From NCBI RefSeq assembly GCF_005519465.1, contig NZ_CP027858.1, positions 2,046,001-2,110,000 of the forward strand: a stretch of DNA of 64,000 bases, given 5' to 3'. A program made the position numbers and the translations under genes. Origin of the DNA: Streptomyces clavuligerus. Lineage in GTDB: Bacteria; Actinomycetota; Actinomycetes; Streptomycetales; Streptomycetaceae. Positions 1-64,000 of the stretch are shown in pieces. Each line of letters opens with the position of its first letter. Within the stretch, counting starts at the first letter, position 1. The notes under the pieces are model-generated. The model ran no database searches. It was not told the origin of the DNA and worked only from the letters and a program-made list of their open reading frames with translations.

Positions 1-549
1 CCCGGGGTGGGCACGGGGCGCCCGGCGCCCCAGGCGTTCGATCTCCAGGAGGTCGCCCACGCCGGTGGCCTCGGCCGTCGCCCGCAGCTCGGCGTCCTCC
101 GACAGCGGAATGTCGTTCTCCGGCAGCGCTCCGTAGACCATCGCGGAGGTGCACAGGACCACCCGCCGCACTCCGGCCGCTGCCGCCGCCGTCAGGACGG
201 TCTGCGTTCCCCGTACGTTGTACGCGGTCCGGGCGGCTGAATCTGTCTCCAGGTCGAGGTCGAGTGCGAGGTGCACCACGACATCGGCGCCGCGCAGCTT
301 CTCCGCGATCGCCGGGTCCCGGACGTCGAGGATGTGCCAGTGCGCCTCGGAGACGTCGCCCCGGCGCTCGTCGATCGCCACGACCTGCTTGATCTCTTCG
401 GACGCGGCGAGCCGCCGTGTGAGCAGATCGCCCACGCCCGTGGCGGCACCCGTGACCGCGACGACGGGGCCGCGTCCTGCGGGCCCGCCGCCGGGGGACG
501 GGGTTGAGCGGTTTCGCGCTCCGCGAACCTGCGGATCTGGGGAACTCAC
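1..549 (-). CDS. NAD-dependent epimerase/dehydratase (extended SDR), 3' end outside window
   Basis: The N-terminal 183 residues are visible and the frame stays open to the window edge. A Rossmann start appears near residues 28-40 (VAVTGAATGVGDLL), followed by a predicted cofactor-side acidic stretch (VAIDERRGD), DVRDP, a VVHLALDLD segment and a CTSAMVYG segment, as in nucleotide-sugar epimerases and dehydratases. The GTG start has a GGAG ribosome site 7 nt upstream. It is divergent from the DUF2342 gene, with about 190 nt between them holding both promoters. The substrate cannot be told from this part. The catalytic YxxxK motif is not clearly within the visible segment. Confidence 0.8.
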   Translation of the reverse strand, partial: MSSPDPQVRGARNRSTPSPGGGPAGRGPVVAVTGAATGVGDLLTRRLAASEEIKQVVAIDERRGDVSEAHWHILDVRDPAIAEKLRGADVVVHLALDLDLETDSAARTAYNVRGTQTVLTAAAAAGVRRVVLCTSAMVYGALPENDIPLSEDAELRATAEATGVGDLLEIERLGRRAPRAHPG

Positions 550-739
550 CAGGTGTCTCCAGCGGTTGTCTTCAGTACGTGAGCGTATGACGCGTACGTA
601 CCAGGTGGCGTCCATCCTGCCCCAGGCCACGAGTCCGCGGAGCACCGAGCCCATCAGCGGGCGCGGATGTCTACGCTGGTGGTGTTGTCGGGCATTCGCC
701 GTCGGCAGAAGCCGGCGGCCCTACGAGCCGAGGAAACCC

Positions 740-2227
740 GTGAGTGACACCCCATTCGGATTCGGCCTTCCGCCGGAGGAGCCGGAGAACGGCGACGAAG
801 GCAAGAAGAAGGACCCCGCCGGAGGTGGCCACGGTCCCGGCGGCTCCTCCCCGGTGAATCCCTTCGGATTCGGCCCCGGGGCCGGTGGCGCGGACAATCC
901 GTTCGCCTCCATGTTCGGTGCGCTGAACCCCGCCGACCTGGGCGCGGCCTTCCAGCAGCTGGGCCAGATGCTCAGCTACGAGGGCGGCCCGGTGAACTGG
1001 GACATGGCCAAGCAGATCGCTCGCCAGACCGTCTCCCAGGGCACCGCGGACGGCACCAAGGACGCGAGCGTGGGCCCCGCCGAGCGGACCGCGGTCGAGG
1101 AGGCGCTGCGCCTGGCCGATCTGTGGCTGGACGGGGTGACCTCGCTGCCGTCCGGCGCGAGCACCGCCGTCGCCTGGAGCCGGGCGGAGTGGGTCGAGGA
1201 GACCCTGCCCGCCTGGCAGCAGCTCGCCGACCCGGTCGCCGAGCGGGTCGGCATGGCCATGGGCAGTGTGCTGCCCGAGGAGATGCAGGCCATGGCGGGC
1301 CCGCTGATCGGCATGATGCGCTCCATGGGCGGCGCCATGTTCGGCCAGCAGATCGGCCAGGCCGTCGGCGTGCTGGCGGGCGAGGTGGTCGGCTCCACCG
1401 ACATCGGCCTGCCGCTCGGCCCCGCCGGCAAGGCCGCGCTCCTCCCGTTGAACGTGGACGCCCTGGGCAAGGACCTCGGGGTGCCGAGGGAGGAGGTCCG
1501 GCTCTATCTGGCCCTGCGCGAGGCGGCCCATCAGCGGCTCTTCGCCCATGTGCCGTGGCTGCGGTCGCACCTCTTCGGCGCGGTCGAGGGCTATGCGCGG
1601 GGGATCACCGTCGACACGTCGAAGCTGGAGGACGTGGTCGGACAGTTCGACCCCACCCACCCCGAGCAGCTTCAGGAAGCACTCCAGCAGGGCATGTTCC
1701 AGCCGGAGGAGACCCCGCAGCAGAAGGCCGCGCTGGCCCGTCTGGAGACGGCGCTCGCCCTGGTCGAGGGCTGGGTGGACGCGGTGGTCCACGAGGCGGC
1801 CTCGTCCCGGCTGACGTCGGCGGACGCGCTGCGCGAGACCCTGCGCAGGCGGCGTGCGTCCGGCGGTCCCGCCGAGCAGACCTTCGCCACCCTGATCGGT
1901 CTCCAGCTGCGTCCGCGCAGGCTGCGGGACGCCTCCCGGCTGTGGGCCTCGCTCACCGACGCCCGGGGCGTGGACGGCCGTGACGCCCTGTGGGAGCACC
2001 CGGACATGCTGCCGACCGCCACCGACCTGGACGACCCGGACGGCTTCGTCCACCGCGAGCACCTCGACTTCTCCGAGCTGGACAGGATGCTCGGGGAGGC
2101 GGCGTCCCAGGGCTCCGGCGGCGACCGGGGCACCGAGGGCGCCAAGGACGTCAAGGGCACCAAGGACACCGACGGTGAGGGCGACGACACGGACGGAGCG
2201 CGGGGCGAGGGCGGCTCCGAGCGGTGA
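740..2227 (+). CDS. DUF2342 zinc-dependent metalloprotease-like protein
   Basis: The product is 495 aa. It has a low-complexity Gly/Pro/Asn N-terminus with the pair PFGFG repeated at about residues 5 and 42, then a helical alpha domain. The segment EAAHQRLFAHVPWL around residue 260 is the hallmark of the actinobacterial DUF2342/TIGR03624 putative hydrolase family (Rv3195-like), which has a zincin-like fold but not the textbook HExxH. The C-terminus is acidic and probably disordered. I chose GTG at 740 because the family-like sequence begins there; the frame upstream is not protein-like. Its stop overlaps the start of the Nudix gene by 4 nt (GTGA), so the two are probably translationally coupled. 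The substrate is unknown. Confidence 0.85.
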   Translation: MSDTPFGFGLPPEEPENGDEGKKKDPAGGGHGPGGSSPVNPFGFGPGAGGADNPFASMFGALNPADLGAAFQQLGQMLSYEGGPVNWDMAKQIARQTVSQGTADGTKDASVGPAERTAVEEALRLADLWLDGVTSLPSGASTAVAWSRAEWVEETLPAWQQLADPVAERVGMAMGSVLPEEMQAMAGPLIGMMRSMGGAMFGQQIGQAVGVLAGEVVGSTDIGLPLGPAGKAALLPLNVDALGKDLGVPREEVRLYLALREAAHQRLFAHVPWLRSHLFGAVEGYARGITVDTSKLEDVVGQFDPTHPEQLQEALQQGMFQPEETPQQKAALARLETALALVEGWVDAVVHEAASSRLTSADALRETLRRRRASGGPAEQTFATLIGLQLRPRRLRDASRLWASLTDARGVDGRDALWEHPDMLPTATDLDDPDGFVHREHLDFSELDRMLGEAASQGSGGDRGTEGAKDVKGTKDTDGEGDDTDGARGEGGSER

Positions 2228-2871
2228 GCCCGTCCGAGAACACCGGCACAGGCACGGACGAGGACGCGGTGGAGAGGCCGGACCGGCGGCAGGACACGGC
2301 CGCGGCCGGCCTGCACGGAGACGCCGTACGGACGCTGGAGGGGTACACCGACCGGGAGGGCCACGAGGAGCAGGAGCAGTTGCGACAGCTCTATCTCGGC
2401 CATCTGGCCGCCCGGCTCGACGGCATGTGGAAGTCCTGCTCCGCGGGGCATCTCACGGCCAGCGCCCTGGTGGTCGACCCGGAGCACGAGCGGGTGCTGC
2501 TGACGCTGCACCGGAAGCTGGGCATGTGGCTCCAGATGGGCGGCCACTGCGAGCCGGGTGACCGGACGCTGGCGGAGGCCGCGCTGCGCGAGGCCACCGA
2601 GGAGTCCGGGGTACGGGGGCTGACGCTGCTCGGGGGCGGTGTCCCGGTGCGGCTGGACCGGCATCCGATCCCCGCGCCGTGCCACTGGCACCTGGATGTG
2701 CAGTACGCGGCGCTGGCCCCGGCGGGGGCCGTGGCGGAGATCAGCGAGGAGTCGCTGGATCTGCGCTGGTTCGGCTACGACGAGGTGGCGGACGTGGCCG
2801 ACACCTCGGTCGTGCGGCTGCTGGAGCGGACCCGCGCGGCGCTCGCGGCGCCGTCGTCCCCGGTCGTCTGA
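2224..2871 (+). CDS. Nudix hydrolase
   Basis: The product is 215 aa. The Nudix box is recognisable at about residues 98-122, from GGHCEPGD to REATEESGV, which supplies the catalytic REATEE helix. The spacing between the Gly and the RE pair is one residue longer than the canonical GX5EX7REUXEEXGU. An acidic N-terminal extension of about 40 residues precedes the domain. The likely role is hydrolysis of a nucleoside-diphosphate-linked substrate, and the exact compound cannot be inferred. It overlaps the DUF2342 gene by 4 nt and is followed by a strong hairpin. Confidence 0.88.
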   Translation: MSPSENTGTGTDEDAVERPDRRQDTAAAGLHGDAVRTLEGYTDREGHEEQEQLRQLYLGHLAARLDGMWKSCSAGHLTASALVVDPEHERVLLTLHRKLGMWLQMGGHCEPGDRTLAEAALREATEESGVRGLTLLGGGVPVRLDRHPIPAPCHWHLDVQYAALAPAGAVAEISEESLDLRWFGYDEVADVADTSVVRLLERTRAALAAPSSPVV

Positions 2872-2885
2872 CACCGGGACACCGA

Positions 2886-2917
2886 GGGTGGCCTGCCGGA
2901 ACTCCGGCGGGTCACCC
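2886..2917. terminator. Bidirectional hairpin terminator between convergent genes
   Basis: A 14-bp stem with 12 matched pairs (2886-2899 with 2904-2917) closes a 4-nt AACT loop between the convergent Nudix (+) and YgjP-type (-) genes. There is no U-tract, which is common for Streptomyces terminators. The rest of the gap to 3214 holds only a short direct repeat (GCGGACGGCATAA at about 3073 and 3095) and no gene that I can support. Confidence 0.65.
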
Positions 2918-3214
2918 CTCGCGCGCATCCCGGCCGCCCTGGTGGGGGAATGGCCGGGAGGGCCGGGAATCCGCGGGGATTCCTCCGTGGGCGGGGACCG
3001 CTCCAGGGCGATTCACGAATAAGGAAAACGCGGTCGTGGAACGGCCTCCGCACCGGTGCCGGGACTGTCGCGGCGGACGGCATAAGGCGGCATGGCGGAC
3101 GGCATAAAAAGAGCGGCCCCGGCCCGGTGCGGCGGTATTCCACCCGGGACGCGCGCCGCTTTCCCGCGCCCATGGTTTTCTCCCTGCTCACCGGGTGTGG
3201 TCAGCGGCTGTGTC

Positions 3215-3802
3215 TCACTCCCCCGCCTCCGGTGACGGATGCGGCAGCCGGGTCGCGGCCACCACGCCCTCCAGATACCCCCGGGCCCGCTCGGTACGGG
3301 GGTACGCCTCCATGAGCTGCCAGAAACGGGGGCCGTGACCGGGGACCAGAAGGTGTGCCAGCTCATGGACGAGCACATAGTCGATCACGTACTCGGGCAT
3401 CCCCTGGAGCCGGTGCGAGAGGCGGATGCTGCCCTCGGCGGGGGTGCAGGAGCCCCAGCGGGTGTTCTGGTTCGTCACCCAGCGCACGGAGGCCGGGCGG
3501 GCCCTGCCGCCGAGATACTGCGCCGAGAGCCGGTTCGCCCGTGCCGCCAGCTCCCGGTCGCCGAGGGTGCGTCTGCTCTCCTGGGCGGCGAGTTTGTCGA
3601 GCATCACGCCCACCCAGCGCTGCTCCTCGGCCTCGGACATCCGGGCGGGGATCAGGACGATCGTTCTGTCGCCCTCGCGGTAGGCGGATACGGTTCGGCG
3701 GCGGCGCGGGCTTCTGCGGACCTCGACCGCACTCGTCCCCGATCGGCGGGGCGGCCGGGGCGGGGTCTCCTCCGCGACGCTGGGGGAAGGCTCGACGGAC
3801 AC
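3215..3802 (-). CDS. YgjP/SprT-like M48-type metallopeptidase
   Basis: The product is 195 aa from a GTG start. The zinc motif HELAHLLVPGHGPRFW lies at about residues 146-161, the HExxH...H arrangement of the YgjP (DUF45) family. It is preceded by the family segment NTRWGSCTPAEGSIRLSHRL, where a conserved WGSC turn precedes the catalytic helix. The first 35 residues are Pro/Arg-rich and probably disordered. The cellular substrate of this family is not established. It is divergent from the ThiF-like gene across an AT-rich intergenic stretch. Confidence 0.88.
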   Translation of the reverse strand: MSVEPSPSVAEETPPRPPRRSGTSAVEVRRSPRRRRTVSAYREGDRTIVLIPARMSEAEEQRWVGVMLDKLAAQESRRTLGDRELAARANRLSAQYLGGRARPASVRWVTNQNTRWGSCTPAEGSIRLSHRLQGMPEYVIDYVLVHELAHLLVPGHGPRFWQLMEAYPRTERARGYLEGVVAATRLPHPSPEAGE

Positions 3803-3916
3803 GCCCCGACGTTACCCGCTGACCGTGGAATAAGTCCCGCCCCTGGATCGGTTCCGACGCGATCCACCATGATCCTCTTCCACGACGCCAAATTCATATG
3901 ACTAATAGGCCGCCCC

Positions 3917-3925
3917 TGTGGACAA
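3917..3925 (-). promoter_or_regulatory. DnaA box (TTGTCCACA on minus strand)
   Basis: This is an exact match to the preferred Streptomyces DnaA box. It lies in the divergent intergenic region 65 nt upstream of the ThiF-like start, next to an AT-rich patch (3889-3910) that probably holds the promoters. Confidence 0.5.
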
Positions 3926-3989
3926 CTTTCCGCGCGCCGTGCAGATCCCGTGCATTCTGACTTCCGTCGGCGGACAAGGGGGTACGGAT

Positions 3990-5165
3990 ATGCATCCCAT
4001 GCTGAAGCCCGCGCTGCGGCGGGCCTGGCGGGAGCGGCAGAGTGTGCAGTTCGGTGTGACGGGCGCGCTGGCGGTGACGCTCGGACCGGTGGACACGGCG
4101 ACGGGCACGCTGCTGGATCTGCTCGACGGGACCCGCGGGCTGCCACTGCTGCGGGCGGAGGCCCGGTCGCTGGGGCTGCCGGACGGACATCTGGACGCCC
4201 TGCTGGGCCGGCTCACGGCGGCGGGCCTGCTGGACGACGTCAGGGCGGGCGGACCGGAGGCCGAGGCCCTGCGCCATCGGGCGCCGGTCCTCGACCGGCT
4301 GCGGCCCGACCTGGCTGCGCTCTCCGTGGTCCATCCGGAACCCGGCGGTGGATTACGGCGGCTGGCCGCACGGCAGGCGACGCATGTGCAGATCAGAGGC
4401 GCGGGCAGGGTGGGTGCCTCGGTGGCGGCCCTGCTGTCGGCCTCCGGAGTGGGCCGGGTGGAGGTGCTGGACGGCGGACACACCGAGCCCTGGGACGTGG
4501 CGCCCGGCGGGCTTCCGGCGGCGGCCGTCGGGGAGCGGCGGGACGCGGCGGCCCGCCGTCTGGTGCGCCATACGGCGGCGATACCGGCCCGGCGCGCTCC
4601 CCGGCCGGGGAGCGCGCCGCAGGGCGACGGGACGGCGGAGGGCGGCCCGGGGCACGCGGCGGGGCTCTCCCTGGTCGTGCTCTGCCCGCGCGACGGTCTC
4701 GCCGCCCACGCCCCCGACCCGGCGGCGGCCAGGGACTGGATCGCCACGGGGACACCCCATCTCTATGCCGGGGTGATCGAGTCGACCGGCCTGGTCGGGC
4801 CCCTGGTACTGCCCGGCGGCACCGCGTGCGCGGGCTGTCTGGAGCTGGGCCGGGCCGATCGCGACCCGGGGTGGCCGAGGCTGGTGGCGCAGTGGCGCTC
4901 GGGCGGACGCCGGGCACCGGTACCCGCGTGTGATCTCTCCCTGGCATCGGCGGTCGCGGGAACGGCGGCGGCGCACGCGCTGTCCTTCCTGGACGGGGAG
5001 TTGCCCGCCTGCGTCGGCGCGCGCTGGGAGACCTCGATGCCTCTGCTGGAGTGGCGGCCGCGGCCCGTGGCCCCGCACGACGACTGCGACTGCGGCGCGG
5101 GAGGGAAAAGTGAGGGGCAGGACACCCCCGGTATCGCACGTTCACACGAGACAATGGCCGGGTAA
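3990..5165 (+). CDS. ThiF/E1-like adenylyltransferase family protein with winged-helix-like N-terminus
   Basis: The product is 391 aa from the ATG at 3990, which has an AAGGGGG ribosome site; the in-frame upstream extension is not protein-like. Residues 1-90 form a small helical/winged domain like the leader-binding domains of RiPP cyclodehydratase partners. A Rossmann motif follows at about residues 137-157 (GAGRVGASVAALL, then GVGRVEVLD), as in E1 enzymes. The SNLxRQ adenylation motif of ThiF/MoeB is missing. Later Cys pairs (CAGC near residue 278, CDC near the C-terminus) could bind zinc. No precursor peptide, YcaO or sulfur carrier is adjacent. The role is unknown; it may be an E1-related peptide-modifying or binding enzyme. 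Confidence 0.75.
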   Translation: MHPMLKPALRRAWRERQSVQFGVTGALAVTLGPVDTATGTLLDLLDGTRGLPLLRAEARSLGLPDGHLDALLGRLTAAGLLDDVRAGGPEAEALRHRAPVLDRLRPDLAALSVVHPEPGGGLRRLAARQATHVQIRGAGRVGASVAALLSASGVGRVEVLDGGHTEPWDVAPGGLPAAAVGERRDAAARRLVRHTAAIPARRAPRPGSAPQGDGTAEGGPGHAAGLSLVVLCPRDGLAAHAPDPAAARDWIATGTPHLYAGVIESTGLVGPLVLPGGTACAGCLELGRADRDPGWPRLVAQWRSGGRRAPVPACDLSLASAVAGTAAAHALSFLDGELPACVGARWETSMPLLEWRPRPVAPHDDCDCGAGGKSEGQDTPGIARSHETMAG

Positions 5166-5232
5166 CCGCCGTCGACGGAGCAGGGCCGCTGAGCACGTCA
5201 CGGGCACGGCCGGCTGGGATTTGGAGGGGCGT

Positions 5233-6660
5233 ATGTCTGATCTTCCCCGGAAGGCGGTCACCCGGACCGCCAAGTTGGCCGCTCTGCCACTGGGCTTCGC
5301 CGGCCGGGCCACCTGGGGGCTCGGCAAGCGGATCGGCGGCAAGTCCGCCGAGATCGTCGCCCGTGAACTGCAACAGCGCACCGCCGAGCAGCTCTTCAAG
5401 GTCTTGGGGGAGTTGAAGGGGGGTGCGATGAAGTTCGGGCAGGCGCTGTCCGTCTTCGAGTCCGCGCTCCCCGAGGACATCGCCGGGCCCTATCGCGCCG
5501 CGCTCACCAAGCTCCAGGACGCGGCTCCGCCGATGCCGACACGCACGGTCCACACGGTGCTGGAGGAGCGGCTGGGCGAGGAGTGGCGGGAGCTGTTCCT
5601 CACCTTCGAGGACAAGCCCTCCGCCGCCGCCTCCATCGGCCAGGTGCACCGCGCGGTCTGGCACGACGGCCGTGAGGTCGCGGTGAAGGTGCAGTACCCG
5701 GGCGCGGGTGAGGCGCTGCTCGCGGATCTGACGCAGCTCAGCCGGTTCGCCAAGCTGCTGGGTCCGCTCATTCCGGGGATGGACATCAAGCCGCTGATCA
5801 CCGAGTTGCGGGACCGGGTGTCGGAGGAGCTGGACTACGCCCTGGAGGCGGAGTCGCAGCGGGAGCACGCGGCGGAGTTCGCGGACGATCCGGATGTGCT
5901 GGTGCCGGATGTGGTCTTCCAGTCGGACCAGGTGCTGGTGACCGAGTGGATCGACGGCATCCCCCTGGCGGAGGTCATCTCCGAGGGCACCCAGGAGCAG
6001 CGGGACCGGGCCGGGCAGCTCCTGGCGCGCTTTCTCTTCTCCGGCCCGGCGCGCACCGGGCTGCTCCACGCCGACCCGCACCCGGGGAACTTCCGGCTGC
6101 TGCCGCTGGACGGGGGCGCGGGCTGGCGGCTGGGCGTGCTGGACTTCGGCACGGTGGACCGGCTGCCCGGCGGGCTGCCGCTGCCGATCGGGGAGTGTCT
6201 GCGGATGACTCTGGAGGGTCACGCCGACACGGTCTATGAACTGCTGTGCGAAGAGGGCTTCGTGAAGCAGGAGATCGAGCTGGACCCGGACGCCGTGCTG
6301 GAGTATCTGCTGCCGATCATCGAGCCCGCGGAGGTGGAGGCGTTCACCTTCTCCCGGGGCTGGATGCGCTCCCAGGCCACCCGGATCGCGGACATCCGCT
6401 CCCCCGCGCACCAATTGGGCAAGCAGCTCAATCTGCCGCCGTCGTATCTGCTGATACACCGGGTGACGCTGAGCACGATCGGGGTGCTGTGCCAGCTGAA
6501 CGCGACGGTACGGCTGCGGGACGAGCTGGAGACATGGGTGCCGGGCTTTGTGGCGGAGCACCCGCTCGCCGAGGAGGACGTCCCGGACCCGGACGGCGGC
6601 CCGGACGCCGCGCCCGAGGGGAAGGACCCGGTGGACGGCACCGCACCGGCGCAGGTCTGA
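5233..6660 (+). CDS. ABC1/UbiB (AarF) family atypical kinase
   Basis: The product is 475 aa from an ATG preceded by GGAGGGG. ABC1 signatures are clear: the KxGQ helix (GGAMKFGQALS, about residues 58-68), the alanine-rich loop and kinase lysine region (AAASIGQVHRAV and EVAVKVQYPG), the catalytic loop LLHADPHPGN (about 276-285) and LDFGTVDR (about 302-309). In UbiB homologues the KxGQ domain blocks ordinary protein-kinase activity and the proteins act as ATPases supporting isoprenoid lipids. The mycobacterial neighbour of whiB7 (Rv3197) is of the same family, so linkage with wblC is conserved. A C-terminal acidic tail of about 35 residues is present. Confidence 0.92.
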   Translation: MSDLPRKAVTRTAKLAALPLGFAGRATWGLGKRIGGKSAEIVARELQQRTAEQLFKVLGELKGGAMKFGQALSVFESALPEDIAGPYRAALTKLQDAAPPMPTRTVHTVLEERLGEEWRELFLTFEDKPSAAASIGQVHRAVWHDGREVAVKVQYPGAGEALLADLTQLSRFAKLLGPLIPGMDIKPLITELRDRVSEELDYALEAESQREHAAEFADDPDVLVPDVVFQSDQVLVTEWIDGIPLAEVISEGTQEQRDRAGQLLARFLFSGPARTGLLHADPHPGNFRLLPLDGGAGWRLGVLDFGTVDRLPGGLPLPIGECLRMTLEGHADTVYELLCEEGFVKQEIELDPDAVLEYLLPIIEPAEVEAFTFSRGWMRSQATRIADIRSPAHQLGKQLNLPPSYLLIHRVTLSTIGVLCQLNATVRLRDELETWVPGFVAEHPLAEEDVPDPDGGPDAAPEGKDPVDGTAPAQV

Positions 6661-6715
6661 TCCGGCCGCCGCGCGCCCGACCCGGGGGGGGCGGGGCGGT
6701 CGGCCCGGAGCACGG

Positions 6716-6762
6716 GCCTGCCGCGGGCCCGGGGCGGTCGGCCTGCCGCGGGCCCGGGGCGG
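6716..6762. repeat. 22-bp direct repeat, two copies, 25-bp period
   Basis: The unit GCCTGCCGCGGGCCCGGGGC occurs at 6716 and again at 6741 in the gap between the convergent ABC1 kinase and the zinc-binding ORF. It is GC-only and can fold on itself, so it may help terminate both transcripts. Confidence 0.5.
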
Positions 6763-6814
6763 GTGACCGGGCCGGGCGGTGGCCGGGGGCGGTGCCGGGT
6801 CCTCGGCCGGGGGG

Positions 6815-7015
6815 CTACCACCAGGCCGAGTCGAGCCTGCTCTCGATCGCGCGGAGGTTGGCGCGGGCGCACTCGTCGCAGAAGTAGCGGCGGGTGTGGT
6901 TCTCCACGGAGCAGGTCCAGGTGGGCGGGGTGCCCTCAGCCGCCGTGCCACAGCGGGAACACATGATGCTCTCGGCACCCGGGTCCGCCGGGTGGGGGTT
7001 CTGCTGCTGGTCCAC
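6815..7015 (-). CDS. Small zinc-ribbon-like protein
   Basis: The product is 66 aa from GTG at 7015. Four cysteines form a plausible zinc site: CSRC at about residues 19-22, then a lone Cys in WTC, then CDEC (about residues 46-49), with an adjacent His in ENHTRRYFC. The protein ends in an amphipathic helix and WW. It lies downstream of the wblC transcription unit on the same strand but behind a strong hairpin (7063-7092), so it is probably a separate unit. I recognise it only as a conserved-looking actinomycete ORF; its function is unknown. Confidence 0.65.
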   Translation of the reverse strand: MDQQQNPHPADPGAESIMCSRCGTAAEGTPPTWTCSVENHTRRYFCDECARANLRAIESRLDSAWW

Positions 7016-7062
7016 CCTGTGACGATACCCCCCGGGGGGCCCGTTGGCCGGGGAACGCACCG

Positions 7063-7092
7063 CGGGGGCAGGTCCGTTCGGACCTGCCCCCG
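7063..7092 (-). terminator. Terminator downstream of the wblC unit
   Basis: A perfect 13-bp GC-rich stem (7063-7075 with 7080-7092) has a GTTC loop. It sits just after the stop of the small Arg-rich gene, in the right place to end the wblC transcript. Confidence 0.7.
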
Positions 7093-7110
7093 GGAGCCTA
7101 CGGCCGATGG

Positions 7111-7281
7111 TCAGTTCATGACGGCCATGGCCAGCGCGCGGCGGGCGCGCATCGACACCCGCTCCGCGCGGCGCTGCATACGCCGGGCGGTGACCAGGCG
7201 GACGGCCCGGCGCTCGATGTCGGCGTCGCGCAGGCGGTCATGCATATGCGCACGCGCCAGGGCTTCTGGGATGAGTTGCAT
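7111..7281 (-). CDS. Small Arg/Ala-rich protein downstream of wblC
   Basis: The product is 56 aa from the ATG at 7281, with AGGA about 7 nt upstream. The sequence begins MQLIPEALARAHMHDRLRDA and continues as one long basic amphipathic helix rich in Arg (RRMQRRAERVSMRARRALA). A longer reading from the ATG at 7374 is possible (87 aa). It follows wblC on the same strand with no terminator that I can see between them, so it is likely co-transcribed. Small proteins of this composition are common in Streptomyces. The function is unknown; nucleic-acid or membrane binding would fit the charge. Confidence 0.65.
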   Translation of the reverse strand: MQLIPEALARAHMHDRLRDADIERRAVRLVTARRMQRRAERVSMRARRALAMAVMN

Positions 7282-7430
7282 TTCGCGGGTCCTGTTCTGA
7301 CGCGAGGCGTTCGCGCCGATGGTGGTGACGACTGGGGTGGCGGAGCCTGCGGGCTCGCTCAGGGAAGTGGGCATGAGGGCCTGCTTCTGCGGATCGTGCG
7401 TGAGGGGGCGGTCGACGGTGCCGATGGCGA

Positions 7431-7799
7431 TCATGCCGCTACCGGGTTCTTGCGCGGACGGCCACGCGGACGCTTCCGGGCGACGACCACGCCCTGGACG
7501 AACAGCTCGCCGCCCCAGACACCCCACGGCTCACGCCGCTCCTTGGCACCCGCGAGGCATGCCTCCATCAGCGGGCAGGTGCGGCAGAGGGACTTGGCGT
7601 ACTCCACGTCCGCCGGGGACTCGGCGAAGAAGACCTCCGGGTCGTAGGAGCGGCAGGGGACGGGCACGCCGAGGTTCTCGATGGCGTCGTCGAGAGCGGT
7701 GAGCGCGGTGAGCGCGGTCAAGGGGGAGTCCTCCGTGGAAGCGGGCGGGGTGATGGTCTCGGAAGGCGGTACGGACGGGGCGTGCGCTTCGAGTTGCAC
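7431..7799 (-). CDS. wblC: WhiB-family transcription factor WblC (WhiB7 type)
   Basis: The product is 122 aa from a GTG with a GAGGAA site 9 nt upstream. It has the WhiB [4Fe-4S] cysteines (one in PVPCRSY, then CRTCPLMEAC), the GVWGG turn, and a C-terminal AT-hook RPRGRPRKN that defines the WhiB7/WblC subfamily. These proteins bind the primary sigma factor region 4 and activate promoters carrying an AT element next to -35, giving intrinsic resistance to ribosome-targeting antibiotics. The context agrees: its own promoter (8449-8489) carries such an AT element, and the leader contains an upstream ORF and a terminator. A short run of LTA repeats (LTALTALTAL) precedes the cluster domain. Confidence 0.96.
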   Translation of the reverse strand: MQLEAHAPSVPPSETITPPASTEDSPLTALTALTALDDAIENLGVPVPCRSYDPEVFFAESPADVEYAKSLCRTCPLMEACLAGAKERREPWGVWGGELFVQGVVVARKRPRGRPRKNPVAA

Positions 7800-7933
7800 G
7801 GTGGTGTATTCCTCGTCTTGTCGGTCCGGCCGGTCGGCCGGTTGGTGGTCCCCCGGTCGGACCGGGGGGCTGGTACCGGGTGCTGCTGTCCCGAGGCCCC
7901 TTCGTTCCGGCTCCCCGGTGTGGGGAAAACAGA

Positions 7934-7968
7934 AGGGCCGCGGAACCCGAGTGGGGTTCCGCGGCCCT
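7934..7968 (-). terminator. Intrinsic terminator in the wblC leader (attenuator)
   Basis: On the minus strand there is a perfect 15-bp stem (7968-7954 pairs with 7948-7934) with a 5-nt loop, followed directly by TTCTGTTTT. This is an unusually canonical Rho-independent terminator for Streptomyces. It lies between the stop of the upstream ORF (7990) and the wblC start (7799), so it would end transcription before wblC unless disrupted. A second small hairpin (7979-7995, stem GCCTGA/TCAGGC) overlaps the stop codon of the upstream ORF. Ribosome-linked attenuation is known for whiB7/wblC; the exact switching structure here is inference. Confidence 0.88.
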
Positions 7969-7989
7969 GAAGGCGCCGGCCTGATCACA

Positions 7990-8337
7990 TCAGGCTGGAT
8001 CACTCCAGGGTTCGAGCCCACGGAAGGCCCACGTCATGTGGTGCTGCGTCTGCTTCTTCGCGGTTCCGGCACCGGTCGCCGCAAAGGCATAGGTCTTGAC
8101 CTGTGCCTTGGCCACTCCTGCTTCCAGTGCCTCGGTCGGTCGCTCGACCCGCTCCAGGACGGGAAGCCCGCCCAGAGGCCGCAGGGAGACCTCGGTCGCG
8201 ACACCGGACACACGGGTGGCGTCGAAGTCGAACGACAGGGAGAAGCCGAGCGAGCAGGCGGAGGCGACGATCGAGCGATCGGCCACAATGGACGATGCGT
8301 TGAAGCTGATGTTGCTGCTGGTGTTATTGCTGATCAC
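7990..8337 (-). CDS. Upstream ORF in the wblC leader (115 codons)
   Basis: It starts with GTG at 8337 behind a strong GAGGAGGCGAG site and ends about 22 nt before the terminator stem. Third codon positions are strongly GC-biased, so the frame looks genuinely translated. The N-terminus is Asn/Ser-rich (ISNNTSSNISFNASS), then hydrophobic, with no motif that I recognise. A minimal alternative is the in-frame 15-codon ORF starting at the internal ATG (MTWAFRGLEPWSDPA), but it has no good ribosome site. The likely role is cis-acting: ribosome progress or stalling here would set whether the wblC terminator forms. Whether the protein also acts in trans is unknown. Confidence 0.7.
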   Translation of the reverse strand: MISNNTSSNISFNASSIVADRSIVASACSLGFSLSFDFDATRVSGVATEVSLRPLGGLPVLERVERPTEALEAGVAKAQVKTYAFAATGAGTAKKQTQHHMTWAFRGLEPWSDPA

Positions 8338-8448
8338 TGGACTCGCCTCCTCTCGGCGTCTCGGGGCCGGACAAGCCGACCACATGTATTCGGATAAGTA
8401 GAGCACGGGGGCAGGGGCTCGGAGAAGCCCGCTGTTCCCGTGGTTAAG

Positions 8449-8489
8449 AACCTATGGGGGATGTCGGGGACTGCGCAAACTATTTTTCC
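8449..8489 (-). promoter_or_regulatory. wblC promoter with WhiB7-type AT element
   Basis: On the minus strand the order is an AT-rich GGAAAAATA block, two bases, a -35 TTGCGC (8478-8473), an 18-nt spacer, and a -10 TAGGTT (8454-8449). An A/T tract touching the -35 is the signature of promoters activated by WhiB7/WblC with the housekeeping sigma factor, so autoregulation is expected. The start site would fall near 8442, giving a leader of about 640 nt before wblC. Confidence 0.75.
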
Positions 8490-8501
8490 GACGAGTTCGT
8501 C

Positions 8502-10682
8502 TCAGTCCTCGGCGGAGGGGTCACCTGCCTCGTCCTCCAGCTCCTGACCTGCGCAGAGGGTGAGGACATCGGCGCCGAACCGCTCCAGCTTGCGCCCCCC
8601 GACCCCGGAGATCCGCGACAGCTCCGCCTCGTCGGCGGGGACGGCCTCGGCGATCGCGATCAAGGTCTTGTCGGTGAACACGCAATAGGCCGGCTGGCCG
8701 AGCCCGCGCGCCTGCGCGGAACGCCATTCCCGCAGCCGCTCGTACAGGCCCTCGTCCATGTCCGACGGGCAGTCCTCGCAGCGCATCAGCTTCATCTCAC
8801 CGGCGTCGGTGAGGGTCTTGCCGCAGACCCGGCAGAGCGCCGGGCCGCGGCGCTTGCGCCGGCTGCCGCGCTCCGCCCCGCCCGCGCCCGCCGTGCCCCG
8901 GGGACCGGCGGCGGCGGAGCCGGGCCGCAGTCCGTTGAGGAAGCGGGTCGGACGGCGGGAGGCACGGCCGCCCGGGGAGCGGGACAGCGCCCAGGACAGC
9001 GAGAGATGGAACCGGGCCCGGGTGACGCCGACGTAGAGCAGCCGCCGCTCCTCCTCGATCTGCTCGTCCGTCTTGGCATAGGTGATCGGCATCATGCCCT
9101 CGGTGAGCCCGACCACGAAGACCGCGTCCCACTCCAGGCCCTTGGCCGCGTGCATCGAGGCGAGGGTGACGCCCTGGACGGTGGGGGCGTGCTGGGCCGC
9201 GGCCCGCTCGTCCAGCTCGGCCACCAGATCGGCGAGCGTGGCACCGGACCGGGCACGGGCGAAGTCCTCCGCCAGCCGCACCAGCGCGGCCAGCGACTCC
9301 CAGCGGTCCCGCACGGCCCCGGAGCCCGCGGGCGGCTCGGTGCTCCAGCCCTGCGTCGACAGGACCGCGCGGACCTGGCCGGGCAGATCGTCGGCGGAGT
9401 CGAGCAGGGAGTCGTTCCCCCCGGCGCGGGCCGCGCCGCGCAGGGCCACACCCGCCTCCCGGACCTCCTGCCGCTCGAAGAACCGCTCGGCGCCCCGCAG
9501 CTGGTACGGGACCCCGGCGTCGGCCAGCGCCTGCTCGTAGACCTCCGACTGGGCGTTGACGCGGTAGAGCACGGCGATCTCACCGGCGGGCACACCGGTG
9601 TCGATCAGCTCACGGATACGGCGGGCGGTGCCCTCCGCCTCCGCGGGCTCGTCCGGGTACTCCTCGTAGGAGGGCTCGGGGCCGGACTCGCGCTGCGAGA
9701 CCAGCTCCAGCCGGTGCTCGGCGGCGCGGCCCCTGGCCTGGCTCAGCAGCCCGTTGGCGAGATGGACGACCTGCGGGGTCGAACGGTAGTCCCGCACCAG
9801 CTTGACCACGGTGGCCGAGGGATGGCGGGTGCGGAAGCTCAGCAGATGGTCCGGGGTGGCCCCAGTGAAGGAGTAGATCGTCTGGCTGGCGTCGCCGACG
9901 ACGCAGAGGCTGTCCCGGTCGCCGAGCCACAGCTCCAGCAGCCGCTGCTGGAGGGGGCTGACGTCCTGGTACTCGTCCACCACGAAGTGCTGGTACTGGC
10001 GGCGGATCTGGTCGGCGATGTCGGGGCGGTCCTGGAGGATGCCCACGGTCAGCAGCAGCACATCCTCGAAGTCAATCACCGCGCGATCGCGCTTGAGCTG
10101 CTCGTACATGGCGTAGATTTGGCTGATCTCGGCGGGATCCCGGGGGGCGTCCCGCAGGGACTTGGCCACCGCCGCCGGGTAGTCGGCCGGGACGGTCTGG
10201 GTGACCTTCGCCCATTCGATCTCGCTGGTCGCATCGCGCAGCTCATTGCGGTCGAGCCGGAAGCGGCAGCGCGCCGCCGACTCGGCGACCAACTGGATCT
10301 TGCGTTCGAGAAGCCGGGGCACCTCGCCGCCGACCGCCCGCGGCCAGAAGTACTGGAGCTGGCGCAGGGCCGCGGAGTGGAAGGTGCGCGCCTGCACCCC
10401 TCCGGCACCGAGCTGCCGCAGCCGCCCCCGCATCTCCCCCGCCGCCCGGTTGGTGAAGGTGACGGCCAGCACACTCGCGGGCTGGAGTATCCCCGCGCGG
10501 ACCCCGTAGGCGATGCGATGGGTGATCGCCCGCGTCTTGCCCGTACCGGCGCCCGCCAGGACACACACCGGTCCGTGCAGGGTCGTCGCCACCGCGCGCT
10601 GCTCCGGGTCGAGGCCGTCGAGCACCGCGTCCGCCGACTCGGGAACCTGAGGGAAAAGGGAGGAGTGCGTTGCTGCTGTCAC
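8502..10682 (-). CDS. uvrD2: ATP-dependent DNA helicase UvrD2 (SF1A, HRDC domain)
   Basis: The product is 726 aa from a GTG start. Walker A GAGTGKTR lies at residues 44-51, followed by motif Ia-like TFTNRAAGEM, motif II DEYQDVSP, motif III-like GDASQTIYSF, motif IV LVRDYRSTPQ, motif V VTLASMHAAKGLEWD and motif VI YVGVTRARFHL. After the motor, a four-cysteine segment (CRVC...CEDC) leads to a C-terminal HRDC domain (about residues 645-720). This is the layout of mycobacterial UvrD2, where the tetracysteine motif is needed for unwinding. The stop lies only 13 nt from the wblC promoter region. A DnaA box sits 40 nt upstream of the start. Confidence 0.95.
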   Translation of the reverse strand: MTAATHSSLFPQVPESADAVLDGLDPEQRAVATTLHGPVCVLAGAGTGKTRAITHRIAYGVRAGILQPASVLAVTFTNRAAGEMRGRLRQLGAGGVQARTFHSAALRQLQYFWPRAVGGEVPRLLERKIQLVAESAARCRFRLDRNELRDATSEIEWAKVTQTVPADYPAAVAKSLRDAPRDPAEISQIYAMYEQLKRDRAVIDFEDVLLLTVGILQDRPDIADQIRRQYQHFVVDEYQDVSPLQQRLLELWLGDRDSLCVVGDASQTIYSFTGATPDHLLSFRTRHPSATVVKLVRDYRSTPQVVHLANGLLSQARGRAAEHRLELVSQRESGPEPSYEEYPDEPAEAEGTARRIRELIDTGVPAGEIAVLYRVNAQSEVYEQALADAGVPYQLRGAERFFERQEVREAGVALRGAARAGGNDSLLDSADDLPGQVRAVLSTQGWSTEPPAGSGAVRDRWESLAALVRLAEDFARARSGATLADLVAELDERAAAQHAPTVQGVTLASMHAAKGLEWDAVFVVGLTEGMMPITYAKTDEQIEEERRLLYVGVTRARFHLSLSWALSRSPGGRASRRPTRFLNGLRPGSAAAGPRGTAGAGGAERGSRRKRRGPALCRVCGKTLTDAGEMKLMRCEDCPSDMDEGLYERLREWRSAQARGLGQPAYCVFTDKTLIAIAEAVPADEAELSRISGVGGRKLERFGADVLTLCAGQELEDEAGDPSAED

Positions 10683-10721
10683 CCCGCCATGCTGCCAGGT
10701 CCGGCGGTGTGGATGCGGCGG

Positions 10722-10730
10722 TTGTCCACA
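10722..10730 (+). promoter_or_regulatory. DnaA box (TTGTCCACA) upstream of uvrD2
   Basis: This is an exact 9-mer match to the Streptomyces DnaA box, 40 nt upstream of the uvrD2 start codon. It lies in the region shared with the divergent mycoredoxin gene. Confidence 0.5.
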
Positions 10731-10945
10731 GGCCACCACCTCCGGTCATACGAATCCCCACCGGAACACCCCGGAGTGACAAATCGATCACCCTTGGTTA
10801 CCACGACCGAGTGGGGACCCTGACCCGGGCGCCGGGCGGGGGCCGGTGCCGGGAATGGCTCCGGGACCTCGTACGTTCTCTACGGTGCCCCCGTGTCGTA
10901 CGGGGGCGGACGCATGCCGTGAGCCACCGAAGGAGCCGGAAGACG

Positions 10946-11188
10946 ATGTCGGGCACTGTGACGATGTACAGCACCACCTGGTGCGGATACTGCCGTCGGC
11001 TGAAGAGCCAGATGGACCGCGAGGGCATCGCGTACACCGAGATCAACATCGAGCAGGACCCGGAGTCCGCCGCGTTCGTGGAGAAGGCCAACGGGGGCAA
11101 CCAGACGGTGCCGACCGTGCTCTTCCCGGACGGCTCGACGCTGACGAACCCCTCGCTCGCGCAGGTCAAGGAGAAGGTCGGCGTCTGA
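10946..11188 (+). CDS. mrx1: Mycoredoxin / glutaredoxin-like protein
   Basis: The product is 80 aa with a glutaredoxin fold. The active site is TTWCGYC (residues 10-16), the CGYC form typical of mycoredoxin-1, which reduces mycothiol mixed disulfides. A cis-proline motif (TVPTVLFPDG) follows at about residues 54-63. The ATG has AAGGAG about 12 nt upstream. The gene is divergent from uvrD2 and is followed by a long hairpin. The position between uvrD2 and nudC matches the mycobacterial order. Confidence 0.92.
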   Translation: MSGTVTMYSTTWCGYCRRLKSQMDREGIAYTEINIEQDPESAAFVEKANGGNQTVPTVLFPDGSTLTNPSLAQVKEKVGV

Positions 11189-11223
11189 CGCCCGGGCCCG
11201 CGGGCCCATGGCCGCGTGCGGCG

Positions 11224-11262
11224 ACCGGTGTGCCCCGGGGCGGACGGCCCCGGGGCACCGGT
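11224..11262. terminator. Hairpin terminator between mycoredoxin and nudC
   Basis: An inverted repeat (11224-11241 with 11247-11262) pairs through about 16 bp with a 2-nt bulge and a short loop, between convergent genes. No U-tract is present. Confidence 0.65.
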
Positions 11263-11291
11263 GGTTCCGGGGCCGTGACGTGGGCCGGGAG

Positions 11292-12260
11292 TCAGACCCG
11301 GGGAGCGGGGGACGGGAGGGGTTCGCCGTACCAGCGTTCGATCAGGCGGGCCGCGATGGAGATGCCGAACGGCGGCAGCACCTCGCCGGACGCGAAGGCC
11401 GCCCGCAGTTCCTCCCGGGAGAACCAGCGGGCCTCGTGCAGTTCCTCCCCGTCCACCGTGATCGCGGACGAGGTCGCCCGCGCGGTGAAGCCGAGCATCA
11501 GGCTGGAGGGGAAGGGCCAGGGCTGGCTGGCCACGTACGCGACCTCGCCGACCTCGACGCCCGCCTCCTCCAGGACCTCCCGGCGCACCGACTGCTCGAT
11601 CGACTCGCCCGGTTCCACGAACCCCGCGAGGGTGGAGAAGCGCCCCTCGGGCCAGTGCACCTGCCGGCCCAGCAGCGCCCGGTCCTCCTCATCGGTGACC
11701 AGCATGATCACGGCCGGGTCGGTCCGCGGGTAGTGCTCGGCGCCGCACGCCTGGCAGCGGCGGACATGGCCCGCCGCCGCGATGACGGTGCGCTCGCCGC
11801 AGCGCGAGCAGAAGCGGTGCAACCGCTGCCAGTTCTCCAGCGCCACCGCGTGCACCAGCAGCCCCGCGTCCCGCGCGGAGAGCAGTTGCCCGGCCTCCCG
11901 CAGCCCCGCCGGGCGCGCGGACTGGTCCATCCGGCCCGGCAGGGTGTCCTTCTGGAGCGCGAAGTAGCGCACCCCGTCCTCGTCGGTGCCCAGGAAGTAG
12001 CGGTGGGTCTCGGTGACGGGGGCCTCGAACGCCGGGGTCATCACCAGTTCGGTGCGCCCGTCGGCGGTGTCGTCGATCAGCGCCTGACCGCCGCAGACCA
12101 CGAAGACCCGGGTGGTGGGGTGGCTCCACGCCGCCGCCAGCCAGGCCTCGTCCAGCCGGTGGTGCGCCTCGCGGTCGATCCCGCTCGGCGCGGTCAGGCT
12201 GACGGGCTCTGCGGTGAGGCCGGTGGCACGGTCCGCGGTGACATGGCCGTTGGTGCTCAC
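11292..12260 (-). CDS. nudC: NADH pyrophosphatase / NAD-decapping Nudix hydrolase NudC
   Basis: The product is 322 aa from the GTG at 12260 (GGGGGAG site). It has an N-terminal beta domain and a four-Cys zinc ribbon (CSRCGER...CQACGAEHYPRTDP). The Nudix box runs from GFVEPGESIE to REVLEEAGV, followed by the NudC-specific SQPWPFPSSLM motif, which selects NAD(H)-type substrates. NudC enzymes cleave NADH and remove NAD caps from RNA. The next same-strand gene upstream is adnA/adnB beyond the M20 peptidase. The start was chosen over an upstream in-frame codon because of the ribosome site and because the family sequence begins there. Confidence 0.93.
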   Translation of the reverse strand: MSTNGHVTADRATGLTAEPVSLTAPSGIDREAHHRLDEAWLAAAWSHPTTRVFVVCGGQALIDDTADGRTELVMTPAFEAPVTETHRYFLGTDEDGVRYFALQKDTLPGRMDQSARPAGLREAGQLLSARDAGLLVHAVALENWQRLHRFCSRCGERTVIAAAGHVRRCQACGAEHYPRTDPAVIMLVTDEEDRALLGRQVHWPEGRFSTLAGFVEPGESIEQSVRREVLEEAGVEVGEVAYVASQPWPFPSSLMLGFTARATSSAITVDGEELHEARWFSREELRAAFASGEVLPPFGISIAARLIERWYGEPLPSPAPRV

Positions 12261-12373
12261 GTACTTCCAACTCCCCCGGTGGATCGGGTCTCGGTTCGGC
12301 GGTCGGTCAGCCAAGGGCTCGTTCGGTCGGCCAGGGGCCGCGGTCGGCCGGGCCGGGGCTCGGCCGGTCCCGG

Positions 12374-13771
12374 TCAGCGCAGGGACGCGGCAAGGTCGTC
12401 CCAGAGGTAGGCGGCCGTCTCCACTCCCTTGAACAGCAGGTCCAGCTCGACCTTCTCGTTCGGCGCGTGCCAGCCGTCGGAGGGGACGGAGATGCCGAGG
12501 AACAGCACGGGCGCGCCCAGCACGTCCTGGAGGTCGGCGGCGGGGCCCGAGCCCCCCTCACGGGTGAAGAGGATCTTCCGCCCGTCGAAGGCCCGGCTCA
12601 TGGAGCGGACGACGGAGCGCAGCGCGGGGTGGTCCAGCGGGGTGAGACAGGGGCGGGTGGCCGCGCCGAAGGTGAGGCTGTAGCGGATGCCGTCGGGGAC
12701 GCGCTGGGCGACCCACTGGCTGAGCGCGGCCTCGATCGCCCCCGGGTCCTGGCCCGCGACCAGCCGGAACGACAGCTTCAGGGAGGCCGACGAGGGGATG
12801 ATCGTCTTTCCGCCGGGGCCCTGGTAGCCGCCGCCGATGCCGTTCACCTCGGCCGTGGGGCGGGCCCAGATCCGCTCCAGCGTGGAGAAGCCGCGCTCGC
12901 CGAGGGTCCCGTGGGACTGGGCGGTGGCGAGCCACTCCTTCTCGTCGAACGGCAGCTCCGCGAAGAGGGCGCGCTCCTCGTCGCCGAGCGGGGAGACGCC
13001 GTCGTAGAAGCCGGGGACGGTGACCCGCTCGTCCTCGTCGTGGAGCGCGGCGACCAGCCGGGCGGCGACGGTGGCCGGGTTGGGGACCGCGCCGCCGAAC
13101 GAGCCGGAGTGGATGTCCTGGCCGGGCCCGGACAGCTCGATCTCGCAGTCGGCGAGGCCGCGCATGCCGGTGCAGACGGTGGGCGTGGTCTCGGACCACA
13201 TCCCGGTGTCGGAGACGATCACGGCGTCGGCCCGCAGCCGCTCGGCGTTGGCCTCGACCAGCGCGCGGAAGTGCGGCGAGCCGGACTCCTCCTCGCCCTC
13301 GACCAGCAGCTTGAGATGGACGGCGGGAGCGCTCCGGCCGGTGGCGGCGAGATGCGCCCGGACACCCAGGGTGTGGAAGAACACCTGGCCCTTGTCGTCG
13401 GCCGCGCCCCGGGCGTAGAGCCTGCCGCCGACGGTCTCCGGCTCGAACGGGTCCGTGTGCCAGCCGTCGGCGCGCGCGGCGGGCTGCACGTCGTGGTGGC
13501 CGTAGACCAGGACGACGGGGGCGTCCGGGTCCTCGGCGGGCCACTCGGCGAAGACGGCGGGCGCGCCGGGGGTGGGCCACACCTCGGCGACCGGGAAGCC
13601 GGTCTCCGTGAGCTTGGCCGCGAGCCAGTCGGCGCTGCGCCGTACATCCGCGTCATGCTCGGGCTGGGCCGAGACGGAGGGAATGCGCAGCCAGTCCGCG
13701 AGGTCGTCGAGGAAGGCGGCGCGGTGCTGCTCGATGTACTGGCGGACGGCGCTGTCCGGGGTGTCGCTCAT
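12374..13771 (-). CDS. M20 family dipeptidase (metallo-carboxypeptidase-like)
   Basis: The product is 465 aa. Metal and catalytic positions of clan MH are visible: YGHHDVQPA (His and Asp, about residues 86-94), GAADDKGQ (bridging Asp, about 120), EGEEESGS (Glu pair, about 153-158), SDTGMW and a lid domain with GPGQDIHSGSFGG. The overall order matches the CNDP-like dipeptidases. No signal peptide is seen, so it is probably cytosolic. It lies 10 nt downstream of adnB on the same strand and may share its transcript. The dipeptide substrate cannot be told from sequence. Confidence 0.93.
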   Translation of the reverse strand: MSDTPDSAVRQYIEQHRAAFLDDLADWLRIPSVSAQPEHDADVRRSADWLAAKLTETGFPVAEVWPTPGAPAVFAEWPAEDPDAPVVLVYGHHDVQPAARADGWHTDPFEPETVGGRLYARGAADDKGQVFFHTLGVRAHLAATGRSAPAVHLKLLVEGEEESGSPHFRALVEANAERLRADAVIVSDTGMWSETTPTVCTGMRGLADCEIELSGPGQDIHSGSFGGAVPNPATVAARLVAALHDEDERVTVPGFYDGVSPLGDEERALFAELPFDEKEWLATAQSHGTLGERGFSTLERIWARPTAEVNGIGGGYQGPGGKTIIPSSASLKLSFRLVAGQDPGAIEAALSQWVAQRVPDGIRYSLTFGAATRPCLTPLDHPALRSVVRSMSRAFDGRKILFTREGGSGPAADLQDVLGAPVLFLGISVPSDGWHAPNEKVELDLLFKGVETAAYLWDDLAASLR

Positions 13772-13781
13772 GTGTCTGAGC

Positions 13782-16700
13782 CTAGCCGCCTCCACCACCC
13801 CCCTCGTCTGCCGTCCCACCGAGCAGGACGCGCTCCAGTTCGGCGCGGCCGGGAAGGGACTGCGGGCGGACGACCTCCCCGCTGCGGACGAACACGAACG
13901 CCGCGTCCACCTCCTCGGGGTCGAGGCCGTGCTGCTCGGCCCAGGCCAGGCGGTAGACGGCGAGCTGGAGCGGGTCGGCGGCCGCGGCGGCGCCGGTCTT
14001 CCAGTCCACGATCTCGTAACGGGCCGGGGAGGTGGCCGGTCCGTCCGCCGCGGTGGTGCGGTAGACGGCGTCGATCCGGCCCCGGACCACCCGTCCGGCG
14101 AGGGTGATCTGGAACGGCGACTCCACCCGGTGGGGTGTACGGCGGGCGTAGGGGGTGCGCTCGAAAGCCTCCTTGAGCGCGGCGAGATCCTCCTCGTCGG
14201 CGATGTCGGCCAGGTCCGGTCCGTCGAGATCGCCGCCGGGCAGCTCGTCGGGGCCGAGCAGGGGCAGCGGCAGTTCCTCGAAGCGGGACTCCACCCAGGC
14301 GTGGAACCGGGTGCCCCGGCGGGCGGCGGGCTGCGGCGGGCGCGGCATGGGCCGGGCCAGTTCACGGGCGAAGCCGTCCGGGTCGGCCGCGAGCCGCATG
14401 AGCTGGGACGCGGTGAGGGCGGGCGGCAGCGGCACCTCGTGGACGGAGGCGCGGGCGCCGCGCAGCTCCTGGGCGAGCGCGGTCAGGTCACGGTCCCAGG
14501 AGGCGATGGCGCGCAGTTCCTCGGGCGTCAGCGGCTCGGGGCCGTCGGGGCCGCCGTCCGCCGGACCCGTGGCCTGCGGACCCGTATGGCCCGTGGCCTC
14601 CGGGCCTGTGCGCCCTGTGTCCTCCGGGCCCGTGTCCTGCGGGCCCGACGGGTACGGCGCGGGGGCGGTGGGGGCGTCCGCCGGGGCCCACGGCTCCTCG
14701 GGCTCGGGGAAGTCCTCGGGGTCCCACGGCTCCTCCAGGTGCCACGGCTCGTCGCCCCACGGCTCCGACCCGGCGTTCCCGGAGGCGTCCGCGGAGGTGT
14801 CCCCAAGGGCGTCGGCGGAGAGCGGCACGGGCGCCGCGGGGGTCGCGGTGGACCCGTCCGACCGCACAGGGCCCACGGGTTCCACGGGCTCTTCCAGGTA
14901 TGCCAGCACCGTGTCACGGGCCGCTCGGCGGCGGCGCAGCGAGGCCGGGTCAAGGGGCAGCGGCCAGACCTCGTCCGGGCCGCCCGGCGTCTGCTGGGGG
15001 TTCTCCGCGTCGGCGGCGGGCTCGTCGGCCCAGACCTCGATCTCGCCGAAGCCCGCCACGCAGTGCTCGTACAGGGCCTCCAGGAAGGCCGACGGGCCCC
15101 GGGGGCGCTTCTGGGCGGGGCCCCACCAGTGGGCCGACCCCAGCAGCAGGGAGCGCGGGCGGGTGAAGGTCACATAGCCCAGCCGCAGCTCCTCGGTGTG
15201 CTGGTGCTCCTTCAGCTCCTCCTTGAACGCCTTCAGCCCCTTCGCGTCGGGGGCGGGCAGCTCCGGGAGGGTCGCCGCGTCGCCGCGCAGCGCGTGCGGC
15301 AGCACCTGGGGGTGCGCGGTCCACGCCTCGCGCGCCCGGTCGCTCGGGAAGCTCCCGGCGGTCAGCCCGGGGACCGCCACCACGTCCCACTCCAGACCCT
15401 TGGACTTGTGCGCGGTCAGCACCTTGACGGTGTTCTCCCCGCCGGGGAGGGCGTTGTCCAGGCCCTTCTCGTACTGCGCGGCCGTCCGCAGAAAGCCGAG
15501 GAAGGCCAGGAGGGACGCCTCCCCGTCCAGGGCGGCGAAACCGGCGGCGATGTCCAGGAAGTTGCCCAGGGTCTCCCGGCGGCGCGCGGCCAGCGCCCGG
15601 GGGGACGCGGACAGCTCGACGTCCAGCCCGGTGGTGGACAGGACTCGGTGCAGGACGTCCATGAGCGGGTCGGCGAGCGAGCGGCGCAGCTCGCGCAGCT
15701 CCCGGGCGAGATGGGCGAAGCGGACCCTGGCCTCCCCGGAGAAGGGCAGTCCGTCGTCGGCCCCGGCCGGGTCGATGAAGGCGTCGAGGGCGTCGGCCAG
15801 GGAGATCACCTCGGCCGGGTCGGTGCCCTCGACGGCGGCCGCCAGCCGCTCGGCGAGACCGGCGCCGTCGTCGTGACCGCTGTCGCGGTGGACCAGGAGC
15901 CGGGCACGGCGGCCCAGCAGCGCGAGGTCGCGCGGGCCGATCCGCCAGCGGGGGCCGGTGAGCAGCCGGACCAGCGAGGCGTTGGCCCCCGGGTCCTGAA
16001 GCACCTCGCAGACGGCGACGAGGTCGGCGACCTCGGGCAGGTGGAGCAGCCCGGACAGGCCCACGACCTCGACCGGGATGTCCCGGGCCACCAGGGCGGC
16101 CTGGATCTCGGGGAAGTCGGTGGCGGTGCGGCAGAGCACGGCGATCTCGCCGGGGGCCTTGTCGGCGCGCACCAGCCGGGCGATGGAGTCGGCCAGCCAG
16201 TCGATCTCCTCGGCGTGCGTGGGCAGCAGGGCGACGCGCACCGATCCGTCGCGCTCGGCGCCGGGGGCCGGGCGCAGCGCCTCGACGCCCTCGTGCATGG
16301 CCCGCAGGGGCGCGGCCAGCCCGTTGGCGAGCTGGAGCAGCCGGCCGCCGCTGCGGCGGTTCTCGCTGAGCGAGTAGCGGGCGGCGGGGGTGCCGTCGCG
16401 GTACGGGAAGTGGATCGGGAAGTCGTCGAGGTTGGCCACGGAGGCGCCGCGCCAGCCGTAGATGGCCTGGCAGGGGTCGCCGACGGCGGTGACGGCGTGG
16501 CCGGTGCCCTGTCCGAAGAGCCCGGACAGCAGCAGCCGCTGGGCGACCGAGGTGTCCTGGTACTCGTCGAGCAGGACGACGCGGTACTCGTCGCGCAGCA
16601 GGGTGCCGACGGCGGGCCGGGTGAGCGCCAGCTCGGCGGAGAGGGCTATCTGGTCGCCGAAGTCCAGCAGCTCCCGGGAGCGCTTGGCGGCGCGGTAGCG

Positions 16701-17384
16701 CAGGACGAGCCCCCGCAGCTCCCGGCGGGCGGCGGCGGCCTCGGGGAGCCTGCGCAGGTCGGCGTTGGTGAGGGAGGCGGACGCCAGGGTCTCCAGCAGC
16801 TCCTCGTCGTGGGCGGCGAGCAGCTCCGGGCGGACCAGGTGCTCGGACAGCTCGGCGTCGAGGGCGAGGAGGTCGCCGACGAGTGTGGAGAACGAGCGGG
16901 TGAGCGCGGGGTAGGGGCCCGGGGCGGCGCGCAGCACCTGCGCGGCGAGCTGGTAGCGGGTGGCGTCGGCGAGCAGCCGGGCGGTGGGCTCCAGGCCGAT
17001 CCGCAGCCCGTGGTCGGTGAGGAGCTGCCCGGCGAAGGCGTGGTACGTGGAGATCCGGGGCTCGCCCGGCGGCCGGTCCGGGTCGATGGCGTCGGGGTCG
17101 GTCACCCCGGCGCGGACCAGCGCGGTGCGGACCCGCTCGGCCAGCTCGCCTGCGGCCTTGTTGGTGAAGGTGAGGCCGAGGACCTGCTCGGGGGCGACCT
17201 GTCCGGTGCCGACGAGCCAGACCACGCGGGCGGCCATGACCGTCGTCTTCCCCGACCCGGCTCCGGCCACGATGACCTGCGGGGCGGGCGGCGCGGTGAT
17301 GCAGGCCGTCTGCTCCGGGGTGAAGGGAATCCCCAGCAGTTCCTTCAGCTGTTCGGGATCGGTGAGGGGTGCGGTCACCCTCAC
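13782..17384 (-). CDS. adnB: AdnB-like UvrD helicase-RecB nuclease subunit
   Basis: The product is 1200 aa from GTG at 17384 (a second GTG at 17378 is possible). The N-terminal SF1 motor has Walker A VAGAGSGKTT (about residues 39-48), LTFTNKAAGEL, DEYQDTS (motif II), GDPCQAIYGWRGA, VLTAHKSKGLEWD and YVTFTRPR. The C-terminal RecB-type nuclease has GTRFHAWVE, GRIDAVY, YEIVDWKTG and QLAVYRLAW. Together with its neighbour it matches the mycobacterial AdnAB double-strand-break resection motor. A low-complexity linker (about residues 820-960) contains repeats such as EEPW and ATGxTGP and looks species-specific. Two DnaA boxes lie 36 and 81 nt upstream. Confidence 0.93.
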   Translation of the reverse strand: MRVTAPLTDPEQLKELLGIPFTPEQTACITAPPAPQVIVAGAGSGKTTVMAARVVWLVGTGQVAPEQVLGLTFTNKAAGELAERVRTALVRAGVTDPDAIDPDRPPGEPRISTYHAFAGQLLTDHGLRIGLEPTARLLADATRYQLAAQVLRAAPGPYPALTRSFSTLVGDLLALDAELSEHLVRPELLAAHDEELLETLASASLTNADLRRLPEAAAARRELRGLVLRYRAAKRSRELLDFGDQIALSAELALTRPAVGTLLRDEYRVVLLDEYQDTSVAQRLLLSGLFGQGTGHAVTAVGDPCQAIYGWRGASVANLDDFPIHFPYRDGTPAARYSLSENRRSGGRLLQLANGLAAPLRAMHEGVEALRPAPGAERDGSVRVALLPTHAEEIDWLADSIARLVRADKAPGEIAVLCRTATDFPEIQAALVARDIPVEVVGLSGLLHLPEVADLVAVCEVLQDPGANASLVRLLTGPRWRIGPRDLALLGRRARLLVHRDSGHDDGAGLAERLAAAVEGTDPAEVISLADALDAFIDPAGADDGLPFSGEARVRFAHLARELRELRRSLADPLMDVLHRVLSTTGLDVELSASPRALAARRRETLGNFLDIAAGFAALDGEASLLAFLGFLRTAAQYEKGLDNALPGGENTVKVLTAHKSKGLEWDVVAVPGLTAGSFPSDRAREAWTAHPQVLPHALRGDAATLPELPAPDAKGLKAFKEELKEHQHTEELRLGYVTFTRPRSLLLGSAHWWGPAQKRPRGPSAFLEALYEHCVAGFGEIEVWADEPAADAENPQQTPGGPDEVWPLPLDPASLRRRRAARDTVLAYLEEPVEPVGPVRSDGSTATPAAPVPLSADALGDTSADASGNAGSEPWGDEPWHLEEPWDPEDFPEPEEPWAPADAPTAPAPYPSGPQDTGPEDTGRTGPEATGHTGPQATGPADGGPDGPEPLTPEELRAIASWDRDLTALAQELRGARASVHEVPLPPALTASQLMRLAADPDGFARELARPMPRPPQPAARRGTRFHAWVESRFEELPLPLLGPDELPGGDLDGPDLADIADEEDLAALKEAFERTPYARRTPHRVESPFQITLAGRVVRGRIDAVYRTTAADGPATSPARYEIVDWKTGAAAAADPLQLAVYRLAWAEQHGLDPEEVDAAFVFVRSGEVVRPQSLPGRAELERVLLGGTADEGGGGGG

Positions 17385-17419
17385 GAGGCTAATCGCCCCG
17401 CCGGGAAACCGGTCGCGCC

Positions 17420-17428
17420 TGTGGACAA
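17420..17428 (-). promoter_or_regulatory. DnaA box upstream of adnB (proximal)
   Basis: TTGTCCACA on the minus strand, 36 nt upstream of the adnB start, inside the first copy of the 45-bp repeat. Confidence 0.5.
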
Positions 17429-17464
17429 CCCGGCGACGGGCGGTCCACCGGCGGACGGTCCACC

Positions 17465-17473
17465 TGTGGACAA
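17465..17473 (-). promoter_or_regulatory. DnaA box upstream of adnB (distal)
   Basis: TTGTCCACA on the minus strand, 81 nt upstream of the adnB start, inside the second copy of the repeat. The two boxes share orientation and are 45 bp apart. Confidence 0.5.
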
Positions 17474-17513
17474 CCCGGCGGCGGACGGTCCGCCGGTGGA
17501 CGACGCGGCCGGC

Positions 17514-20500
17514 TCACTCGACCACGGCACGGCCCTCGGGGCGGGCACTGCATGTGCTGCGGAAGGCGCAGGTGGCGCAGTGGGAGCCGGTGACCGGCGC
17601 GAACCGCTCGTCCAGGACCCGGCCCGCGGCGGTGGCCAGCAGCCCGCCGACCCATTCACCGGTGAGGGGCTGCTGCGCCTGCACCTTGGGCAGGGCGTCG
17701 CCGCCCTCCTTCTTGGGGGCGGCCTGCCGCAGATGCACCAGCTCGGCCCCGCCGGGTACGGGGGCGGCGCCGGACTCCGGACGGCCCTCCCCCGGGCCCG
17801 GGCCCGTGTCCGACGCCTCGGCCCCGTCGGGCGCATCGGCCGTGCCCGTCCCGTCGAGCGTGTCGAGGGCTCCCTCCCGCACGGCGAGCTGGTAGACGGC
17901 GAGCTGGGGGTGGCGGTCGACCTCCCGGGCCGTGGGCGCCTGCTTGCCGGTCTTGAAGTCGACGACGTAGACGCGGCCCTGGGCGTCCCGCTCGACGCGG
18001 TCCATGGAGCCCCGGATGCGGACCGCGTACTCCCCCGCCTCCAGGGTGACGTCGAACGGGTGCTCGGTGGCGGCGGTGGTGCGCCCGCCCCGGTCCATGA
18101 CGTGCCAGCGGAGGAAGCGCTCCAGCGCGGCCCGCGCGTGCTCCTTCTCCTGCTGGGACTTCCAGGGGGCGTCGAAGGCGAGGCCGTCCCACACGGAGTC
18201 CAGACGTTCCATGAGGACGGCGAGGTCGGCGGGGGTGCGGCCGGACGCGACCTCGTCGGCGAGGACATGGACGACGTTGCCGAAGCCCTGGGCGGCGGTG
18301 GCGGGAGCGTCCGCCTTGACCTCGCGGCCGAGGAACCACTGGAGCGAGCAGCCGTCCCCGGCGAGCTGGTCCAGGGCGCTCCCGGAGAGCGTGACGGGGT
18401 GGTCGCGGTCGCGCAGCGGGGCGTGGCTGTGCGTCGGCTCGTGCAGCCCCCACCAGCGGTCGGGGTGGGCGGCGGGCACCAGGGGCAGGCCCTCCTCGTC
18501 GGTGAGCGCGGCGAGCCGGGCCAGCCGCCGGGCCGCGGCCTCGCGCAGCGCCGGGGAGGCGTCCGGGTCGACGGTGGTGGCGCGCAGCTCGGCGACGAGC
18601 GCCGCCACGGCGAGGGGGCGGCGCGGGCGGCCGGTGACGTCCTTCGGTTCGACGCCCAGTTCGGCGAGGAAACGGGAGGGCTGGTCACCGTCGTCGGCGG
18701 GGGCCTTGACGGCGGTGACGACCAGCCGTTCACGGGCGCGGGTGGCCGCGACGTAGAAGAGGCGGCGCTCCTCGGCGAGGAGCGCGCCCGGGCTCAGCGG
18801 CTCGGCGAGGCCGTCCCGCCCGATGCGGTCGGCCTCCAGCAGCGAACCGCGGCGGCGCAGGTCGGGCCAGAGACCTTCCTGCACTCCGGCGACGACGACC
18901 AGACGCCATTCGAGGCCCTTGGAGCGGTGGGCGGTCATCAGCCGCACGGCGTCGGGGCGGCTGCGCCGGGCGGAGAGGGTGTCGGCGGCGATGTCCTGTG
19001 CGTCGATCTCTTCGAGGAAGTTGAGCGCGCCCGCGCCTCCGGTGCGTTCCTCCGCGCGGGCCGCGGTGTCGAAGAGCGCGCACACGGCGTCGAGGTCGCG
19101 GTCGGCGTTGCGCCCGGCGGCACCGCCGCGCAGGGCCGCGCGCTCCAGGCGCGCGGGCCAGCCGGTGCCGTCCCACAGGGCCCACAGCGCGTCCTCGGCG
19201 GTGCCGCCGCGCTCCAGCAGCTCCCGGGCGTGCCGCAGCAGCCCGCCGAGCTGCTGGGCGCCGAACGCGTACGTCCGGTCGTGCGTGACGAGGCGCTCGG
19301 GCTCCGCGAGGGCCCGGGCGATCAGCTCGTCCGACGGCGGGGGCACGCGGTTGCCCGCGGCGCGCTCCTCGTCCCGCAGCGCACGGCCGAGACGGCGCAG
19401 GTCGGCGGCGTCCATGCCGCCGAGCGGGGAGGTGAGCAGCGCCAGCGCGGTCCCGGTGTCCAGCCACGCCCGGCCCACCGCCGCGCGCGCCCTCGCGCCC
19501 GGCCCGGACACCCCGTCTCCGGCCCCGTCCCCGGCCCCGCTCCGGTCCGGTCCGCCGTCCGCTGCGGCGTCCGTCTCCGCACTCGTACGCACGACGGCAG
19601 CCGCGTCCGCTGAGGTGCCGCCCACGGCGTCGGCGGCGATGTCACCCGGCGGGCCGCCGCCGGGGGCCGGTACGGGGGTGTCCGGCGCCTCCCCCGCGAC
19701 CGGGCCGGACAGGTCTCCGGCCGCCGCGGAAGCGCCCGTCCCCGTACGCACGACCGCAGCCGCGTCCGGCGGACCGCTGTCGGCGGCGGGGGCGGCCGTC
19801 GCCGGATCACCGTGCGCGGGCGGGGTGTCGCTCCGGACCGGGGTGCGATCCTCCGGGGCCGGGACGGGGGCGGTGCCGTGCCGGGGGCCCGGGACGGCGG
19901 CTCCGGTGGGGGTGGTGGACGCGGCTGTCGCGATGGCGCGGAGGGCCGTCAGCAGCGGGGCGACGGCCGGTTCGTGGCGCAGGGGGACATCGGCGCCGTC
20001 CGTCTCCAGGGGGACGCCCGCGGCGGTCAGGGCGCGGCGGACGGCGGGGATGCTGCGGGCGCCGGCGCGGACCAGGACGGCCATCCCGTGCCAGGGCACG
20101 CCGTCCTCCAGATGGGCCCGGCGCAGGATGTCGGCGACATTGTCCAGTTCGGCGGAGGGTGTCGGGAAGGTGTACGTCTCCACCCGTCCGCCGGGGCGGG
20201 TCGCCGCGAGCTCGCGATGGGCGCGGACCTTGTCGGCGGGCAGCCGGGTGAGCGGCATCCGGCGGGTCAGCAGCCGGGTCGCCCCCAGCAGCGCCGCCCC
20301 GCTGCGCCGCGAGGTGGTGAGGACGGCCACGTCCGCGGGCCGTCCGTCCGGGTGCCGGAAGGTCGCGGGGAAGTCGAGGATGCCGTTCACGTCGGCGCCG
20401 CGGAAGGCGTAGATCGACTGGTCGGGGTCGCCGAACGCGACCAGGGTGCGGCCCCCGCCCGCGAGCGCCGTGAGCAGCCGCACCTGCGCGGGGTCGGTGT

Positions 20501-21308
20501 CCTGGTACTCGTCGACGAAGACCGTGTCGTACGGGAAGTCCGGCGCCGGTCCGGCGCGCTCCGCCAGCAGCACCGCGCGGTGCACCAGCTCGGCGTAGTC
20601 GAGGACCCCCTGCATGTCGAGGACGTCCAGGTACTCCGCCAGGAAGGACGCCGCGGCCCGCCAGTCCGGCCGTCCGGTGCGGGCCGCGAAGCGGGCCAGG
20701 GACCTCGGCCCGAGCCCCAGCTCACGGCTGCGGGCGAGCACCGCACGCACCTCGTCCGCGAACCCCCGGGTGGTGAGGCAGGCCCGCAGCTCGTCGGGCC
20801 AGCGGTGGCCGTCGAAGCCGTCCGCCTCCAGGTCGAGCTGGCCGGTCAGCAGCTCCCGCACCATCACGTCCTGCTCCGGTCCGGAGAGCAGCCGCAGCGG
20901 CTCGGCGAACAGGTCGGCGTCCTGGTGCGCACGGACCAGGGCATAGCAGAACGAGTGGAACGTGGTGGCCTGGGGGCCGCGCGCGCCGCCGAGCCGCAGC
21001 GCCATCCGGTCCCGCAGCTCCACCGCCGCCTTGCGGCTGAAGGTGAGCACCAGGACGCGCGCGGGGTCGGCGCCCGCCGCGACCCGTTCGGCCACCGCCT
21101 CCACCAGCGTGGTGGTCTTGCCGGTGCCCGGACCGGCGAGCACGAGCAGCGGGCCGCCCCGGTGGTCGACCACGGCGCGCTGTGCCGCGTCCAGGAGTGG
21201 GGGGGCCACAGCGGACGGCGCCGTGCGCACGAGCCGGTACGCACCAGGACTCCGCCGCCGTACCGGTCGCGGATACGGCACGGGTCCGGTGGTGGAGGAG
21301 GTGCTCAC
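17514..21308 (-). CDS. adnA: AdnA-like UvrD helicase with Fe-S RecB-type nuclease domain
   Basis: The product is 1264 aa from GTG at 21308. The motor has LAGPGTGKTTTL (about residues 55-66), LTFSRKAAVEL, FVDEYQDTDPAQ, FGDPDQSIYAFRGAD, LMTAHRSKGLEW and YVAATRARERLV. The C-terminal nuclease has GSMDRVERD and YVVDFKTGKQ, and is framed by one upstream Cys (DGCSLQWFL) and a terminal CX2CX5C (CATCAFRSTC). This is the four-Cys iron-sulfur pattern of AddB/Cas4-type nucleases. A Pro/Ala/Thr-rich insert of about 130 residues interrupts the motor and carries DAAAVVRT twice. The start codon lies in a 14-bp tandem duplication. It is expected to pair with AdnB for end resection. Confidence 0.93.
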   Translation of the reverse strand: MSTSSTTGPVPYPRPVRRRSPGAYRLVRTAPSAVAPPLLDAAQRAVVDHRGGPLLVLAGPGTGKTTTLVEAVAERVAAGADPARVLVLTFSRKAAVELRDRMALRLGGARGPQATTFHSFCYALVRAHQDADLFAEPLRLLSGPEQDVMVRELLTGQLDLEADGFDGHRWPDELRACLTTRGFADEVRAVLARSRELGLGPRSLARFAARTGRPDWRAAASFLAEYLDVLDMQGVLDYAELVHRAVLLAERAGPAPDFPYDTVFVDEYQDTDPAQVRLLTALAGGGRTLVAFGDPDQSIYAFRGADVNGILDFPATFRHPDGRPADVAVLTTSRRSGAALLGATRLLTRRMPLTRLPADKVRAHRELAATRPGGRVETYTFPTPSAELDNVADILRRAHLEDGVPWHGMAVLVRAGARSIPAVRRALTAAGVPLETDGADVPLRHEPAVAPLLTALRAIATAASTTPTGAAVPGPRHGTAPVPAPEDRTPVRSDTPPAHGDPATAAPAADSGPPDAAAVVRTGTGASAAAGDLSGPVAGEAPDTPVPAPGGGPPGDIAADAVGGTSADAAAVVRTSAETDAAADGGPDRSGAGDGAGDGVSGPGARARAAVGRAWLDTGTALALLTSPLGGMDAADLRRLGRALRDEERAAGNRVPPPSDELIARALAEPERLVTHDRTYAFGAQQLGGLLRHARELLERGGTAEDALWALWDGTGWPARLERAALRGGAAGRNADRDLDAVCALFDTAARAEERTGGAGALNFLEEIDAQDIAADTLSARRSRPDAVRLMTAHRSKGLEWRLVVVAGVQEGLWPDLRRRGSLLEADRIGRDGLAEPLSPGALLAEERRLFYVAATRARERLVVTAVKAPADDGDQPSRFLAELGVEPKDVTGRPRRPLAVAALVAELRATTVDPDASPALREAAARRLARLAALTDEEGLPLVPAAHPDRWWGLHEPTHSHAPLRDRDHPVTLSGSALDQLAGDGCSLQWFLGREVKADAPATAAQGFGNVVHVLADEVASGRTPADLAVLMERLDSVWDGLAFDAPWKSQQEKEHARAALERFLRWHVMDRGGRTTAATEHPFDVTLEAGEYAVRIRGSMDRVERDAQGRVYVVDFKTGKQAPTAREVDRHPQLAVYQLAVREGALDTLDGTGTADAPDGAEASDTGPGPGEGRPESGAAPVPGGAELVHLRQAAPKKEGGDALPKVQAQQPLTGEWVGGLLATAAGRVLDERFAPVTGSHCATCAFRSTCSARPEGRAVVE

Positions 21309-21466
21309 GAGGAGGTGCTCACGTGGTTCGCCGGTCCTGAGGAGTGATGCTGATGCGGGAGGTGGTCGGGGTGTCCGGGGCACGGCCGCGGACGGGAAGG
21401 ACCGAGGCTACGCCGTTCTCCGCCCGGGGCGCGGCGCCGACGGTCCGTACCGCCGCTCCCGGGCCG

Positions 21467-21841
21467 TCATCTGTGAGCGTCCTCACCACCGCTGGGGGCA
21501 CCCGCGCCGTCCCAGCGCGCCCGCTTCATGTCGACACGCGGCAGCTCCGCGCCGCCGCCCCCGCCGGTGCGCGACGCCTCCCGCAGCGGTGTGCCCTCCG
21601 TGCGGTAGTGGGTGAGGGCGCGCCGCTCGTGTCCCGGCAGCAGGTGCCCGTCCGCGCGCACGACCCGCCACCACGGCACGGCCCCTCCGTACAGCGCCAT
21701 CACCCGTCCGACCTGGCGCGGCCCGCCCTCGCCCAGCCACTCCGCGATGTCACCGTAGGTCATCACTCTTCCGGGCGGGATCAGCTCGGCGACCTCCAGC
21801 ACCCGCTCGGCGTACTCCGGCAGCTCTTCCACGCCCCCCAT
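21467..21841 (-). CDS. Alkyltransferase-like protein (MGMT family, Trp in place of the active Cys)
   Basis: The product is 124 aa. It has the MGMT DNA-binding fold: IPPGRVMTYGDIAEWLGEGGPRQVGRVMA, about residues 23-51, with the winged helix and arginine-finger region, then PWWRVVRADG where methyltransferases have PCHR. Replacement of the nucleophilic Cys by Trp marks ATL proteins, which bind O6-alkylguanine without repairing it and hand it to nucleotide excision repair. It lies directly upstream of adnA on the same strand, an order shared with mycobacteria (Rv3204). A GTG 15 nt further upstream is an alternative start. Confidence 0.9.
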   Translation of the reverse strand: MGGVEELPEYAERVLEVAELIPPGRVMTYGDIAEWLGEGGPRQVGRVMALYGGAVPWWRVVRADGHLLPGHERRALTHYRTEGTPLREASRTGGGGGAELPRVDMKRARWDGAGAPSGGEDAHR

Positions 21842-22053
21842 CCTGCCCCACCGCACCGACGGCCCCCGGCCCCCTGTGCACAGACAACCGGTGCAGAATG
21901 GATTTCACTGGCTGAAGCAGTGGATAGTGCCCAGCCCTATCCTCCGCGTTGGCCCCTGAGTCCCCCGTCGCCTGCCCGGTCGTGCCACCATCGTGCGGGC
22001 GGTGACTGGTGATACGAGATCAAGAAGAGACCGAGACGGCGAAGGAGCAGGGC

Positions 22054-25020
22054 GTGCAGCCAGGCAGGTCGGCGGGCGCCCCTGAGACCGATCCGCAGCC
22101 GGATCCGGAGCCGGGGAAGGGCTCACGGGGCGAGGGCTCGCCGGACCGGGGTTCCTCCCGGGAGCGCGCGGGCCGGAAGGACCCGGGCGACCGCGGAAAG
22201 CGTGAGGACCGCGAGGACCGGAACGACCTGAAGGACCGGAAGGACCCGGAGGAGTCGCCGGACGGCACCGGACCCGGTGCGGACGGACCCTCCGGGGTGG
22301 CGTCCACCGACCGCGTCTCCGGCGACGAGCCGCTGCTCGCGGCCCGCGTGCACCGCCCCTCCGACCTGCTGCGCCTGCTCACCGGCATCCTCGCGATCGC
22401 GGTCGTGCTCGCTGTCTCCGCGTTCGCCCACGGCACCACCGCCGGCCTGGAGCAGGACATCACCAAGGGGACCGGCCAGGCACCCGACCTGCTGGTCAAG
22501 CTGGCGGGGCTGGTCTCCTCCATCGCCCTGCTCCTCGTCCCGATCGCCTTCGCCATCGAGCGGCTGATCAAACGGGACGGGCTGCGCATCGCCGACGGTG
22601 TCCTCGCCGCGGTGCTCGCGCACGGCGTCACGCTCGCCACCGACCTCTGGGTGGCCCGAGCGGCGCCCGACAGCATCCGGGACGCCCTCACCCAGCACCA
22701 GGGAAGCGGGCTCACCGACCCCGTCCACGGCTATCTCGCGCCGGTGATCGCCTATATGACGGCCGTCGGGATGGCCCGCAGACCCCGCTGGCGGGTGGTG
22801 CTGTGGGTCGTTCTGCTGCTGGACGCCTTCGCGATGCTGGTGGCGGGTTACACCACACCGTTCTCGATCATCCTGACCGTGCTGCTCGGCTGGACCGTGG
22901 CGTACGGAACGCTGTACGCGGTGGGCACACCCAATGTCCGCCCCACCGGGCAGACCCTGCTGGCGGGGCTCCGGAGGGTCGGTTTCCGGCCGGTCACCGC
23001 GCTGCGCGCCGAGGACACCCCGGGGATGTCCTCCCCGCTCGGCCCGGTCACCGATGCCACCGATGCCACCGGCGCGGACGGCGGCGGCGGAAGCACGGAC
23101 GGGGCCGGGACCGGGGAGCCCCGCGGACGGGAACGGGGCGAGAAGGGCGAGCGGCACCGGTCCGAGCAGAACGACCGGGGGCGCCGCTATCTCGTCACCC
23201 TGGAGGACGGCCCTCCGCTCGATGTCACCGTCGTCGACCGCGAACAGCAGGCGCAGGGCTTCTTCTACCGCGTGTGGCGGCGGCTGACGCTGCGGTCCAT
23301 CACCACCCGCCGGTCGCTCCAGTCCCTGCGTCAGGCGCTGGAGCAGGAGGCGCTGCTCGCGTACGCGGCGATCTCCGCCGGGGCCAACGCCCCCAAGCTG
23401 ATCGCCACCTCCGAGCTGGGGCCCGACGCGGTGATGCTCGTCTACGAGCACCTCGGCGGCCGGTCCCTGGACGCCATGACCGACGGCGAGATCACCGACG
23501 ACGTGGTGCGCGGGGCATGGCAGCAGGTCAAGGCGCTCCAGTCGCGCCGGATCGCCCACCGCAGGCTGGACGGCGAGGCGATCCTGGTGGATCGTTCCGG
23601 CAAGGTGATCCTGACCGATCTGCGCGGCGGTGAGATCGCGGCGGGCGATGTGGTGCTGCGCATGGACATCGCCCAGCTCCTGACCACGTTCGCGCTGCGG
23701 CTCGGGGCGGAGCGCGCGGTCGCGACGGCGGTGGAGGTCCTGGGCCCGGACACCGTCGCCGACTGTCTGCCGCTCCTCCAGCCCATCGCCCTGACCCGCT
23801 CCACGCGCGCGACCCTGCGACGGCTCACCCGGGAGCGGGCACAGCGGGAGCGGGAAGCGGTGCTGGAGGCATCGGCCGCCGCCAAGCGGGCGCGCGCCGA
23901 GGCCGCGGCCGAGCGGGCGCGGGAGGGGCACAGGGCGGGCCGGAAGTCGGAGCGCGCCGAGAAGCAGGCCGACAAGCGCGCCATCGACGAGGCGATGGAC
24001 GAGGCGCGCGAGGAGGACCTGCTCTCCCAGATCCGGCACGAGGTGCTGCGGATCAGGCCGCAGGCGCCGGTGGAGCCGGTGCGGCTGGAGCGGATCAGGC
24101 CCCGGACACTGGTGAGTCTGATCGCCGGTGCGGTGGCCGCGTACTTCCTGCTGTCCACGATCGCGGGCAACGACTTCAGTACCGATTTCAGCCATGCGCA
24201 CTGGGGCTGGGTGGCCGCCGCCGCCGCGTTCTCCGCGCTCAGCTATGTGGCGGCGGCGATGAGCCTGCTGGGCTTCGTCCCCGAGCGGGTGCCCTTCCTG
24301 CGGACCGTGGCGGCCCAGGTGGCCGGTTCCTTCGTCAAGATCGTCGCTCCGGCGGCGGTCGGCGGTGTCGCGCTGAACACCCGCTTCCTCCAGCGTTCGG
24401 GGGTCCGCCCGGGGCTCGCGGTGGCGAGCGTGGGCGCCTCCCAGCTCTTCGGGCTCGGGGCGCACATCCTGCTGCTGCTGACCTTCGGCTATCTCACCGG
24501 TACGGAGAAGACGCCGTCGCTCAACCCCTCCCGGACGGTGATCGCCGGTCTGCTCACCGTCGCGGTGCTGGCGCTGGTCGTGACGGCGATCCCGTTCCTG
24601 CGCAAGTTCGTCTCCACCCGGCTGCGGTCGCTGTTCGCGGGGGTGGTGCCCCGCCTGCTCGACGTGCTCCAGCGTCCGCTGAAGCTGCTCACCGGCATCG
24701 GCGGGATGCTGATGCTGACCGGTGTGTTCGTGATGTGTCTGGACGCCTCCGTCCGGGCGTTCGGGAACGGGCACCAGCCGCTGAGCTACGCCAGCCTCGC
24801 CGTGGTCTTCCTGGCGGGCAACGCGCTCGGGTCGGCCGCACCCACCCCCGGCGGCGTCGGCGCGGTCGAGGGCGCGCTGATCCTCGGTCTGATCGCGGCG
24901 GGTGTGCCCAAGGAGGTCGCCACGCCCGCGGTGCTGCTGTACCGGACGCTGACGCTCTGGCTGCCGGTGCTGCCGGGCTGGTTCGTCTTCAACCATCTGA
25001 CGCGGAAGGGCGCTCTGTAG
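22054..25020 (+). CDS. MprF-type flippase-like membrane protein fused to a kinase-like domain
   Basis: The product is 988 aa from the GTG at 22054 (AAGGAG site 6 nt upstream). Residues 1-95 are highly charged and disordered. Several TM helices follow (about 97-290). A cytosolic kinase-like domain (about 375-590) has HRRLDGEAILVDRSG and LTDLRGG where kinases have HRDLKxxN and DFG; the catalytic Asp and the VAIK lysine are not evident, so it may be a pseudokinase. A charged coiled coil (about 600-665) leads to a second TM block (about 690-985) with the lysyl-PG-synthase/UPF0104 signature (VGGVALNTRFLQ, GGVGAVEGALI). A lipid flippase or transporter controlled by the cytosolic domain would fit; this is inference. 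Confidence 0.85.
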   Translation: MQPGRSAGAPETDPQPDPEPGKGSRGEGSPDRGSSRERAGRKDPGDRGKREDREDRNDLKDRKDPEESPDGTGPGADGPSGVASTDRVSGDEPLLAARVHRPSDLLRLLTGILAIAVVLAVSAFAHGTTAGLEQDITKGTGQAPDLLVKLAGLVSSIALLLVPIAFAIERLIKRDGLRIADGVLAAVLAHGVTLATDLWVARAAPDSIRDALTQHQGSGLTDPVHGYLAPVIAYMTAVGMARRPRWRVVLWVVLLLDAFAMLVAGYTTPFSIILTVLLGWTVAYGTLYAVGTPNVRPTGQTLLAGLRRVGFRPVTALRAEDTPGMSSPLGPVTDATDATGADGGGGSTDGAGTGEPRGRERGEKGERHRSEQNDRGRRYLVTLEDGPPLDVTVVDREQQAQGFFYRVWRRLTLRSITTRRSLQSLRQALEQEALLAYAAISAGANAPKLIATSELGPDAVMLVYEHLGGRSLDAMTDGEITDDVVRGAWQQVKALQSRRIAHRRLDGEAILVDRSGKVILTDLRGGEIAAGDVVLRMDIAQLLTTFALRLGAERAVATAVEVLGPDTVADCLPLLQPIALTRSTRATLRRLTRERAQREREAVLEASAAAKRARAEAAAERAREGHRAGRKSERAEKQADKRAIDEAMDEAREEDLLSQIRHEVLRIRPQAPVEPVRLERIRPRTLVSLIAGAVAAYFLLSTIAGNDFSTDFSHAHWGWVAAAAAFSALSYVAAAMSLLGFVPERVPFLRTVAAQVAGSFVKIVAPAAVGGVALNTRFLQRSGVRPGLAVASVGASQLFGLGAHILLLLTFGYLTGTEKTPSLNPSRTVIAGLLTVAVLALVVTAIPFLRKFVSTRLRSLFAGVVPRLLDVLQRPLKLLTGIGGMLMLTGVFVMCLDASVRAFGNGHQPLSYASLAVVFLAGNALGSAAPTPGGVGAVEGALILGLIAAGVPKEVATPAVLLYRTLTLWLPVLPGWFVFNHLTRKGAL

Positions 25021-25112
25021 CACCGGGCGCCCCGGGTCCGCGCGGCCCCGGGCGGTCACCCGATCGGCCCCGCTCGGGGGCAGCGTCCGCCCGCGGCGCC
25101 CAGGATGGTGCC

Positions 25113-26714
25113 ATGCCCACCACATCCGCCGCCCTGCGGGCCGCCGCACTCGTCGCCTCCCTCACCGTGCTGCTGGCCGCGGGCTGCTCGGGCGGCGGGA
25201 CCGGGGGCGGCTCCGCCCCGAGCGGGACCACGACCAGGCCCACCGCGGGCAGCGCCGACGCGCTGGAGAAGCTGGCCGCGCAGGAGCTGGACTGGCGCCC
25301 CTGCCCCGCGCCCTCCGAGGCCGAGGGCGGCGGCACCGCCCCCTCGCCGCTCCCCGGCGGGGCCGCGTGGGAGTGCTCCTTCCTGGAGGTCCCGCTCGAC
25401 TACGCCGCACCGGGCGGCGAGACCATCGAGCTGGCTCTGATCCGGGCCCGTGCGGTGAACCAGCAGAAACGTATCGGCTCACTGATCTTCAACTTCGGCG
25501 GACCCGGCGGCTCCGGTGTCGCCGCCCTGCCCAACTTCGAGAGCGACTACGCCGATCTGCGTACCCGCTACGATCTCGTCAGCTTCGACCCGCGCGGGGT
25601 GGGCCGCAGCGTCGCCGTCGAGTGCGAGGACAACCGGCAGCTCGACCGCTTCTACGCCGGGGACTCGACCCCCGACACCCCCGACGAGGAGAAGGCGTAC
25701 CAGGAGGGCCTCGCCTCGTACGTCAAGGCGTGCGAGCAGAACTCCGGCACCGAACTCCCCCATGTCGGCACCACCAACGCCGCCCGTGACATGGACCTCA
25801 TGCGCCGGGTCCTCGGCGACGACAAGCTCCACTACTTCGGGATCTCGTACGGCACCGAACTCGGCGGCGTCTACGCCCATCTCTTCCCCAAGGCCGTGGG
25901 CCGCGCCGTCCTCGACGCCTCCATCGACCCCACCAAGACCTCCGAGCAGGGGGCGCTCGGACAGGCGAAGGGCTTCCAGCTCGCGTTCACCAACTTCGCC
26001 AAGGACTGCGTCGCCCGGGGCGACGAGTGCCTGCTCCCCGGCAGATCCGTCGCGGAGATCGAGGACTGGGTCGGCGATCTGCTCGCCCGGCTGGACCGCG
26101 AGCCGATCCCCGGCATCGGCAGCCGGGACCTGACGCAGTCGCTGGCCGTCACCGGGATCGTCCAGACCCTGTACGCCAAGGACTTCTGGCAGTACCTGGA
26201 ACAGGGCCTCGACGAGGCCGACGGAGGCAGCGGCGGACTGCTGCTCACCTTCGCCGACCTGATGAACGGACGGGCCCAGAACGGCCACTACGACAACAGC
26301 ATGGCGGCGCTCACCGCCATCAGCTGCGCCGACTACCGGGGGCGCTACACCCTCGCGGAGACCAAGGCGCGGCTGCCCCAGTTCCGCGAGGCGTCGCCGC
26401 TCTTCGGCGCGTCCCTCGGCTGGGGGCTGATGAGCTGCGACGGCTGGCCGGTCGCCGGGGCGTGGGACCACCCGGACGTCTCCGCCCCCGGTGCCGCCCC
26501 GATGGTGGTCATCGGCAGCACGGGCGACCCGGCGACCCCCTACGAGGGCGCCCGGGCGATGACCGACGCGCTCGGCGCGGGTGTCGGCGTCCTGATGACC
26601 TACAAGGGCGAGGGCCACGGGGCGTACAACGGCGGCGACACCTGCGTCCGGGACGCCGTCAACGCCTATCTGCTGGACGGCACCGTTCCGGCGTCGGGCA
26701 CCGTCTGCGCCTGA
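25113..26714 (+). CDS. Secreted TAP/SlpD-like alpha/beta-hydrolase lipoprotein (tripeptidyl aminopeptidase family)
   Basis: The product is 533 aa. A lipoprotein signal ends in the lipobox LAAGC (Cys at residue 25), followed by a Gly/Ser/Thr linker. The hydrolase has the oxyanion segment NFGGPGGSG, SFDPRGVGRS, nucleophile elbow GISYGTELG, and the C-terminal TAP-like domain with TGDPATPYEGA (Asp) and GEGHGAYN (His). Paired cysteines (CVARGDEC, C-terminal TVCA) suggest disulfides. S. lividans SlpD/SlpE are lipoproteins of this class. The next gene is a paralogue in the same direction. It probably trims peptides at the cell surface. Confidence 0.92.
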   Translation: MPTTSAALRAAALVASLTVLLAAGCSGGGTGGGSAPSGTTTRPTAGSADALEKLAAQELDWRPCPAPSEAEGGGTAPSPLPGGAAWECSFLEVPLDYAAPGGETIELALIRARAVNQQKRIGSLIFNFGGPGGSGVAALPNFESDYADLRTRYDLVSFDPRGVGRSVAVECEDNRQLDRFYAGDSTPDTPDEEKAYQEGLASYVKACEQNSGTELPHVGTTNAARDMDLMRRVLGDDKLHYFGISYGTELGGVYAHLFPKAVGRAVLDASIDPTKTSEQGALGQAKGFQLAFTNFAKDCVARGDECLLPGRSVAEIEDWVGDLLARLDREPIPGIGSRDLTQSLAVTGIVQTLYAKDFWQYLEQGLDEADGGSGGLLLTFADLMNGRAQNGHYDNSMAALTAISCADYRGRYTLAETKARLPQFREASPLFGASLGWGLMSCDGWPVAGAWDHPDVSAPGAAPMVVIGSTGDPATPYEGARAMTDALGAGVGVLMTYKGEGHGAYNGGDTCVRDAVNAYLLDGTVPASGTVCA

Positions 26715-26879
26715 CCCCGCTCCGCCCCGGGCACCGGCTGTGGCCGCCCCGGCCGTCAGTGGATCGTGCCTGGTGGGGGCGGGGCCCGGGGCCGTTGTCA
26801 GTGGCTCTGCCTAGGATGGCGACCACGGTGGAAAAACCGTGGGACGGGTCCGAAGTGCCGCAAGCCGTGGGGGGCCGCG

Positions 26880-28439
26880 ATGAGGACGAGAGTACGTATG
26901 GCCGCCCTGGCCGCCGCGCTGACGCTGCTGGGCGGGGTCAGCGCCTGCGGAGCGGACGGCGACGACCGGCCGGACCGGGCCGACCGGGCGGAACGTCAGA
27001 AGCCCCGGGGACAGGACGGGCAGGACGGGGAGCCGGACGGCGGGGCCGAGCCCGTCTGGAAGCGCTGCGCGGCCCCGGTCACGGCGCACGGCAGCGCCGC
27101 CGAACGCCCCGGTGACCGCTGGCAGTGCGCCGATCTCACCGTGCCGCTCGACCACGGCGACCCCTCGCGGGGGACGATCGACATCGCCCTGATCCGCGCC
27201 AAGGCCAAGGAGCCCGGCCGCCGGATCGGCTCCCTGCTCTTCAACTTCGGCGGCCCCGGCGGCTCGGGCGTCGCCTCGCTACCGCTGTCCGCCGGTCAGT
27301 ACACCGCCCTGAACAGCCGATACGACCTGGTCGGCTTCGACCCTCGCGGAGTCGCCGAAAGCTCCGCCGTGGTCTGCCGGGACAGCGCCGCCACCGAGGC
27401 GGCCCACCGGATCGACCACACACCGGACACCCCGGAGGAGGAGAAGACCTATCTGAGGACCTCCCGTGCCTTCGGCGCCGGCTGCGCGGAGCGCTCCGGC
27501 AGGGTGCTCCCCCACGTCGGCACGGAGAACGCGGCCCGGGACATGGATCTGATCCGCCGGGCCCTCGGGGACGAGAAGCTGCACTATCTGGGCTTCTCCT
27601 ACGGGACCGAACTGGGCGCGGTCTACGCCCATCTCTTCCCCTCCCGGGTGGGGCGGCTCGTCCTGGACGGGGTGGTCGACCCCTCCGCCGACTTCGTGGG
27701 AAGCGCGCGGAACCAGGTCATCGGCTTCCAGCGGGCCCTGGAGAACTACTTCACCGACCGGGGCGAGGACCCCCGGGAGGGGACCCGGCGGATCGTCCGG
27801 CTGCTGGAACGGGTGGACCGCACCCCGCTGACCACCGCGTCGGACCGGCCGCTCACGGAGAACCTGGCACTCATCGGCATCATCCTGCCGCTGTACTCCG
27901 AGGCGAGTTGGCCCCGGCTGACCGAGGCCCTGGAGGCGGCGGAGGACGGCGACGGCACCGCGCTGCTGGCGCTGGCGGACGCCTACAACAACCGTGACGA
28001 CAAGGGCGCGTACAGCCCGCAGGACCACGCCCAGCGGGCCATCTCCTGCGCCGACAGCAAGGGCAGGGTGACGGCGGACGAGGTGCGCTCCCGCCATCTG
28101 GCCGGGTTCACCCGGGTGTCTCCGGTGTTCGGCCCCTATCTGGCCTGGGATCTCGCGGGCTGGTGCGCCGACTGGCCGGTGGCCGGAGCCTGGGAGTCCC
28201 CGGACGTCTCCGCCCCGGGGGCCGCCCCGATCCTGGTCGTCGGCACCACCGGGGACTCGGCCACGCCGTACGAGGGCGCCCGGCGCATGGCGGACGCGCT
28301 GGGCGAGGGCGTGGGGGTGCTGCTCACCAACAAGGGCGACACGCACGGCGCCTACGGCACCTCGCAGTGCACCACGCGGACCGTCGACAAGTATCTGCTG
28401 GAGGGCGAAATACCCGAGGACGGGAAGGTCTGCGACTGA
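26880..28439 (+). CDS. Secreted TAP/SlpD-like alpha/beta-hydrolase lipoprotein, paralogue 2
   Basis: The product is 519 aa. The signal peptide ends in GVSAC (Cys about residue 22), followed by an Asp/Arg-rich linker. The catalytic order matches the preceding gene: NFGGPGGSG, GFDPRGVAES, GFSYGTELG, TGDSATPYEGA and GDTHGAYG. The shared sequence blocks show tandem duplication followed by divergence. A 165-nt spacer separates the two genes and holds a 7-bp hairpin with a GGAAAA loop (26823-26842), which could shape the leader of this gene. Confidence 0.92.
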   Translation: MRTRVRMAALAAALTLLGGVSACGADGDDRPDRADRAERQKPRGQDGQDGEPDGGAEPVWKRCAAPVTAHGSAAERPGDRWQCADLTVPLDHGDPSRGTIDIALIRAKAKEPGRRIGSLLFNFGGPGGSGVASLPLSAGQYTALNSRYDLVGFDPRGVAESSAVVCRDSAATEAAHRIDHTPDTPEEEKTYLRTSRAFGAGCAERSGRVLPHVGTENAARDMDLIRRALGDEKLHYLGFSYGTELGAVYAHLFPSRVGRLVLDGVVDPSADFVGSARNQVIGFQRALENYFTDRGEDPREGTRRIVRLLERVDRTPLTTASDRPLTENLALIGIILPLYSEASWPRLTEALEAAEDGDGTALLALADAYNNRDDKGAYSPQDHAQRAISCADSKGRVTADEVRSRHLAGFTRVSPVFGPYLAWDLAGWCADWPVAGAWESPDVSAPGAAPILVVGTTGDSATPYEGARRMADALGEGVGVLLTNKGDTHGAYGTSQCTTRTVDKYLLEGEIPEDGKVCD

Positions 28440-28538
28440 CGCGCCCCGGGCGGCCCGAGCGCGGCCCGCACACACCGCGGCCCGGGCGCGCGGCCCCGAA
28501 CGCGGAGCCGGGCCCCGGGCCGGAGCTGAGCGAAGGCA

Positions 28539-28567
28539 CCGCGGCACGGACGGAAGCCGTGCCGCGG
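28539..28567. terminator. Hairpin terminator between lipoprotein peptidase and moeZ
   Basis: An 11-bp perfect stem (28539-28549 with 28557-28567) closes a 7-nt loop between convergent genes. No U-tract is present. Confidence 0.65.
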
Positions 28568-28575
28568 CGGGTGGG

Positions 28576-29754
28576 TCAGTAGACGGGCTTGTGCGGCTCG
28601 ATCTGGTTGACCCAGCCGATCACGCCACCGCCGACATGGACGGCGTCGGAGAAGCCCGCGGACTTCAGCACGGCGAGGACTTCCGCACTGCGGACACCCG
28701 TCTTGCAGTGCAGGACGATCTTCTTGTCCTGCGGCAGCCGCTCCAGCGCGGTGCCCATCAGGAACTCGTTCTTCGGGATCAGCGTCGCGCCCGGGATGGA
28801 GACGATCTCGTACTCGTTGACCTCACGGACATCGATGATCTCGATGTTCTCGTCCCCGTCGATCCACTCCTTGAGCTGCCGGGGAGTGATCGTGGAACCG
28901 GCCGCCGCCTGCTGGGCCTCCTCGGACACGACACCGCAGAACGCCTCGTAGTCGATCAGCTCGGTGACGGTCGGGTTCTCGCCGCAGACCGCGCAGTCGG
29001 GGTCCTTGCGCACCTTGACCTGGCGGTACTGCATCTCCAGGGCGTCGTAGATCATCAGCCGTCCCACCAGCGGGTCGCCGACGCCGGTGAGGACCTTGAT
29101 GGCCTCGGTGACCTGGATGGAGCCGATGGAGGCGCAGAGCACGCCGAGCACACCGCCCTCGGCGCAGCTCGGCACCATGCCCGGCGGCGGGGGCTCCGGG
29201 TAGAGGCAGCGGTAGCAGGGTCCGTACTCGGACCAGAAGACGGACGCCTGTCCGTCGAAGCGGTAGATCGAGCCCCAGACATAGGGCTTGTTCAGCAGCA
29301 CACAGGCGTCGTTGACCAGATAGCGGGTGGCGAAGTTGTCGGTGCCGTCCACGATCAGGTCGTACTGGCTGAAGATGTCCATCACGTTGTCGGCTTCGAG
29401 CCGGTCCGTGTGCAGGACGACATTGACGTACGGGTTGATCCCGAGGACCGAGTCCCGGGCGGACTCGGCCTTGGAGCGCCCGATGTCGGCCTGGCTGTGG
29501 ATGATCTGGCGCTGGAGGTTGGACTCGTCGACCTCGTCGAACTCCACGATGCCGAGGGTGCCGACACCCGCCGCGGCCAGGTACATCAGCGCGGGCGAGC
29601 CGAGGCCCCCGGCGCCCACACAGAGCACCTTGGCGTTCTTCAGCCGCTTCTGTCCGCCCATCCCGACATCCGGGATGATCAGGTGGCGGGAGTACCGGCG
29701 GACCTCGTCAACGGTGAGCTCATCTGCTGGCTCGACCAGGGGTGGCAGCGACAC
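28576..29754 (-). CDS. moeZ: Adenylyltransferase/sulfurtransferase MoeZ
   Basis: The product is 392 aa. The N-terminal E1-like domain has CVGAGGLGSPALMYLAAAG (about residues 45-63), the SNLQRQ adenylation motif, DGTDNFATR, and two CxxC zinc pairs (CYRC, CAVC). The C-terminal rhodanese domain has the active Cys in HCKTGVRS (about residue 360). MoeZ activates the C-terminus of ubiquitin-like sulfur carriers and loads sulfur for molybdopterin, thiocarboxylate-dependent cysteine biosynthesis and secondary metabolites. It has its own promoter 18-46 nt upstream of the start, and a GGAG ribosome site. Confidence 0.97.
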   Translation of the reverse strand: MSLPPLVEPADELTVDEVRRYSRHLIIPDVGMGGQKRLKNAKVLCVGAGGLGSPALMYLAAAGVGTLGIVEFDEVDESNLQRQIIHSQADIGRSKAESARDSVLGINPYVNVVLHTDRLEADNVMDIFSQYDLIVDGTDNFATRYLVNDACVLLNKPYVWGSIYRFDGQASVFWSEYGPCYRCLYPEPPPPGMVPSCAEGGVLGVLCASIGSIQVTEAIKVLTGVGDPLVGRLMIYDALEMQYRQVKVRKDPDCAVCGENPTVTELIDYEAFCGVVSEEAQQAAAGSTITPRQLKEWIDGDENIEIIDVREVNEYEIVSIPGATLIPKNEFLMGTALERLPQDKKIVLHCKTGVRSAEVLAVLKSAGFSDAVHVGGGVIGWVNQIEPHKPVY

Positions 29755-29771
29755 GGGGACTCCGTAGCGTC

Positions 29772-29800
29772 GATATATCAGTACGGTTGTTCCCTGGTAA
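29772..29800 (-). promoter_or_regulatory. moeZ promoter
   Basis: On the minus strand the -35 is TTACCA (29800-29795), the spacer 17 nt and the -10 TATATC (29777-29772). The start site would lie near 29765, giving a leader of only about 10 nt containing GGAG. Confidence 0.65.
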
Positions 29801-29817
29801 CACTGCCACGCGCCTCC

Positions 29818-30618
29818 TCATTCCGAGACACCTGGTCCGATCTGCGAGACAATTTCGTCCCAGTAGCCGGGCAGCGTCTCATAAGGACCGATCTGCGCCC
29901 GGCAGCACTCCGGGGCGGGGGCGGTGTCCGGGTGCCCCTCCCGGTCGGCGCAGTCCGTGCGATCGGTGAAGAAGATCGTCCCCGCGCCCTGCCAGCGCGC
30001 GATCCGGGTGGCCTCCTCCAGCCGGTTGCGCGGCACCCCGTGGACGAAGTGGGCGAACCGCTCCGGCGGATGGTCCGCGGTCCACTGCGCCACCTGGGAC
30101 CAGCGGTAGTCCATCCACGGCCCGGAGAAGGTGACGAGCTGGTCGGCGGCTTCGGCATAGCCGGGCCAGGGGTGCGTACCGTGCCCGAGGACGAGGTGCC
30201 CGCCCTCGGCCACCCCGCCCAGGGCCGCGGTGATCCGGCGGACGGCGGCCAGTCGGGAGCGGTCACCGGGGCAGCGGTCGAGCAGAAACCCGCCGACGCG
30301 GTACCACTGGGCGTAGCGCCGTGCCTCGGTGATCAGGTCGGCGAACGGGCGGGCGCCCCAGGCCAGGTCGAGATGGCCGAGTACCCGCACCCCGGCGTTG
30401 TTCAGCCGCCCGGCCGCCGTCAGGCAGTGCGGGTCGGGCCGGTGTCCGGGGCCGTTCGCCACATTGAGCACCACCCAGTGCAGCGGGGTGCCGGGGCGGG
30501 TCAGTTCGGCCCATTCGACGGGGGCGAGCAGCGGATGGGCGTAGCCGGGGACACCGACGCCGAGTCTCTCGGCGCCGGTCGCGGCGAGCGGGGCGCCCAC
30601 CGTGGTCAGATACGGCAC
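29818..30618 (-). CDS. Spherulation-specific family 4 protein (TIM-barrel glycosidase-like)
   Basis: The product is 266 aa with no evident signal peptide. The barrel strands read HWVVLNVANGPG, GVRVLGHLDLAWG, YRVGGFLLDRCPGD and LVLGHGTHPWPGY, the pattern of spherulin-4 proteins. Fungal Sph3 of this family is a GH135 endo-acting alpha-1,4-N-acetylgalactosaminidase. Here the strand end FLLDR has Asp but not the following Glu seen in many members, so activity is uncertain. The GTG start overlaps the end of the epimerase gene by 13 nt, implying coupled translation and a shared polysaccharide role. Confidence 0.85.
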   Translation of the reverse strand: MPYLTTVGAPLAATGAERLGVGVPGYAHPLLAPVEWAELTRPGTPLHWVVLNVANGPGHRPDPHCLTAAGRLNNAGVRVLGHLDLAWGARPFADLITEARRYAQWYRVGGFLLDRCPGDRSRLAAVRRITAALGGVAEGGHLVLGHGTHPWPGYAEAADQLVTFSGPWMDYRWSQVAQWTADHPPERFAHFVHGVPRNRLEEATRIARWQGAGTIFFTDRTDCADREGHPDTAPAPECCRAQIGPYETLPGYWDEIVSQIGPGVSE

Positions 30619-31574
30619 GCCGCCTCCATCCAGATGTCGGCGAGGGATTCCTCCAGATTGATCCGGGGCCGCCAGCCGAGCCGGTCGCGCGCCGTGCGGA
30701 CGTCCGCCTGCTGCCAGCTTCCGCAGCCGTCGGGGTACGGGACGGGGGTCGCGGCCAGGTGTTCGAGAACGGATTCGGAGCGGGGTACGCCGATACCGGG
30801 GACTCCGGGACGGCCCGGCGGGCCGTCCAGCTCGTGCAGCGCTCCCGCGTATCCGGCCACCCTGGCCAGGACGGCGGCGGCGTCCCGGAGCCGTACGGCG
30901 CGGCCGGTGCCGATGTTGACGATGCCCTGCGCGGCGGAGAGCGAGGCGGCGTGCACGGCACGGGCCACGTCGCGGACGTCGACGAAGTCGCGCTGGACCC
31001 CGAGGCCGCTGAGTTTCAGTTCGCCGTCACCGGACTGCATGGCGCGGCGCATCGCCTCGGCGAGCCGTCCGAGCGGCGAACCGGCGGGGGTGCCGGGGCC
31101 GACGGGTGAGAAGACCCGCAGGACGACCGCGTCCAGACCGGAGCCGAGGACGAGTTCGGTGGCGGCGAGCTTGCTGACCCCGTAGGGGCCGCCGGGCCGG
31201 GGCACCGCGTCCTCGGCCGTGGACGAGCCCTGCTGGGAGGGCCCGTACTCGGAGGAGCAGCCGAGCTGGACCAGCCGGGCCCCGCAGCCGCTGCGGCGCA
31301 TGGCCTCGCAGACGGTCGCGACGGCGACGGTGTTGTGCCGGGTCAGCTCGCGGGCGCCGCCCCGGGTGGCTCCGGCGCAGTTGATGACGACACCGGGGTG
31401 GACGGCGCTCAGAAAGCGGGTGAGCGCGCCGGGGCTGCCCCCGGCGAGGTCGAAGCGGACGTCGGCGTCGTCGCCCCGTCCGAGCGCGGTGAGATGGACG
31501 GCCGGGTCGGCGAGCAGCCGGTCGGCGACGAAGCGTCCCAGGAAGCCATTGGCTCCGAGCAGCAGCACCCTCAT
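30606..31574 (-). CDS. NAD-dependent epimerase/dehydratase (nucleotide-sugar SDR)
   Basis: The product is 322 aa from ATG at 31574, preceded by GAGGGGA. The Rossmann motif LLLGANGFLGRFVA is at residues 4-17, the catalytic Ser/Tyr/Lys are in CSSEYG and PYGVSK (about 128-170), and VQRDFVDVRDVARA and NIGTGRAV are typical of UDP-sugar 4-epimerases. It overlaps the spherulin-4 gene. A 17-codon ORF with a strong ribosome site ends on its start codon. The likely product is a C4-epimerised or dehydrated nucleotide sugar for an extracellular polymer. Confidence 0.9.
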   Translation of the reverse strand: MRVLLLGANGFLGRFVADRLLADPAVHLTALGRGDDADVRFDLAGGSPGALTRFLSAVHPGVVINCAGATRGGARELTRHNTVAVATVCEAMRRSGCGARLVQLGCSSEYGPSQQGSSTAEDAVPRPGGPYGVSKLAATELVLGSGLDAVVLRVFSPVGPGTPAGSPLGRLAEAMRRAMQSGDGELKLSGLGVQRDFVDVRDVARAVHAASLSAAQGIVNIGTGRAVRLRDAAAVLARVAGYAGALHELDGPPGRPGVPGIGVPRSESVLEHLAATPVPYPDGCGSWQQADVRTARDRLGWRPRINLEESLADIWMEAACRI

Positions 31575-31624
31575 CGCACGTCCCCTCGCTGGCAGGGGGC
31601 CGGGGCCTGGGGTTGGGGGGTCAT
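31571..31624 (-). CDS. 17-codon upstream ORF coupled to the epimerase
   Basis: ATG at 31624 follows GGAGGAG at 8 nt spacing. The peptide MTPQPQAPAPCQRGDVR is Pro/Gln-rich, and its TGA overlaps the epimerase ATG (ATGA). A stop/start overlap this exact suggests translational coupling or a regulatory leader rather than chance. The polyproline-like sequence could slow ribosomes. The frame is also open far upstream, so the true 5' end is not certain. Confidence 0.45.
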   Translation of the reverse strand: MTPQPQAPAPCQRGDVR

Positions 31625-32152
31625 AGGGCGGTCTCCTCCGTGATATCGGTGCGGCTGCCGTGGCGCCCGGGGCCGGGCGGACGGGGCGCCGCGGCGGGGG
31701 ACGGTTCGTCCGCGGGCGCACCCGGTCGGTCGGCTCCGGCGTGTACGCCGGTGGGACCGGGCGCACTCCGTGGTGCGCGGCGGTCCCGGGGCGGTATGCG
31801 GCGGCCCCGGGCCGGGCCGGGCCCGGTGACCGGCCCGGGGGCCGCGCAGAAGCGTTTGGTCAGGCCGCGGGCGCGACGGGTGGGCCGGGGCCGCACCGGG
31901 GCGGCGACCGGACCGGAAGCGGCGGGAGCGGGTGCCGTACGGCCGGGAGGGGGTCCGGTGTGCGGACCGGGGGGCGGGTCGGGCGTCCGGCCCCGCGCTC
32001 CGCGCACGCCGGACCGCGAAGCCGCTCTCCGCGCATGAAGTATCACCCTGCGCGACGAGTCCGATGTGCACCGATCACACCCCCGATCTCCCTGGTGGAC
32101 GACCGCTGTCGTTCCGTCGACCCGCGGCGCAAAGACCGTAAGCCGGTACGGC
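31625..32152. other. Intergenic region upstream of the epimerase unit
   Basis: About 530 nt lie between the epimerase unit and the terminator of the opp operon. All six frames read as arginine/proline-rich low-complexity sequence with no family motif, ribosome site and codon bias coinciding. The promoter of the epimerase unit is expected here, near the less GC-rich stretch 32030-32110, but I could not assign boxes. Confidence 0.4.
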
Positions 32153-32186
32153 GGTGGCGCGACGGACGGTTGTCCGTCGCGCCACC
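32153..32186 (-). terminator. Terminator of the opp operon
   Basis: A perfect 15-bp stem (32153-32167 with 32172-32186) and GGTT loop lie 92 nt after the stop of the fused ATPase gene. It is GC-rich with no U-tract. Confidence 0.75.
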
Positions 32187-32277
32187 GGAAGGGGTGAATG
32201 GCCGTGACTTTCGCCGCGGGGTCGCGTTCCGTCGCGCTAAAGGGACGCTCCGTCATACGCGCCGGACGGAGCGGCCG

Positions 32278-34062
32278 TCAGGACCGGTCGCCGACGGCCT
32301 CCTCGCGGCGCGTGCGCCGGGCACGGGCGAGCCGTGGATCGGGGCTCGGCACGGCGGCGAGCAGCTCCCGGGTATAAGGGTCGCGGGGAGCCCCGTACAC
32401 CTGCTCCACCGGGCCGTGTTCCACGATCCGGCCCTGCCGCATCACGGCGACCCGGTCGCTGATCTGCCGGACGACGGCGAGGTCGTGGGCGATGAAGACC
32501 AGGGTCAGGCCCAGCTCGCGGCGGAGCTGCCGGAGCAGGGCGACGATCTGCGCCTGGGTGGTCACGTCCAGCGCGGAGACCGGCTCGTCGCAGACGACGA
32601 CCCTCGGCCCGGCGACGAGGGCGCGGGCGATGCCGACGCGCTGCCGCTGGCCGCCGCTGAACTCGTGCGGATGGCTCCCGTGGCGGTCGGGGTCGAGTCC
32701 GACGCGCTCCAGCGCCTCCCCCACCCGCCGCCGGATCAGCCGCTCGTCGCGGTGTCCGGCCGCGCGCAGCGGGTCGGCGATGGACTCGCCGATGGAACGG
32801 CGGGGGTTGAGCGAGGCGACGGGGTCCTGGAACACCATCTGGAGCTCCCGGCGCCGGGGCCGCAGCGCCCGCTCGGACAGCGCGCCGATCTCGGTGCCGT
32901 CGTACCGGACCTCCCCGGAGGTGGGCCGGTCCAGCCGGACCAGCAGCCGGCCGAGCGTGGTCTTGCCGCTGCCGCTGCCGCCGACGATGCCCAGGCTCTC
33001 GCCCGCGGCGACGGTGAGGTCCACCCCGTCGAGCGCGACGGTCCGCTCCCGTCCCCGGCCGAACGTGCGGCGCAGCCCGGTCACTTCGAGCACGGGGGAC
33101 GCCGGGCCGCCCGGGGCGGGAGAGACCGAAGGGGTCAACGGGGCCAACGGGGTGTCGAGGCGGGGGACGGCCGCCAGCAGCGAGCGGGTGTAGGGGGCCG
33201 CGGGGGCGGTGAGGACGTCCGTCACGGGGCCGTGTTCGACCCTGCGGCCGTTCCGCATCACCAGGACCTCGTCCACGGTCCCGGCCGCGACCCCCACATC
33301 GTGGGTGACGAGCAGCAGCCCCGCCCCGGTCTCCTCGCGCAGCCCGTGCAGCAGATCCAGGATCTGCGCCTGGACGGTCACGTCGAGCGCCGTGGTCGGC
33401 TCGTCCGCGATCAGCAGCCGGGGGGCGCAGGCGAGCGCCATGGCGATGAGCACCCGCTGCCGCATCCCCCCGCTGAACTCGTGCGGCCGGGAGCGGGCCC
33501 GGCGGGCCGCGTCGGGGATGCCGACGCGGTCGAGCACCTCGACGGCGCGGGCGCGGGCCGCCCGCCGGGAGACCCGGTGGTGCACCCGGTACACCTCGGC
33601 GATCTGGCCGCCGACGGAGCAGTGGGGGTCGAGCGCGGAGAGCGGGTCCTGGAAGACCATGGCGGCGACACCGCCGCGCAGCTCCCGCAGTTCCCGGGGG
33701 CCCGCCGTCGTCACGTCGACGCCGCCGACCCGTACCGTCCCCGAGAGTCGCGCGCCCGTACCCCGGTGGAGTCCGAGCAGGGCGCCCGCGACGGTGCTCT
33801 TGCCGCTGCCGGACTCCCCCACGAGGGCGAGCGCGGCGCCCGGTGCCAGGGTGAACGACACTCCGTCGACGGCGCGGACGCCCTCGGCGGGGCCGGGGAA
33901 GCGGACCACCAGATCGCGGACGTCCACGAGGAGGTCGGGGACGACGGCCGGGGAAGCCGGAGCCACGGAGCCGGCGGGAGCGACAGGAGCGGAGGCAGGG
34001 GCCGGCGAGGCAGGAGCGGAGACAGAGGCCGGGGAGACGGCGGAAGCCACCGTGTCCGTCAT
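32278..34062 (-). CDS. Fused dipeptide/oligopeptide ABC transporter ATPase (DppD-DppF type)
   Basis: The product is 594 aa, two complete ABC domains in one chain. Domain 1: Walker A GESGSGKS (about residues 79-86), Q-loop VFQDP, signature FSGGMRQRV, Walker B LLIADEPTTALD. Domain 2: GGSGSGKTT, VFQDPVASLNP, FSGGQRQRV, VVVCDEPVSALD. Each is followed by the oligopeptide-transporter C-terminal region (PYTRSLLAAVP, PYTRELLAAVP). An Ala/Pro/Ser-rich N-terminal tail of about 40 residues precedes domain 1. It powers peptide import with the two permeases; its ATG overlaps the DppB stop by 4 nt. Confidence 0.95.
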   Translation of the reverse strand: MTDTVASAVSPASVSAPASPAPASAPVAPAGSVAPASPAVVPDLLVDVRDLVVRFPGPAEGVRAVDGVSFTLAPGAALALVGESGSGKSTVAGALLGLHRGTGARLSGTVRVGGVDVTTAGPRELRELRGGVAAMVFQDPLSALDPHCSVGGQIAEVYRVHHRVSRRAARARAVEVLDRVGIPDAARRARSRPHEFSGGMRQRVLIAMALACAPRLLIADEPTTALDVTVQAQILDLLHGLREETGAGLLLVTHDVGVAAGTVDEVLVMRNGRRVEHGPVTDVLTAPAAPYTRSLLAAVPRLDTPLAPLTPSVSPAPGGPASPVLEVTGLRRTFGRGRERTVALDGVDLTVAAGESLGIVGGSGSGKTTLGRLLVRLDRPTSGEVRYDGTEIGALSERALRPRRRELQMVFQDPVASLNPRRSIGESIADPLRAAGHRDERLIRRRVGEALERVGLDPDRHGSHPHEFSGGQRQRVGIARALVAGPRVVVCDEPVSALDVTTQAQIVALLRQLRRELGLTLVFIAHDLAVVRQISDRVAVMRQGRIVEHGPVEQVYGAPRDPYTRELLAAVPSPDPRLARARRTRREEAVGDRS

Positions 34063-35048
34063 GACAGGACCACCCTTCGGTCGGCGAGCGCGTACAGCAG
34101 GTCCGCGAGCAGATGGGCGAGCACGACCGCGGTGCCGATCACCAGCACCACGCCGACCACCACGGGCAGATCGATCACCTTCACCCCGTCGATCAGGGTC
34201 TTGCCCAGTCCGGGGATGCCGAACAGCGACTCGGTGAGCACCGCGCCGCCGAACATCGTGCCGACGTCGAGCGCGCTCAGCGCGATCACGGGCGGCGCGG
34301 CCCCGCGCAGCGCGTGCCGGGTGACGATCGCCCGTTCGCTCACGCCGTAGGCGCGGAAGGTCCGGATGTGGTCCTCGGCCAGGGTCTCCAGCGTCGAACT
34401 CCGGGTGAGCCTGGCGTACTTCGCGGACTCGAAGAGACCGAGGGTGAGCCAGGGCAGCAGCAGATTCCACGCCCACTGCTCGGGGTTCTCGGTGAACGGC
34501 ACATAGCTGGGGAAGGGCAGCCAGCGCAGATAGGCGCAGACGGCCATGAGCAGCAGCAGGCCGAGGATGAAGACCGGCATTCCGGTCGCGGCGAGCGTCA
34601 GCACCGTCAGGGCCCGCTCGGTGGGGCCGCCCCGGCGCAGGGCCGAGAGGAGCCCGACGCCGACGCCGACGACCAGCCAGATCACCAGCGCGCCCAGCGC
34701 CAGGGAGGCGGTGGCGGGCAGCCGTTCCACGATCAGCTCGGTGACCTGCTGATCGCTCTGGTACGAGAGGCCGAGGCAGGGCGCGGAGCAGTGCCTCACC
34801 CCCGTCCCGGTGCTGTAGTCGCGTCCGGTGACCAGCCCTTGGAGGAACTCGGCGTACCGCGTGAGCGCCGGGGCGTCGAGGCCGAGTGTCTCCCGGACCT
34901 GGGCGATCTGCTGCGGGGAGCAGCGTTCGCCGCAGGCGAGGCGCGCGGGGTCGCCGGGCGCGAGCTGGAACAGCCCGTGGACGAGGGCGGAGAGCGCCAG
35001 CAGCACCAGCAGGGCGCCGCCGAGCCGTTTGAGCAGGAAGAGAGTCAT
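34059..35048 (-). CDS. Peptide ABC transporter permease, DppB type
   Basis: The product is 329 aa with six predicted TM segments. It has the N-terminal DppB start (FLLKRLGGALLVLLALSALV), a periplasmic loop with four cysteines (CGERC and CSAPC) and the EAA-like cytoplasmic loop (EDHIRTFRAYGVSERAI, then HALRGAAPPVI). The segment TESLFGIPGLGKTLIDG is typical of BPD permease component 1. The cysteine-rich loop is uncommon and may form disulfides. Both ends overlap neighbours by 4 nt (ATGA), so the operon is translated in a coupled fashion. Confidence 0.93.
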   Translation of the reverse strand: MTLFLLKRLGGALLVLLALSALVHGLFQLAPGDPARLACGERCSPQQIAQVRETLGLDAPALTRYAEFLQGLVTGRDYSTGTGVRHCSAPCLGLSYQSDQQVTELIVERLPATASLALGALVIWLVVGVGVGLLSALRRGGPTERALTVLTLAATGMPVFILGLLLLMAVCAYLRWLPFPSYVPFTENPEQWAWNLLLPWLTLGLFESAKYARLTRSSTLETLAEDHIRTFRAYGVSERAIVTRHALRGAAPPVIALSALDVGTMFGGAVLTESLFGIPGLGKTLIDGVKVIDLPVVVGVVLVIGTAVVLAHLLADLLYALADRRVVLS

Positions 35049-36247
35049 GACGGGGCCTTCCTCGGGGAGGCCGGATCAGGGGACGGGGCCGGATCGGGGG
35101 ACACGGGCGCCGGGGACGCCGGGGAGGCCACCGACTCCGGGGACGCCGGCTTCTCCCGGCGGGTGCCGACCGCGAGCCTGCTCGCCTCCCGAGGGTCGAG
35201 GGCCGTCCGCACGGCCTCCCCGAGGACGGTGAACGCGAGGACGGTGACGAAGAGCAGCCCGGCGGGGAGCAGGACGTACATCGGGTCCGCCCGGAACCAG
35301 GTCTGCGCGGTGGACAGCATCTGCCCCCAGGACGGCGTGGGCGGCTTCACTCCGACGCCGAGGAACGAGAGCGACGCCTCGACCACGATGTTCACGGGCA
35401 GCAGCACCGCGGCATAGGTGATCACGGGTGCGGCCAGGGAGGGCAGCAGTTCCCGGCGGGCGACCCGCCAGGGGCCGTTTCCGCTCAGCCGGGCCGCCGC
35501 GACGAAGTCCCGCCGCCGCAGGCTCAGGGTCTGGGCCCGGACGATCCGTGCGGTGCCGCCCCAGCCGAACGCCCCGATCAGCAGGACGAGCAGCAGCGGA
35601 CGGGGGAAGTCCGGGGGGACGACGGCGGTGAGCGCGATCCCGACGACGAGCATCGGCAGCGCGACCAGGACATCGCCCACCCGGCTGAGCAGGGAGTCGA
35701 GCAGCGGGCCGCCCAGACCGGCGGCGAGGCCGACGGCGAGGCCGATCGCGATCTGGACCAGGGTCGCCCCGGCGGCCACCAGCAGCGAGATCCGGGCCCC
35801 GTACAGCAGCCGGGCGAGCAGATCGCGCCCGGTGCCGGGCTCCACGCCCAGCCAGTGATCGGCGCTGACCCCGCCCAGGGGGCCGACGGGGACCCCGCCG
35901 CGCGCCGAGTCGATCAGACCGTCGTGGTACGCGTAGGGGTCCTGGCCGGTCAGGGCGGTGATCAGCGGGGCGGCGAGGGCGAGCAGGACCAGCAGGGCGA
36001 GCACGCCCGCCGAGATCAGCGCCGAGGGGCGGCGGCCGAGCCCGCGCAGCACGGCCCGGGCGGTCCCGCGCCCGCTCGCGCCTCTCCCCCTCCTCCCTCT
36101 CCCGCCTCTCCCGCTCCCGTTCTCAGCGCTCGCGGCGCTGGTGTCCTTCGCGGTGTCCGGGGCGCCGGGCGAGGGGGCCGGCCCGGCCGCGGGCGGGCTC
36201 TCGCCCCCGCCCGCGGCCGGGCGTTCCGGTGCGGTGCCGATGGTCAC
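35045..36247 (-). CDS. Peptide ABC transporter permease, DppC type
   Basis: The product is 400 aa from a GTG overlapping the stop of the substrate-binding protein (GTGA). A Gly/Ala/Arg-rich cytosolic N-terminus (about 75 residues, basic) precedes the OppC_N segment, then HWLGVEPGTGRDLLARLLYGARISL, the hallmark of DppC proteins. The EAA loop is DFVAAARLSGNGPWRVARRELLPS. Six TM segments are predicted. A Pro/Ser-repeat C-terminal tail (SPESVASPASPAPVSPDP) follows. It forms the heterodimeric pore with DppB. Confidence 0.93.
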   Translation of the reverse strand: MTIGTAPERPAAGGGESPPAAGPAPSPGAPDTAKDTSAASAENGSGRGGRGRRGRGASGRGTARAVLRGLGRRPSALISAGVLALLVLLALAAPLITALTGQDPYAYHDGLIDSARGGVPVGPLGGVSADHWLGVEPGTGRDLLARLLYGARISLLVAAGATLVQIAIGLAVGLAAGLGGPLLDSLLSRVGDVLVALPMLVVGIALTAVVPPDFPRPLLLVLLIGAFGWGGTARIVRAQTLSLRRRDFVAAARLSGNGPWRVARRELLPSLAAPVITYAAVLLPVNIVVEASLSFLGVGVKPPTPSWGQMLSTAQTWFRADPMYVLLPAGLLFVTVLAFTVLGEAVRTALDPREASRLAVGTRREKPASPESVASPASPAPVSPDPAPSPDPASPRKAPS

Positions 36248-38007
36248 GCGACCGCGACCTGGGAGATGTCGAGCACACCGGTCCAGTCGCTGATGACGAT
36301 GTTCTTGACGTTCTTGCCGTAGAGCCGCTTGTAGACGGGGTGGAAGAGCGGAACGTCCAGTGCCAGTTCGCCGATCCGCCGGTCGAGCGCGCCCCAGCGC
36401 TTCGCCGCCGCGTCCAGGTCGGTCAGCTTGCTGATCTCGTCGATCTCCCGGTTCACCGCCGGGTCGTCGAGCTGAGCGTGGTTGTAGTTGGAGCCGTCGC
36501 GGACGATCTGCCGACCGTCGAAGATCGGCGCGAGGAAGGGCGCTCCGGAGGGCCAGTCGGCTCCCCAGCGGGAGAGGAAGAACCCGGGCGTCTTCGCCGC
36601 GTCCCAGCGCGCCTCGTTGAACGCGTTGTTCTCCAGGCCCTGGAGCTCGACCGTGATCCCGGCCTTCTTCAGGGCCTCCTGGACGGCGGTGGCGACCTCG
36701 GGGCTGGTCTGCCGGTTCTGCTCGGTGGAGTGCGTCAGCGTGATGGTGAGCTTCTCGTGCCCGGCCTCCTTGAGCAGCTTGCGCGCCTGCTCGGGGTCGC
36801 CGGTCGGACCCGCCGGGAAGTGGTCGTAGGGCGTGTGGCCGAACGCCTCCTTCTCCGGGAGGAAGGTGGTCGCGGGCTCGGCGAGCGCGGAGCCGCCCGC
36901 CGCGTTGACGACGCTGGTGCGGTTGATCGCGTACGCGATGGCCTGGCGCACCTTGATGTTGTCGAACGGCTTCACCTTCGGGTTGAAGGCGAGGTAGTTG
37001 ACGAAGCCGAAGCGGCCGGTGCCGACCCGGGCGGCCAGCTCCTTGTCGTCGCCGATCCGGGCCAGCTCGGCGGGGCCGAGGTTGGTGTCCGTGGTGACGG
37101 CGGAGGCGTCGGCTCCGGAGCCGGTGGACAGCCGCTGGTTGATGACGGCGGAGTCGAGCCCGGAGCGGACGTCGATGGTGTCGGGGTACGCCTTGCGCTC
37201 CGGGTCGGTCGTGGCGGACCAGTGGGGGTTGCGCTCCAGCAGCAGCCGCTCGCCGTCGCCCTCGTTCCTGACCACCTTGTACGGGCCGGAGGAGAGCGGG
37301 TGCTCCTCGTACCGGGTCCCGGTGTCCTTCGCCCGGGGCACCGGCGCGAACTGGGTCTGGGTGGCGAGGTAGGGGAACTCGCCCGCGGGCTTGCGCAGCT
37401 TGAAGACGATCGTCCGGTCGTCGGGGGTGACGATCGAGTCGAGCCCGTTCCCTCCCTTGTTCTCGCCGTCGGCCTTGCTCTTGTCCTTGCCCTTCCCCGT
37501 GAACGGGCCCTGGTAGGTGCTGCCGCCGATGAGCCAGTCCCGCAGATAGGGGGCGCCGCCGGACAGCTCGGCCGCGAACGAGCGCTCGACGCCGTACTTG
37601 ATGTCGGCCGAGGTGATCGGGGTCCCGTCCTCGTACTTCAGACCGGGCTTGAGGGTGAACGTCCACTCCGTGGCGTCGGCGTTGGGGCGTCCGGTGTCGG
37701 TGGCGAGGTCGGGCACGACCTCGGTACCGGCCGCGCCGTCCTCGCGGTTGCGGGTGGTGAGGGTGCGGAAGACGAGGGAGGGGACGTTGCCGCCGCCGGA
37801 GGTGTAGAGGCGGGCGGGGTCGAAGTCGGTCTGCGGCTCGGAGTTCAGCACGGTCAGGGTGCCGCCCCGGCGGGGCTCGCCGCCGCCGGAGCCATCGCCC
37901 CGGGCGTCGCCGTCCTGCGGCCCGGCGCACGCGGCGGCGCCCGTGACCACGACGAGAACGAGTGCTGCCGCTGCCGCGCGGCGGGATATGGCGGACCGTT
38001 GACGCAT
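36244..38007 (-). CDS. Peptide ABC transporter substrate-binding lipoprotein (SBP family 5)
   Basis: The product is 587 aa. The lipoprotein signal ends at GAAAC (Cys about residue 27). Family-5 features are PTSADIKYGVERSF (signature, about residues 145-158), PYLRDWLIGG, YNHAQLDDPAVNREID and the C-terminal PLFHPVYKRLYG. It is the first large gene of the operon, which continues with DppC, DppB and the fused ATPase. The transcript probably starts about 600 nt upstream at a leaderless leader-peptide ORF. Ligand specificity cannot be read from sequence; the Cys-rich leader suggests sulfur-containing peptides (inference). Confidence 0.94.
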   Translation of the reverse strand: MRQRSAISRRAAAAALVLVVVTGAAACAGPQDGDARGDGSGGGEPRRGGTLTVLNSEPQTDFDPARLYTSGGGNVPSLVFRTLTTRNREDGAAGTEVVPDLATDTGRPNADATEWTFTLKPGLKYEDGTPITSADIKYGVERSFAAELSGGAPYLRDWLIGGSTYQGPFTGKGKDKSKADGENKGGNGLDSIVTPDDRTIVFKLRKPAGEFPYLATQTQFAPVPRAKDTGTRYEEHPLSSGPYKVVRNEGDGERLLLERNPHWSATTDPERKAYPDTIDVRSGLDSAVINQRLSTGSGADASAVTTDTNLGPAELARIGDDKELAARVGTGRFGFVNYLAFNPKVKPFDNIKVRQAIAYAINRTSVVNAAGGSALAEPATTFLPEKEAFGHTPYDHFPAGPTGDPEQARKLLKEAGHEKLTITLTHSTEQNRQTSPEVATAVQEALKKAGITVELQGLENNAFNEARWDAAKTPGFFLSRWGADWPSGAPFLAPIFDGRQIVRDGSNYNHAQLDDPAVNREIDEISKLTDLDAAAKRWGALDRRIGELALDVPLFHPVYKRLYGKNVKNIVISDWTGVLDISQVAVA

Positions 38008-38110
38008 CGGAAGGGGACCTCTCCATCATGGAAGAAACAGACACAGCACGGAAAATTACGGAAACGCGAATAACGCGGATATGTCCATGCAGGCGACGGC
38101 AGGCTTCCAG

Positions 38111-38300
38111 GACGACGCCGGAGCACCGGGAAACACCGGAGACCCTCCGAGGCGCCGGGGACACCGAAGACGCCGGGGACACCGGGGATTCCTCGGGCAC
38201 CAAAGGCACCGGAAAGACCGGCGGCACCACGGACACCGGAGAGACCGGGGGTATCGGGATACCGGGGGGACCGGGGATATCGGGGACGCCGGAGCCACGG
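38111..38300. repeat. Degenerate GACACCGG(G/A) minisatellite in the opp leader
   Basis: About fifteen imperfect 9- to 12-bp units related to GGGGACACCGG follow one another. The plus strand would read as Gly-Asp/Glu-Thr repeats, but no ribosome site supports translation. The region lies within the presumed leader, between the leader peptide and the binding-protein gene. Confidence 0.6.
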
Positions 38301-38455
38301 AGACGGAGGCCGCCGAAACGGCCGAGCACCGAAAAAGCGGCACCGGAGAGGGAAACAACAGAAAGCCGCGCCTGCGGACCTGTATCGCCGGACGCGGTCG
38401 GCAGTCCTCGGGAACTCCCGTAATCCCCGGGAAACCTCAGAAGAAGCCGGGGGAG

Positions 38456-38483
38456 TTCAGAAGAAACGTCCCGCACGGGGACG
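38456..38483 (-). terminator. Attenuator-like hairpin in the opp leader
   Basis: On the minus strand CGTCCC (38483-38478) pairs with GGGACG (38472-38467) around a 5-nt loop, followed by TTTCTTCT. It begins about 24 nt after the stop codon of the Cys-Cys leader peptide, where an attenuator terminator is expected. The stem is short (6 bp), so strength is uncertain. Confidence 0.5.
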
Positions 38484-38506
38484 GACGACGCGCGCTCGGG
38501 CAGACG

Positions 38507-38602
38507 TCAGCAACAGTGGATATCGGCCACACTGTGCCCGGTCACGCCGATGAGCGCCAGCTCGAAAGCGGCGCGTTCGACGGAGGAAGGGCGGTGCGAC
38601 AT
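38507..38602 (-). CDS. Leaderless leader peptide ending Cys-Cys, upstream of the opp operon
   Basis: The ORF has 31 codons, ATG to TGA, starting MSHRPSSVERAAFELALIG and ending VADIHCC. There is no Shine-Dalgarno, but a promoter places the transcription start on or beside the A of the ATG, so it would be leaderless, a frequent mode in actinobacteria. Two cysteine codons directly before the stop, then a hairpin with a U-rich tail, match the layout of amino-acid-sensing leader peptides. It would make the downstream peptide importer responsive to charged tRNA-Cys. This role is inferred. Confidence 0.65.
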   Translation of the reverse strand: MSHRPSSVERAAFELALIGVTGHSVADIHCC

Positions 38603-38609
38603 GCCGAGA

Positions 38610-38638
38610 AATATGGATGAGCCGCCCGTCGATGTCAA
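38610..38638 (-). promoter_or_regulatory. Strong sigma-HrdB-like promoter of the opp leader
   Basis: On the minus strand there is a perfect -35 TTGACA (38638-38633), a 17-nt spacer and -10 CATATT (38615-38610). Seven bases separate the -10 from the ATG at 38602. Confidence 0.8.
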
Positions 38639-38739
38639 AGCCGTACGACCGGATACTGAGACGCCCGTCCCGGATTCACCATGGCCCCGGAAGCGGGAAA
38701 GACCGGGGGGCACCGAGGGCCGAAAAGCCCTCGCCGGAG

Positions 38740-40209
38740 TCAACTCCCCGGGTAGGGCCAGGGGTTGGGGCGGCATTCGATGTCGTTGATCTCCAGCGAT
38801 TTGGTCTGCTGCTGCATCACCGGAGCGAGCGCGCCCTCGGTGCCGCAGTTCACATGACCGTGACCCAGCCGGTGTCCCACCTCGTGGTTGATGAGCATCT
38901 GCCGGTAGGCGTGCATCGCCCGGGGGCCGTAGGTCTCCGAGCCGCGCGCCCAGCGGTAGGCGTTGATCATCACCCGGTCGGTGGCCGCGGAGTCGCAACT
39001 GACCTTGTCGATGGAGGTGTCGAGGCCGGATTTCGCGCACCAGACATCGGTGGTGCGGGGGCTGGCCAGGGTGATGACGAAGGAGGGCTGGCCCGACGAG
39101 ATCCGCTGGAAGGTCATCTCGCCCCGGCCGCCCCAGCTCCGCCCGTCGTTCAGCGTGCGGTGCACCGCACGGGCGAAGAGGGCCCCGTCCAGCGGCAGCC
39201 CCTTCTCGATGTCGACGCGGTAGCGGACGGCCTTGCCGCGCGCGCCGGGCACCGCGTCGCCCCCGGGCACCGCCTCGAAGGCGCCGTCGGCGGCGAGTTC
39301 CCGGTCGATGGGGTACTGCCGGGCCATCAGCTCGTCGTAGGTGGGCGGTTGGACCGCGTCACCCGCGGGTGACGGGTCCCGGCGGCTCTCGGGGAGGGAG
39401 CCGTCGGCGCCGCCGGTGTCCCCGTCGGCCCGGTCCTCCCCCGTCGCCGCGGGTCCGGCGTCCCGGTCGCGCTCCCGGTCCTGGGCGACCTGGCCCGAGA
39501 CGACGACGGCGAGCACGGCCGTCACGGCGGCCGCCGCGAGCCCGGTGAGCGTACGGCCCTTGGACCCGCTCCGCTGCCCGGGGAGCCGGCGGCCGGTCGA
39601 CGGCGGGGCGGACCCGTCCTCCGTCCCCCCGTCGTCCGCTCCGCCTCCGCCGGTGCCGGGCCCCGCGTACGGCGCGGGCGCGCCGGGCGCGTCGAACGCC
39701 TCGACGAACTCACGGCGCGGACCGGGTATGCGGGAGTCCCGTGCGTGCTCGGCCGCCCCGTGGAGCGCGGGCTCACGCGCCGGTTCCCGGTGCTCCGCCG
39801 GGTACGGCCGGGCCGCCGCCTCCGGAGCGGGGTGTGCCGCCCCCTGGGAGGGGGCCTGCGCGGACGGGTACGGTCCGGACGGCGCGGGCGCGCCCCAGGC
39901 GCCTCCGGACTCGCGCTGCTCGGGGTGGCCGCCCCGGGTCCGCGGCGGCCCCTGGTCCACCGGACCATGACCGGACCCAGGCGCTCCGCCCACCGGGCCG
40001 TGACCTGCCGCGTGCGGCCCCGACCACGCTCCGGACCCGACGGACACGGGAGGCAGCGCGCCGGTGTCATATCCGCCCGTGGCGCGCGTGTCCCCACCGC
40101 CGGAAGGGCCGGAAGGGCCGGAACCACCGGCGGAGAGGGGAGCCCCCGCGGGTACGGAGTCCACCGCGGCGGCCTTGGGCGCGGGCCCTTTGCGGCTGTG
40201 TCGTCCCAC
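38740..40209 (-). CDS. DUF3152 membrane-anchored zinc metalloprotease-like protein
   Basis: The product is 489 aa. A long Gly/Pro/Ala-rich, probably cytosolic N-terminus (about 210 residues) precedes one TM helix (LTGLAAAAVTAVLAVVVSG, about 222-240). An extracellular DUF3152 domain has the metal motif NHEVGHRLGHGH (about 443-454), an extended HExxHxxGHxH site, and cysteines in VWCAKSG, VSCDS, VNCGTE and IECRPNPWPYPG. The same family (Rv3207c) lies next to moeZ in mycobacteria. The substrate is unknown. It is 9 nt downstream of the alpha/beta hydrolase. Confidence 0.92.
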   Translation of the reverse strand: MGRHSRKGPAPKAAAVDSVPAGAPLSAGGSGPSGPSGGGDTRATGGYDTGALPPVSVGSGAWSGPHAAGHGPVGGAPGSGHGPVDQGPPRTRGGHPEQRESGGAWGAPAPSGPYPSAQAPSQGAAHPAPEAAARPYPAEHREPAREPALHGAAEHARDSRIPGPRREFVEAFDAPGAPAPYAGPGTGGGGADDGGTEDGSAPPSTGRRLPGQRSGSKGRTLTGLAAAAVTAVLAVVVSGQVAQDRERDRDAGPAATGEDRADGDTGGADGSLPESRRDPSPAGDAVQPPTYDELMARQYPIDRELAADGAFEAVPGGDAVPGARGKAVRYRVDIEKGLPLDGALFARAVHRTLNDGRSWGGRGEMTFQRISSGQPSFVITLASPRTTDVWCAKSGLDTSIDKVSCDSAATDRVMINAYRWARGSETYGPRAMHAYRQMLINHEVGHRLGHGHVNCGTEGALAPVMQQQTKSLEINDIECRPNPWPYPGS

Positions 40210-40218
40210 GGGCTCCGA

Positions 40219-41244
40219 TCAGCTCCTACCGGTGTCGTCGAGCAGTTCCCGGACGGCCTGCGCCACCGCCCGCGGGTACTCCATCATCGCCACATGCCCC
40301 GCGTCCGGCAGGGTCGTCAGACGCGAGTCCCGGAAGGCGAGTGCGGCCCGGTGCGCCATACGGAACGAGACCAGCCGGTCCCGTCCGCCGTACACCAGCA
40401 GCGTCGGCGCGAGCACCCGCTCGGCCTGCCGCCACAGATTGTGCTGGCCCCCCAGTGTGTACGCGTCGACGATACCCCGCGCCGTACGCCCCATCGCCTC
40501 CCAGAAATACGGGAGTCGAAGGCGTCGCCCCATCTCCTCGACGGCCTGGCGCAGGGCCTCGTCGGAGACGCGCGAGGGGTCGCCGTAGATCAGTGAGACG
40601 ACCTCCCGGGCCCGCCGCTCGGCACTCCAGCCGCGAGTCATCCGGCCGAAGAGCGGGGCGACCCCCGGCAGCCCCAGCAGCCCGGTGGGCAGGGCCGTGC
40701 GCTGCACCAGCAGCTCCGGCAGCGCGGGCGAGACCAGGGTGAGGGTGCGCACCAGATCCGGGCGGACGGCGGCGACGCGGGTGGCCACCGCCCCGCCCAG
40801 CGAGTTGCCCAGCAGATGGACGGGGCCCCGGCCGGAGGCGTCGAGGAAGCGGATCACCGCGCGAGCGTGTCCGGTGACCGAGTAGTCACGGTCCGCGGGG
40901 GGCGGCGAGACCCCGAAGCCGGGCAGGTCGAGCGCCTCGCCGTCGACGGCGTCCGCGAGCAGCGACAGCAGCGGCGACCAGTTCAGGGAGGAGCCGCCGA
41001 GGCCGTGCAGACAGAGGGCGGGCGGCAGTCCGGAGCGCGCCGGGGGCCGGGAGCGCACGGCGAGCGTGAGCCCGGACACGGTGACGGAGCGCAGCTTCTC
41101 CCCCTCCGCGACCCGCACGGCGGGCAGCCGCGCGGCCGGGTCGGCGCCGGACCCGGCGGCCGGGTCCGCGACGGTGCCCGTGACCGCTCCGGCGGCCGGC
41201 TGGGCGACGGCGGTACGGACGCCTGGCGGCTCGGTCGAAGACAT
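40219..41244 (-). CDS. Alpha/beta-fold hydrolase
   Basis: The product is 341 aa. It has oxyanion loop LCLHGLGGSS (about residues 78-87), LDLPGFGVS, nucleophile elbow LLGNSLGGA (Ser about 153), acid GGRDRLV and base DAGHVAMM. The first 55 residues are an Ala/Pro/Gly-rich extension. It is followed within 9 nt by the DUF3152 gene, so the two are probably one transcript. The position corresponds to a hydrolase in the mycobacterial cluster. The substrate is not predictable. Confidence 0.9.
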   Translation of the reverse strand: MSSTEPPGVRTAVAQPAAGAVTGTVADPAAGSGADPAARLPAVRVAEGEKLRSVTVSGLTLAVRSRPPARSGLPPALCLHGLGGSSLNWSPLLSLLADAVDGEALDLPGFGVSPPPADRDYSVTGHARAVIRFLDASGRGPVHLLGNSLGGAVATRVAAVRPDLVRTLTLVSPALPELLVQRTALPTGLLGLPGVAPLFGRMTRGWSAERRAREVVSLIYGDPSRVSDEALRQAVEEMGRRLRLPYFWEAMGRTARGIVDAYTLGGQHNLWRQAERVLAPTLLVYGGRDRLVSFRMAHRAALAFRDSRLTTLPDAGHVAMMEYPRAVAQAVRELLDDTGRS

Positions 41245-41431
41245 GGCGGCAATGTTACGAGACGATCACACCGCGATTCGTGTGTTCGGCGTCACACATC
41301 GCATAGCGCCCGGCTTCATCAGCTTCTACGCTCGAAGGAAAGGCCGCATTCACCGGCTGCTGACAGGATTCACCAGTCCGGTGTCGGGCCCGGAAGGGAT
41401 GAGAACCCACCTTCAGGGAAAGCGGTGCGGT

Positions 41432-41716
41432 ATGGCTGTCGATCCCACCGATCCGGAAACCATCGAGGAGTTCGCGGACTTCGAGGACTTCGAGGGCACG
41501 GGCTTCGAGGAGAACGGCACGGGCGGCGCAGCGGCCCGGCGGGAGGCCGGGACGCTTGAGGACGAGGTGCCGGAGGCGGACGCCGTCGAACAGCGCACGG
41601 AGGTGACTCCGGAGGGCGACGACCGTCCGGCACATATCGACGCGGACGCCGCGAACGAGGCGGACGCCGTGGAGCAGGCCCGTACGGTCGGCCTGGATGA
41701 GGACGACTATCGGTGA
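41432..41716 (+). CDS. Small acidic protein of unknown function
   Basis: The product is 94 aa from ATG at 41432. It is very acidic and low in hydrophobics (IEEFADFEDFEGTGFEEN early, VGLDEDDYR at the end), so likely disordered. ADAVEQ occurs twice, about 35 residues apart, both followed by charged sequence. I do not recognise the family. It lies between divergent hydrolase and TetR genes. An in-frame extension upstream to 41246 is less protein-like and lacks a ribosome site. Confidence 0.6.
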   Translation: MAVDPTDPETIEEFADFEDFEGTGFEENGTGGAAARREAGTLEDEVPEADAVEQRTEVTPEGDDRPAHIDADAANEADAVEQARTVGLDEDDYR

Positions 41717-41863
41717 CCTGCCCCTCTTTGCCCCCGAATAGGGAGTTATCGCGGGTGTCCGATCCGTGAAATTCTGCGTCGGCGACGCGCACGGCCGGGT
41801 TACCCAAAAGTACGATGGCGGGCGCGGCGCACAGCGCGCACGGAACGAATTTTGGGAGGCGGC

Positions 41864-42526
41864 GTGACAGCCATCGAGCAGACAGAGGCGGCGCGCCCGC
41901 GGGGCACGCGTCTGCCGCGCCGAGCCCGCAGGAACCAGCTCCTGGGCGCGGCCCAGGAGGTCTTCGTGGCCCAGGGTTACCACGCGGCCGCGATGGACGA
42001 CATCGCCGAGCGCGCCGGTGTCAGCAAGCCGGTCCTCTACCAGCACTTCCCGGGAAAGCTGGAGCTGTATCTCGCCCTGCTCGACCAGCACTGCGAGGCC
42101 CTGCTCCACGGAGTGCGCACCGCGCTGGCGTCGACCAGTGACAACAAACAGCGGGTGGCCGCCACGATGGACGCCTACTTCGCGTACGTGGAGGACGAGG
42201 GCGGGGCCTTCCGGCTGGTCTTCGAGTCGGACCTGACCAATGAGCCCGCCGTGCGGGAGCGGGTCGACCGGGTCTCCCTCCAGTGCGCCGAGGCGATCTC
42301 CGAGGTGATCGCCGAGGACACGGGGCTGTCCAAGGAGGAGTCGATGCTCCTCGCCGTCGGCCTGGGCGGGGTGTCCCAGGTGGTGGCGCGGTACTGGCTC
42401 TCCAGCGGCTCCAGCATCCCCCGGGAGACGGCGGTGCAGCTCCTCACCTCGCTCGCCTGGCGGGGCATCGCCGGGTTCCCGCTGCACGGGGTGGACCAGC
42501 CGATCGGGCACGCCGGGCCGGTCTGA
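41864..42526 (+). CDS. TetR-family transcriptional regulator
   Basis: The product is 220 aa from GTG at 41864 (GGGAGG site). The HTH is canonical: RNQLLGAAQEVFVAQGYHAA, then MDDIAERAGVSKPVLYQHFPGKLELY (about residues 40-65). The C-terminal domain of about 130 residues has a TetR_C-like helix set (VAATMDAYFAYVEDEGGAFRLVFESDL). The homologous mycobacterial TetR (Rv3208) is also next to a DUF3107 gene. Ligand and targets are unknown; nearby divergent promoters make local control possible. Confidence 0.93.
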   Translation: MTAIEQTEAARPRGTRLPRRARRNQLLGAAQEVFVAQGYHAAAMDDIAERAGVSKPVLYQHFPGKLELYLALLDQHCEALLHGVRTALASTSDNKQRVAATMDAYFAYVEDEGGAFRLVFESDLTNEPAVRERVDRVSLQCAEAISEVIAEDTGLSKEESMLLAVGLGGVSQVVARYWLSSGSSIPRETAVQLLTSLAWRGIAGFPLHGVDQPIGHAGPV

Positions 42527-42677
42527 CGGCTGTGGTGGCGGCGGCTCCGGCACCCGTCGGGGCGTGTTCGCTCCTGGCGTTCCCCCGGGCGGCTTCCTGC
42601 GGCTTCGGCCCGGCTAGGGTGTGCGGGTACGGCGCGGCTGACCGCGCGACGCACTGACCGTTCGGAGGGACATAGCC

Positions 42678-42905
42678 GTGGAGGTCAAGATCGGGGTGCT
42701 GCACGCGCCCCGGGAGATCGTTCTTGAGAGCGGACAGTCCGCCGACGAGGTCGAGCAGACCGTCGGAGAGGCGCTGTCCGGCAAGGCGCCGCTGCTCAGC
42801 CTGACGGACGACAAGGGCCGCAAGATCCTGGTGCCGGCGGACCGGATCGCCTACGTCGAGATCGGCGAGCCCGCCGTGCGGCGCGTGGGCTTCGGCGCGC
42901 AGTAG
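42678..42905 (+). CDS. DUF3107 protein
   Basis: The product is 75 aa from GTG with GGAGGGA 9 nt upstream. The family pattern is MEVKIGVLHAPREIVLES, then a helical region with TVGEALSG, then KGRKILVPADRIAYVEIGEP. It is widespread in actinobacteria and always small. The position after the TetR gene is conserved (Rv3208A). The molecular role is not established. Confidence 0.88.
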   Translation: MEVKIGVLHAPREIVLESGQSADEVEQTVGEALSGKAPLLSLTDDKGRKILVPADRIAYVEIGEPAVRRVGFGAQ

Positions 42906-43030
42906 GCGCGCAGCAGACGCACAGCGGACGCGCGGTCGGCAGCAGCCGGCAGCGGTCGGCCCGCAGCAGAGCGGGACAGCGCGGGAGCGGCGGCGCGGCG
43001 GTACGCCCGCGGCGCGCGCGGTGACGCGGA

Positions 43031-43076
43031 ACGGCCGGGGGCCGGACGGATGCGATTCCGTCCGGCCCCCGGCCGT
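43031..43076 (+). terminator. Strong hairpin terminator after DUF3107
   Basis: A perfect 20-bp stem (43031-43050 with 43057-43076) closes a TGCGAT loop. The 300 nt on either side up to 43382 hold GCAGC-type simple sequence (42905-42985) and no gene that I can support. Confidence 0.75.
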
Positions 43077-43382
43077 CGTCATGCCAGCCCCCGCCATGCC
43101 CTCGCCCTCGCCCCCGTCATGCCCGCCGCCGCCATGCCTGCCGTTCGTCCTGCGGACGCGCCGCCGTCCGGGCCCACGCGCCACCCGTCGGCGGGGGCGG
43201 GGCCCCGCCGACGACGCGCCGGTGACCACCGCGCGGGCCGTGCGGGGCCTCTCCGGGGGCGGGGGCGGCGCGCCGGGGTTCACCGGCCGTTCACCGCACG
43301 GGGAGGGTTGCTTTCCGTAGCCACCGGGTAGTACGGGCTGTAACGAACTGCCCCCTTACCCGTGTCCGCGAGGTGATCAGCA

Positions 43383-43652
43383 GTGCTGTTCGCAGTGTTC
43401 GGTTCGGTTCTGCTCGGCCTCGCGCTCGCGTGGGCCGCCGACCGGCGGCTGGCCGCCCGCCTCCCGGGGCGCCCCGCGGTCTACGGCACGGGGGCGCTGG
43501 GCGCCCTCTTCGGCGCCTGGGTGGCCGGTGCCTCGCTCGGCCCGGGCCATGAGCTGGGGACGCTGCTGGGAGCGACGCTCTTCGGCGGTGTCCTGCTCTC
43601 CCTGCTGCTGCGGCCCTCGGCGCACCGGCTGCGCAGGGCGCTCCCCTTCTGA
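43383..43652 (+). CDS. Small two- to three-TM membrane protein
   Basis: The product is 89 aa from GTG. Predicted TM helices are at about residues 2-18, 31-50 and 58-76 (GTLLGATLFGGVLLSLLL), with basic loops and tail (RPSAHRLRRALPF). The glycine-rich helix pattern resembles small GlsB/YeaQ-type membrane proteins, but I do not claim the family. It is convergent with the ferritin-like gene. Confidence 0.65.
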   Translation: MLFAVFGSVLLGLALAWAADRRLAARLPGRPAVYGTGALGALFGAWVAGASLGPGHELGTLLGATLFGGVLLSLLLRPSAHRLRRALPF

Positions 43653-43839
43653 GGCGGACGGCCGAGCGACGACCACCGGCACCATGTCCCCCCGTCCTGT
43701 GCGGCGCCCCCGGCTCCGCTTCCGCCCCGCCGCGGCAGCGGCGGATACGGCTTCGCGCCCCGGCCCCGCCGCCGTGCCACCCGCGCCCCCGGTGGCCCCG
43801 TGCGGCCGGGGTCCCGGGGGCGGGGCGCCGTCCCCGGAG

Positions 43840-44619
43840 TCAGGCGGCGAGCCCCAGAGCCGCCATCCGCTGGGTGTGGGCCTTGGTGATCCGGGTGAAC
43901 ATCTCGCCCACGGCGGCGAGGTCGAAGCCGTCCGCCACACCGCCGACCAGCATCGTCGAGAGCGCGTCCCGCTCGGCGACGACACGCTGCGCCTGGGAGA
44001 GCGCCTCACCCATCAGCCTGCGCGCCCACAGGGCGAGCCGTCCGCCCACCCGGGGGTCGGCCTCGATCGCGGCGGTCACCTTCTCGACCGCGAAATGGCC
44101 GTGGCCCGTGTCGTCGAGCACCGCCATCACCAGGGCGCGCGTGTCGGAGTCCAGCCGGGCCGCGACCTCCCGGTAGAAGTCGCTGGCGATCGAGTCGCCC
44201 ACGTACGCCTTGACCAGGCCCTCCAGCCAGTCCGACGGGGCGGTCTGACGGTGGAAGTCGTCCAGCGCCTGCGCGAAGGGCTCCATCGCGGCCGTCGGGT
44301 CGACGTCGATCGCGGCCAGCCGGTCCCGCAAGCGCTCGAAGTGGTGGAACTCCGCCGTGGCCATCGTGGCCAGCTCCGCCTTGTCACCGAGGGTCGGAGC
44401 CAGCTTCGCGTCCTCGGCGAGCCGTTCAAAGGCGGCCAGCTCGCCATAGGCGAGCGCGCCGAGGAGATCCACGACGGCGGCGCGGTACTGGGGCTGCGCG
44501 GACGCCGTCGCCCAGTCCTGGGCGGCGATTCCGGTGTGCTCGGTGGTATCGGCAGGCTCTGCGTGATCTGTGTGCTCTGCGTGATCGGTGGGATCAGCGG
44601 CGTTGTCAGGCGTCTCCAT
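43840..44619 (-). CDS. Ferritin-like fold protein (MiaE-type)
   Basis: The product is 259 aa from ATG at 44619. An acidic His/Thr-rich N-terminal stretch (about 35 residues, with DHAEHTDHAE) precedes a four-helix bundle. Candidate metal-binding helices are LAYGELAAFERL and ATAEFHHFERL in the first half, and DSIASDFYREVA and DTGHGHFAVEKV in the second. This is the pattern of the actinobacterial ferritin-like family (Rv3210c-like) next to a DEAD-box helicase. Whether it binds iron or acts as an oxygenase is not established. Confidence 0.85.
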   Translation of the reverse strand: METPDNAADPTDHAEHTDHAEPADTTEHTGIAAQDWATASAQPQYRAAVVDLLGALAYGELAAFERLAEDAKLAPTLGDKAELATMATAEFHHFERLRDRLAAIDVDPTAAMEPFAQALDDFHRQTAPSDWLEGLVKAYVGDSIASDFYREVAARLDSDTRALVMAVLDDTGHGHFAVEKVTAAIEADPRVGGRLALWARRLMGEALSQAQRVVAERDALSTMLVGGVADGFDLAAVGEMFTRITKAHTQRMAALGLAA

Positions 44620-44765
44620 GGAGCGCACAATAGCCCGCCCGCAGCGGGCCGTAAGGGCCTGGTCAACCCCGTACGGGGCTCTCCCGGCGCGCTCCGCCGT
44701 CCTGCATCCCGGGAAATCGCCCAACACACATGCGCGAATCCGGGGTACAGTGGTAATGCGCCTGT

Positions 44766-44833
44766 CGAGAGGTTTTCTAGGGAAACACGTCTTCTCGGTG
44801 GGCGATCGCAGTGTTTGACCGAGGGATTTTTTT
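44766..44833 (+). promoter_or_regulatory. Terminator/antiterminator-like element in the DEAD-box helicase leader
   Basis: CTCGGT (44794-44799) can pair with ACCGAG (44818-44823), a stem followed by GGA and seven T residues (44827-44833), which is rare in this GC-rich genome. The alternative stem CGAGA (44766-44770) with TCTCG (44793-44797) encloses a further hairpin, GTTTTC (44772-44777) with GGAAAC (44781-44786). The two structures share 44794-44797 and exclude each other, as in attenuators. A TACAGT -10-like box lies at 44746-44751. The remaining leader to 45070 has another stem (CGGTCGGT with ACCGACCG, about 44857-44889). Confidence 0.5.
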
Positions 44834-45070
44834 CCTTCGACCCCTTGAGGATGCCCGGTCGGTGACACGATCGGCTCCGAACCGACCGCCCTCCGTGCGG
44901 ACCGTGCGCCCCTCGCGCACGACCGCTGATGAGGGGCCCCCTCAGCGGTACGACGCTTGAGCGACGGCAGAGGTCCCGCGCCATCCGGCCACCCACGGTC
45001 GGCCCGCTCCGGGCGCGACAGGACCCCCAGTCGTTCGCCTCGCGCCGCGTCTCACAGAAGAGGCAACACC

Positions 45071-47632
45071 CTGACTACGCAGCACACCACTTTCCGGGAT
45101 CTCGGCATCCTCGCGGAAACCGCCGAGGCACTCGAAGCCGTCGGCATTCTGAACCCGTTCCCCATTCAGGAGATGACGCTCCCCGTCGCGCTCTCCGGCA
45201 CCGATGTCATCGGCCAGGCCAAGACCGGCACCGGCAAGACCCTCGGTTTCGGTCTGCCGCTGCTGGAGCGCGTCACCGTCCCCGCGGACGTCGAGGCGGG
45301 CCGGGCCCGGCCCGACCAGCTCTCCGAGGCCCCCCAGGCGCTTGTCGTCGTCCCCACCCGAGAACTGTGCACCCAGGTCACCAACGACCTGCTCACGGCC
45401 GGCAAGGTCCGCAATGTGCGGGTTCTCGCGATCTACGGCGGCCGGGCGTACGAGCCCCAGGTGGAGGCCCTGAGGAAGGGCGTCGATGTGATCGTCGGCA
45501 CCCCGGGCCGACTGCTCGACCTCGCGGGCCAGAAGAAGCTCGACCTCTCGCAGGTGCGCGCGCTGGTCCTGGACGAGGCCGACGAAATGCTCGACCTGGG
45601 CTTCCTCCCCGATGTCGAGAAGATCATCCAGCTGCTGCCCGCCAAGCGGCAGACGATGCTCTTCTCGGCGACGATGCCGGGCGCGGTGATCGGTCTCGCC
45701 CGCCGCTACATGTCGCAGCCCACGCACATCCGCGCCACCGCGCCGGACGACGAGGGCGCGACCGTCGCCAACATCACCCAGCGGGTCTACCGCGCCCACT
45801 CCATGGACAAGCCGGAGATGGTCTCCCGCATTCTCCAGGCCGAGGGCCGGGGACTGGCGATGATCTTCTGCCGGACCAAGCGCACGGCCGCGGACATCGC
45901 CGATCAGCTCGCCCGCCGGGGCTTCGCCTCCGGCGCGGTCCACGGCGACCTCGGCCAGGGCGCGCGCGAGCAGGCGCTGCGGGCGTTCCGCAACGGCAAG
46001 GTGGACGTGCTGGTCTGCACCGACGTCGCCGCGCGCGGTATCGATGTCGAGGGTGTGACCCACGTCATCAACTACCAGTCGCCCGAGGACGAGAAGACCT
46101 ATCTCCACCGGGTCGGCCGCACCGGGCGCGCGGGCGCGTCGGGTACCGCGGTCACGCTGGTGGACTGGGACGACATCCCGCGCTGGCAGCTCATCAACAA
46201 GGCGCTGGACCTGAAGTTCCCCGATCCGGTCGAGACGTACTCCACCTCGCCGCACCTCTTCGAGGAGCTGGGCATCCCGGCGGGCACCAAGGGTGTGCTG
46301 CCGCGTGCCGAGCGGACCCGGGCGGGTCTGGCGGCGGAGGAGCTGGAGGACCTGGGCGAGACCGGGGCACGGGGCCGCAGGTCGCCCTCGGCCCCGGCCC
46401 CGGCCCGGGAGGAGCGCCCCGCGCGCACCCGGCCCCCGCGCCAGCGCCGCCGTACCCGTGGGGGCAGCACGGTGGAGTCGACGGGGACGGCGGCCGAGCC
46501 GCAGCGTTCCACGGACTCCCCGGTGAGCCCGGACGCCACGGCTCCGCGTACGCCCAGGCGCCGTCGCCGCACCCGTGCGGGCGCGTCGTCGGCGGGCATT
46601 CCGGCGGCGGGCGCTCCGGCGCAGGCCGTCGAGAAGCCGCAGGCCGTCGTCGAGGAGCCCACGGCCGTGGCGACGGCCGCCGAGCCGCTGCCGCAGCAGG
46701 CTCCCGCCGCCGAGGCCGTGGTGTCGGCGCCGCGCCGCCGCCGCACCCGTGCGGTGAAGGCCGTGGACACGGTGGAGGCGACCGTCGCCCCCGTCGTGCC
46801 CGCCCCGGCCCCCGCCGTCGATGACGCGCCGGAGCCCGAGGTCAAGCCGCGCCGTACCCGTACGGTCAAGAAGGCCGCAGTCAAGGCCATGGAGACCGCC
46901 GAGAGCACCACGGCCGCCGAGACCGCCGAGGCCGAGACCAAGCCGAGGCGCACCCGGACGACGAAGAAGGCAGCCGAGGCCGTCGAAACGGCCGAAGCCA
47001 CCGAGACCGCCGTCGCGACGCCCCGCCGTACCCGGACGGTCAAGAAGGCAGCCCAGGCCGTCGAGACGACCGAAGCCACCGAGGCCGCAGTGTCGACGCC
47101 GCGCCGCACCCGCACCGCCAAGAAGACGGCGGAGACGGCCGTGGAGACGGCGGAGGGCACGGAGGCCGTGAAGCCGACGACACGCCGCCGTGCCACGAAG
47201 GCGACGGCGAGTGCCGAGGCGGCCGTCGACGCCCCCGAGGCCGAGGTCAAGCCGCGCCGTACCCGTACGGTCAAGAAGGCCGCGGTCAAGGCCATGGAGA
47301 CCGCCGAGGGCACCACGGCCGCCGAGACCGTCGAGGCCGAGACCAAGCCGCGCCGCACCCGGACGACGAAGAAGGCGGCCGAGGCCGTCGAAACGGCCGA
47401 AGCCACCGAGGCCAAGCCGCGCCGCACCCGGACCGTCAAGAAGGCAGCCGAGGCCGTCGAGACGACCGAAGCCACCGAGACCGCCGTCGCGACGCCCCGC
47501 CGCACCCGCACCGCCAAGAAGACGGCGGAGACGGCCGAGGTCACGGACGGCACCGAGGTCAAGCCGCGGCGCACCCGTGCCACGGCCAAGAAGGCGGCGC
47601 CGAAGACGGCCGCCGCTCCGACCGAGGGCTGA
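45071..47632 (+). CDS. DEAD-box RNA helicase with long repetitive basic C-terminal tail
   Basis: The product is about 853 aa. Motifs in order: Q motif (NPFPIQ), AKTGTGKT, PTRE, TPGR, DEAD (VLDEADEML), FSATMP, ARGID and HRVGRTGR, all within the first 390 residues. From about residue 416 the chain is a Lys/Arg/Ala/Thr/Glu-rich tail with about ten PRRTRT-KKAAEAVET-type units, probably disordered and RNA-binding. The start is uncertain: homology-like sequence begins at a CTG (45071) behind GAAGAGG, while an in-frame TTG at 44957 would add 38 unmatched residues. The mycobacterial neighbour of the ferritin-like gene is rhlE. The leader carries an attenuator-like element. Confidence 0.9.
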   Translation: MTTQHTTFRDLGILAETAEALEAVGILNPFPIQEMTLPVALSGTDVIGQAKTGTGKTLGFGLPLLERVTVPADVEAGRARPDQLSEAPQALVVVPTRELCTQVTNDLLTAGKVRNVRVLAIYGGRAYEPQVEALRKGVDVIVGTPGRLLDLAGQKKLDLSQVRALVLDEADEMLDLGFLPDVEKIIQLLPAKRQTMLFSATMPGAVIGLARRYMSQPTHIRATAPDDEGATVANITQRVYRAHSMDKPEMVSRILQAEGRGLAMIFCRTKRTAADIADQLARRGFASGAVHGDLGQGAREQALRAFRNGKVDVLVCTDVAARGIDVEGVTHVINYQSPEDEKTYLHRVGRTGRAGASGTAVTLVDWDDIPRWQLINKALDLKFPDPVETYSTSPHLFEELGIPAGTKGVLPRAERTRAGLAAEELEDLGETGARGRRSPSAPAPAREERPARTRPPRQRRRTRGGSTVESTGTAAEPQRSTDSPVSPDATAPRTPRRRRRTRAGASSAGIPAAGAPAQAVEKPQAVVEEPTAVATAAEPLPQQAPAAEAVVSAPRRRRTRAVKAVDTVEATVAPVVPAPAPAVDDAPEPEVKPRRTRTVKKAAVKAMETAESTTAAETAEAETKPRRTRTTKKAAEAVETAEATETAVATPRRTRTVKKAAQAVETTEATEAAVSTPRRTRTAKKTAETAVETAEGTEAVKPTTRRRATKATASAEAAVDAPEAEVKPRRTRTVKKAAVKAMETAEGTTAAETVEAETKPRRTRTTKKAAEAVETAEATEAKPRRTRTVKKAAEAVETTEATETAVATPRRTRTAKKTAETAEVTDGTEVKPRRTRATAKKAAPKTAAAPTEG
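46838..47620 (+). repeat. PRRTRT repeat array with a 405-bp higher-order duplication
   Basis: About ten coding repeats of 22-32 codons begin with (K)PRRTRT. The block starting at 46838 recurs at 47243, exactly 405 nt (135 codons) later, with near-identical sequence over several units. This shows a recent internal duplication of a four- to five-repeat block. Confidence 0.8.
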
Positions 47633-47769
47633 TCGACAGCGCGTCAGCCCGGTCACCGGCCTGATCACCGGCCCGGTCCCCGCCCAGGGGGCCGGGCCGG
47701 TGGCGTATCCGGCGCCCTGGGTGGGGGGCTTCCCGCGCGCCGGGTGCAACCCGTCGGTAACCTCGGGGC

Positions 47770-48648
47770 ATGAGCAGGCCGCCCACCTTTGTGCCCCCCG
47801 TATGCGCCGAGTCCCGCACGCTGCGGACCTCCCGGGGGGAGTTCGCCGTCCTGGACGCCCGGCCCAGAGCGGGCGACCACCGGGGGACGGCGCTGCTGCT
47901 GCCCGGCTTCACGGGCAGCAAGGAGGACTTCATCGCCATGCTCGCGCCCCTCGCCGCCGCCGGATACCGGGTGGTCGCCGTGGACGGCCGGGGGCAGTAC
48001 GAGACCGAGGGCCCCGACGACGAGCGGGCCTACGCCCAGGAGGAGCTGGCCCGCGATGTCCTCGCCCAGGCCAGGGCGGTCGGCGGGGACGGCCCGCTGC
48101 ATCTGCTCGGGCACTCGCTCGGCGGCCAGATCTCCCGGGCCGCCGTCCTGCTGGACCCTTCCCCGTTCCGCACCCTCACCGTGATGTCCTCGGGTCCGGC
48201 CCGGATCTCGCCCGCCCAGCGCGAGCGGGTACGGCTGCTGAGCGACGCGCTGGCCGTGATGGGGATGGCCGAGGTGTGGGAGGCGATGCAGGCCCTCGAC
48301 CCGCCGGAGGAGACGGCCACCGACGGGGAGGATCTGCGGCGGCGCTGGATGCTCACCGACCCCCGTCAGCTCGTCGCCACCGGACGGCAGCTCTCCACGG
48401 AGCCGGACCGGGTGGACGCGCTGGCCGCGCTGGACACGCTGCCCAAGCATGTGATCAGCGGGGAACGGGACGACACCTGGCCCGTGGAGCAGTTGGACGA
48501 GATGGCGCGGCGGCTCGGCGCACGGCGCACGGTGATCAGCGGGGCCGAGCACTCCCCCAACACCGACCGGCCCGAGGAGACGGCCGCCGCGACGGCCGCC
48601 TTCTGGGACGCGCACACCCCGCGGACGGACCCGCCGTCCGGCCGGTGA
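47770..48648 (+). CDS. Alpha/beta-fold hydrolase
   Basis: The product is 292 aa. It has oxyanion loop LLLPGFTGSKEDF (about residues 43-55), VAVDGRGQYET, nucleophile elbow LLGHSLGGQ (Ser about 115), acid in SGERDDTWPV and base in GAEHSPNTDRP. This is the esterase/thioesterase-like hydrolase pattern, similar to the hydrolases next to rhlE-type genes in other actinobacteria. No signal peptide is seen. The substrate is unknown. Confidence 0.9.
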   Translation: MSRPPTFVPPVCAESRTLRTSRGEFAVLDARPRAGDHRGTALLLPGFTGSKEDFIAMLAPLAAAGYRVVAVDGRGQYETEGPDDERAYAQEELARDVLAQARAVGGDGPLHLLGHSLGGQISRAAVLLDPSPFRTLTVMSSGPARISPAQRERVRLLSDALAVMGMAEVWEAMQALDPPEETATDGEDLRRRWMLTDPRQLVATGRQLSTEPDRVDALAALDTLPKHVISGERDDTWPVEQLDEMARRLGARRTVISGAEHSPNTDRPEETAAATAAFWDAHTPRTDPPSGR

Positions 48649-48738
48649 GCCCCGCGCCCACGGCCCGGACGAAGCGGCGGGACATCGGCGGATGCCCAGC
48701 CCGCGCCCGTCGGCGGTGACGGCGGCTCGCGGGAGGCG

Positions 48739-49258
48739 TCACCACCGGTGGACGGGGTAACGGGCGGCACCGCCCGGGCGGGCCGCCGCGATGCCGACGG
48801 CGACCAGCAGCAGCGCCAGGAAGGAGACCGGGGCGGTTCGGTGAGCACCGCGACGACGGCGGTGGCGGCGGCCGGGGAGTGCGGGGTCCTGGCCAGGGCC
48901 ATCGCGCCGACGGCCGGCCCGCCCGCCACGGCGGCGGTCCACAGCGAGTCGCCCGCCACCGCTCCGGCGAGGAGCCCCACGGTGGCGGAGATCGGTTGCC
49001 CGCCGACGACGCCGCGCGGCTGGGCGAGCGGCAGCGCGGGGGCGGCGAGGACGAGGGCCGCGCTCGCGGCGAGCGGCGGTATCAGCGCCGGACGGTCGAG
49101 CACGGTCCCCAGGGCGACCATCGCGAGCAGGGCGCCGACGGCCGCGAGTGTCGCGGCGACAATGACGGGAAGCGGCGCCCGCGCCGGGGCCCTGCTCCCC
49201 AGGACGGTGGCGACACGGTCCCGGAGGGCCGGACCGGATCTGGGCGTATCGGGACGAG
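48739..49258 (-). pseudogene. HPP-family membrane protein, frameshifted and lacking a start
   Basis: One minus-strand frame encodes an HPP protein (APARAPLPVIVAATLAAVGA, LIPPLAASAALVLAAPALPL, AQPRGVVGGQPISATVG, ALARTPHSPAAATAVVAVL). After VLTEP it runs off, while the expected end (PVSFLALLLVAVGIAAARP to YPVHRW) continues in another frame. The break is at the C4 run near 48831-48834, so one lost C would explain it. No start codon with a ribosome site lies ahead of the HPP sequence. HPP proteins are four-TM membrane proteins linked to nitrite transport in plants. It is a decayed gene or a sequencing error. Confidence 0.7.
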
Positions 49259-49370
49259 GGGCTGCCCTCCGCGGCGGGCGCCGGGCAGGACGCCGACCCG
49301 GGCGGATGGGCTGTCGCGGAGGACGGCGCGTCGGAGAGACCGGGCGGGGCTCGTACGGGCCTGTCCGGCA

Positions 49371-49519
49371 CCGGGCTGTGGCCTCTCCTCCGTCACGGGG
49401 CACCCGGACAGGCCGCGCACACTCTGCGGGCACAGTTCCGGCTGTGGCCTCTGCTTCGTCACGGGGCACCCCCGCCGCACGTGGTGCACTCCGGTCTCGC
49501 GTGTGGTGCACTCCGGTCT
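49371..49519. repeat. Paired direct repeats upstream of the LysR gene
   Basis: Repeat A, about 34 bp (GGCTGTGGCCTCT...GTCACGGGGCACCC), occurs at 49371 and 49438 with three mismatches or indels. Repeat B (GTGGTGCACTCCGGTCT, 17 bp) occurs at 49481 and 49503. The rest of 49259-49804 holds no gene that I can support. Confidence 0.6.
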
Positions 49520-49804
49520 GCGGCAACCGGGTCCGGGTGGCCCGGCACAGCCGCCGCGCCCGCGAGGACGCCCCCGGTCCACCGATGAACCCGGGCCGCT
49601 AAGCGTACGTTCACCGTGAGAAGACCCGTGTGTGATCCAGGCACGGAGACACATGGTCGGGGCTGTCCGAAAGCGGGGACAGGGGACTCGGGCCCCGCGG
49701 TCCGGGAGAGATCCGGCACCTCACAAAGATGGGCACAGCGTGAGTGGAATCCAATTCGGTGGCGGCCTCGGGAGGGGTCGGACCTCATATGACTGGGGCG
49801 ATGT

Positions 49805-50719
49805 GTGACTTACGATCTGTCGATGTATCAGCTGCGCACGTTCCGGGAAGTCGCCCGGCTGGGCAGCTTCACCAAAGCGGCCCGGAGCCTGGGGTACGCG
49901 CAGTCGAGTATCAGCGCGCATATCAGGGCACTGGAGGCCCATATCGGTTTCAAGCTGTTACAGCGGATGCCGCACGGCGTACGACTCACCGCGGCGGGCG
50001 AGATATTCCAGGATCACGTTCTCCGTATTTTCCATGTGATGGACGAGATGGCGAGCGCGCTGAACCCCACCGGCGAGATGGAGGGCCGGGCGACCGTGGG
50101 CGCGTCCGCCCTGCTGCTGGAGACACGGATGGGCCCGCTGGTCCGGGAGTGCCGCCACCGCTACCCCCATGTCCGGGTCTCGCCCCGGCAGCTCACGATC
50201 GCCGGCACGGCCGACGCGGTGCGCACGGGGGCCGTGGACATGGCCCTGATCCACGGCGACAACGGCTTCGACGAGCCCCTGCCGATCGGAGTCATGATCA
50301 AGGATCTGCCGCCGCTGGAGGTGGTCCCCGTGGGCCGGGCCGCCCTCGCCCGCGGCGGGGAACCGGGTGCCGTCCCGGCCGCCGCGCGAGTGCTGGTCGT
50401 GGACCCCGACTGCGTCTCCCACCAGGTGCTCGCCACCAGCCTGCGGGAGGTCCACGGCATCGACGCGCCGATGGTCGAGGCCGGTTCGGTGGGCGGCGCG
50501 CGGGAGCTGGCCCGCAGCGGCTACGGCATCGCCATGCTGCCCGCCGAGGCCGTGTGCCGGGGCGAGGAGTGCCATGGGCTGGCCGTCGTCCCGGGGCTGC
50601 CCCGGGTGCGGCTGGGGGTGCGCGCGCTCTGGGCCGACCGGGCGATGTCCGCGGTGGCCGCGGTGTGCGGTGTCGCCGAGCGGATCGGCCGGGAGCACCA
50701 GGCCGTGGAGTTCGCCTGA
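49805..50719 (+). CDS. LysR-family transcriptional regulator
   Basis: The product is 304 aa from GTG at 49805; an in-frame ATG at 49823 begins MYQLRTFREVARLGSF, the usual LysR start. The winged HTH (residues 8-66) reads FTKAARSLGYAQSSISAHIRALEAHIGFKLLQR. The effector domain has the standard RD-I start (GRATVGASALLLE). A TACGAT box at 49810-49815 would place a transcript start on the ATG at 49823, so a leaderless start there is possible. The adjacent genes do not reveal the regulon. Confidence 0.9.
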   Translation: MTYDLSMYQLRTFREVARLGSFTKAARSLGYAQSSISAHIRALEAHIGFKLLQRMPHGVRLTAAGEIFQDHVLRIFHVMDEMASALNPTGEMEGRATVGASALLLETRMGPLVRECRHRYPHVRVSPRQLTIAGTADAVRTGAVDMALIHGDNGFDEPLPIGVMIKDLPPLEVVPVGRAALARGGEPGAVPAAARVLVVDPDCVSHQVLATSLREVHGIDAPMVEAGSVGGARELARSGYGIAMLPAEAVCRGEECHGLAVVPGLPRVRLGVRALWADRAMSAVAAVCGVAERIGREHQAVEFA

Positions 50720-50941
50720 CGCACCCCCTTCCGGCCCGGCGGGACCACCGGGCCGCGCCTTTCGAGACCCGCGCCGAACCCCACGGCGGCGGGGAGCCGT
50801 TCCAGGGAGCGGACCCTGTCGACGGCATCCCCAGAAGTCGGCACCCACCCGGAGATCCGGGTGGCAGCACGAGCGGAAAGGGCCTTGGGGTGATTTCGCT
50901 GAAGTCCCGCTGGCGCAGTGCCACCACGGTGAATCACACCG

Positions 50942-50995
50942 GGCGGGGAGCCGGAAGAGTGCTCCTGTTCCGGCACCCCGCCTTTTCTCCTTTCC
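50942..50995 (+). terminator. Intrinsic terminator between lysR and cupin gene
   Basis: A 15-bp stem with one mismatch (50942-50956 with 50968-50982) is followed by TTTTCTCCTTT. It could end the LysR transcript or act within the leader of the cupin gene, which starts 105 nt later. The rest of 50720-51099 holds no supported gene. Confidence 0.7.
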
Positions 50996-51099
50996 GGCCG
51001 TCGACCCCACCGATACCGCTCATCGACGAAAGAAAAGGAACCCTGGCCACGGCCCCGGTAACACGGCGGGCTCCGCACCGAGGAGAGAGGGGGAGATCG

Positions 51100-51501
51100 A
51101 TGGCGGAAGACGTCCTTTGCATCGCGCACGCATGTCGCAACGAGCACTGCGTCCTGTGGGGCCCCGGTGGGACCTCGGAATCGGCCGGACTCCTCCTGCG
51201 CTTTCCGCCCGGCGCCCACGGGGACTTCCCTGAACACCTCGGCCATGAGCTGATGCTGGTGCGCGACGGAGTGCCGGACCACAGCGACGGCATGTCCTAC
51301 GGCAAGGGCGATCCCGTCGTCGAGGGGCCGGGGACCCGGCATCAGATATCGGGCAAGGTGCGCCGGGCCGGACTGCGCGACCGGGGTGCGCGGGCGGGGG
51401 CCGCCGTCCACCGGATCGAGAACGCAGGGGACACAGGAGACACCGAGAACGCAGGGAACGCAGGAGACACAGGAGACGCAGGGGAACCGGCGGCGGAGTG
51501 A
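51100..51501 (+). CDS. Small cupin-like protein with repetitive acidic tail
   Basis: The product is 133 aa from ATG behind GAGAGAGGGGGAG. The core (about residues 25-90) reads LLRFPPGAHGDFPEHLGHELMLV and then PVVEGPGTRHQIS, the beta-strand and His pattern of ChrR-type cupins. Two cysteines lie near the N-terminus (CIAHACRNEHC). The last 30 residues are GDTGD/ENAGN repeats encoded by 9-bp units, so the C-terminus may be variable. The role is unknown; metal or small-ligand sensing is typical. Confidence 0.6.
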   Translation: MAEDVLCIAHACRNEHCVLWGPGGTSESAGLLLRFPPGAHGDFPEHLGHELMLVRDGVPDHSDGMSYGKGDPVVEGPGTRHQISGKVRRAGLRDRGARAGAAVHRIENAGDTGDTENAGNAGDTGDAGEPAAE

Positions 51502-51563
51502 CGGCCCCGGCGGGCCCGGCGGTGGCGTCCGGGCGCCCGGCCTGGGGCTGGAGGTGCTGTCGG

Positions 51564-52496
51564 CTAGTACTGGGCCTGAAGGTGCTGCCAGAAGCCGTCC
51601 CGCAGCGCCCTGCGCAGCACCGCGTGCCCGCGCAGGGAGCGCTGGAGCACCCGTTCCGCCTCGATGAGCAGATCCTGGTCCACCGGGCCGGGGAGGTAGG
51701 GGTGGCCGGGCAGCAGCTCGGCCATCGTGTCCCGGCCCCGTTCCGCCAGCCAGGTGGCCGCGATCTGGGCGCCCACGAAGCGCACCTCGTCCCGGGAGGG
51801 CGGCGGCGCCCCCTCGTTCTCGAAGGTCGTGACCGCCCGGCGGGTGATGTAGGGGCGGCAGAAGTCCAGGTCGAAGGTGCGCTGGCTGTCGACCTCCCAG
51901 AGCAGGGGCTCGGCCTGGTTGCTCCCGTCCGCCGCCTCGATGCCCCACAGATGCACCCGGGCCCCGTACCCCTGGGCGGCCTCCACCGCCGAGACGAGGT
52001 CCTCGTCGCCGCCCACCAGCGCGGCGTCGCTGATCGCGCGGTGCCGGGCCAGGGACTCCAGATCGCTGCGGATCAGCGAGTCCACGCCCTTCTGCTGGTT
52101 GTTGGCGTTGAGGTTGCCGAGCCGTACCTTCACATCCGGCAGTTCGGCGATGGACTGCTGCTCGGGGGTGTGGATACGCCGGCGGGCCCCGTCGTACCAG
52201 TAGACGCGCAGCAGCCTGCTGTCCGCGAAGATCGTGCGGGCCTTGTCGATGAACGCCTCGATCATCCCCTCGGCGTCCAGGTCGAACGCGCGCCGGTCCT
52301 CGGTCCCCGCCACGAGCAGCCCCGCCGCCGCGTAGACATAGCCCGCGTCGACGAAGATCGCATGGGTCGACGGCGTCTTGGCGACCTCGGCGAGCATGCG
52401 TTGCAGCAGCTCATTGGTCTGCTCGACCCGGGAGCCGAGGTCCCCGAGGGCTGTGGCGATCTGTGAGTCCTTCATACGGGGCTCATTCTCCGGCAT
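51564..52496 (-). CDS. NYN-domain (PIN-like, LabA/DUF88) ribonuclease-like protein
   Basis: The product is 310 aa from ATG at 52496 (alternatives at 52533 and 52475). An N-terminal helical segment precedes the NYN domain: AIFVDAGYVYAAAG (first Asp), VYWYDGARR, KGVDSLIRSDLESLA (second acidic site) and AALVGGDEDLVSAVEAAQ (third), the metal-binding Asp set of NYN nucleases. The C-terminal third (about 85 residues) is helical (TWLAERGRDTMAELLPG) and may be a partner domain. It probably cleaves RNA. It is divergent from a conserved 50-aa ORF across two palindromes. Confidence 0.88.
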   Translation of the reverse strand: MPENEPRMKDSQIATALGDLGSRVEQTNELLQRMLAEVAKTPSTHAIFVDAGYVYAAAGLLVAGTEDRRAFDLDAEGMIEAFIDKARTIFADSRLLRVYWYDGARRRIHTPEQQSIAELPDVKVRLGNLNANNQQKGVDSLIRSDLESLARHRAISDAALVGGDEDLVSAVEAAQGYGARVHLWGIEAADGSNQAEPLLWEVDSQRTFDLDFCRPYITRRAVTTFENEGAPPPSRDEVRFVGAQIAATWLAERGRDTMAELLPGHPYLPGPVDQDLLIEAERVLQRSLRGHAVLRRALRDGFWQHLQAQY

Positions 52497-52566
52497 ACCG
52501 GCCCCATGCACCGGCCGATGACCGATACCCATCAGTAACCCCTGGGTGACCCGCCAGTCATTAGAC

Positions 52567-52602
52567 AAGGAAAGATTTTCCTTAGTGTAGGGAATGTTTC
52601 CC
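52567..52602. promoter_or_regulatory. Twin palindromes in AT-rich divergent intergenic region
   Basis: AAGGAAA-GAT-TTTCCTT (52567-52583) and GGGAA-TGT-TTCCC (52590-52602) sit in tandem in the least GC-rich stretch of the area, between the NYN gene (-) and the 50-aa ORF (+). Their size and position fit operator sites for a dimeric regulator. Confidence 0.5.
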
Positions 52603-52684
52603 GTCGGTGATCGTGTTGAATCCAGGGACACCAGTACTCCAGGGGGCCGCTCCCCCACCGGAGGATCAGACGAAGGGAGAAGCA

Positions 52685-52837
52685 GTGCGCTTCGAGATCA
52701 TGCGCCTGGACGACGTCGACGGGACCGCCGTGGACAGTACCGTCGTGGACGCCGCCTCCGTCAACCGGATCGTGCAGCAGGCCGCCGCCACCGGCCAGCG
52801 CGTGTATATCCGCCCGGTCGAGCCCACGGCCCTGTAG
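52685..52837 (+). CDS. Conserved small protein (50 aa)
   Basis: It starts at GTG 52685 with GGGAG about 7 nt upstream. It reads VRFEIMRLDDVDGTAVDSTV and continues with a helix (VNRIVQQAAATGQRVYIRP). The compact alpha/beta composition and full GC3 bias support a real gene. I recognise the type as a common short actinomycete ORF without known function. A 13-bp hairpin follows. Confidence 0.7.
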   Translation: MRFEIMRLDDVDGTAVDSTVVDAASVNRIVQQAAATGQRVYIRPVEPTAL

Positions 52838-52890
52838 GTCGGCCCGCGTGCCGGGCGGCGACCCCGCCGGTACGCCACAGCACACGACGG

Positions 52891-52922
52891 CGCCCCCGTA
52901 CGGAACCTCCCGTACGGGGGCG
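52891..52922. terminator. Bidirectional terminator (50-aa gene / marC)
   Basis: A perfect 13-bp stem (52891-52903 with 52910-52922) and 6-nt loop lie between convergent genes. Confidence 0.75.
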
Positions 52923-53006
52923 CTGCCGTCCCGCCGCGAAGCCGTCGCGGACCCGCCCGGACGGTCCCGGAGTTCCCGGACGGGCAGCGGCAGGGGCGGG
53001 GCCGGG

Positions 53007-53612
53007 TCAGGCGCCCTGGACCACCTGGGTCACCCCGTTGATGATCTGCTGCACGGCGATGGCCGAGAGCATCATTCCGGCCAGCCGGGTCACCAGCACC
53101 ACCCCGCCGTCCTTGATCACCCGGATGATGCCGAGCGAATAGCGCATGGCCAGCCAGAGCACCGCGTGGATGGCCGCGATCGCCGCCCAGACAGAGATCT
53201 GCTCGGCGGCCCCGTCCGCGTTCTGCACCGCGAGGATCACCGAGACGATCGCGCCGGGACCGGCCAGCAGCGGCATGCCCAGCGGCACGAGCGCCACATT
53301 GACGTCCTTGGTCTGCTTGGGTTCGTCGGTCTTACCGGTCAGCAGATCGAGCGCGATCAGCAGCAGCAACAGCCCGCCCGCGATCATCAGCGCGGGCACG
53401 GAGACATGCAGATAGTCCAGGATCTGCTGGCCGACCAGGCCGAAGACGGTGATCACACCGAAGGCGACGGCGACGGCCTGCCAGGCCATCCGCCGCTGCA
53501 CCTTGGCGGGACGCCCGGAGGTCAGCGCGAGGAAGATCGGGGTGACCCCGGGCGGGTCCATGATCACGAAAAGGGTCAGGAAGAGCGAGCCGAAGACGGC
53601 GGCGTCGAACAC
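53007..53612 (-). CDS. MarC-family integral membrane protein
   Basis: The product is 201 aa from GTG at 53612. Six TM helices are predicted, with MarC/NAAT signatures FVIMDPPGVTPIFLAL (about residues 15-30), LLLLLIALDLLTG, and PLGMPLLAGPGAIVSVIL (about 108-125). MarC was once thought to give multiple antibiotic resistance; some relatives transport neutral amino acids. Function here is not established. It is the last gene of a minus-strand run with the PHP gene about 220 nt upstream. Confidence 0.92.
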   Translation of the reverse strand: MFDAAVFGSLFLTLFVIMDPPGVTPIFLALTSGRPAKVQRRMAWQAVAVAFGVITVFGLVGQQILDYLHVSVPALMIAGGLLLLLIALDLLTGKTDEPKQTKDVNVALVPLGMPLLAGPGAIVSVILAVQNADGAAEQISVWAAIAAIHAVLWLAMRYSLGIIRVIKDGGVVLVTRLAGMMLSAIAVQQIINGVTQVVQGA

Positions 53613-53832
53613 AGTGTGGCCTTGCGACAGAGTGGTACGGAAGGGGAGGGCAGGGGCGTGCCGGAGCGCCATGGGCGCGCGGGCACAAAGGAGACAGACA
53701 GGGCACGGAGAGATGCGCGGTACGCGGGTACCTGCGCCCGGGCGGCGGGAGAACGCGGTGCACCCACCCGACCGGGGACACGCCCACCCGTCCGGGGAGC
53801 GGACGCGGCGGTGCGGGGCGGATCGCCGCGGC

Positions 53833-54696
53833 TTACGCGGGGAGTCCCCCGGCGCCGGGCACGGGGAACGCCCCCGTCGCCCGGCGGGTGATCTCGCCGT
53901 AGATCTCCGGGTCCGTGGTGTACGCGCCGAGCGCGATGTCCTTGCGGCTGCCGTGGTAGTCGCTGGACCCGAAGGTCAGCAGGGAGAGACCGGAGGCGAG
54001 GTCACGCAACCGCGCACGGGTTTCGGCGTCGTGGTCCATGTGGTCGACCTCGATGCCGTCGAGCCCGGCGGCGGCCAGCTCGGCGATGGTCGAGTCGGAG
54101 ACGGAACGTCCCCGCTTCGCCGCGCCGGGGTGCGCCAGGACGGCGACACCTCCCGCGGCCTTGACCAGGCGGACGGCGGCGAAGGGGTCGAGTTCGTGTT
54201 TGACGACATGGGCCCGGCCGCCGTCGGCGATCCACTCCTGGGTGAAGGCGTCCGAGACGGTGGGGACCACACCCAGCTCCACCAGCGCGCTGGCGAGGTG
54301 CGGACGGCCCACCGAGCCGTCCCCGGCGATCTCGGCGACCCGCTCCCAGGTGATCGGGACGCCCAGCTCCCGCAGCTTGGCGACCATGGCCCGGGCACGC
54401 GGCACCCGGTCGTCCCGCAGCAGCTCGCGCTCGCGCAGCAGCTCGGGCTCGGCCGGGTCGAAGAGGTACGCCAGCAGATGCATGCTCATGCCGTCGAGGG
54501 CGCAGGACAACTCGGCGCCGGTGACCAGGGTCAGCCCCTCGGGGAGCGCGGCGATCGCCTCGGCGTGGCCCCGGGTGGTGTCGTGGTCGGTGAGCGCGAC
54601 GACGTCCAGACCCGCGGCGGCGGCGTTGCGCACCAGCTCGGCGGGGGTGTCCGTACCGTCCGACGCCGTGGAGTGGGTGTGCAGGTCGATACGCAC
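53833..54696 (-). CDS. PHP-domain phosphoesterase (RNase AM / YciV type)
   Basis: The product is 287 aa from GTG. The four PHP metal motifs are intact: DLHTHSTASDG (residues 4-14), LTDHDTTRGH (about 35-44), TGAELSC (about 59-65), VLAHPG (about 180-185), and SSDYHGS near the C-terminus. An insertion with VGRPHLA (about 126-132) is typical of the YciV subgroup, which trims RNA 5' ends and hydrolyses 3',5'-nucleoside bisphosphates. The assignment to that activity is by family. Confidence 0.93.
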   Translation of the reverse strand: MRIDLHTHSTASDGTDTPAELVRNAAAAGLDVVALTDHDTTRGHAEAIAALPEGLTLVTGAELSCALDGMSMHLLAYLFDPAEPELLRERELLRDDRVPRARAMVAKLRELGVPITWERVAEIAGDGSVGRPHLASALVELGVVPTVSDAFTQEWIADGGRAHVVKHELDPFAAVRLVKAAGGVAVLAHPGAAKRGRSVSDSTIAELAAAGLDGIEVDHMDHDAETRARLRDLASGLSLLTFGSSDYHGSRKDIALGAYTTDPEIYGEITRRATGAFPVPGAGGLPA

Positions 54697-54854
54697 GGCT
54701 CAGCTCCAGCGGGTGGGGCGGACAGGGGTCGGTCCAGTGTATCGGGCACCTGTACGGCACCCGGCCGTCCAAGAGCGTGATGTCCCTCCCACACCGCGAC
54801 GCCCCTCCCACACCGTGGGCCTCACCGGCCCCGGGGCACCGGAGGGGGCGGGGT

Positions 54855-55493
54855 CTACGCGATCAGCCGGGGGGAGAGCGCCCCGCAGGGCACCAGCTCG
54901 ACCTCGGTGCCCGCGTCGTGGAGGTCGGTGAGGACCAGTTCGTCGTACATCAGCAGCCCGGACCGCTCCGGCCAGACGATCGCCCAGAGCCAGATCCCCC
55001 GGGCCTCGCCCGCGAAGACGGCCCGGTCGCCGGGGGCGGACCGGACATGCCACAGCGGGGTGGGGCGGCCCGCGGCGAGCACCTTGACCTGCGGCGGCTC
55101 GGAGACATCGAGGTGCGGACCCGGGTCGGGGCCGTCGATCCCCGCGAAGCGGGCGCCGAGGCCGACCCCCAACTCCTCGGCGACCAGCAGCAGTTCCCCC
55201 ATGCCGCCGAGCGGCCCGGGGCCGGAGCAGGCGACGGCGGTGGCCCGGCCGCCGCTGCGGTCGTCGCCCGCGTACGCGACGCCGGTGAAGAGCCAGCCGA
55301 CCGGCAGCGGCCAGGGCATCCAGACGGGCACCACGGCCCGGTGCACGACGACACCGAGGGCCTCGACACTGGGCGGGATCACCGGCTGGAGCGGGTGCAC
55401 GGCGCCGTGCACATCACACTGCCAGGAGTCGGCGAAGAGACCGGGCGCCCTGACCCGGCCACCGCACTTCGGGCAACTGGGTTCGCCCCTCAT
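54855..55493 (-). CDS. DUF6758-type protein with N-terminal zinc ribbon
   Basis: The product is 212 aa. It starts MRGEPSCPKCGGRV, a CPxCG zinc knuckle with a partner CDVHGAVHPL at about residue 26. The body is mostly beta (VPVWMPWPLPVGWLFTGVAYAGD) and ends LVPCGALSPRLIA. This is a conserved Streptomyces family without assigned function. No signal peptide or TM is clear. It is flanked by the PHP gene downstream and the SUFU-like gene upstream, all on the minus strand. Confidence 0.8.
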   Translation of the reverse strand: MRGEPSCPKCGGRVRAPGLFADSWQCDVHGAVHPLQPVIPPSVEALGVVVHRAVVPVWMPWPLPVGWLFTGVAYAGDDRSGGRATAVACSGPGPLGGMGELLLVAEELGVGLGARFAGIDGPDPGPHLDVSEPPQVKVLAAGRPTPLWHVRSAPGDRAVFAGEARGIWLWAIVWPERSGLLMYDELVLTDLHDAGTEVELVPCGALSPRLIA

Positions 55494-55599
55494 AGCGCTC
55501 CACGGTCCTACCCCGCACGCGCCGCGTCAAGGACGATCACCCTTCCGGCGGGTGCGCCCACCCTCCGCGAGCGTCGAGTTCCGGCCAGTCACCGGGGGT

Positions 55600-56316
55600 T
55601 CACGCCAGGCGCACGGAGCCGCGTCCGGGGTCCCGCAGATCGGTTCCCTCCGCGAGCCAGCGCTCCTGGAGCCGCTGGGCACCGTGCACCCGTTTCCACG
55701 CGGCCTCGTTGGGCGTCATCGGCAGCAACGGCAGAAAGCGCACCGGGTCCCGGGGGGCGTCCAGCTCCAGATCCGGCACCAGGCCGCCCGGTTCGGCGAC
55801 GAGGACCGCGGTGAAGGGGGCACCGGGCCAGAGCGGGCCCCCCACGTCCAGGGCGGCGCCGGGGGCCACCACCACGCCTTCGACCTGGGGGGAGGCCGCC
55901 AGTACCGCCAGTGTCCGCAGCACCTTGCCGGTGTCGGCGAGCCCCGCCCGTACCGACAGGACGAGTTCGGCACGCGGGCCCCTGAGGGGGTCGGCGTGCG
56001 GGGCCGTGGGGTCGGTCATGGGGTGGGCGGACATCCCGAGCGTGGCGTAGCGCACCAGGCCCGCGCCCCTGCCCGCGCCCGCCCCGGTGCCGTGGGCCGC
56101 GCCGGGGCCGCCGGGCGCTTCGGAGCCGCCGGGGCCGCCGGCGCCGTCGGGACCGTCAGGCACCTCGGGGCCGCCAACGCTGCCGGGGCCGTCGGGCGCA
56201 AAGAACCGGAGCACCTCGATCCGGTCCGTTCCCAGAAAGGTCACCGAAGCCCGCGCGTCGGGCTCCCCGAGCGCCGTACGGAGCCGGGACTCGACCAGAG
56301 CAAGAACTTCTCCCAT
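55600..56316 (-). CDS. Suppressor-of-fused (SUFU)-like domain protein
   Basis: The product is 238 aa from ATG at 56316. Typical segments are VRYATLGMSAHPM (after the insert), RAELVLSVRAGLADTGKVLRTLAVLAASP, and PFTAVLVAEPGGLVPDLELDAPRDPVRFLPLLPMTPNEAAWKR. Bacterial SUFU proteins often act as toxin-immunity or regulatory partners. A Gly/Pro/Ala-rich insert (about residues 42-78) interrupts the N-terminal strands and looks like expanded simple sequence. No toxin gene is next to it. Confidence 0.8.
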   Translation of the reverse strand: MGEVLALVESRLRTALGEPDARASVTFLGTDRIEVLRFFAPDGPGSVGGPEVPDGPDGAGGPGGSEAPGGPGAAHGTGAGAGRGAGLVRYATLGMSAHPMTDPTAPHADPLRGPRAELVLSVRAGLADTGKVLRTLAVLAASPQVEGVVVAPGAALDVGGPLWPGAPFTAVLVAEPGGLVPDLELDAPRDPVRFLPLLPMTPNEAAWKRVHGAQRLQERWLAEGTDLRDPGRGSVRLA

Positions 56317-56885
56317 CCGGCGAGCATAAAGCGCGGAGAGAATGGGCAAACCCCGGGATTGACCCTCAGTCGGCTGATAGTCTTGGCCGCTGGCCGGGGT
56401 GGCGTGCTGATGCACGCGGGGACGGCACGCGACAGCGTCGCTCCTCCTCCCCGGCGTCTCGTCTCTCCCCTACGGGGGACCGGCCGGAGGAGGTGGGGTC
56501 CACGGTGGATCGAAGTCGACCGTGCAGTACCAGCCGCTCTTCCGTACGGCACCATCTCCGGGCGTACTGAGCCCTCTCTCCATCCGGGTTCCGGCGTTCC
56601 GCACGGCCCGCGTCCCAGGGAACTCCCGGGGCGTCGGCCTTCCGGCGCCTTCCTGTCCGACGGAAATGCACACCACGGAAGAGCACCCCCCTTTCACTGC
56701 TTTCTTCCTGTTTCTCCTGCTTTCTGCCTGTCTGTAGCGAACGCCGTCACCGCGTCCTCGCGGTGCCGCCCGCTTTGCGGACGTAGTCCCCGCGGTGCCG
56801 CCCGCTGATGCGGACGCAGCGCTCACGTCCCCATTCCGGGCTGCGCCACGCCCCGCCGACGGCCCCTTTCGTGAAGGAGCCAGCC
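56317..56885 (+). other. Long intergenic/leader region upstream of corA
   Basis: About 570 nt separate divergent SUFU and corA genes. It holds a TTGACC box at 56359-56364, a pyrimidine tract of about 50 nt (56685-56735, CUUUC-type), and a tandem repeat (next entry). No gene is supported. I looked for a Mg2+ M-box riboswitch and could not match its conserved loops. Confidence 0.5.
56759..56819. repeat. Two-copy tandem repeat, 32-bp period, upstream of corA
   Basis: CGCGGTGCCGCCCGCT followed by TGCGGACG and TAG or CAG occurs at 56759-56786 and 56791-56819. It lies 67 nt before the corA start. Confidence 0.65.
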
Positions 56886-58001
56886 ATGTCGATGATCCGT
56901 GATCTGCGCGCAGCCGTCCGTCCCTCGCTGCGCAAGACCAGCGCCGTCTACAGCTCGTACGACACCACCCGGGACCCCTCCGCCTCCAGCGCCGTCGTCG
57001 ACTGCGCCGTCTACCGCGACGGCCGGCGGCTGGAGGGCGAGTCCTGCCAGACCCCCCGCGAGGCCATGCTGCGGGTGCGCGAGGGCGGCGGCTTCGCCTG
57101 GATCGGGCTGCACGAGCCCACCGAGGAGGAATTCGCCGGGATCGCGGCCGAGTTCGGGCTGCACCCGCTCGCCGTGGAGGACGCCGTCCACGCCCATCAG
57201 CGGCCCAAGCTGGAGCGGTACGACAACACCCTCTTCACCGTCTTCAAGACGATCCACTACGTCGACCACGACGAGCTGACGGCGACGAGCGAGGTCGTCG
57301 AGACCGGCGAGGTGATGTGCTTCACCGGCCGGGACTTCGTGATCACCGTGCGGCACGGCGGCAAGGGCTCGCTGCGCCAGCTCCGGCGGGGTCTCCAGGA
57401 GGACGCCGAGCTGCTGGCGAAGGGCCCCTCGGCGGTGCTGCACGCGCTCGCCGACCATGTCGTGGACGGCTACATCGCCGTCGCCGCCGCCGTGCAGGAC
57501 GACATCGACGAGGTCGAGATCGATGTCTTCTCCGCCCCCGCCAAGGGCAAGAAGCGCGGCAGCGACCCGGGGCGGATCTACCAGCTCAAGCGGGAGGTGC
57601 TGGAGTTCAAGCGGGCCGTGTCCCCGCTGCTGCGGCCGATGCAGCTGCTGAGCGAGCGGCCCATGCGGCTGATCGACCCGGACATCCAGAAGTACTTCCG
57701 CGATGTCGCCGACCATCTCGCCCGGGTGCAGGAGGAGGTCATCGGCTTCGACGAGCTGCTGAACTCGATCCTCCAGGCCAACCTCGCCCAGGCGCAGGTC
57801 GCGCAGAACGAGGACATGCGCAAGATCACCTCCTGGGCGGCGATCATCGCGGTGCCCACGGCGGTCTGCGGTGTGTACGGCATGAACTTCGACCACATGC
57901 CGGAGCTGCGCTGGCAGTACGGCTATCCCATGGTGCTCGTCTCCATCGCCGTCATCTGTTTCACCATTCACCGCACCCTGAAGCGGAACGGCTGGCTCTA
58001 G
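56886..58001 (+). CDS. corA: CorA-family magnesium/cobalt transporter
   Basis: The product is 371 aa from ATG with GAAGGAG upstream. The large N-terminal cytosolic funnel (residues 1-300) is acidic and helical at its end (VADHLARVQEEVIGFDELLN). Two C-terminal TM helices follow, with the selectivity motif YGMNF at about residue 336 and the basic end LKRNGWL. It forms a pentameric Mg2+ channel in the family. A long structured leader precedes it. Two other Mg-linked genes lie 2-3 kb downstream. Confidence 0.95.
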   Translation: MSMIRDLRAAVRPSLRKTSAVYSSYDTTRDPSASSAVVDCAVYRDGRRLEGESCQTPREAMLRVREGGGFAWIGLHEPTEEEFAGIAAEFGLHPLAVEDAVHAHQRPKLERYDNTLFTVFKTIHYVDHDELTATSEVVETGEVMCFTGRDFVITVRHGGKGSLRQLRRGLQEDAELLAKGPSAVLHALADHVVDGYIAVAAAVQDDIDEVEIDVFSAPAKGKKRGSDPGRIYQLKREVLEFKRAVSPLLRPMQLLSERPMRLIDPDIQKYFRDVADHLARVQEEVIGFDELLNSILQANLAQAQVAQNEDMRKITSWAAIIAVPTAVCGVYGMNFDHMPELRWQYGYPMVLVSIAVICFTIHRTLKRNGWL

Positions 58002-58044
58002 CGGAACGGCCGACTCTGGCGGAACGATCCGGGCCGGGCCCACC

Positions 58045-58158
58045 AGGCCGGTGCGGTCTGCTGCCGGACAGGCCGGTGCGGCACGGCGGAACAGGTCGGT
58101 GCGGTCCCGCCGAACGGTCGGTGCGGTCCCGCGGAACGGGCCGGTGCGGCACGGGTCG
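58045..58158. repeat. Degenerate tandem repeat GG(C/T)CGGTGCGG, five copies
   Basis: Five copies of an 11-bp core with 20-27-bp spacing fill the corA to 58172 spacer. They alternate with GCGGAAC units that begin inside the corA stop region. Confidence 0.65.
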
Positions 58159-58171
58159 ATAGGCTGCGGGC

Positions 58172-58780
58172 ATGACAGCGAACCCCTCCGGCCGCCGTTC
58201 CGTGTCCCCGGGCCCCTCGGGCCCCTCCGGCCCGTCCGGCCCCGGGGGCGGGCACCCCTTCCTCGGCCCCGCGCTGGTCGAGGAGGCCACCAGGAAGTCG
58301 GGGCTGATCTGGGTCCGGGGGCAGGGCCCCGAGCGGGCGCTGTGGCATGTGTGGCACGACGGCGCCGCCTATGTGGTCGGGGACGGCGCGGGCGAGCAGC
58401 CGCTGCCCGGCCTGACGTCCGGCGAAACCGCCGAGATCACCGTCCGCAGCAAGGACAAGGGCGGCCGACTGGTCGCCTGGACGGCCTCCGTGGACGAGCT
58501 GGAGCCCCGTTCCGCCGCGTGGGAGGCGGTCGTCCCGGAGCTGAAGGGCAAACGGCTGAACGCGGTGGCCGCCGAGGAGATGCCGGAGCGCTGGGCGCGC
58601 GACTGCCGGGTGCTGCGGCTGGCGCCGCTCACCTCCACCACCGAACTGCCGGACGGCTCACTGGCGGCGCCGCCGCTGCCCAGCGCCGCGACCACCCGCC
58701 GCCCGGTCCCGGCGGCCCTGCCCCGGCTGCTGTTCTCCCGCCGCTCCGGCCGGGCCAAGCGGTCCCGCGACACCGCCTGA
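58172..58780 (+). CDS. Hypothetical protein, possible split-barrel (PNPOx-like) fold
   Basis: The product is 202 aa. It has a Pro/Gly/Ser N-terminus (PGPSGPSGPSGPGGG), then HPFLGPALVEEATRKSGLIWV, LWHVWHDGAAYVVGDG, AEITVRSKDKGGRLVAWTASV and FSRRSGRAKRSR at the end. The strand pattern (short strands with VGDGAGEQPLPG) resembles flavin/F420 split barrels of actinobacteria, but no cofactor motif is certain. It is convergent with the lipoprotein gene. Confidence in the gene is high and in the fold low. Confidence 0.75.
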   Translation: MTANPSGRRSVSPGPSGPSGPSGPGGGHPFLGPALVEEATRKSGLIWVRGQGPERALWHVWHDGAAYVVGDGAGEQPLPGLTSGETAEITVRSKDKGGRLVAWTASVDELEPRSAAWEAVVPELKGKRLNAVAAEEMPERWARDCRVLRLAPLTSTTELPDGSLAAPPLPSAATTRRPVPAALPRLLFSRRSGRAKRSRDTA

Positions 58781-58785
58781 CAGCA

Positions 58786-58808
58786 CCCGGCCCCGCCCGG
58801 GGGCCGGG
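58786..58808. terminator. Hairpin between convergent genes
   Basis: A 9-bp stem (58786-58794 with 58800-58808) of CCCGGCCCC and its complement, with loop GCCCG. Confidence 0.55.
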
Positions 58809-58821
58809 CGGTCAGCGGTCA

Positions 58822-59631
58822 TCAGCCGCTGGTCTTCGGGAGCTGCCCGCCGTAGTCCACCGTCTCCCCCTTCGCGGGCGGCTCCAGCGCGAAGTCCACG
58901 TCCCACTCGGCCAGCGTGAGCACGCCCTTGCCGCCCGCCCGCGCGAACTGCACCGGGTACGGGGCGCCGTCCAGCGCCACATCGAGGACGCCCCCGGCGC
59001 CGTCCGCCGCCTGGACCTTGATCGTCCGCACCCCGCCCACCCGGGTGCGCTCCCCCTTGCTCAGCTCGCCCTCCATGCCGAGCAGCCCGTCGATCAGCTC
59101 GTCCATCTCGGTGAAGCCGCGGAATTCCTGGTACGCCGGATCGCCCTGAGGCACCTTCACATACTTGCCGCCGAGCTTTCCGGCCGCCGCCTGGTCCGCC
59201 GCCGTGCCCGGCCGTCCGGACCGGTCGCGGGGCTTGTCGCCGTCCTCGTGCACCCAGAAGGAGGCGTCCGCCTTGACATAGAGCTGGTCGTCGACGCGCA
59301 GCAGCTCGAAGGTGTTCTCCCTGGAGGTGACCGAACCGGCGCCGCCACCCTCCTTGAGCTGCATGTTCAGCCGAAATGTGCCGCCCTTGCTGACGAGGGT
59401 CCCCGACACCCGTACGGCCTTGGCGGCGTCCGCCGCCACCCGCGCCTTGGTCTCGATCTCCCGGGGTGTCAGCTTGCCGACCCCGTTCGTCCCCTTGTCC
59501 GGGTCGGGCTTCTTCTCCTCCGTGCACGCGGTGGCGGACAGGGCGAGCCCCGCGCACAGCACCGCCGAGAGCACGGCCCGGCGAACCCGGGGGACCGAAG
59601 GGAGGGGAGTCACCGGCGCACTGCCTCTCAT
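58822..59631 (-). CDS. LppX/LprG-like lipoprotein (LolA-type fold)
   Basis: The product is 269 aa. The signal peptide has lipobox LSATAC (Cys about residue 36) and a charged linker (TEEKKPDPDKG). The body reads AKAVRVSGTLVSKGGTFRLNMQLKEG, LLRVDDQLYVKADASFWV, GKYVKVPQGD, and GVLDVALDGAPYPVQFARAGGKG, the half-barrel strand pattern of LolA/LppX-like lipoproteins that carry lipids. It sits opposite the MgtE-like gene with a divergent region of about 430 nt. Confidence 0.82.
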   Translation of the reverse strand: MRGSAPVTPLPSVPRVRRAVLSAVLCAGLALSATACTEEKKPDPDKGTNGVGKLTPREIETKARVAADAAKAVRVSGTLVSKGGTFRLNMQLKEGGGAGSVTSRENTFELLRVDDQLYVKADASFWVHEDGDKPRDRSGRPGTAADQAAAGKLGGKYVKVPQGDPAYQEFRGFTEMDELIDGLLGMEGELSKGERTRVGGVRTIKVQAADGAGGVLDVALDGAPYPVQFARAGGKGVLTLAEWDVDFALEPPAKGETVDYGGQLPKTSG

Positions 59632-59910
59632 CTGCTTGTCTGCTGCGTCTTCCGCTCGTTCCGCTCAGCGCGGGAGCGCAGTGGGCAGCGTACCGGTGCC
59701 GGATGCCCGCCCCGGCGGCCCGTCGCCCGGACACCGGACGGCCATGACATGGCCACCCTGCCCCCACCGGAGGACCACCGGAGGATCACGGGAGACAGGG
59801 GCGGCAGAGAACGCCCCCGGACCGCGCGGACTACAGAGGCAACCGCAGGGACAATCGCAGAGACAGCGGGCCGTAACAGGACGGGCTAGCCTGAAGCCGT
59901 CATAGCTCTT

Positions 59911-59960
59911 CATAGACGTTGATGAACGCTGATGAGCGCTGATGAACGTCGATGAATGTT
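59911..59960. repeat. Helically phased 10-bp repeats (GATGAACGYT) upstream of the MgtE-like gene
   Basis: Four clean decamers (GATGAACGCT, GATGAGCGCT, GATGAACGTC, GATGAATGTT) run from 59921 to 59960, preceded by a related CATAGACGTT. The exact 10-bp period puts every unit on the same DNA face. It lies about 100 nt before the likely start codon. The flanking gap 59632-60057 holds no supported gene. Confidence 0.6.
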
Positions 59961-60057
59961 CATGGGCGGCATCGGCGCCCTGGGCGTTACGGAGCGCCCT
60001 GAGGCGTCATGGCTCCGGCGGAGCCGCCGGGCCCGGGTCGGAGCGGAGGTGCGGAGC

Positions 60058-61377
60058 ATGGTCGCGAGCGGCCCCCGGATCTTTGTCTCGCACCTCGCCG
60101 GGGTGCCCGTCTTCGACCCCAACGGGGACCAGGTCGGCCGGGTCCGCGACCTGGTCGCGATGTTGCGCGTCGGCCGCCGTCCGCCCCGGCTGCTGGGCCT
60201 GGTGGTGGAGATGCTCAACCGCCGCCGGATCTTCCTGCCGATGACCCGGGTCACCGGTATCGAGTCCGGCCAGGTCATCACCACCGGGGTGCTGAACGTC
60301 CGCCGCTTCGAGCAGCGCCCCACCGAGCGGCTGGTCATCGGGGAGCTGCTGGACCGGCGGGTCGAGCTGGTCGACAGCGGCGAGGAGGCCACCGTCCTCG
60401 ATGTGTCCGTCCAGCGGCTGCCCGCCCGCCGCGACTGGGAGATCGACCGGGTCTTCGTCCGCCGGGGCCGGGGCGGGGCGCTGCGCCGCCGGGGCGAGAC
60501 CCTGACCGTGGAGTGGTCGGCGGTCACCGGCTTCTCCCTGGAGGAGGAGGCGCAGGGGGCGGAGAGCCTGGTCGCGACCTTCGAACGGATGCGCCCGGCC
60601 GACCTCGCCAACGCCCTGCACCATCTGTCGCCCAAACGGCGCGCCGAGGTCGCCGACGCCCTCGACGACGACCGGCTCGCCGACGTCCTGGAGGAGCTGC
60701 CCGAGGACGACCAGGTGGAGATCCTGGGCAAGCTCCAGGAGGAGCGCGCCGCCGACGTCCTGGAGGCCATGGACCCGGACGACGCCGCCGACCTCCTCTC
60801 CGAGCTGCCGGAGGCCGACAAGGAACGGCTGCTCGCCCTGATGCGGCCGGACGACGCCGCCGATGTGCGGCGGCTGCTGTCGTACGAGGAACGCACCGCG
60901 GGCGGGCTGATGACCACCGAGCCCATCGTGCTGCGGGCCGACGCCACGGTGGCCGACGCCCTCGCCCGGGTGCGCCGCCAGGACCTGTCCCCCGCGCTCG
61001 CCGCGCAGGTGTATGTGTGCAGGCCGCCGGACGAGACACCGACCGGCAAGTACCTGGGCACCGTGCACTTCCAGCGGCTGCTGCGCGATCCCCCGTTCAC
61101 GCTGGTCGGCTCGATGGTGGACAGCGATCTGCCGCCGCTCCCGCCGAACACCCCGCTCCGGGCCGTGACCAGCTATCTCGCCGCGTACAACATGGTCGCG
61201 GCGCCGGTCGTGGACGAGAGCGGCTCCCTGCTGGGGGCGGTGACGGTGGACGACGTCCTGGACCATCTGCTGCCGGAGGACTGGCGGGAGACGGAGTTCG
61301 CCGAGCCCGCGCGCTCCGACGGGGGGACCGGACCCGCGCGGGCGCCCGGCACGGGCGGGGAGTCCTGGCATGGCTAG
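60058..61377 (+). CDS. MgtE N-domain/CBS protein with PRC-barrel, no membrane pore
   Basis: The product is 439 aa from ATG at 60058 (GGAG site); the upstream in-frame ATG at 59956 adds unmatched residues. Two PRC-barrel-like segments (VFDPNGDQVGRVRDLVAML; GELLDRRVELVDSGEEATVLDV) come first. An MgtE_N superhelix (about 185-285, with LSPKRRAEVADALDDDRLADVLEELPEDDQ and repeats EAMDPDDAADLLSELPEADK) and a CBS pair (MTTEPIVLRADATV; LPPNTPLRAVTSYL) follow. The MgtE channel domain is absent. It overlaps DUF1003 by 8 nt. A soluble Mg2+ or nucleotide sensor is plausible. Confidence 0.9.
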   Translation: MVASGPRIFVSHLAGVPVFDPNGDQVGRVRDLVAMLRVGRRPPRLLGLVVEMLNRRRIFLPMTRVTGIESGQVITTGVLNVRRFEQRPTERLVIGELLDRRVELVDSGEEATVLDVSVQRLPARRDWEIDRVFVRRGRGGALRRRGETLTVEWSAVTGFSLEEEAQGAESLVATFERMRPADLANALHHLSPKRRAEVADALDDDRLADVLEELPEDDQVEILGKLQEERAADVLEAMDPDDAADLLSELPEADKERLLALMRPDDAADVRRLLSYEERTAGGLMTTEPIVLRADATVADALARVRRQDLSPALAAQVYVCRPPDETPTGKYLGTVHFQRLLRDPPFTLVGSMVDSDLPPLPPNTPLRAVTSYLAAYNMVAAPVVDESGSLLGAVTVDDVLDHLLPEDWRETEFAEPARSDGGTGPARAPGTGGESWHG

Positions 61378-61981
61378 CGGCGGCGAGCGCAGACCCCCGG
61401 GGCCCGCGGGGCCGGGCGGCGGCCCCGGTGAGCCGCGGGAGCCCATGCCCGCGGGCGCCAGCGCGGTGAACCGGCCCCGGACCCGGCTCGATGTGCCGCG
61501 CGCCCCCCGCCGCACCCTGCTGCCGGAGTACGACCCCGAGTCGATCGGGCGTCTCTCCGAGCGGATCGCCCGCTTCCTGGGCACCTGGCGGTTCATCCTC
61601 TGGATGACGCTGATCATCATCGTCTGGGTGCTCTGGAACGTGTTCGCCCCGGCCCTGGTCCGCTTCGACGAGTACCCGTTCATCTTTCTGACCCTGGCCC
61701 TCTCCCTCCAGGCGTCCTACGCGGCCCCGCTGATCCTGCTGGCCCAGAACCGGCAGGACGACCGGGACCGGGTCACCCGGGAGCAGGAGCGCAAGCAGAA
61801 CGAGCGCTCGATCGCGGACACCGAGTATCTGACCCGGGAGATCGCCGGGCTGCGGATGGGCCTCGGCGAGGTCGCCACCCGGGACTGGATCCGTTCGGAA
61901 CTCCAGGACCTGGCCAGAGAGATGGAGGAGCGGCGCGGGGACGGGCCGGGGGAGGGCGACGCGGGACGGCCGGAGGACTGA
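61370..61981 (+). CDS. DUF1003 membrane protein
   Basis: The product is 203 aa. A Pro/Gly-rich N-terminus (about 35 residues) precedes RIARFLGTWRFILWMTLIII (TM1), a loop, then FIFLTLALSLQASYAAPLILL (TM2), and a long charged coiled coil (NRQDDRDRVTREQERKQNE). This matches DUF1003. It starts inside the end of the MgtE-like gene (8-nt overlap), so the pair is translationally coupled and probably forms a complex. Confidence 0.92.
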   Translation: MASGGERRPPGPAGPGGGPGEPREPMPAGASAVNRPRTRLDVPRAPRRTLLPEYDPESIGRLSERIARFLGTWRFILWMTLIIIVWVLWNVFAPALVRFDEYPFIFLTLALSLQASYAAPLILLAQNRQDDRDRVTREQERKQNERSIADTEYLTREIAGLRMGLGEVATRDWIRSELQDLAREMEERRGDGPGEGDAGRPED

Positions 61982-62073
61982 CGCGGGAGAGCGCGGGGAC
62001 GGCCGGGGAGTGACGAAGTCGACCGCCGACGGGCCTTTCCGCCGCCGGGAGGGGGCGCCGTACCATCGTCGGT

Positions 62074-63207
62074 ATGGCTACGGAAGACGCGGTGCTCGAA
62101 GCGCTGTCGACGGTGAACGACCCCGAGATCAACCGACCGATCACCGAACTCGGCATGGTCAAATCGGTGGAGGTCGGAGCGGACGGCACGGTCGCCGTCA
62201 CGGTGTACCTCACCGTCGCCGGGTGCCCGATGCGCGAGACGATCACGAAGAACGTCACGGACGCGGTCTCCCGCCTCGACGGGGTCGGCCGGGTCGACGT
62301 CACGCTGGACGTGATGGGCGACGAGCAGCGCAAGGAGCTGGCGGCGGCGCTGCGCGGCACCACGGCCGAGCGGGAGGTGCCGTTCGCCCAGCCCGGCTCG
62401 CTGACCCGCGTCTACGCGGTGGCCTCCGGCAAGGGCGGGGTCGGCAAGTCCTCGGTGACGGTGAACCTGGCGGCGGCGATGGCGGCCGACGGGCTGAAGG
62501 TCGGTGTCGTGGACGCCGACATCTACGGCCACTCGGTCCCCCGGATGCTGGGCGCGGACGGCCGTCCCACCCAGGTCGAGAACATGATCATGCCGCCGTC
62601 GGCGAACGGTGTGAAGGTCATCTCCATCGGCATGTTCACCCCGGGCAACGCGCCGGTGGTGTGGCGGGGCCCGATGCTGCACCGCGCGCTCCAGCAGTTC
62701 CTCGCGGATGTGTACTGGGGCGACCTGGACGTCCTCCTCCTCGATCTGCCGCCGGGCACCGGTGATATCGCGATCTCCGTCGCCCAGCTCGTGCCGAACG
62801 CGGAGATCCTGGTCGTGACCACGCCCCAGCAGGCGGCGGCGGAGGTCGCGGAGCGCGCCGGTTCGATCGCCGTGCAGACCCATCAGAAGATCGTCGGCGT
62901 GGTCGAGAACATGGCGGGGCTGCCCTGTCCCCACTGCGACGAGATGGTCGACGTCTTCGGCACCGGCGGCGGCCAGCGGGTCGCCGAGGGCCTCAGCCGG
63001 ACCACGGGGACGACCGTGCCGGTGCTCGGCTCGATCCCGATCGACGTCCGGCTGCGCGAGGGCGGCGACGCCGGGACGCCGGTGGTGCTCAGCGACCCCG
63101 AGTCCCCGGCGGGCGCGGCGCTGCGGTCGATCGCGGGCAAGCTGGGCGGGCGGCAGCGCGGTCTCTCCGGGATGAGCCTGGGGATCACCCCGCGGAACAA
63201 GTTCTGA
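62074..63207 (+). CDS. apbC: Mrp/ApbC (NBP35-like) iron-sulfur cluster carrier ATPase
   Basis: The product is 377 aa. The N-terminal MIP18-like domain (residues 1-90) has LTVAGCPMRETI with one Cys. The deviant Walker A SGKGGVGKSS lies at about residues 117-126, the LDLPPGTGD switch at about 227-235, and the CxxC cluster motif CPHC at about 287-290. Mrp proteins assemble and deliver Fe-S clusters. It is convergent with the partial gene at the window end, with a hairpin between them. Confidence 0.96.
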   Translation: MATEDAVLEALSTVNDPEINRPITELGMVKSVEVGADGTVAVTVYLTVAGCPMRETITKNVTDAVSRLDGVGRVDVTLDVMGDEQRKELAAALRGTTAEREVPFAQPGSLTRVYAVASGKGGVGKSSVTVNLAAAMAADGLKVGVVDADIYGHSVPRMLGADGRPTQVENMIMPPSANGVKVISIGMFTPGNAPVVWRGPMLHRALQQFLADVYWGDLDVLLLDLPPGTGDIAISVAQLVPNAEILVVTTPQQAAAEVAERAGSIAVQTHQKIVGVVENMAGLPCPHCDEMVDVFGTGGGQRVAEGLSRTTGTTVPVLGSIPIDVRLREGGDAGTPVVLSDPESPAGAALRSIAGKLGGRQRGLSGMSLGITPRNKF

Positions 63208-63233
63208 GCCACCGGGGCACCCCCTGGGGCCGT

Positions 63234-63273
63234 GTCGTGCGGGACCGGCCCCAAAGGCCCGTCCCCGCACGAC
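63234..63273. terminator. Terminator between apbC and the terminal gene
   Basis: An inverted repeat (63234-63250 with 63256-63273) pairs through about 16 bp with one bulge and a CAAA-type loop, between convergent genes. Confidence 0.65.
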
Positions 63274-63330
63274 GCCTCGCCCCCTGCCGCCGGGCGCCGG
63301 GCCGTACGGGGCGTGGCCGTGGCCCGGCGG

Positions 63331-64000
63331 TCAGCCGTACGGGGTGAGGTCGGGCAGCCGCGCGAAGCCCAGGCCGTAGGGGCTCATGCCCCGCCCGTAC
63401 GCCCCGATGAACGTACCGTCGCCGTCCTGGTCACCGGGTCCGGCGATGATCCAGCCGAACTCCGACTCACGGAAGCGGAACACGCTGGCCCGGCCGTCGA
63501 CCGGCAGGGAGAGCGTGGACCACTCCGGTCCCTCCAGATCGTGGGCGAGGGTGAAGGCGGTCTCCGTCTGCTGCTCCAGCCAGTCGTCGCGCAGGGAGTG
63601 ATCGAGCTGCGGGGGCCAGGTGTGGGCGAGCAGCCCGGACCCGGCCAGCCAGGCGGCGGAGGAGACGGTGGTCGCGTCGAGGACGCCCGTACCGTCGCCG
63701 CTGCGGAGGTCGGGGCCCGCGGCCACGGTGACGACGACCGTGAACCGTTCCTTCGCGGTCTCCTCGGCGGGACGGGCCGCGGACCGTATCGACGGCTCGT
63801 CCCCGTGGCCCGTGGAGCCGTGCCGGACCACCCCGTCGGCCGTGGTGACGGCCCGCATCAGCCAGCGGGGGCCGGTGAACGCCTCGTCCAGGCCGTACCA
63901 GGCGAAGGAGGCCCGGGTGTACACGTCGAGCGCGGGGCGGGGCGGGAGTGCTGTCGCACCGGACCCGGGGGCAGGGGCTTCGGCATCGCCGGGCGAATCC
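63331..64000 (-). CDS. Hypothetical protein, 5' end outside window
   Basis: At least 222 residues are visible, ending LGFARLPDLTPYG. The frame stays open to the window edge, so the true start lies beyond it. The sequence reads as a soluble alpha/beta protein with segments YTRASFAWYGLDEAFTG, ERFTVVVTVAAGPD, TWPPQLDHSLRDDWLEQQ and FRESEFGWIIAGPGDQDGDG, the last with an acidic turn (DQDGDG) that could bind calcium. I do not recognise the family. Confidence 0.65.
   Translation of the reverse strand, partial: DSPGDAEAPAPGSGATALPPRPALDVYTRASFAWYGLDEAFTGPRWLMRAVTTADGVVRHGSTGHGDEPSIRSAARPAEETAKERFTVVVTVAAGPDLRSGDGTGVLDATTVSSAAWLAGSGLLAHTWPPQLDHSLRDDWLEQQTETAFTLAHDLEGPEWSTLSLPVDGRASVFRFRESEFGWIIAGPGDQDGDGTFIGAYGRGMSPYGLGFARLPDLTPYG

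Follow-up and report, generated by a model that had tools for sequence, protein, structure and literature searches.

A predicted leaderless cysteine leader peptide ahead of a peptide importer operon in Streptomyces clavuligerus and other Streptomyces

Organization of the leader and importer locus

The window (the whole stretch of 64,000 nucleotides from Streptomyces clavuligerus that we analysed) carries on its minus strand a short Open Reading Frame (ORF) with its own promoter, followed by the genes of an ABC importer. The main features are as follows.

38610–38638, minus strand: promoter (TTGACA at 38638–38633, 17-nt spacer, CATATT at 38615–38610)
38507–38602, minus strand: leader peptide ORF, 31 codons plus TGA (NF042937 match; conserved residues with synonymous third-base change)
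38513–38515, minus strand: codon 30, UGU, the Cys codon that is conserved; TGT in all 135 of 135 leaders
38510–38512, minus strand: second Cys codon (codon 31), TGC, not conserved; CC in 15 of 135 leaders
38155–38292, no strand: degenerate array of 9-bp repeats (15.4 copies, 62% matches), which makes the leader longer in this genome
38018–38024, minus strand: Shine-Dalgarno-like GGAGAGG of the binding-protein gene, from the sequence
36244–38007, minus strand: family 5 solute-binding lipoprotein of a peptide importer (SBP_bac_5; PF00496, 256 bits; closest solved chain 2wok)
35045–36247, minus strand: permease of OppC/DppC type; start codon provisional
34059–35048, minus strand: permease of OppB/DppB type
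32278–34062, minus strand: double ABC ATPase, a fusion of OppD-OppF type; start provisional

The ORF opens at the ATG at 38602 and ends HCC-TGA, with the TGA at 38509–38507, and encodes the peptide MSHRPSSVERAAFELALIGVTGHSVADIHCC. It scores 60.3 bits against NCBIfam NF042937 (Ms4533A family Cys-rich leader peptide; curated cut-off 31), with residues 1–31 aligned on profile positions 1–30, and on this similarity we assign it to the Ms4533A leader peptide family. The promoter is the only sigma-70-like site in 37900–38760, where shuffled sequences gave 0.1 on average (50 shuffles). ORF and promoter are both beyond chance. No Rfam covariance model of a leader or riboswitch family matched 37900–38760 up to E = 1.

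The ATG lies 7 nt past the CATATT. A similar arrangement, a TTGAC box and a -10-like xAxxxT hexamer that ends 8 nt 5' of the ATG, is found in 134 of 151 leaders, and 103 of the 151 have exactly CATATT at that position. In the available text of a Streptomyces lividans study (PMC8079986), the distance from -10 element to transcription start is 6.3 nt in average and 5–7 nt in 88.7% of cases. Compared with these distances, the spacing in the window makes a start at or beside the ATG likely, and the transcript is predicted to be leaderless.

Downstream of the leader, the binding protein, the two permeases and the double ATPase follow in this order on the same strand and form a complete peptide-type importer. 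The closest solved chain to the binding protein, 2wok, is an oligopeptide-binding protein from the clavulanic acid cluster; this resemblance says nothing specific about cysteine, and that the importer brings in Cys-containing peptides is a guess. A few genes past the importer, on the same strand, is a MoeZ-type adenylyltransferase/sulfurtransferase gene (28576–29754, minus strand; 750.8 bits, cut-off 647). MoeZ in mycobacteria serves sulfur-carrier cysteine biosynthesis, so the neighbourhood may be sulfur-linked. Upstream of the leader is a gene for a DUF3152 protein (PF11350; 38740–40209, minus strand) with a HEVGH-like motif seen by eye, and such a gene precedes the leader in 65 of 71 Streptomyces leader loci by tblastn match.

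The distance from the leader stop codon to the binding-protein gene is 499 nt in the window, compared with 135–313 nt in the other compared Streptomyces loci with an intact gene and 379 nt in one further locus (L113). The repeat unit of the array in this spacer is about 9 bp, CCGGGGACA.

Coupling of leader and importer across genomes

Among 150 Streptomyces genomes, 71 contain a leader over the NF042937 cut-off and 71 contain the binding protein at E up to 1e-150; 70 genomes hold both over threshold and 78 hold neither at these thresholds. Two borderline genomes also hold both. One of them (G087, leader only by threshold) has a broken, 78%-identical fragment of the binding-protein gene beside the leader in an assembly that is 78% complete, and the other (G095, gene only by threshold) has an intact gene and a leader at 25.6 bits. 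Eight of the 78 double-negative genomes were inspected more closely and contain only paralogues with at most 40% identity. In a class-wide sample of 394 genomes, 36 exceed the NF042937 cut-off, and only a few genera hold any match (5 of 137).

For named orthologues, the best 80 of 195 binding-protein matches were kept, and a leader stands before all of these best 80, in 77 by pattern and in the last three by eye (L123 and L164, with Asn replacing Ile, and L134, with a lengthened C-terminus). Close named relatives are Streptomyces inusitatus and S. jumonjinensis. In one count of the loci read, seven duplicate or distant matches (L002–L008) were omitted, and L035 had no leader by pattern. The binding-protein gene starts 229–596 nt past the leader ATG in 70 of the 71 loci read first, and is broken in the remaining one (L076). 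Outside this family, one genome from another family of the order (L006) likewise has such a leader before a binding protein of 51% identity.

From the above, the observation behind the original prediction, which was made from the sequence of the window, stands, and its interpretation is supported in part. The promoter and the 31-codon ORF with its Cys-Cys end are real, the ORF being kept at orthologous loci, and the complete peptide importer after it is borne out. The tie between a leaderless cysteine leader and the importer operon is supported by the family score, the genome coupling, the 80 orthologues and the promoter spacing, with the leaderless start itself predicted.

A single invariant UGU codon in the leader peptide

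Codon counts were made on 135 distinct Streptomyces leader DNA sequences (L067 left out). Five residues never vary, namely G, V, V, D and the penultimate C, and several of them have free third bases (GGC 89 and GGT 46; GTG 101, GTA 16 and GTC 18). Such synonymous change points to selection on the translated peptide and indicates that the leader peptide is probably under purifying selection.

The original prediction took the two adjacent Cys codons before the stop codon as the key element. However, the last two residues are CR in 107 leaders, CC in 15, CS in 11, CL in one and CH in one, and CR is also the ending in the two named relatives that stand closest (L107 and L108). The terminal CC was rejected as the key; the fixed part is the penultimate Cys codon, UGU. 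The search proposed with that prediction, for the ORF before other SBP-5 genes with conserved CC codons and synonymous change elsewhere, found the leader and the synonymous change, but not the CC. Most leaders contain few cysteines (one in 38, two in 79, three in 17 and four in one), and an adjacent pair is confined to the 15 CC leaders, without the run of regulatory codons seen in classical attenuators.

The codon choice differs between the Cys positions. At the other common Cys position of the leaders, TGC is used in 84 cases and TGT in 6, compared with TGT throughout at the penultimate position (Fisher p 3e-55, a statistic that ignores shared ancestry). L035, L123, L134, L164 and the class-scan loci lie outside the 135 and have TGT at their Cys codon where it was seen. 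We also read 13 of 15 loci from another family of the class, which from the name of the peptide family are presumably relatives of the mycobacteria; by pattern, L097 and L098 yielded no leader. In these loci, TGT encodes the Cys that follows AD-[IV]-x or AD-V in 13 of 13, and TGC encodes an earlier Cys (in five loci) and a very last Cys (in two). A 4-bp hairpin GACA...TGTC is found at the leader end, and the TGT choice in Streptomyces could be in part because of this hairpin.

In L134 the stop codon after Cys-Arg is lost, which adds about ten residues, and L035 is seemingly alike by eye. This lost-stop variant should alter the position of the ribosome.

RNA structure downstream of the leader

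In order to describe the RNA 3' of the leader, the Streptomyces loci were split by their peptide into the LCV group (41 loci) and the rest (41 loci, including the window). The following structures in the window, all on the minus strand, are discussed below.

38484–38511: candidate hairpin over leader end and stop codon, GCTGACG/CGTCGTC, with one mismatch in the window
38491–38501: post-stop segment, candidate antiterminator strand, able to pair with the conserved hairpin's 5' arm (alignment A1)
38467–38483: 6-bp hairpin CGTCCC-CGTGC-GGGACG, at chance level as a terminator
38366–38397: conserved terminator-like hairpin CCGCGTCC...GGCGCGG with tail CTTTCTGTT; pattern in 25 of 41 loci

The 6-bp hairpin was the terminator of the original prediction. 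It is present, beginning 23 nt past the leader stop codon (38483–38467) and followed by the tail TTTCTTCT, but 37900–38760 contains 2 terminator-like sites against 1.5 +/- 1.2 in shuffles, and we rejected it as a terminator. A looser scan of one Streptomyces group found a hairpin with a T tail in 38 of 41 real leaders and in 30 of 41 shuffled ones. Folding of the 166-nt stretch from the Cys codons to past the conserved hairpin was no better than that of shuffles (z -0.71). Loss of the CC codons and the hairpin in close relatives had been thought to speak against the leader as a whole; the claims on both do fail, and the leader survives.

A different hairpin is conserved. In the non-LCV group, 25 of 41 loci contain by pattern a nearly invariant hairpin with the consensus GCCGCGCC-CGGGYG...CGYCC-GCA-GGCGCGGC and a short T-rich tail, which gives a weak U tract; the pattern is absent from the other 16. 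Alignment A1 was built from 24 of the 25 loci (L102 dropped as a duplicate of L062). The helix is paired in 94.2% of cells, and its covariation is not above shuffles (118 of 500) in these 24 loci.

The 5' arm and loop of this hairpin can also pair with the RNA just past the leader stop codon. This alternative pairing was spotted by eye after anchoring on the hairpin and then counted, with fresh loci as the check. It is kept in 95.4% of the cells of A1, and its covariation score is 0.231, compared with 0.145 +/- 0.013 in shuffles (0 of 500 reach it) and 0.095 in the best slid register. Doubly changed cells number 9 against 1.7 +/- 1.2 in shuffles. The covariation is carried by two of the ten pairs, and neither the count of doubly changed pairs (165 of 500 shuffles) nor that of pair types (53 of 500) is above shuffles. 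In the fresh loci, 181 of 216 cells are paired in the 24 of 30 loci that were counted, and the pair that varies most holds in 17 of 24, where shuffles give 13.4 (50 of 2000). RNAalifold on whole spacers (41 + 39 loci) found little common structure. Taken from these alignments, an antiterminator pairing that would exclude the hairpin is predicted in this group of 24 genomes.

For the hairpin that spans the leader end and the stop codon, 86.3% of cells over 24 genomes are paired, and the covariation is weak (45 of 500 shuffles reach it). With this covariation and no effect at equilibrium, it was rejected as an off-state device.

The window's own switch is weak and diverged, and 9-bp repeats make its spacer longer. 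Two of its ten antiterminator pairs fail in the A1 register, the antiterminator duplex is not better than shuffles (z -0.53), and the completed hairpin is weak in every ribosome state (0.04, 0.32 and 0.09).

Predicted effect of the ribosome position

The ribosome was modelled with a footprint that ends 13 nt past the start of the A site. The post-stop segment would be free while the ribosome waits at the UGU, and its first part would be covered once the ribosome is on the stop codon. Before the 3' arm of the hairpin is made, the mean probability of the alternative pairing is 0.83 with the ribosome at the UGU and 0.49 with the ribosome on the stop codon, and it is higher at the UGU in 23 of 24 loci. 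The difference of 0.34 falls to 0.05 when the post-stop segment is shuffled. After release of the ribosome, the predicted pairing is again 0.83, equal to the stalled state. Equilibrium folding alone therefore gives no off state once the ribosome has left, and the model needs folding speed or the stop-codon hairpin to turn the operon off.

Proposed mechanism

The ORF is very likely a real cis-regulatory leader. By analogy with its family it is likely to be cysteine-responsive, and the chance that it acts by antitermination in the window's group lies between about even and likely. Taken together, we consider ribosome-mediated, cysteine-responsive attenuation of the peptide importer by a cis-acting leader peptide to be the probable mechanism. 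The conserved leader and its coupling to the importer, the invariant UGU, the conserved hairpin and, in other genomes of the group, the covarying alternative pairing are shown by the counts above. For the 5' end, translation, the cysteine signal and termination, and for the window's copy working like the others, we infer the following course of events.

Transcription would start at the leader ATG, and a ribosome would begin translation at the very 5' end. When cysteinyl-tRNA is short, the ribosome would wait with the conserved UGU in its A site and leave 38501–38491 free to form the alternative pairing with the hairpin's 5' arm, about 110 nt downstream. The hairpin could then not close, and RNA polymerase would continue into the importer operon. 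When cysteine is ample, the ribosome would reach the stop codon two codons later and cover the post-stop RNA, the hairpin at 38397–38366 would close, and most transcription would end. The number of Cys codons, one or two in most leaders, is low for codon counting and weakens the model. In the original prediction, the layout was that of tRNA-sensing attenuation; the leader and its coupling to the importer are retained here, the CC codons and the 6-bp hairpin are given up, and the cysteine response is plausible by family.

Translational attenuation, in which leader translation decides whether the binding-protein gene has its ribosome-binding site and start codon hidden in RNA structure, is suggested by the LCV group and has been described for mycobacterial cysteine genes (2026; PMC13236596, from its available text). 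In LCV loci the RNA past the stop codon hardly varies, and the predicted structure buries both the ribosome-binding site and the start codon. With high probability, RNAalifold places GACGACC and GTCTC opposite the Shine-Dalgarno region in this group, and CGCGTCGCGA opposite the start codon. Alignment A2 was built from 26 of the 41 LCV loci, with 15 divergent ones removed by hand, and 98.6% of the Shine-Dalgarno helix cells pair, with G-U replacements. However, the covariation of these helices is not above shuffles (500 of 500), no Shine-Dalgarno-sequestering helix was identified in the window's own sequence, and for 40 of 41 loci in each of the two groups the Shine-Dalgarno region has a predicted accessibility near 0.15, alike for a stalled ribosome, for one on the stop codon and after its departure. 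A simple switch through Shine-Dalgarno access was rejected, as ribosome positions make no difference to it, and we regard translational attenuation in general as unlikely. The 41 LCV loci have a different downstream structure, in which no antitermination switch was established. In five of them (L012, L013, L016, L020 and L083) the leader-end sequence recurs in the spacer as a second, GAGTCGCTGACGG-like copy.

Improbable to a higher degree is Rho-dependent control, in which a waiting ribosome shields the leader RNA and Rho stops transcription in the long untranslated spacer once the ribosome has finished. Seliverstov and others raised an idea of this type for the mycobacterial cys leaders without terminators (PMC1262725, in the part available). 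The spacer length (499 nt in the window, mostly 135–313 nt elsewhere), its C-richness by eye and the weak U tracts past the conserved hairpin agree with it, but it leaves the conserved hairpin and the covarying alternative pairing unexplained. A peptide acting in trans, for example by binding a metal or a protein, with mere co-expression as the reason for its position before the importer, would suit a conservation that extends beyond the Cys codon and is common to another actinobacterial family. The strict synteny and the RNA-level conservation of UGU-NGC-UGA argue instead for action in cis, and make this a very remote alternative. Finally, GC-rich DNA often contains short ORFs, and the 6-bp hairpin alone is at chance level; a chance ORF beside the importer promoter is nevertheless in practice refuted by conservation, given the family score, the genome coupling and the synonymous pattern, and its probability is close to nil.

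Within the preferred mechanism of cysteine-responsive attenuation, the leader may be a nascent-chain-assisted sensor and not a simple counter of Cys codons, although we hold this extension to be doubtful. The core L-x-x-V...V-A-D-I/V-x-C, common to Streptomyces and a distant actinobacterial family, would slow the ribosome at the single invariant UGU, which is the rarer of the two synonyms, and this one codon could then report the supply of cysteinyl-tRNA. One lineage would have this sensor in front of a peptide importer and another would have it in front of a sulfate importer, and part of Streptomyces would combine it with a covarying antitermination switch.

Comparison with known leader peptides

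The nearest known systems are the Ms4533A family Cys-rich leader peptides and the leaderless short ORFs with polycysteine ends in mycobacteria, which Canestrari et al. reportedly described in 2020. They are alike in the peptide family, the predicted leaderless start, the C-terminal Cys and the position at the head of an importer operon. In contrast to the peptide-binding protein here, the leader precedes a sulfate-binding protein, over the cut-off, in the three loci of the other family that were tested out of 13 (L082, L104 and L105), and this context lies outside the definition of the HMM. The Streptomyces leaders also differ in that they usually have one terminal Cys followed by Arg and no Cys run, and in that part of the loci carry a conserved hairpin and an alternative pairing 3' of the ORF. 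The work of Canestrari et al. on the cysteine-responsive mycobacterial ORFs is cited in PMC9094748, PMC9031893 and PMC13236596, as far as their accessible text goes.

Classical attenuators, such as those of trp and leuS of Streptomyces (PMC1262725 and PMC8079986, available parts), are similar in having a leader ORF, alternative pairings and stall codons near the stop codon. However, here the amino acid is cysteine and not Trp or Leu, there is a single conserved Cys codon, and the operon encodes a transporter and not biosynthesis or a tRNA ligase. The accessible text on S. lividans names 8 leader peptides, for Leu, Trp, Ala, Ile, Met and Thr, and none for Cys (PMC8079986). The cys leaders of Mycobacterium and Propionibacterium (PMC1262725 and PMC4633059, available parts) are likewise short ORFs that end in Cys codons before sulfur genes. 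The 2005 survey lists them without terminators in its accessible part (PMC1262725), and conserved terminator hairpins are not reported in the available text of either paper, whereas 25 of 41 loci of one group have them here.

Our literature search, outside which most subscription journals lie, returned nothing on this Streptomyces leader before a peptide importer, and a text search of the accessible parts of Streptomyces transcript-boundary papers found leader peptides or cysteine unmentioned. Control by a Cys leader is known from mycobacteria; what may tentatively be called new here is the different importer together with a conserved RNA switch.

Implications

The alternative pairing would supply a cysteine leader with parts that the 2005 survey, in its available text, did not find in the mycobacterial cys leaders (PMC1262725). 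The strict UGU at one codon, set against TGC elsewhere, offers a clean test of whether codon identity, the nascent peptide or both matter. The importer would obtain a named, conserved regulator, and peptide uptake in Streptomyces would be linked to the supply of cysteine.
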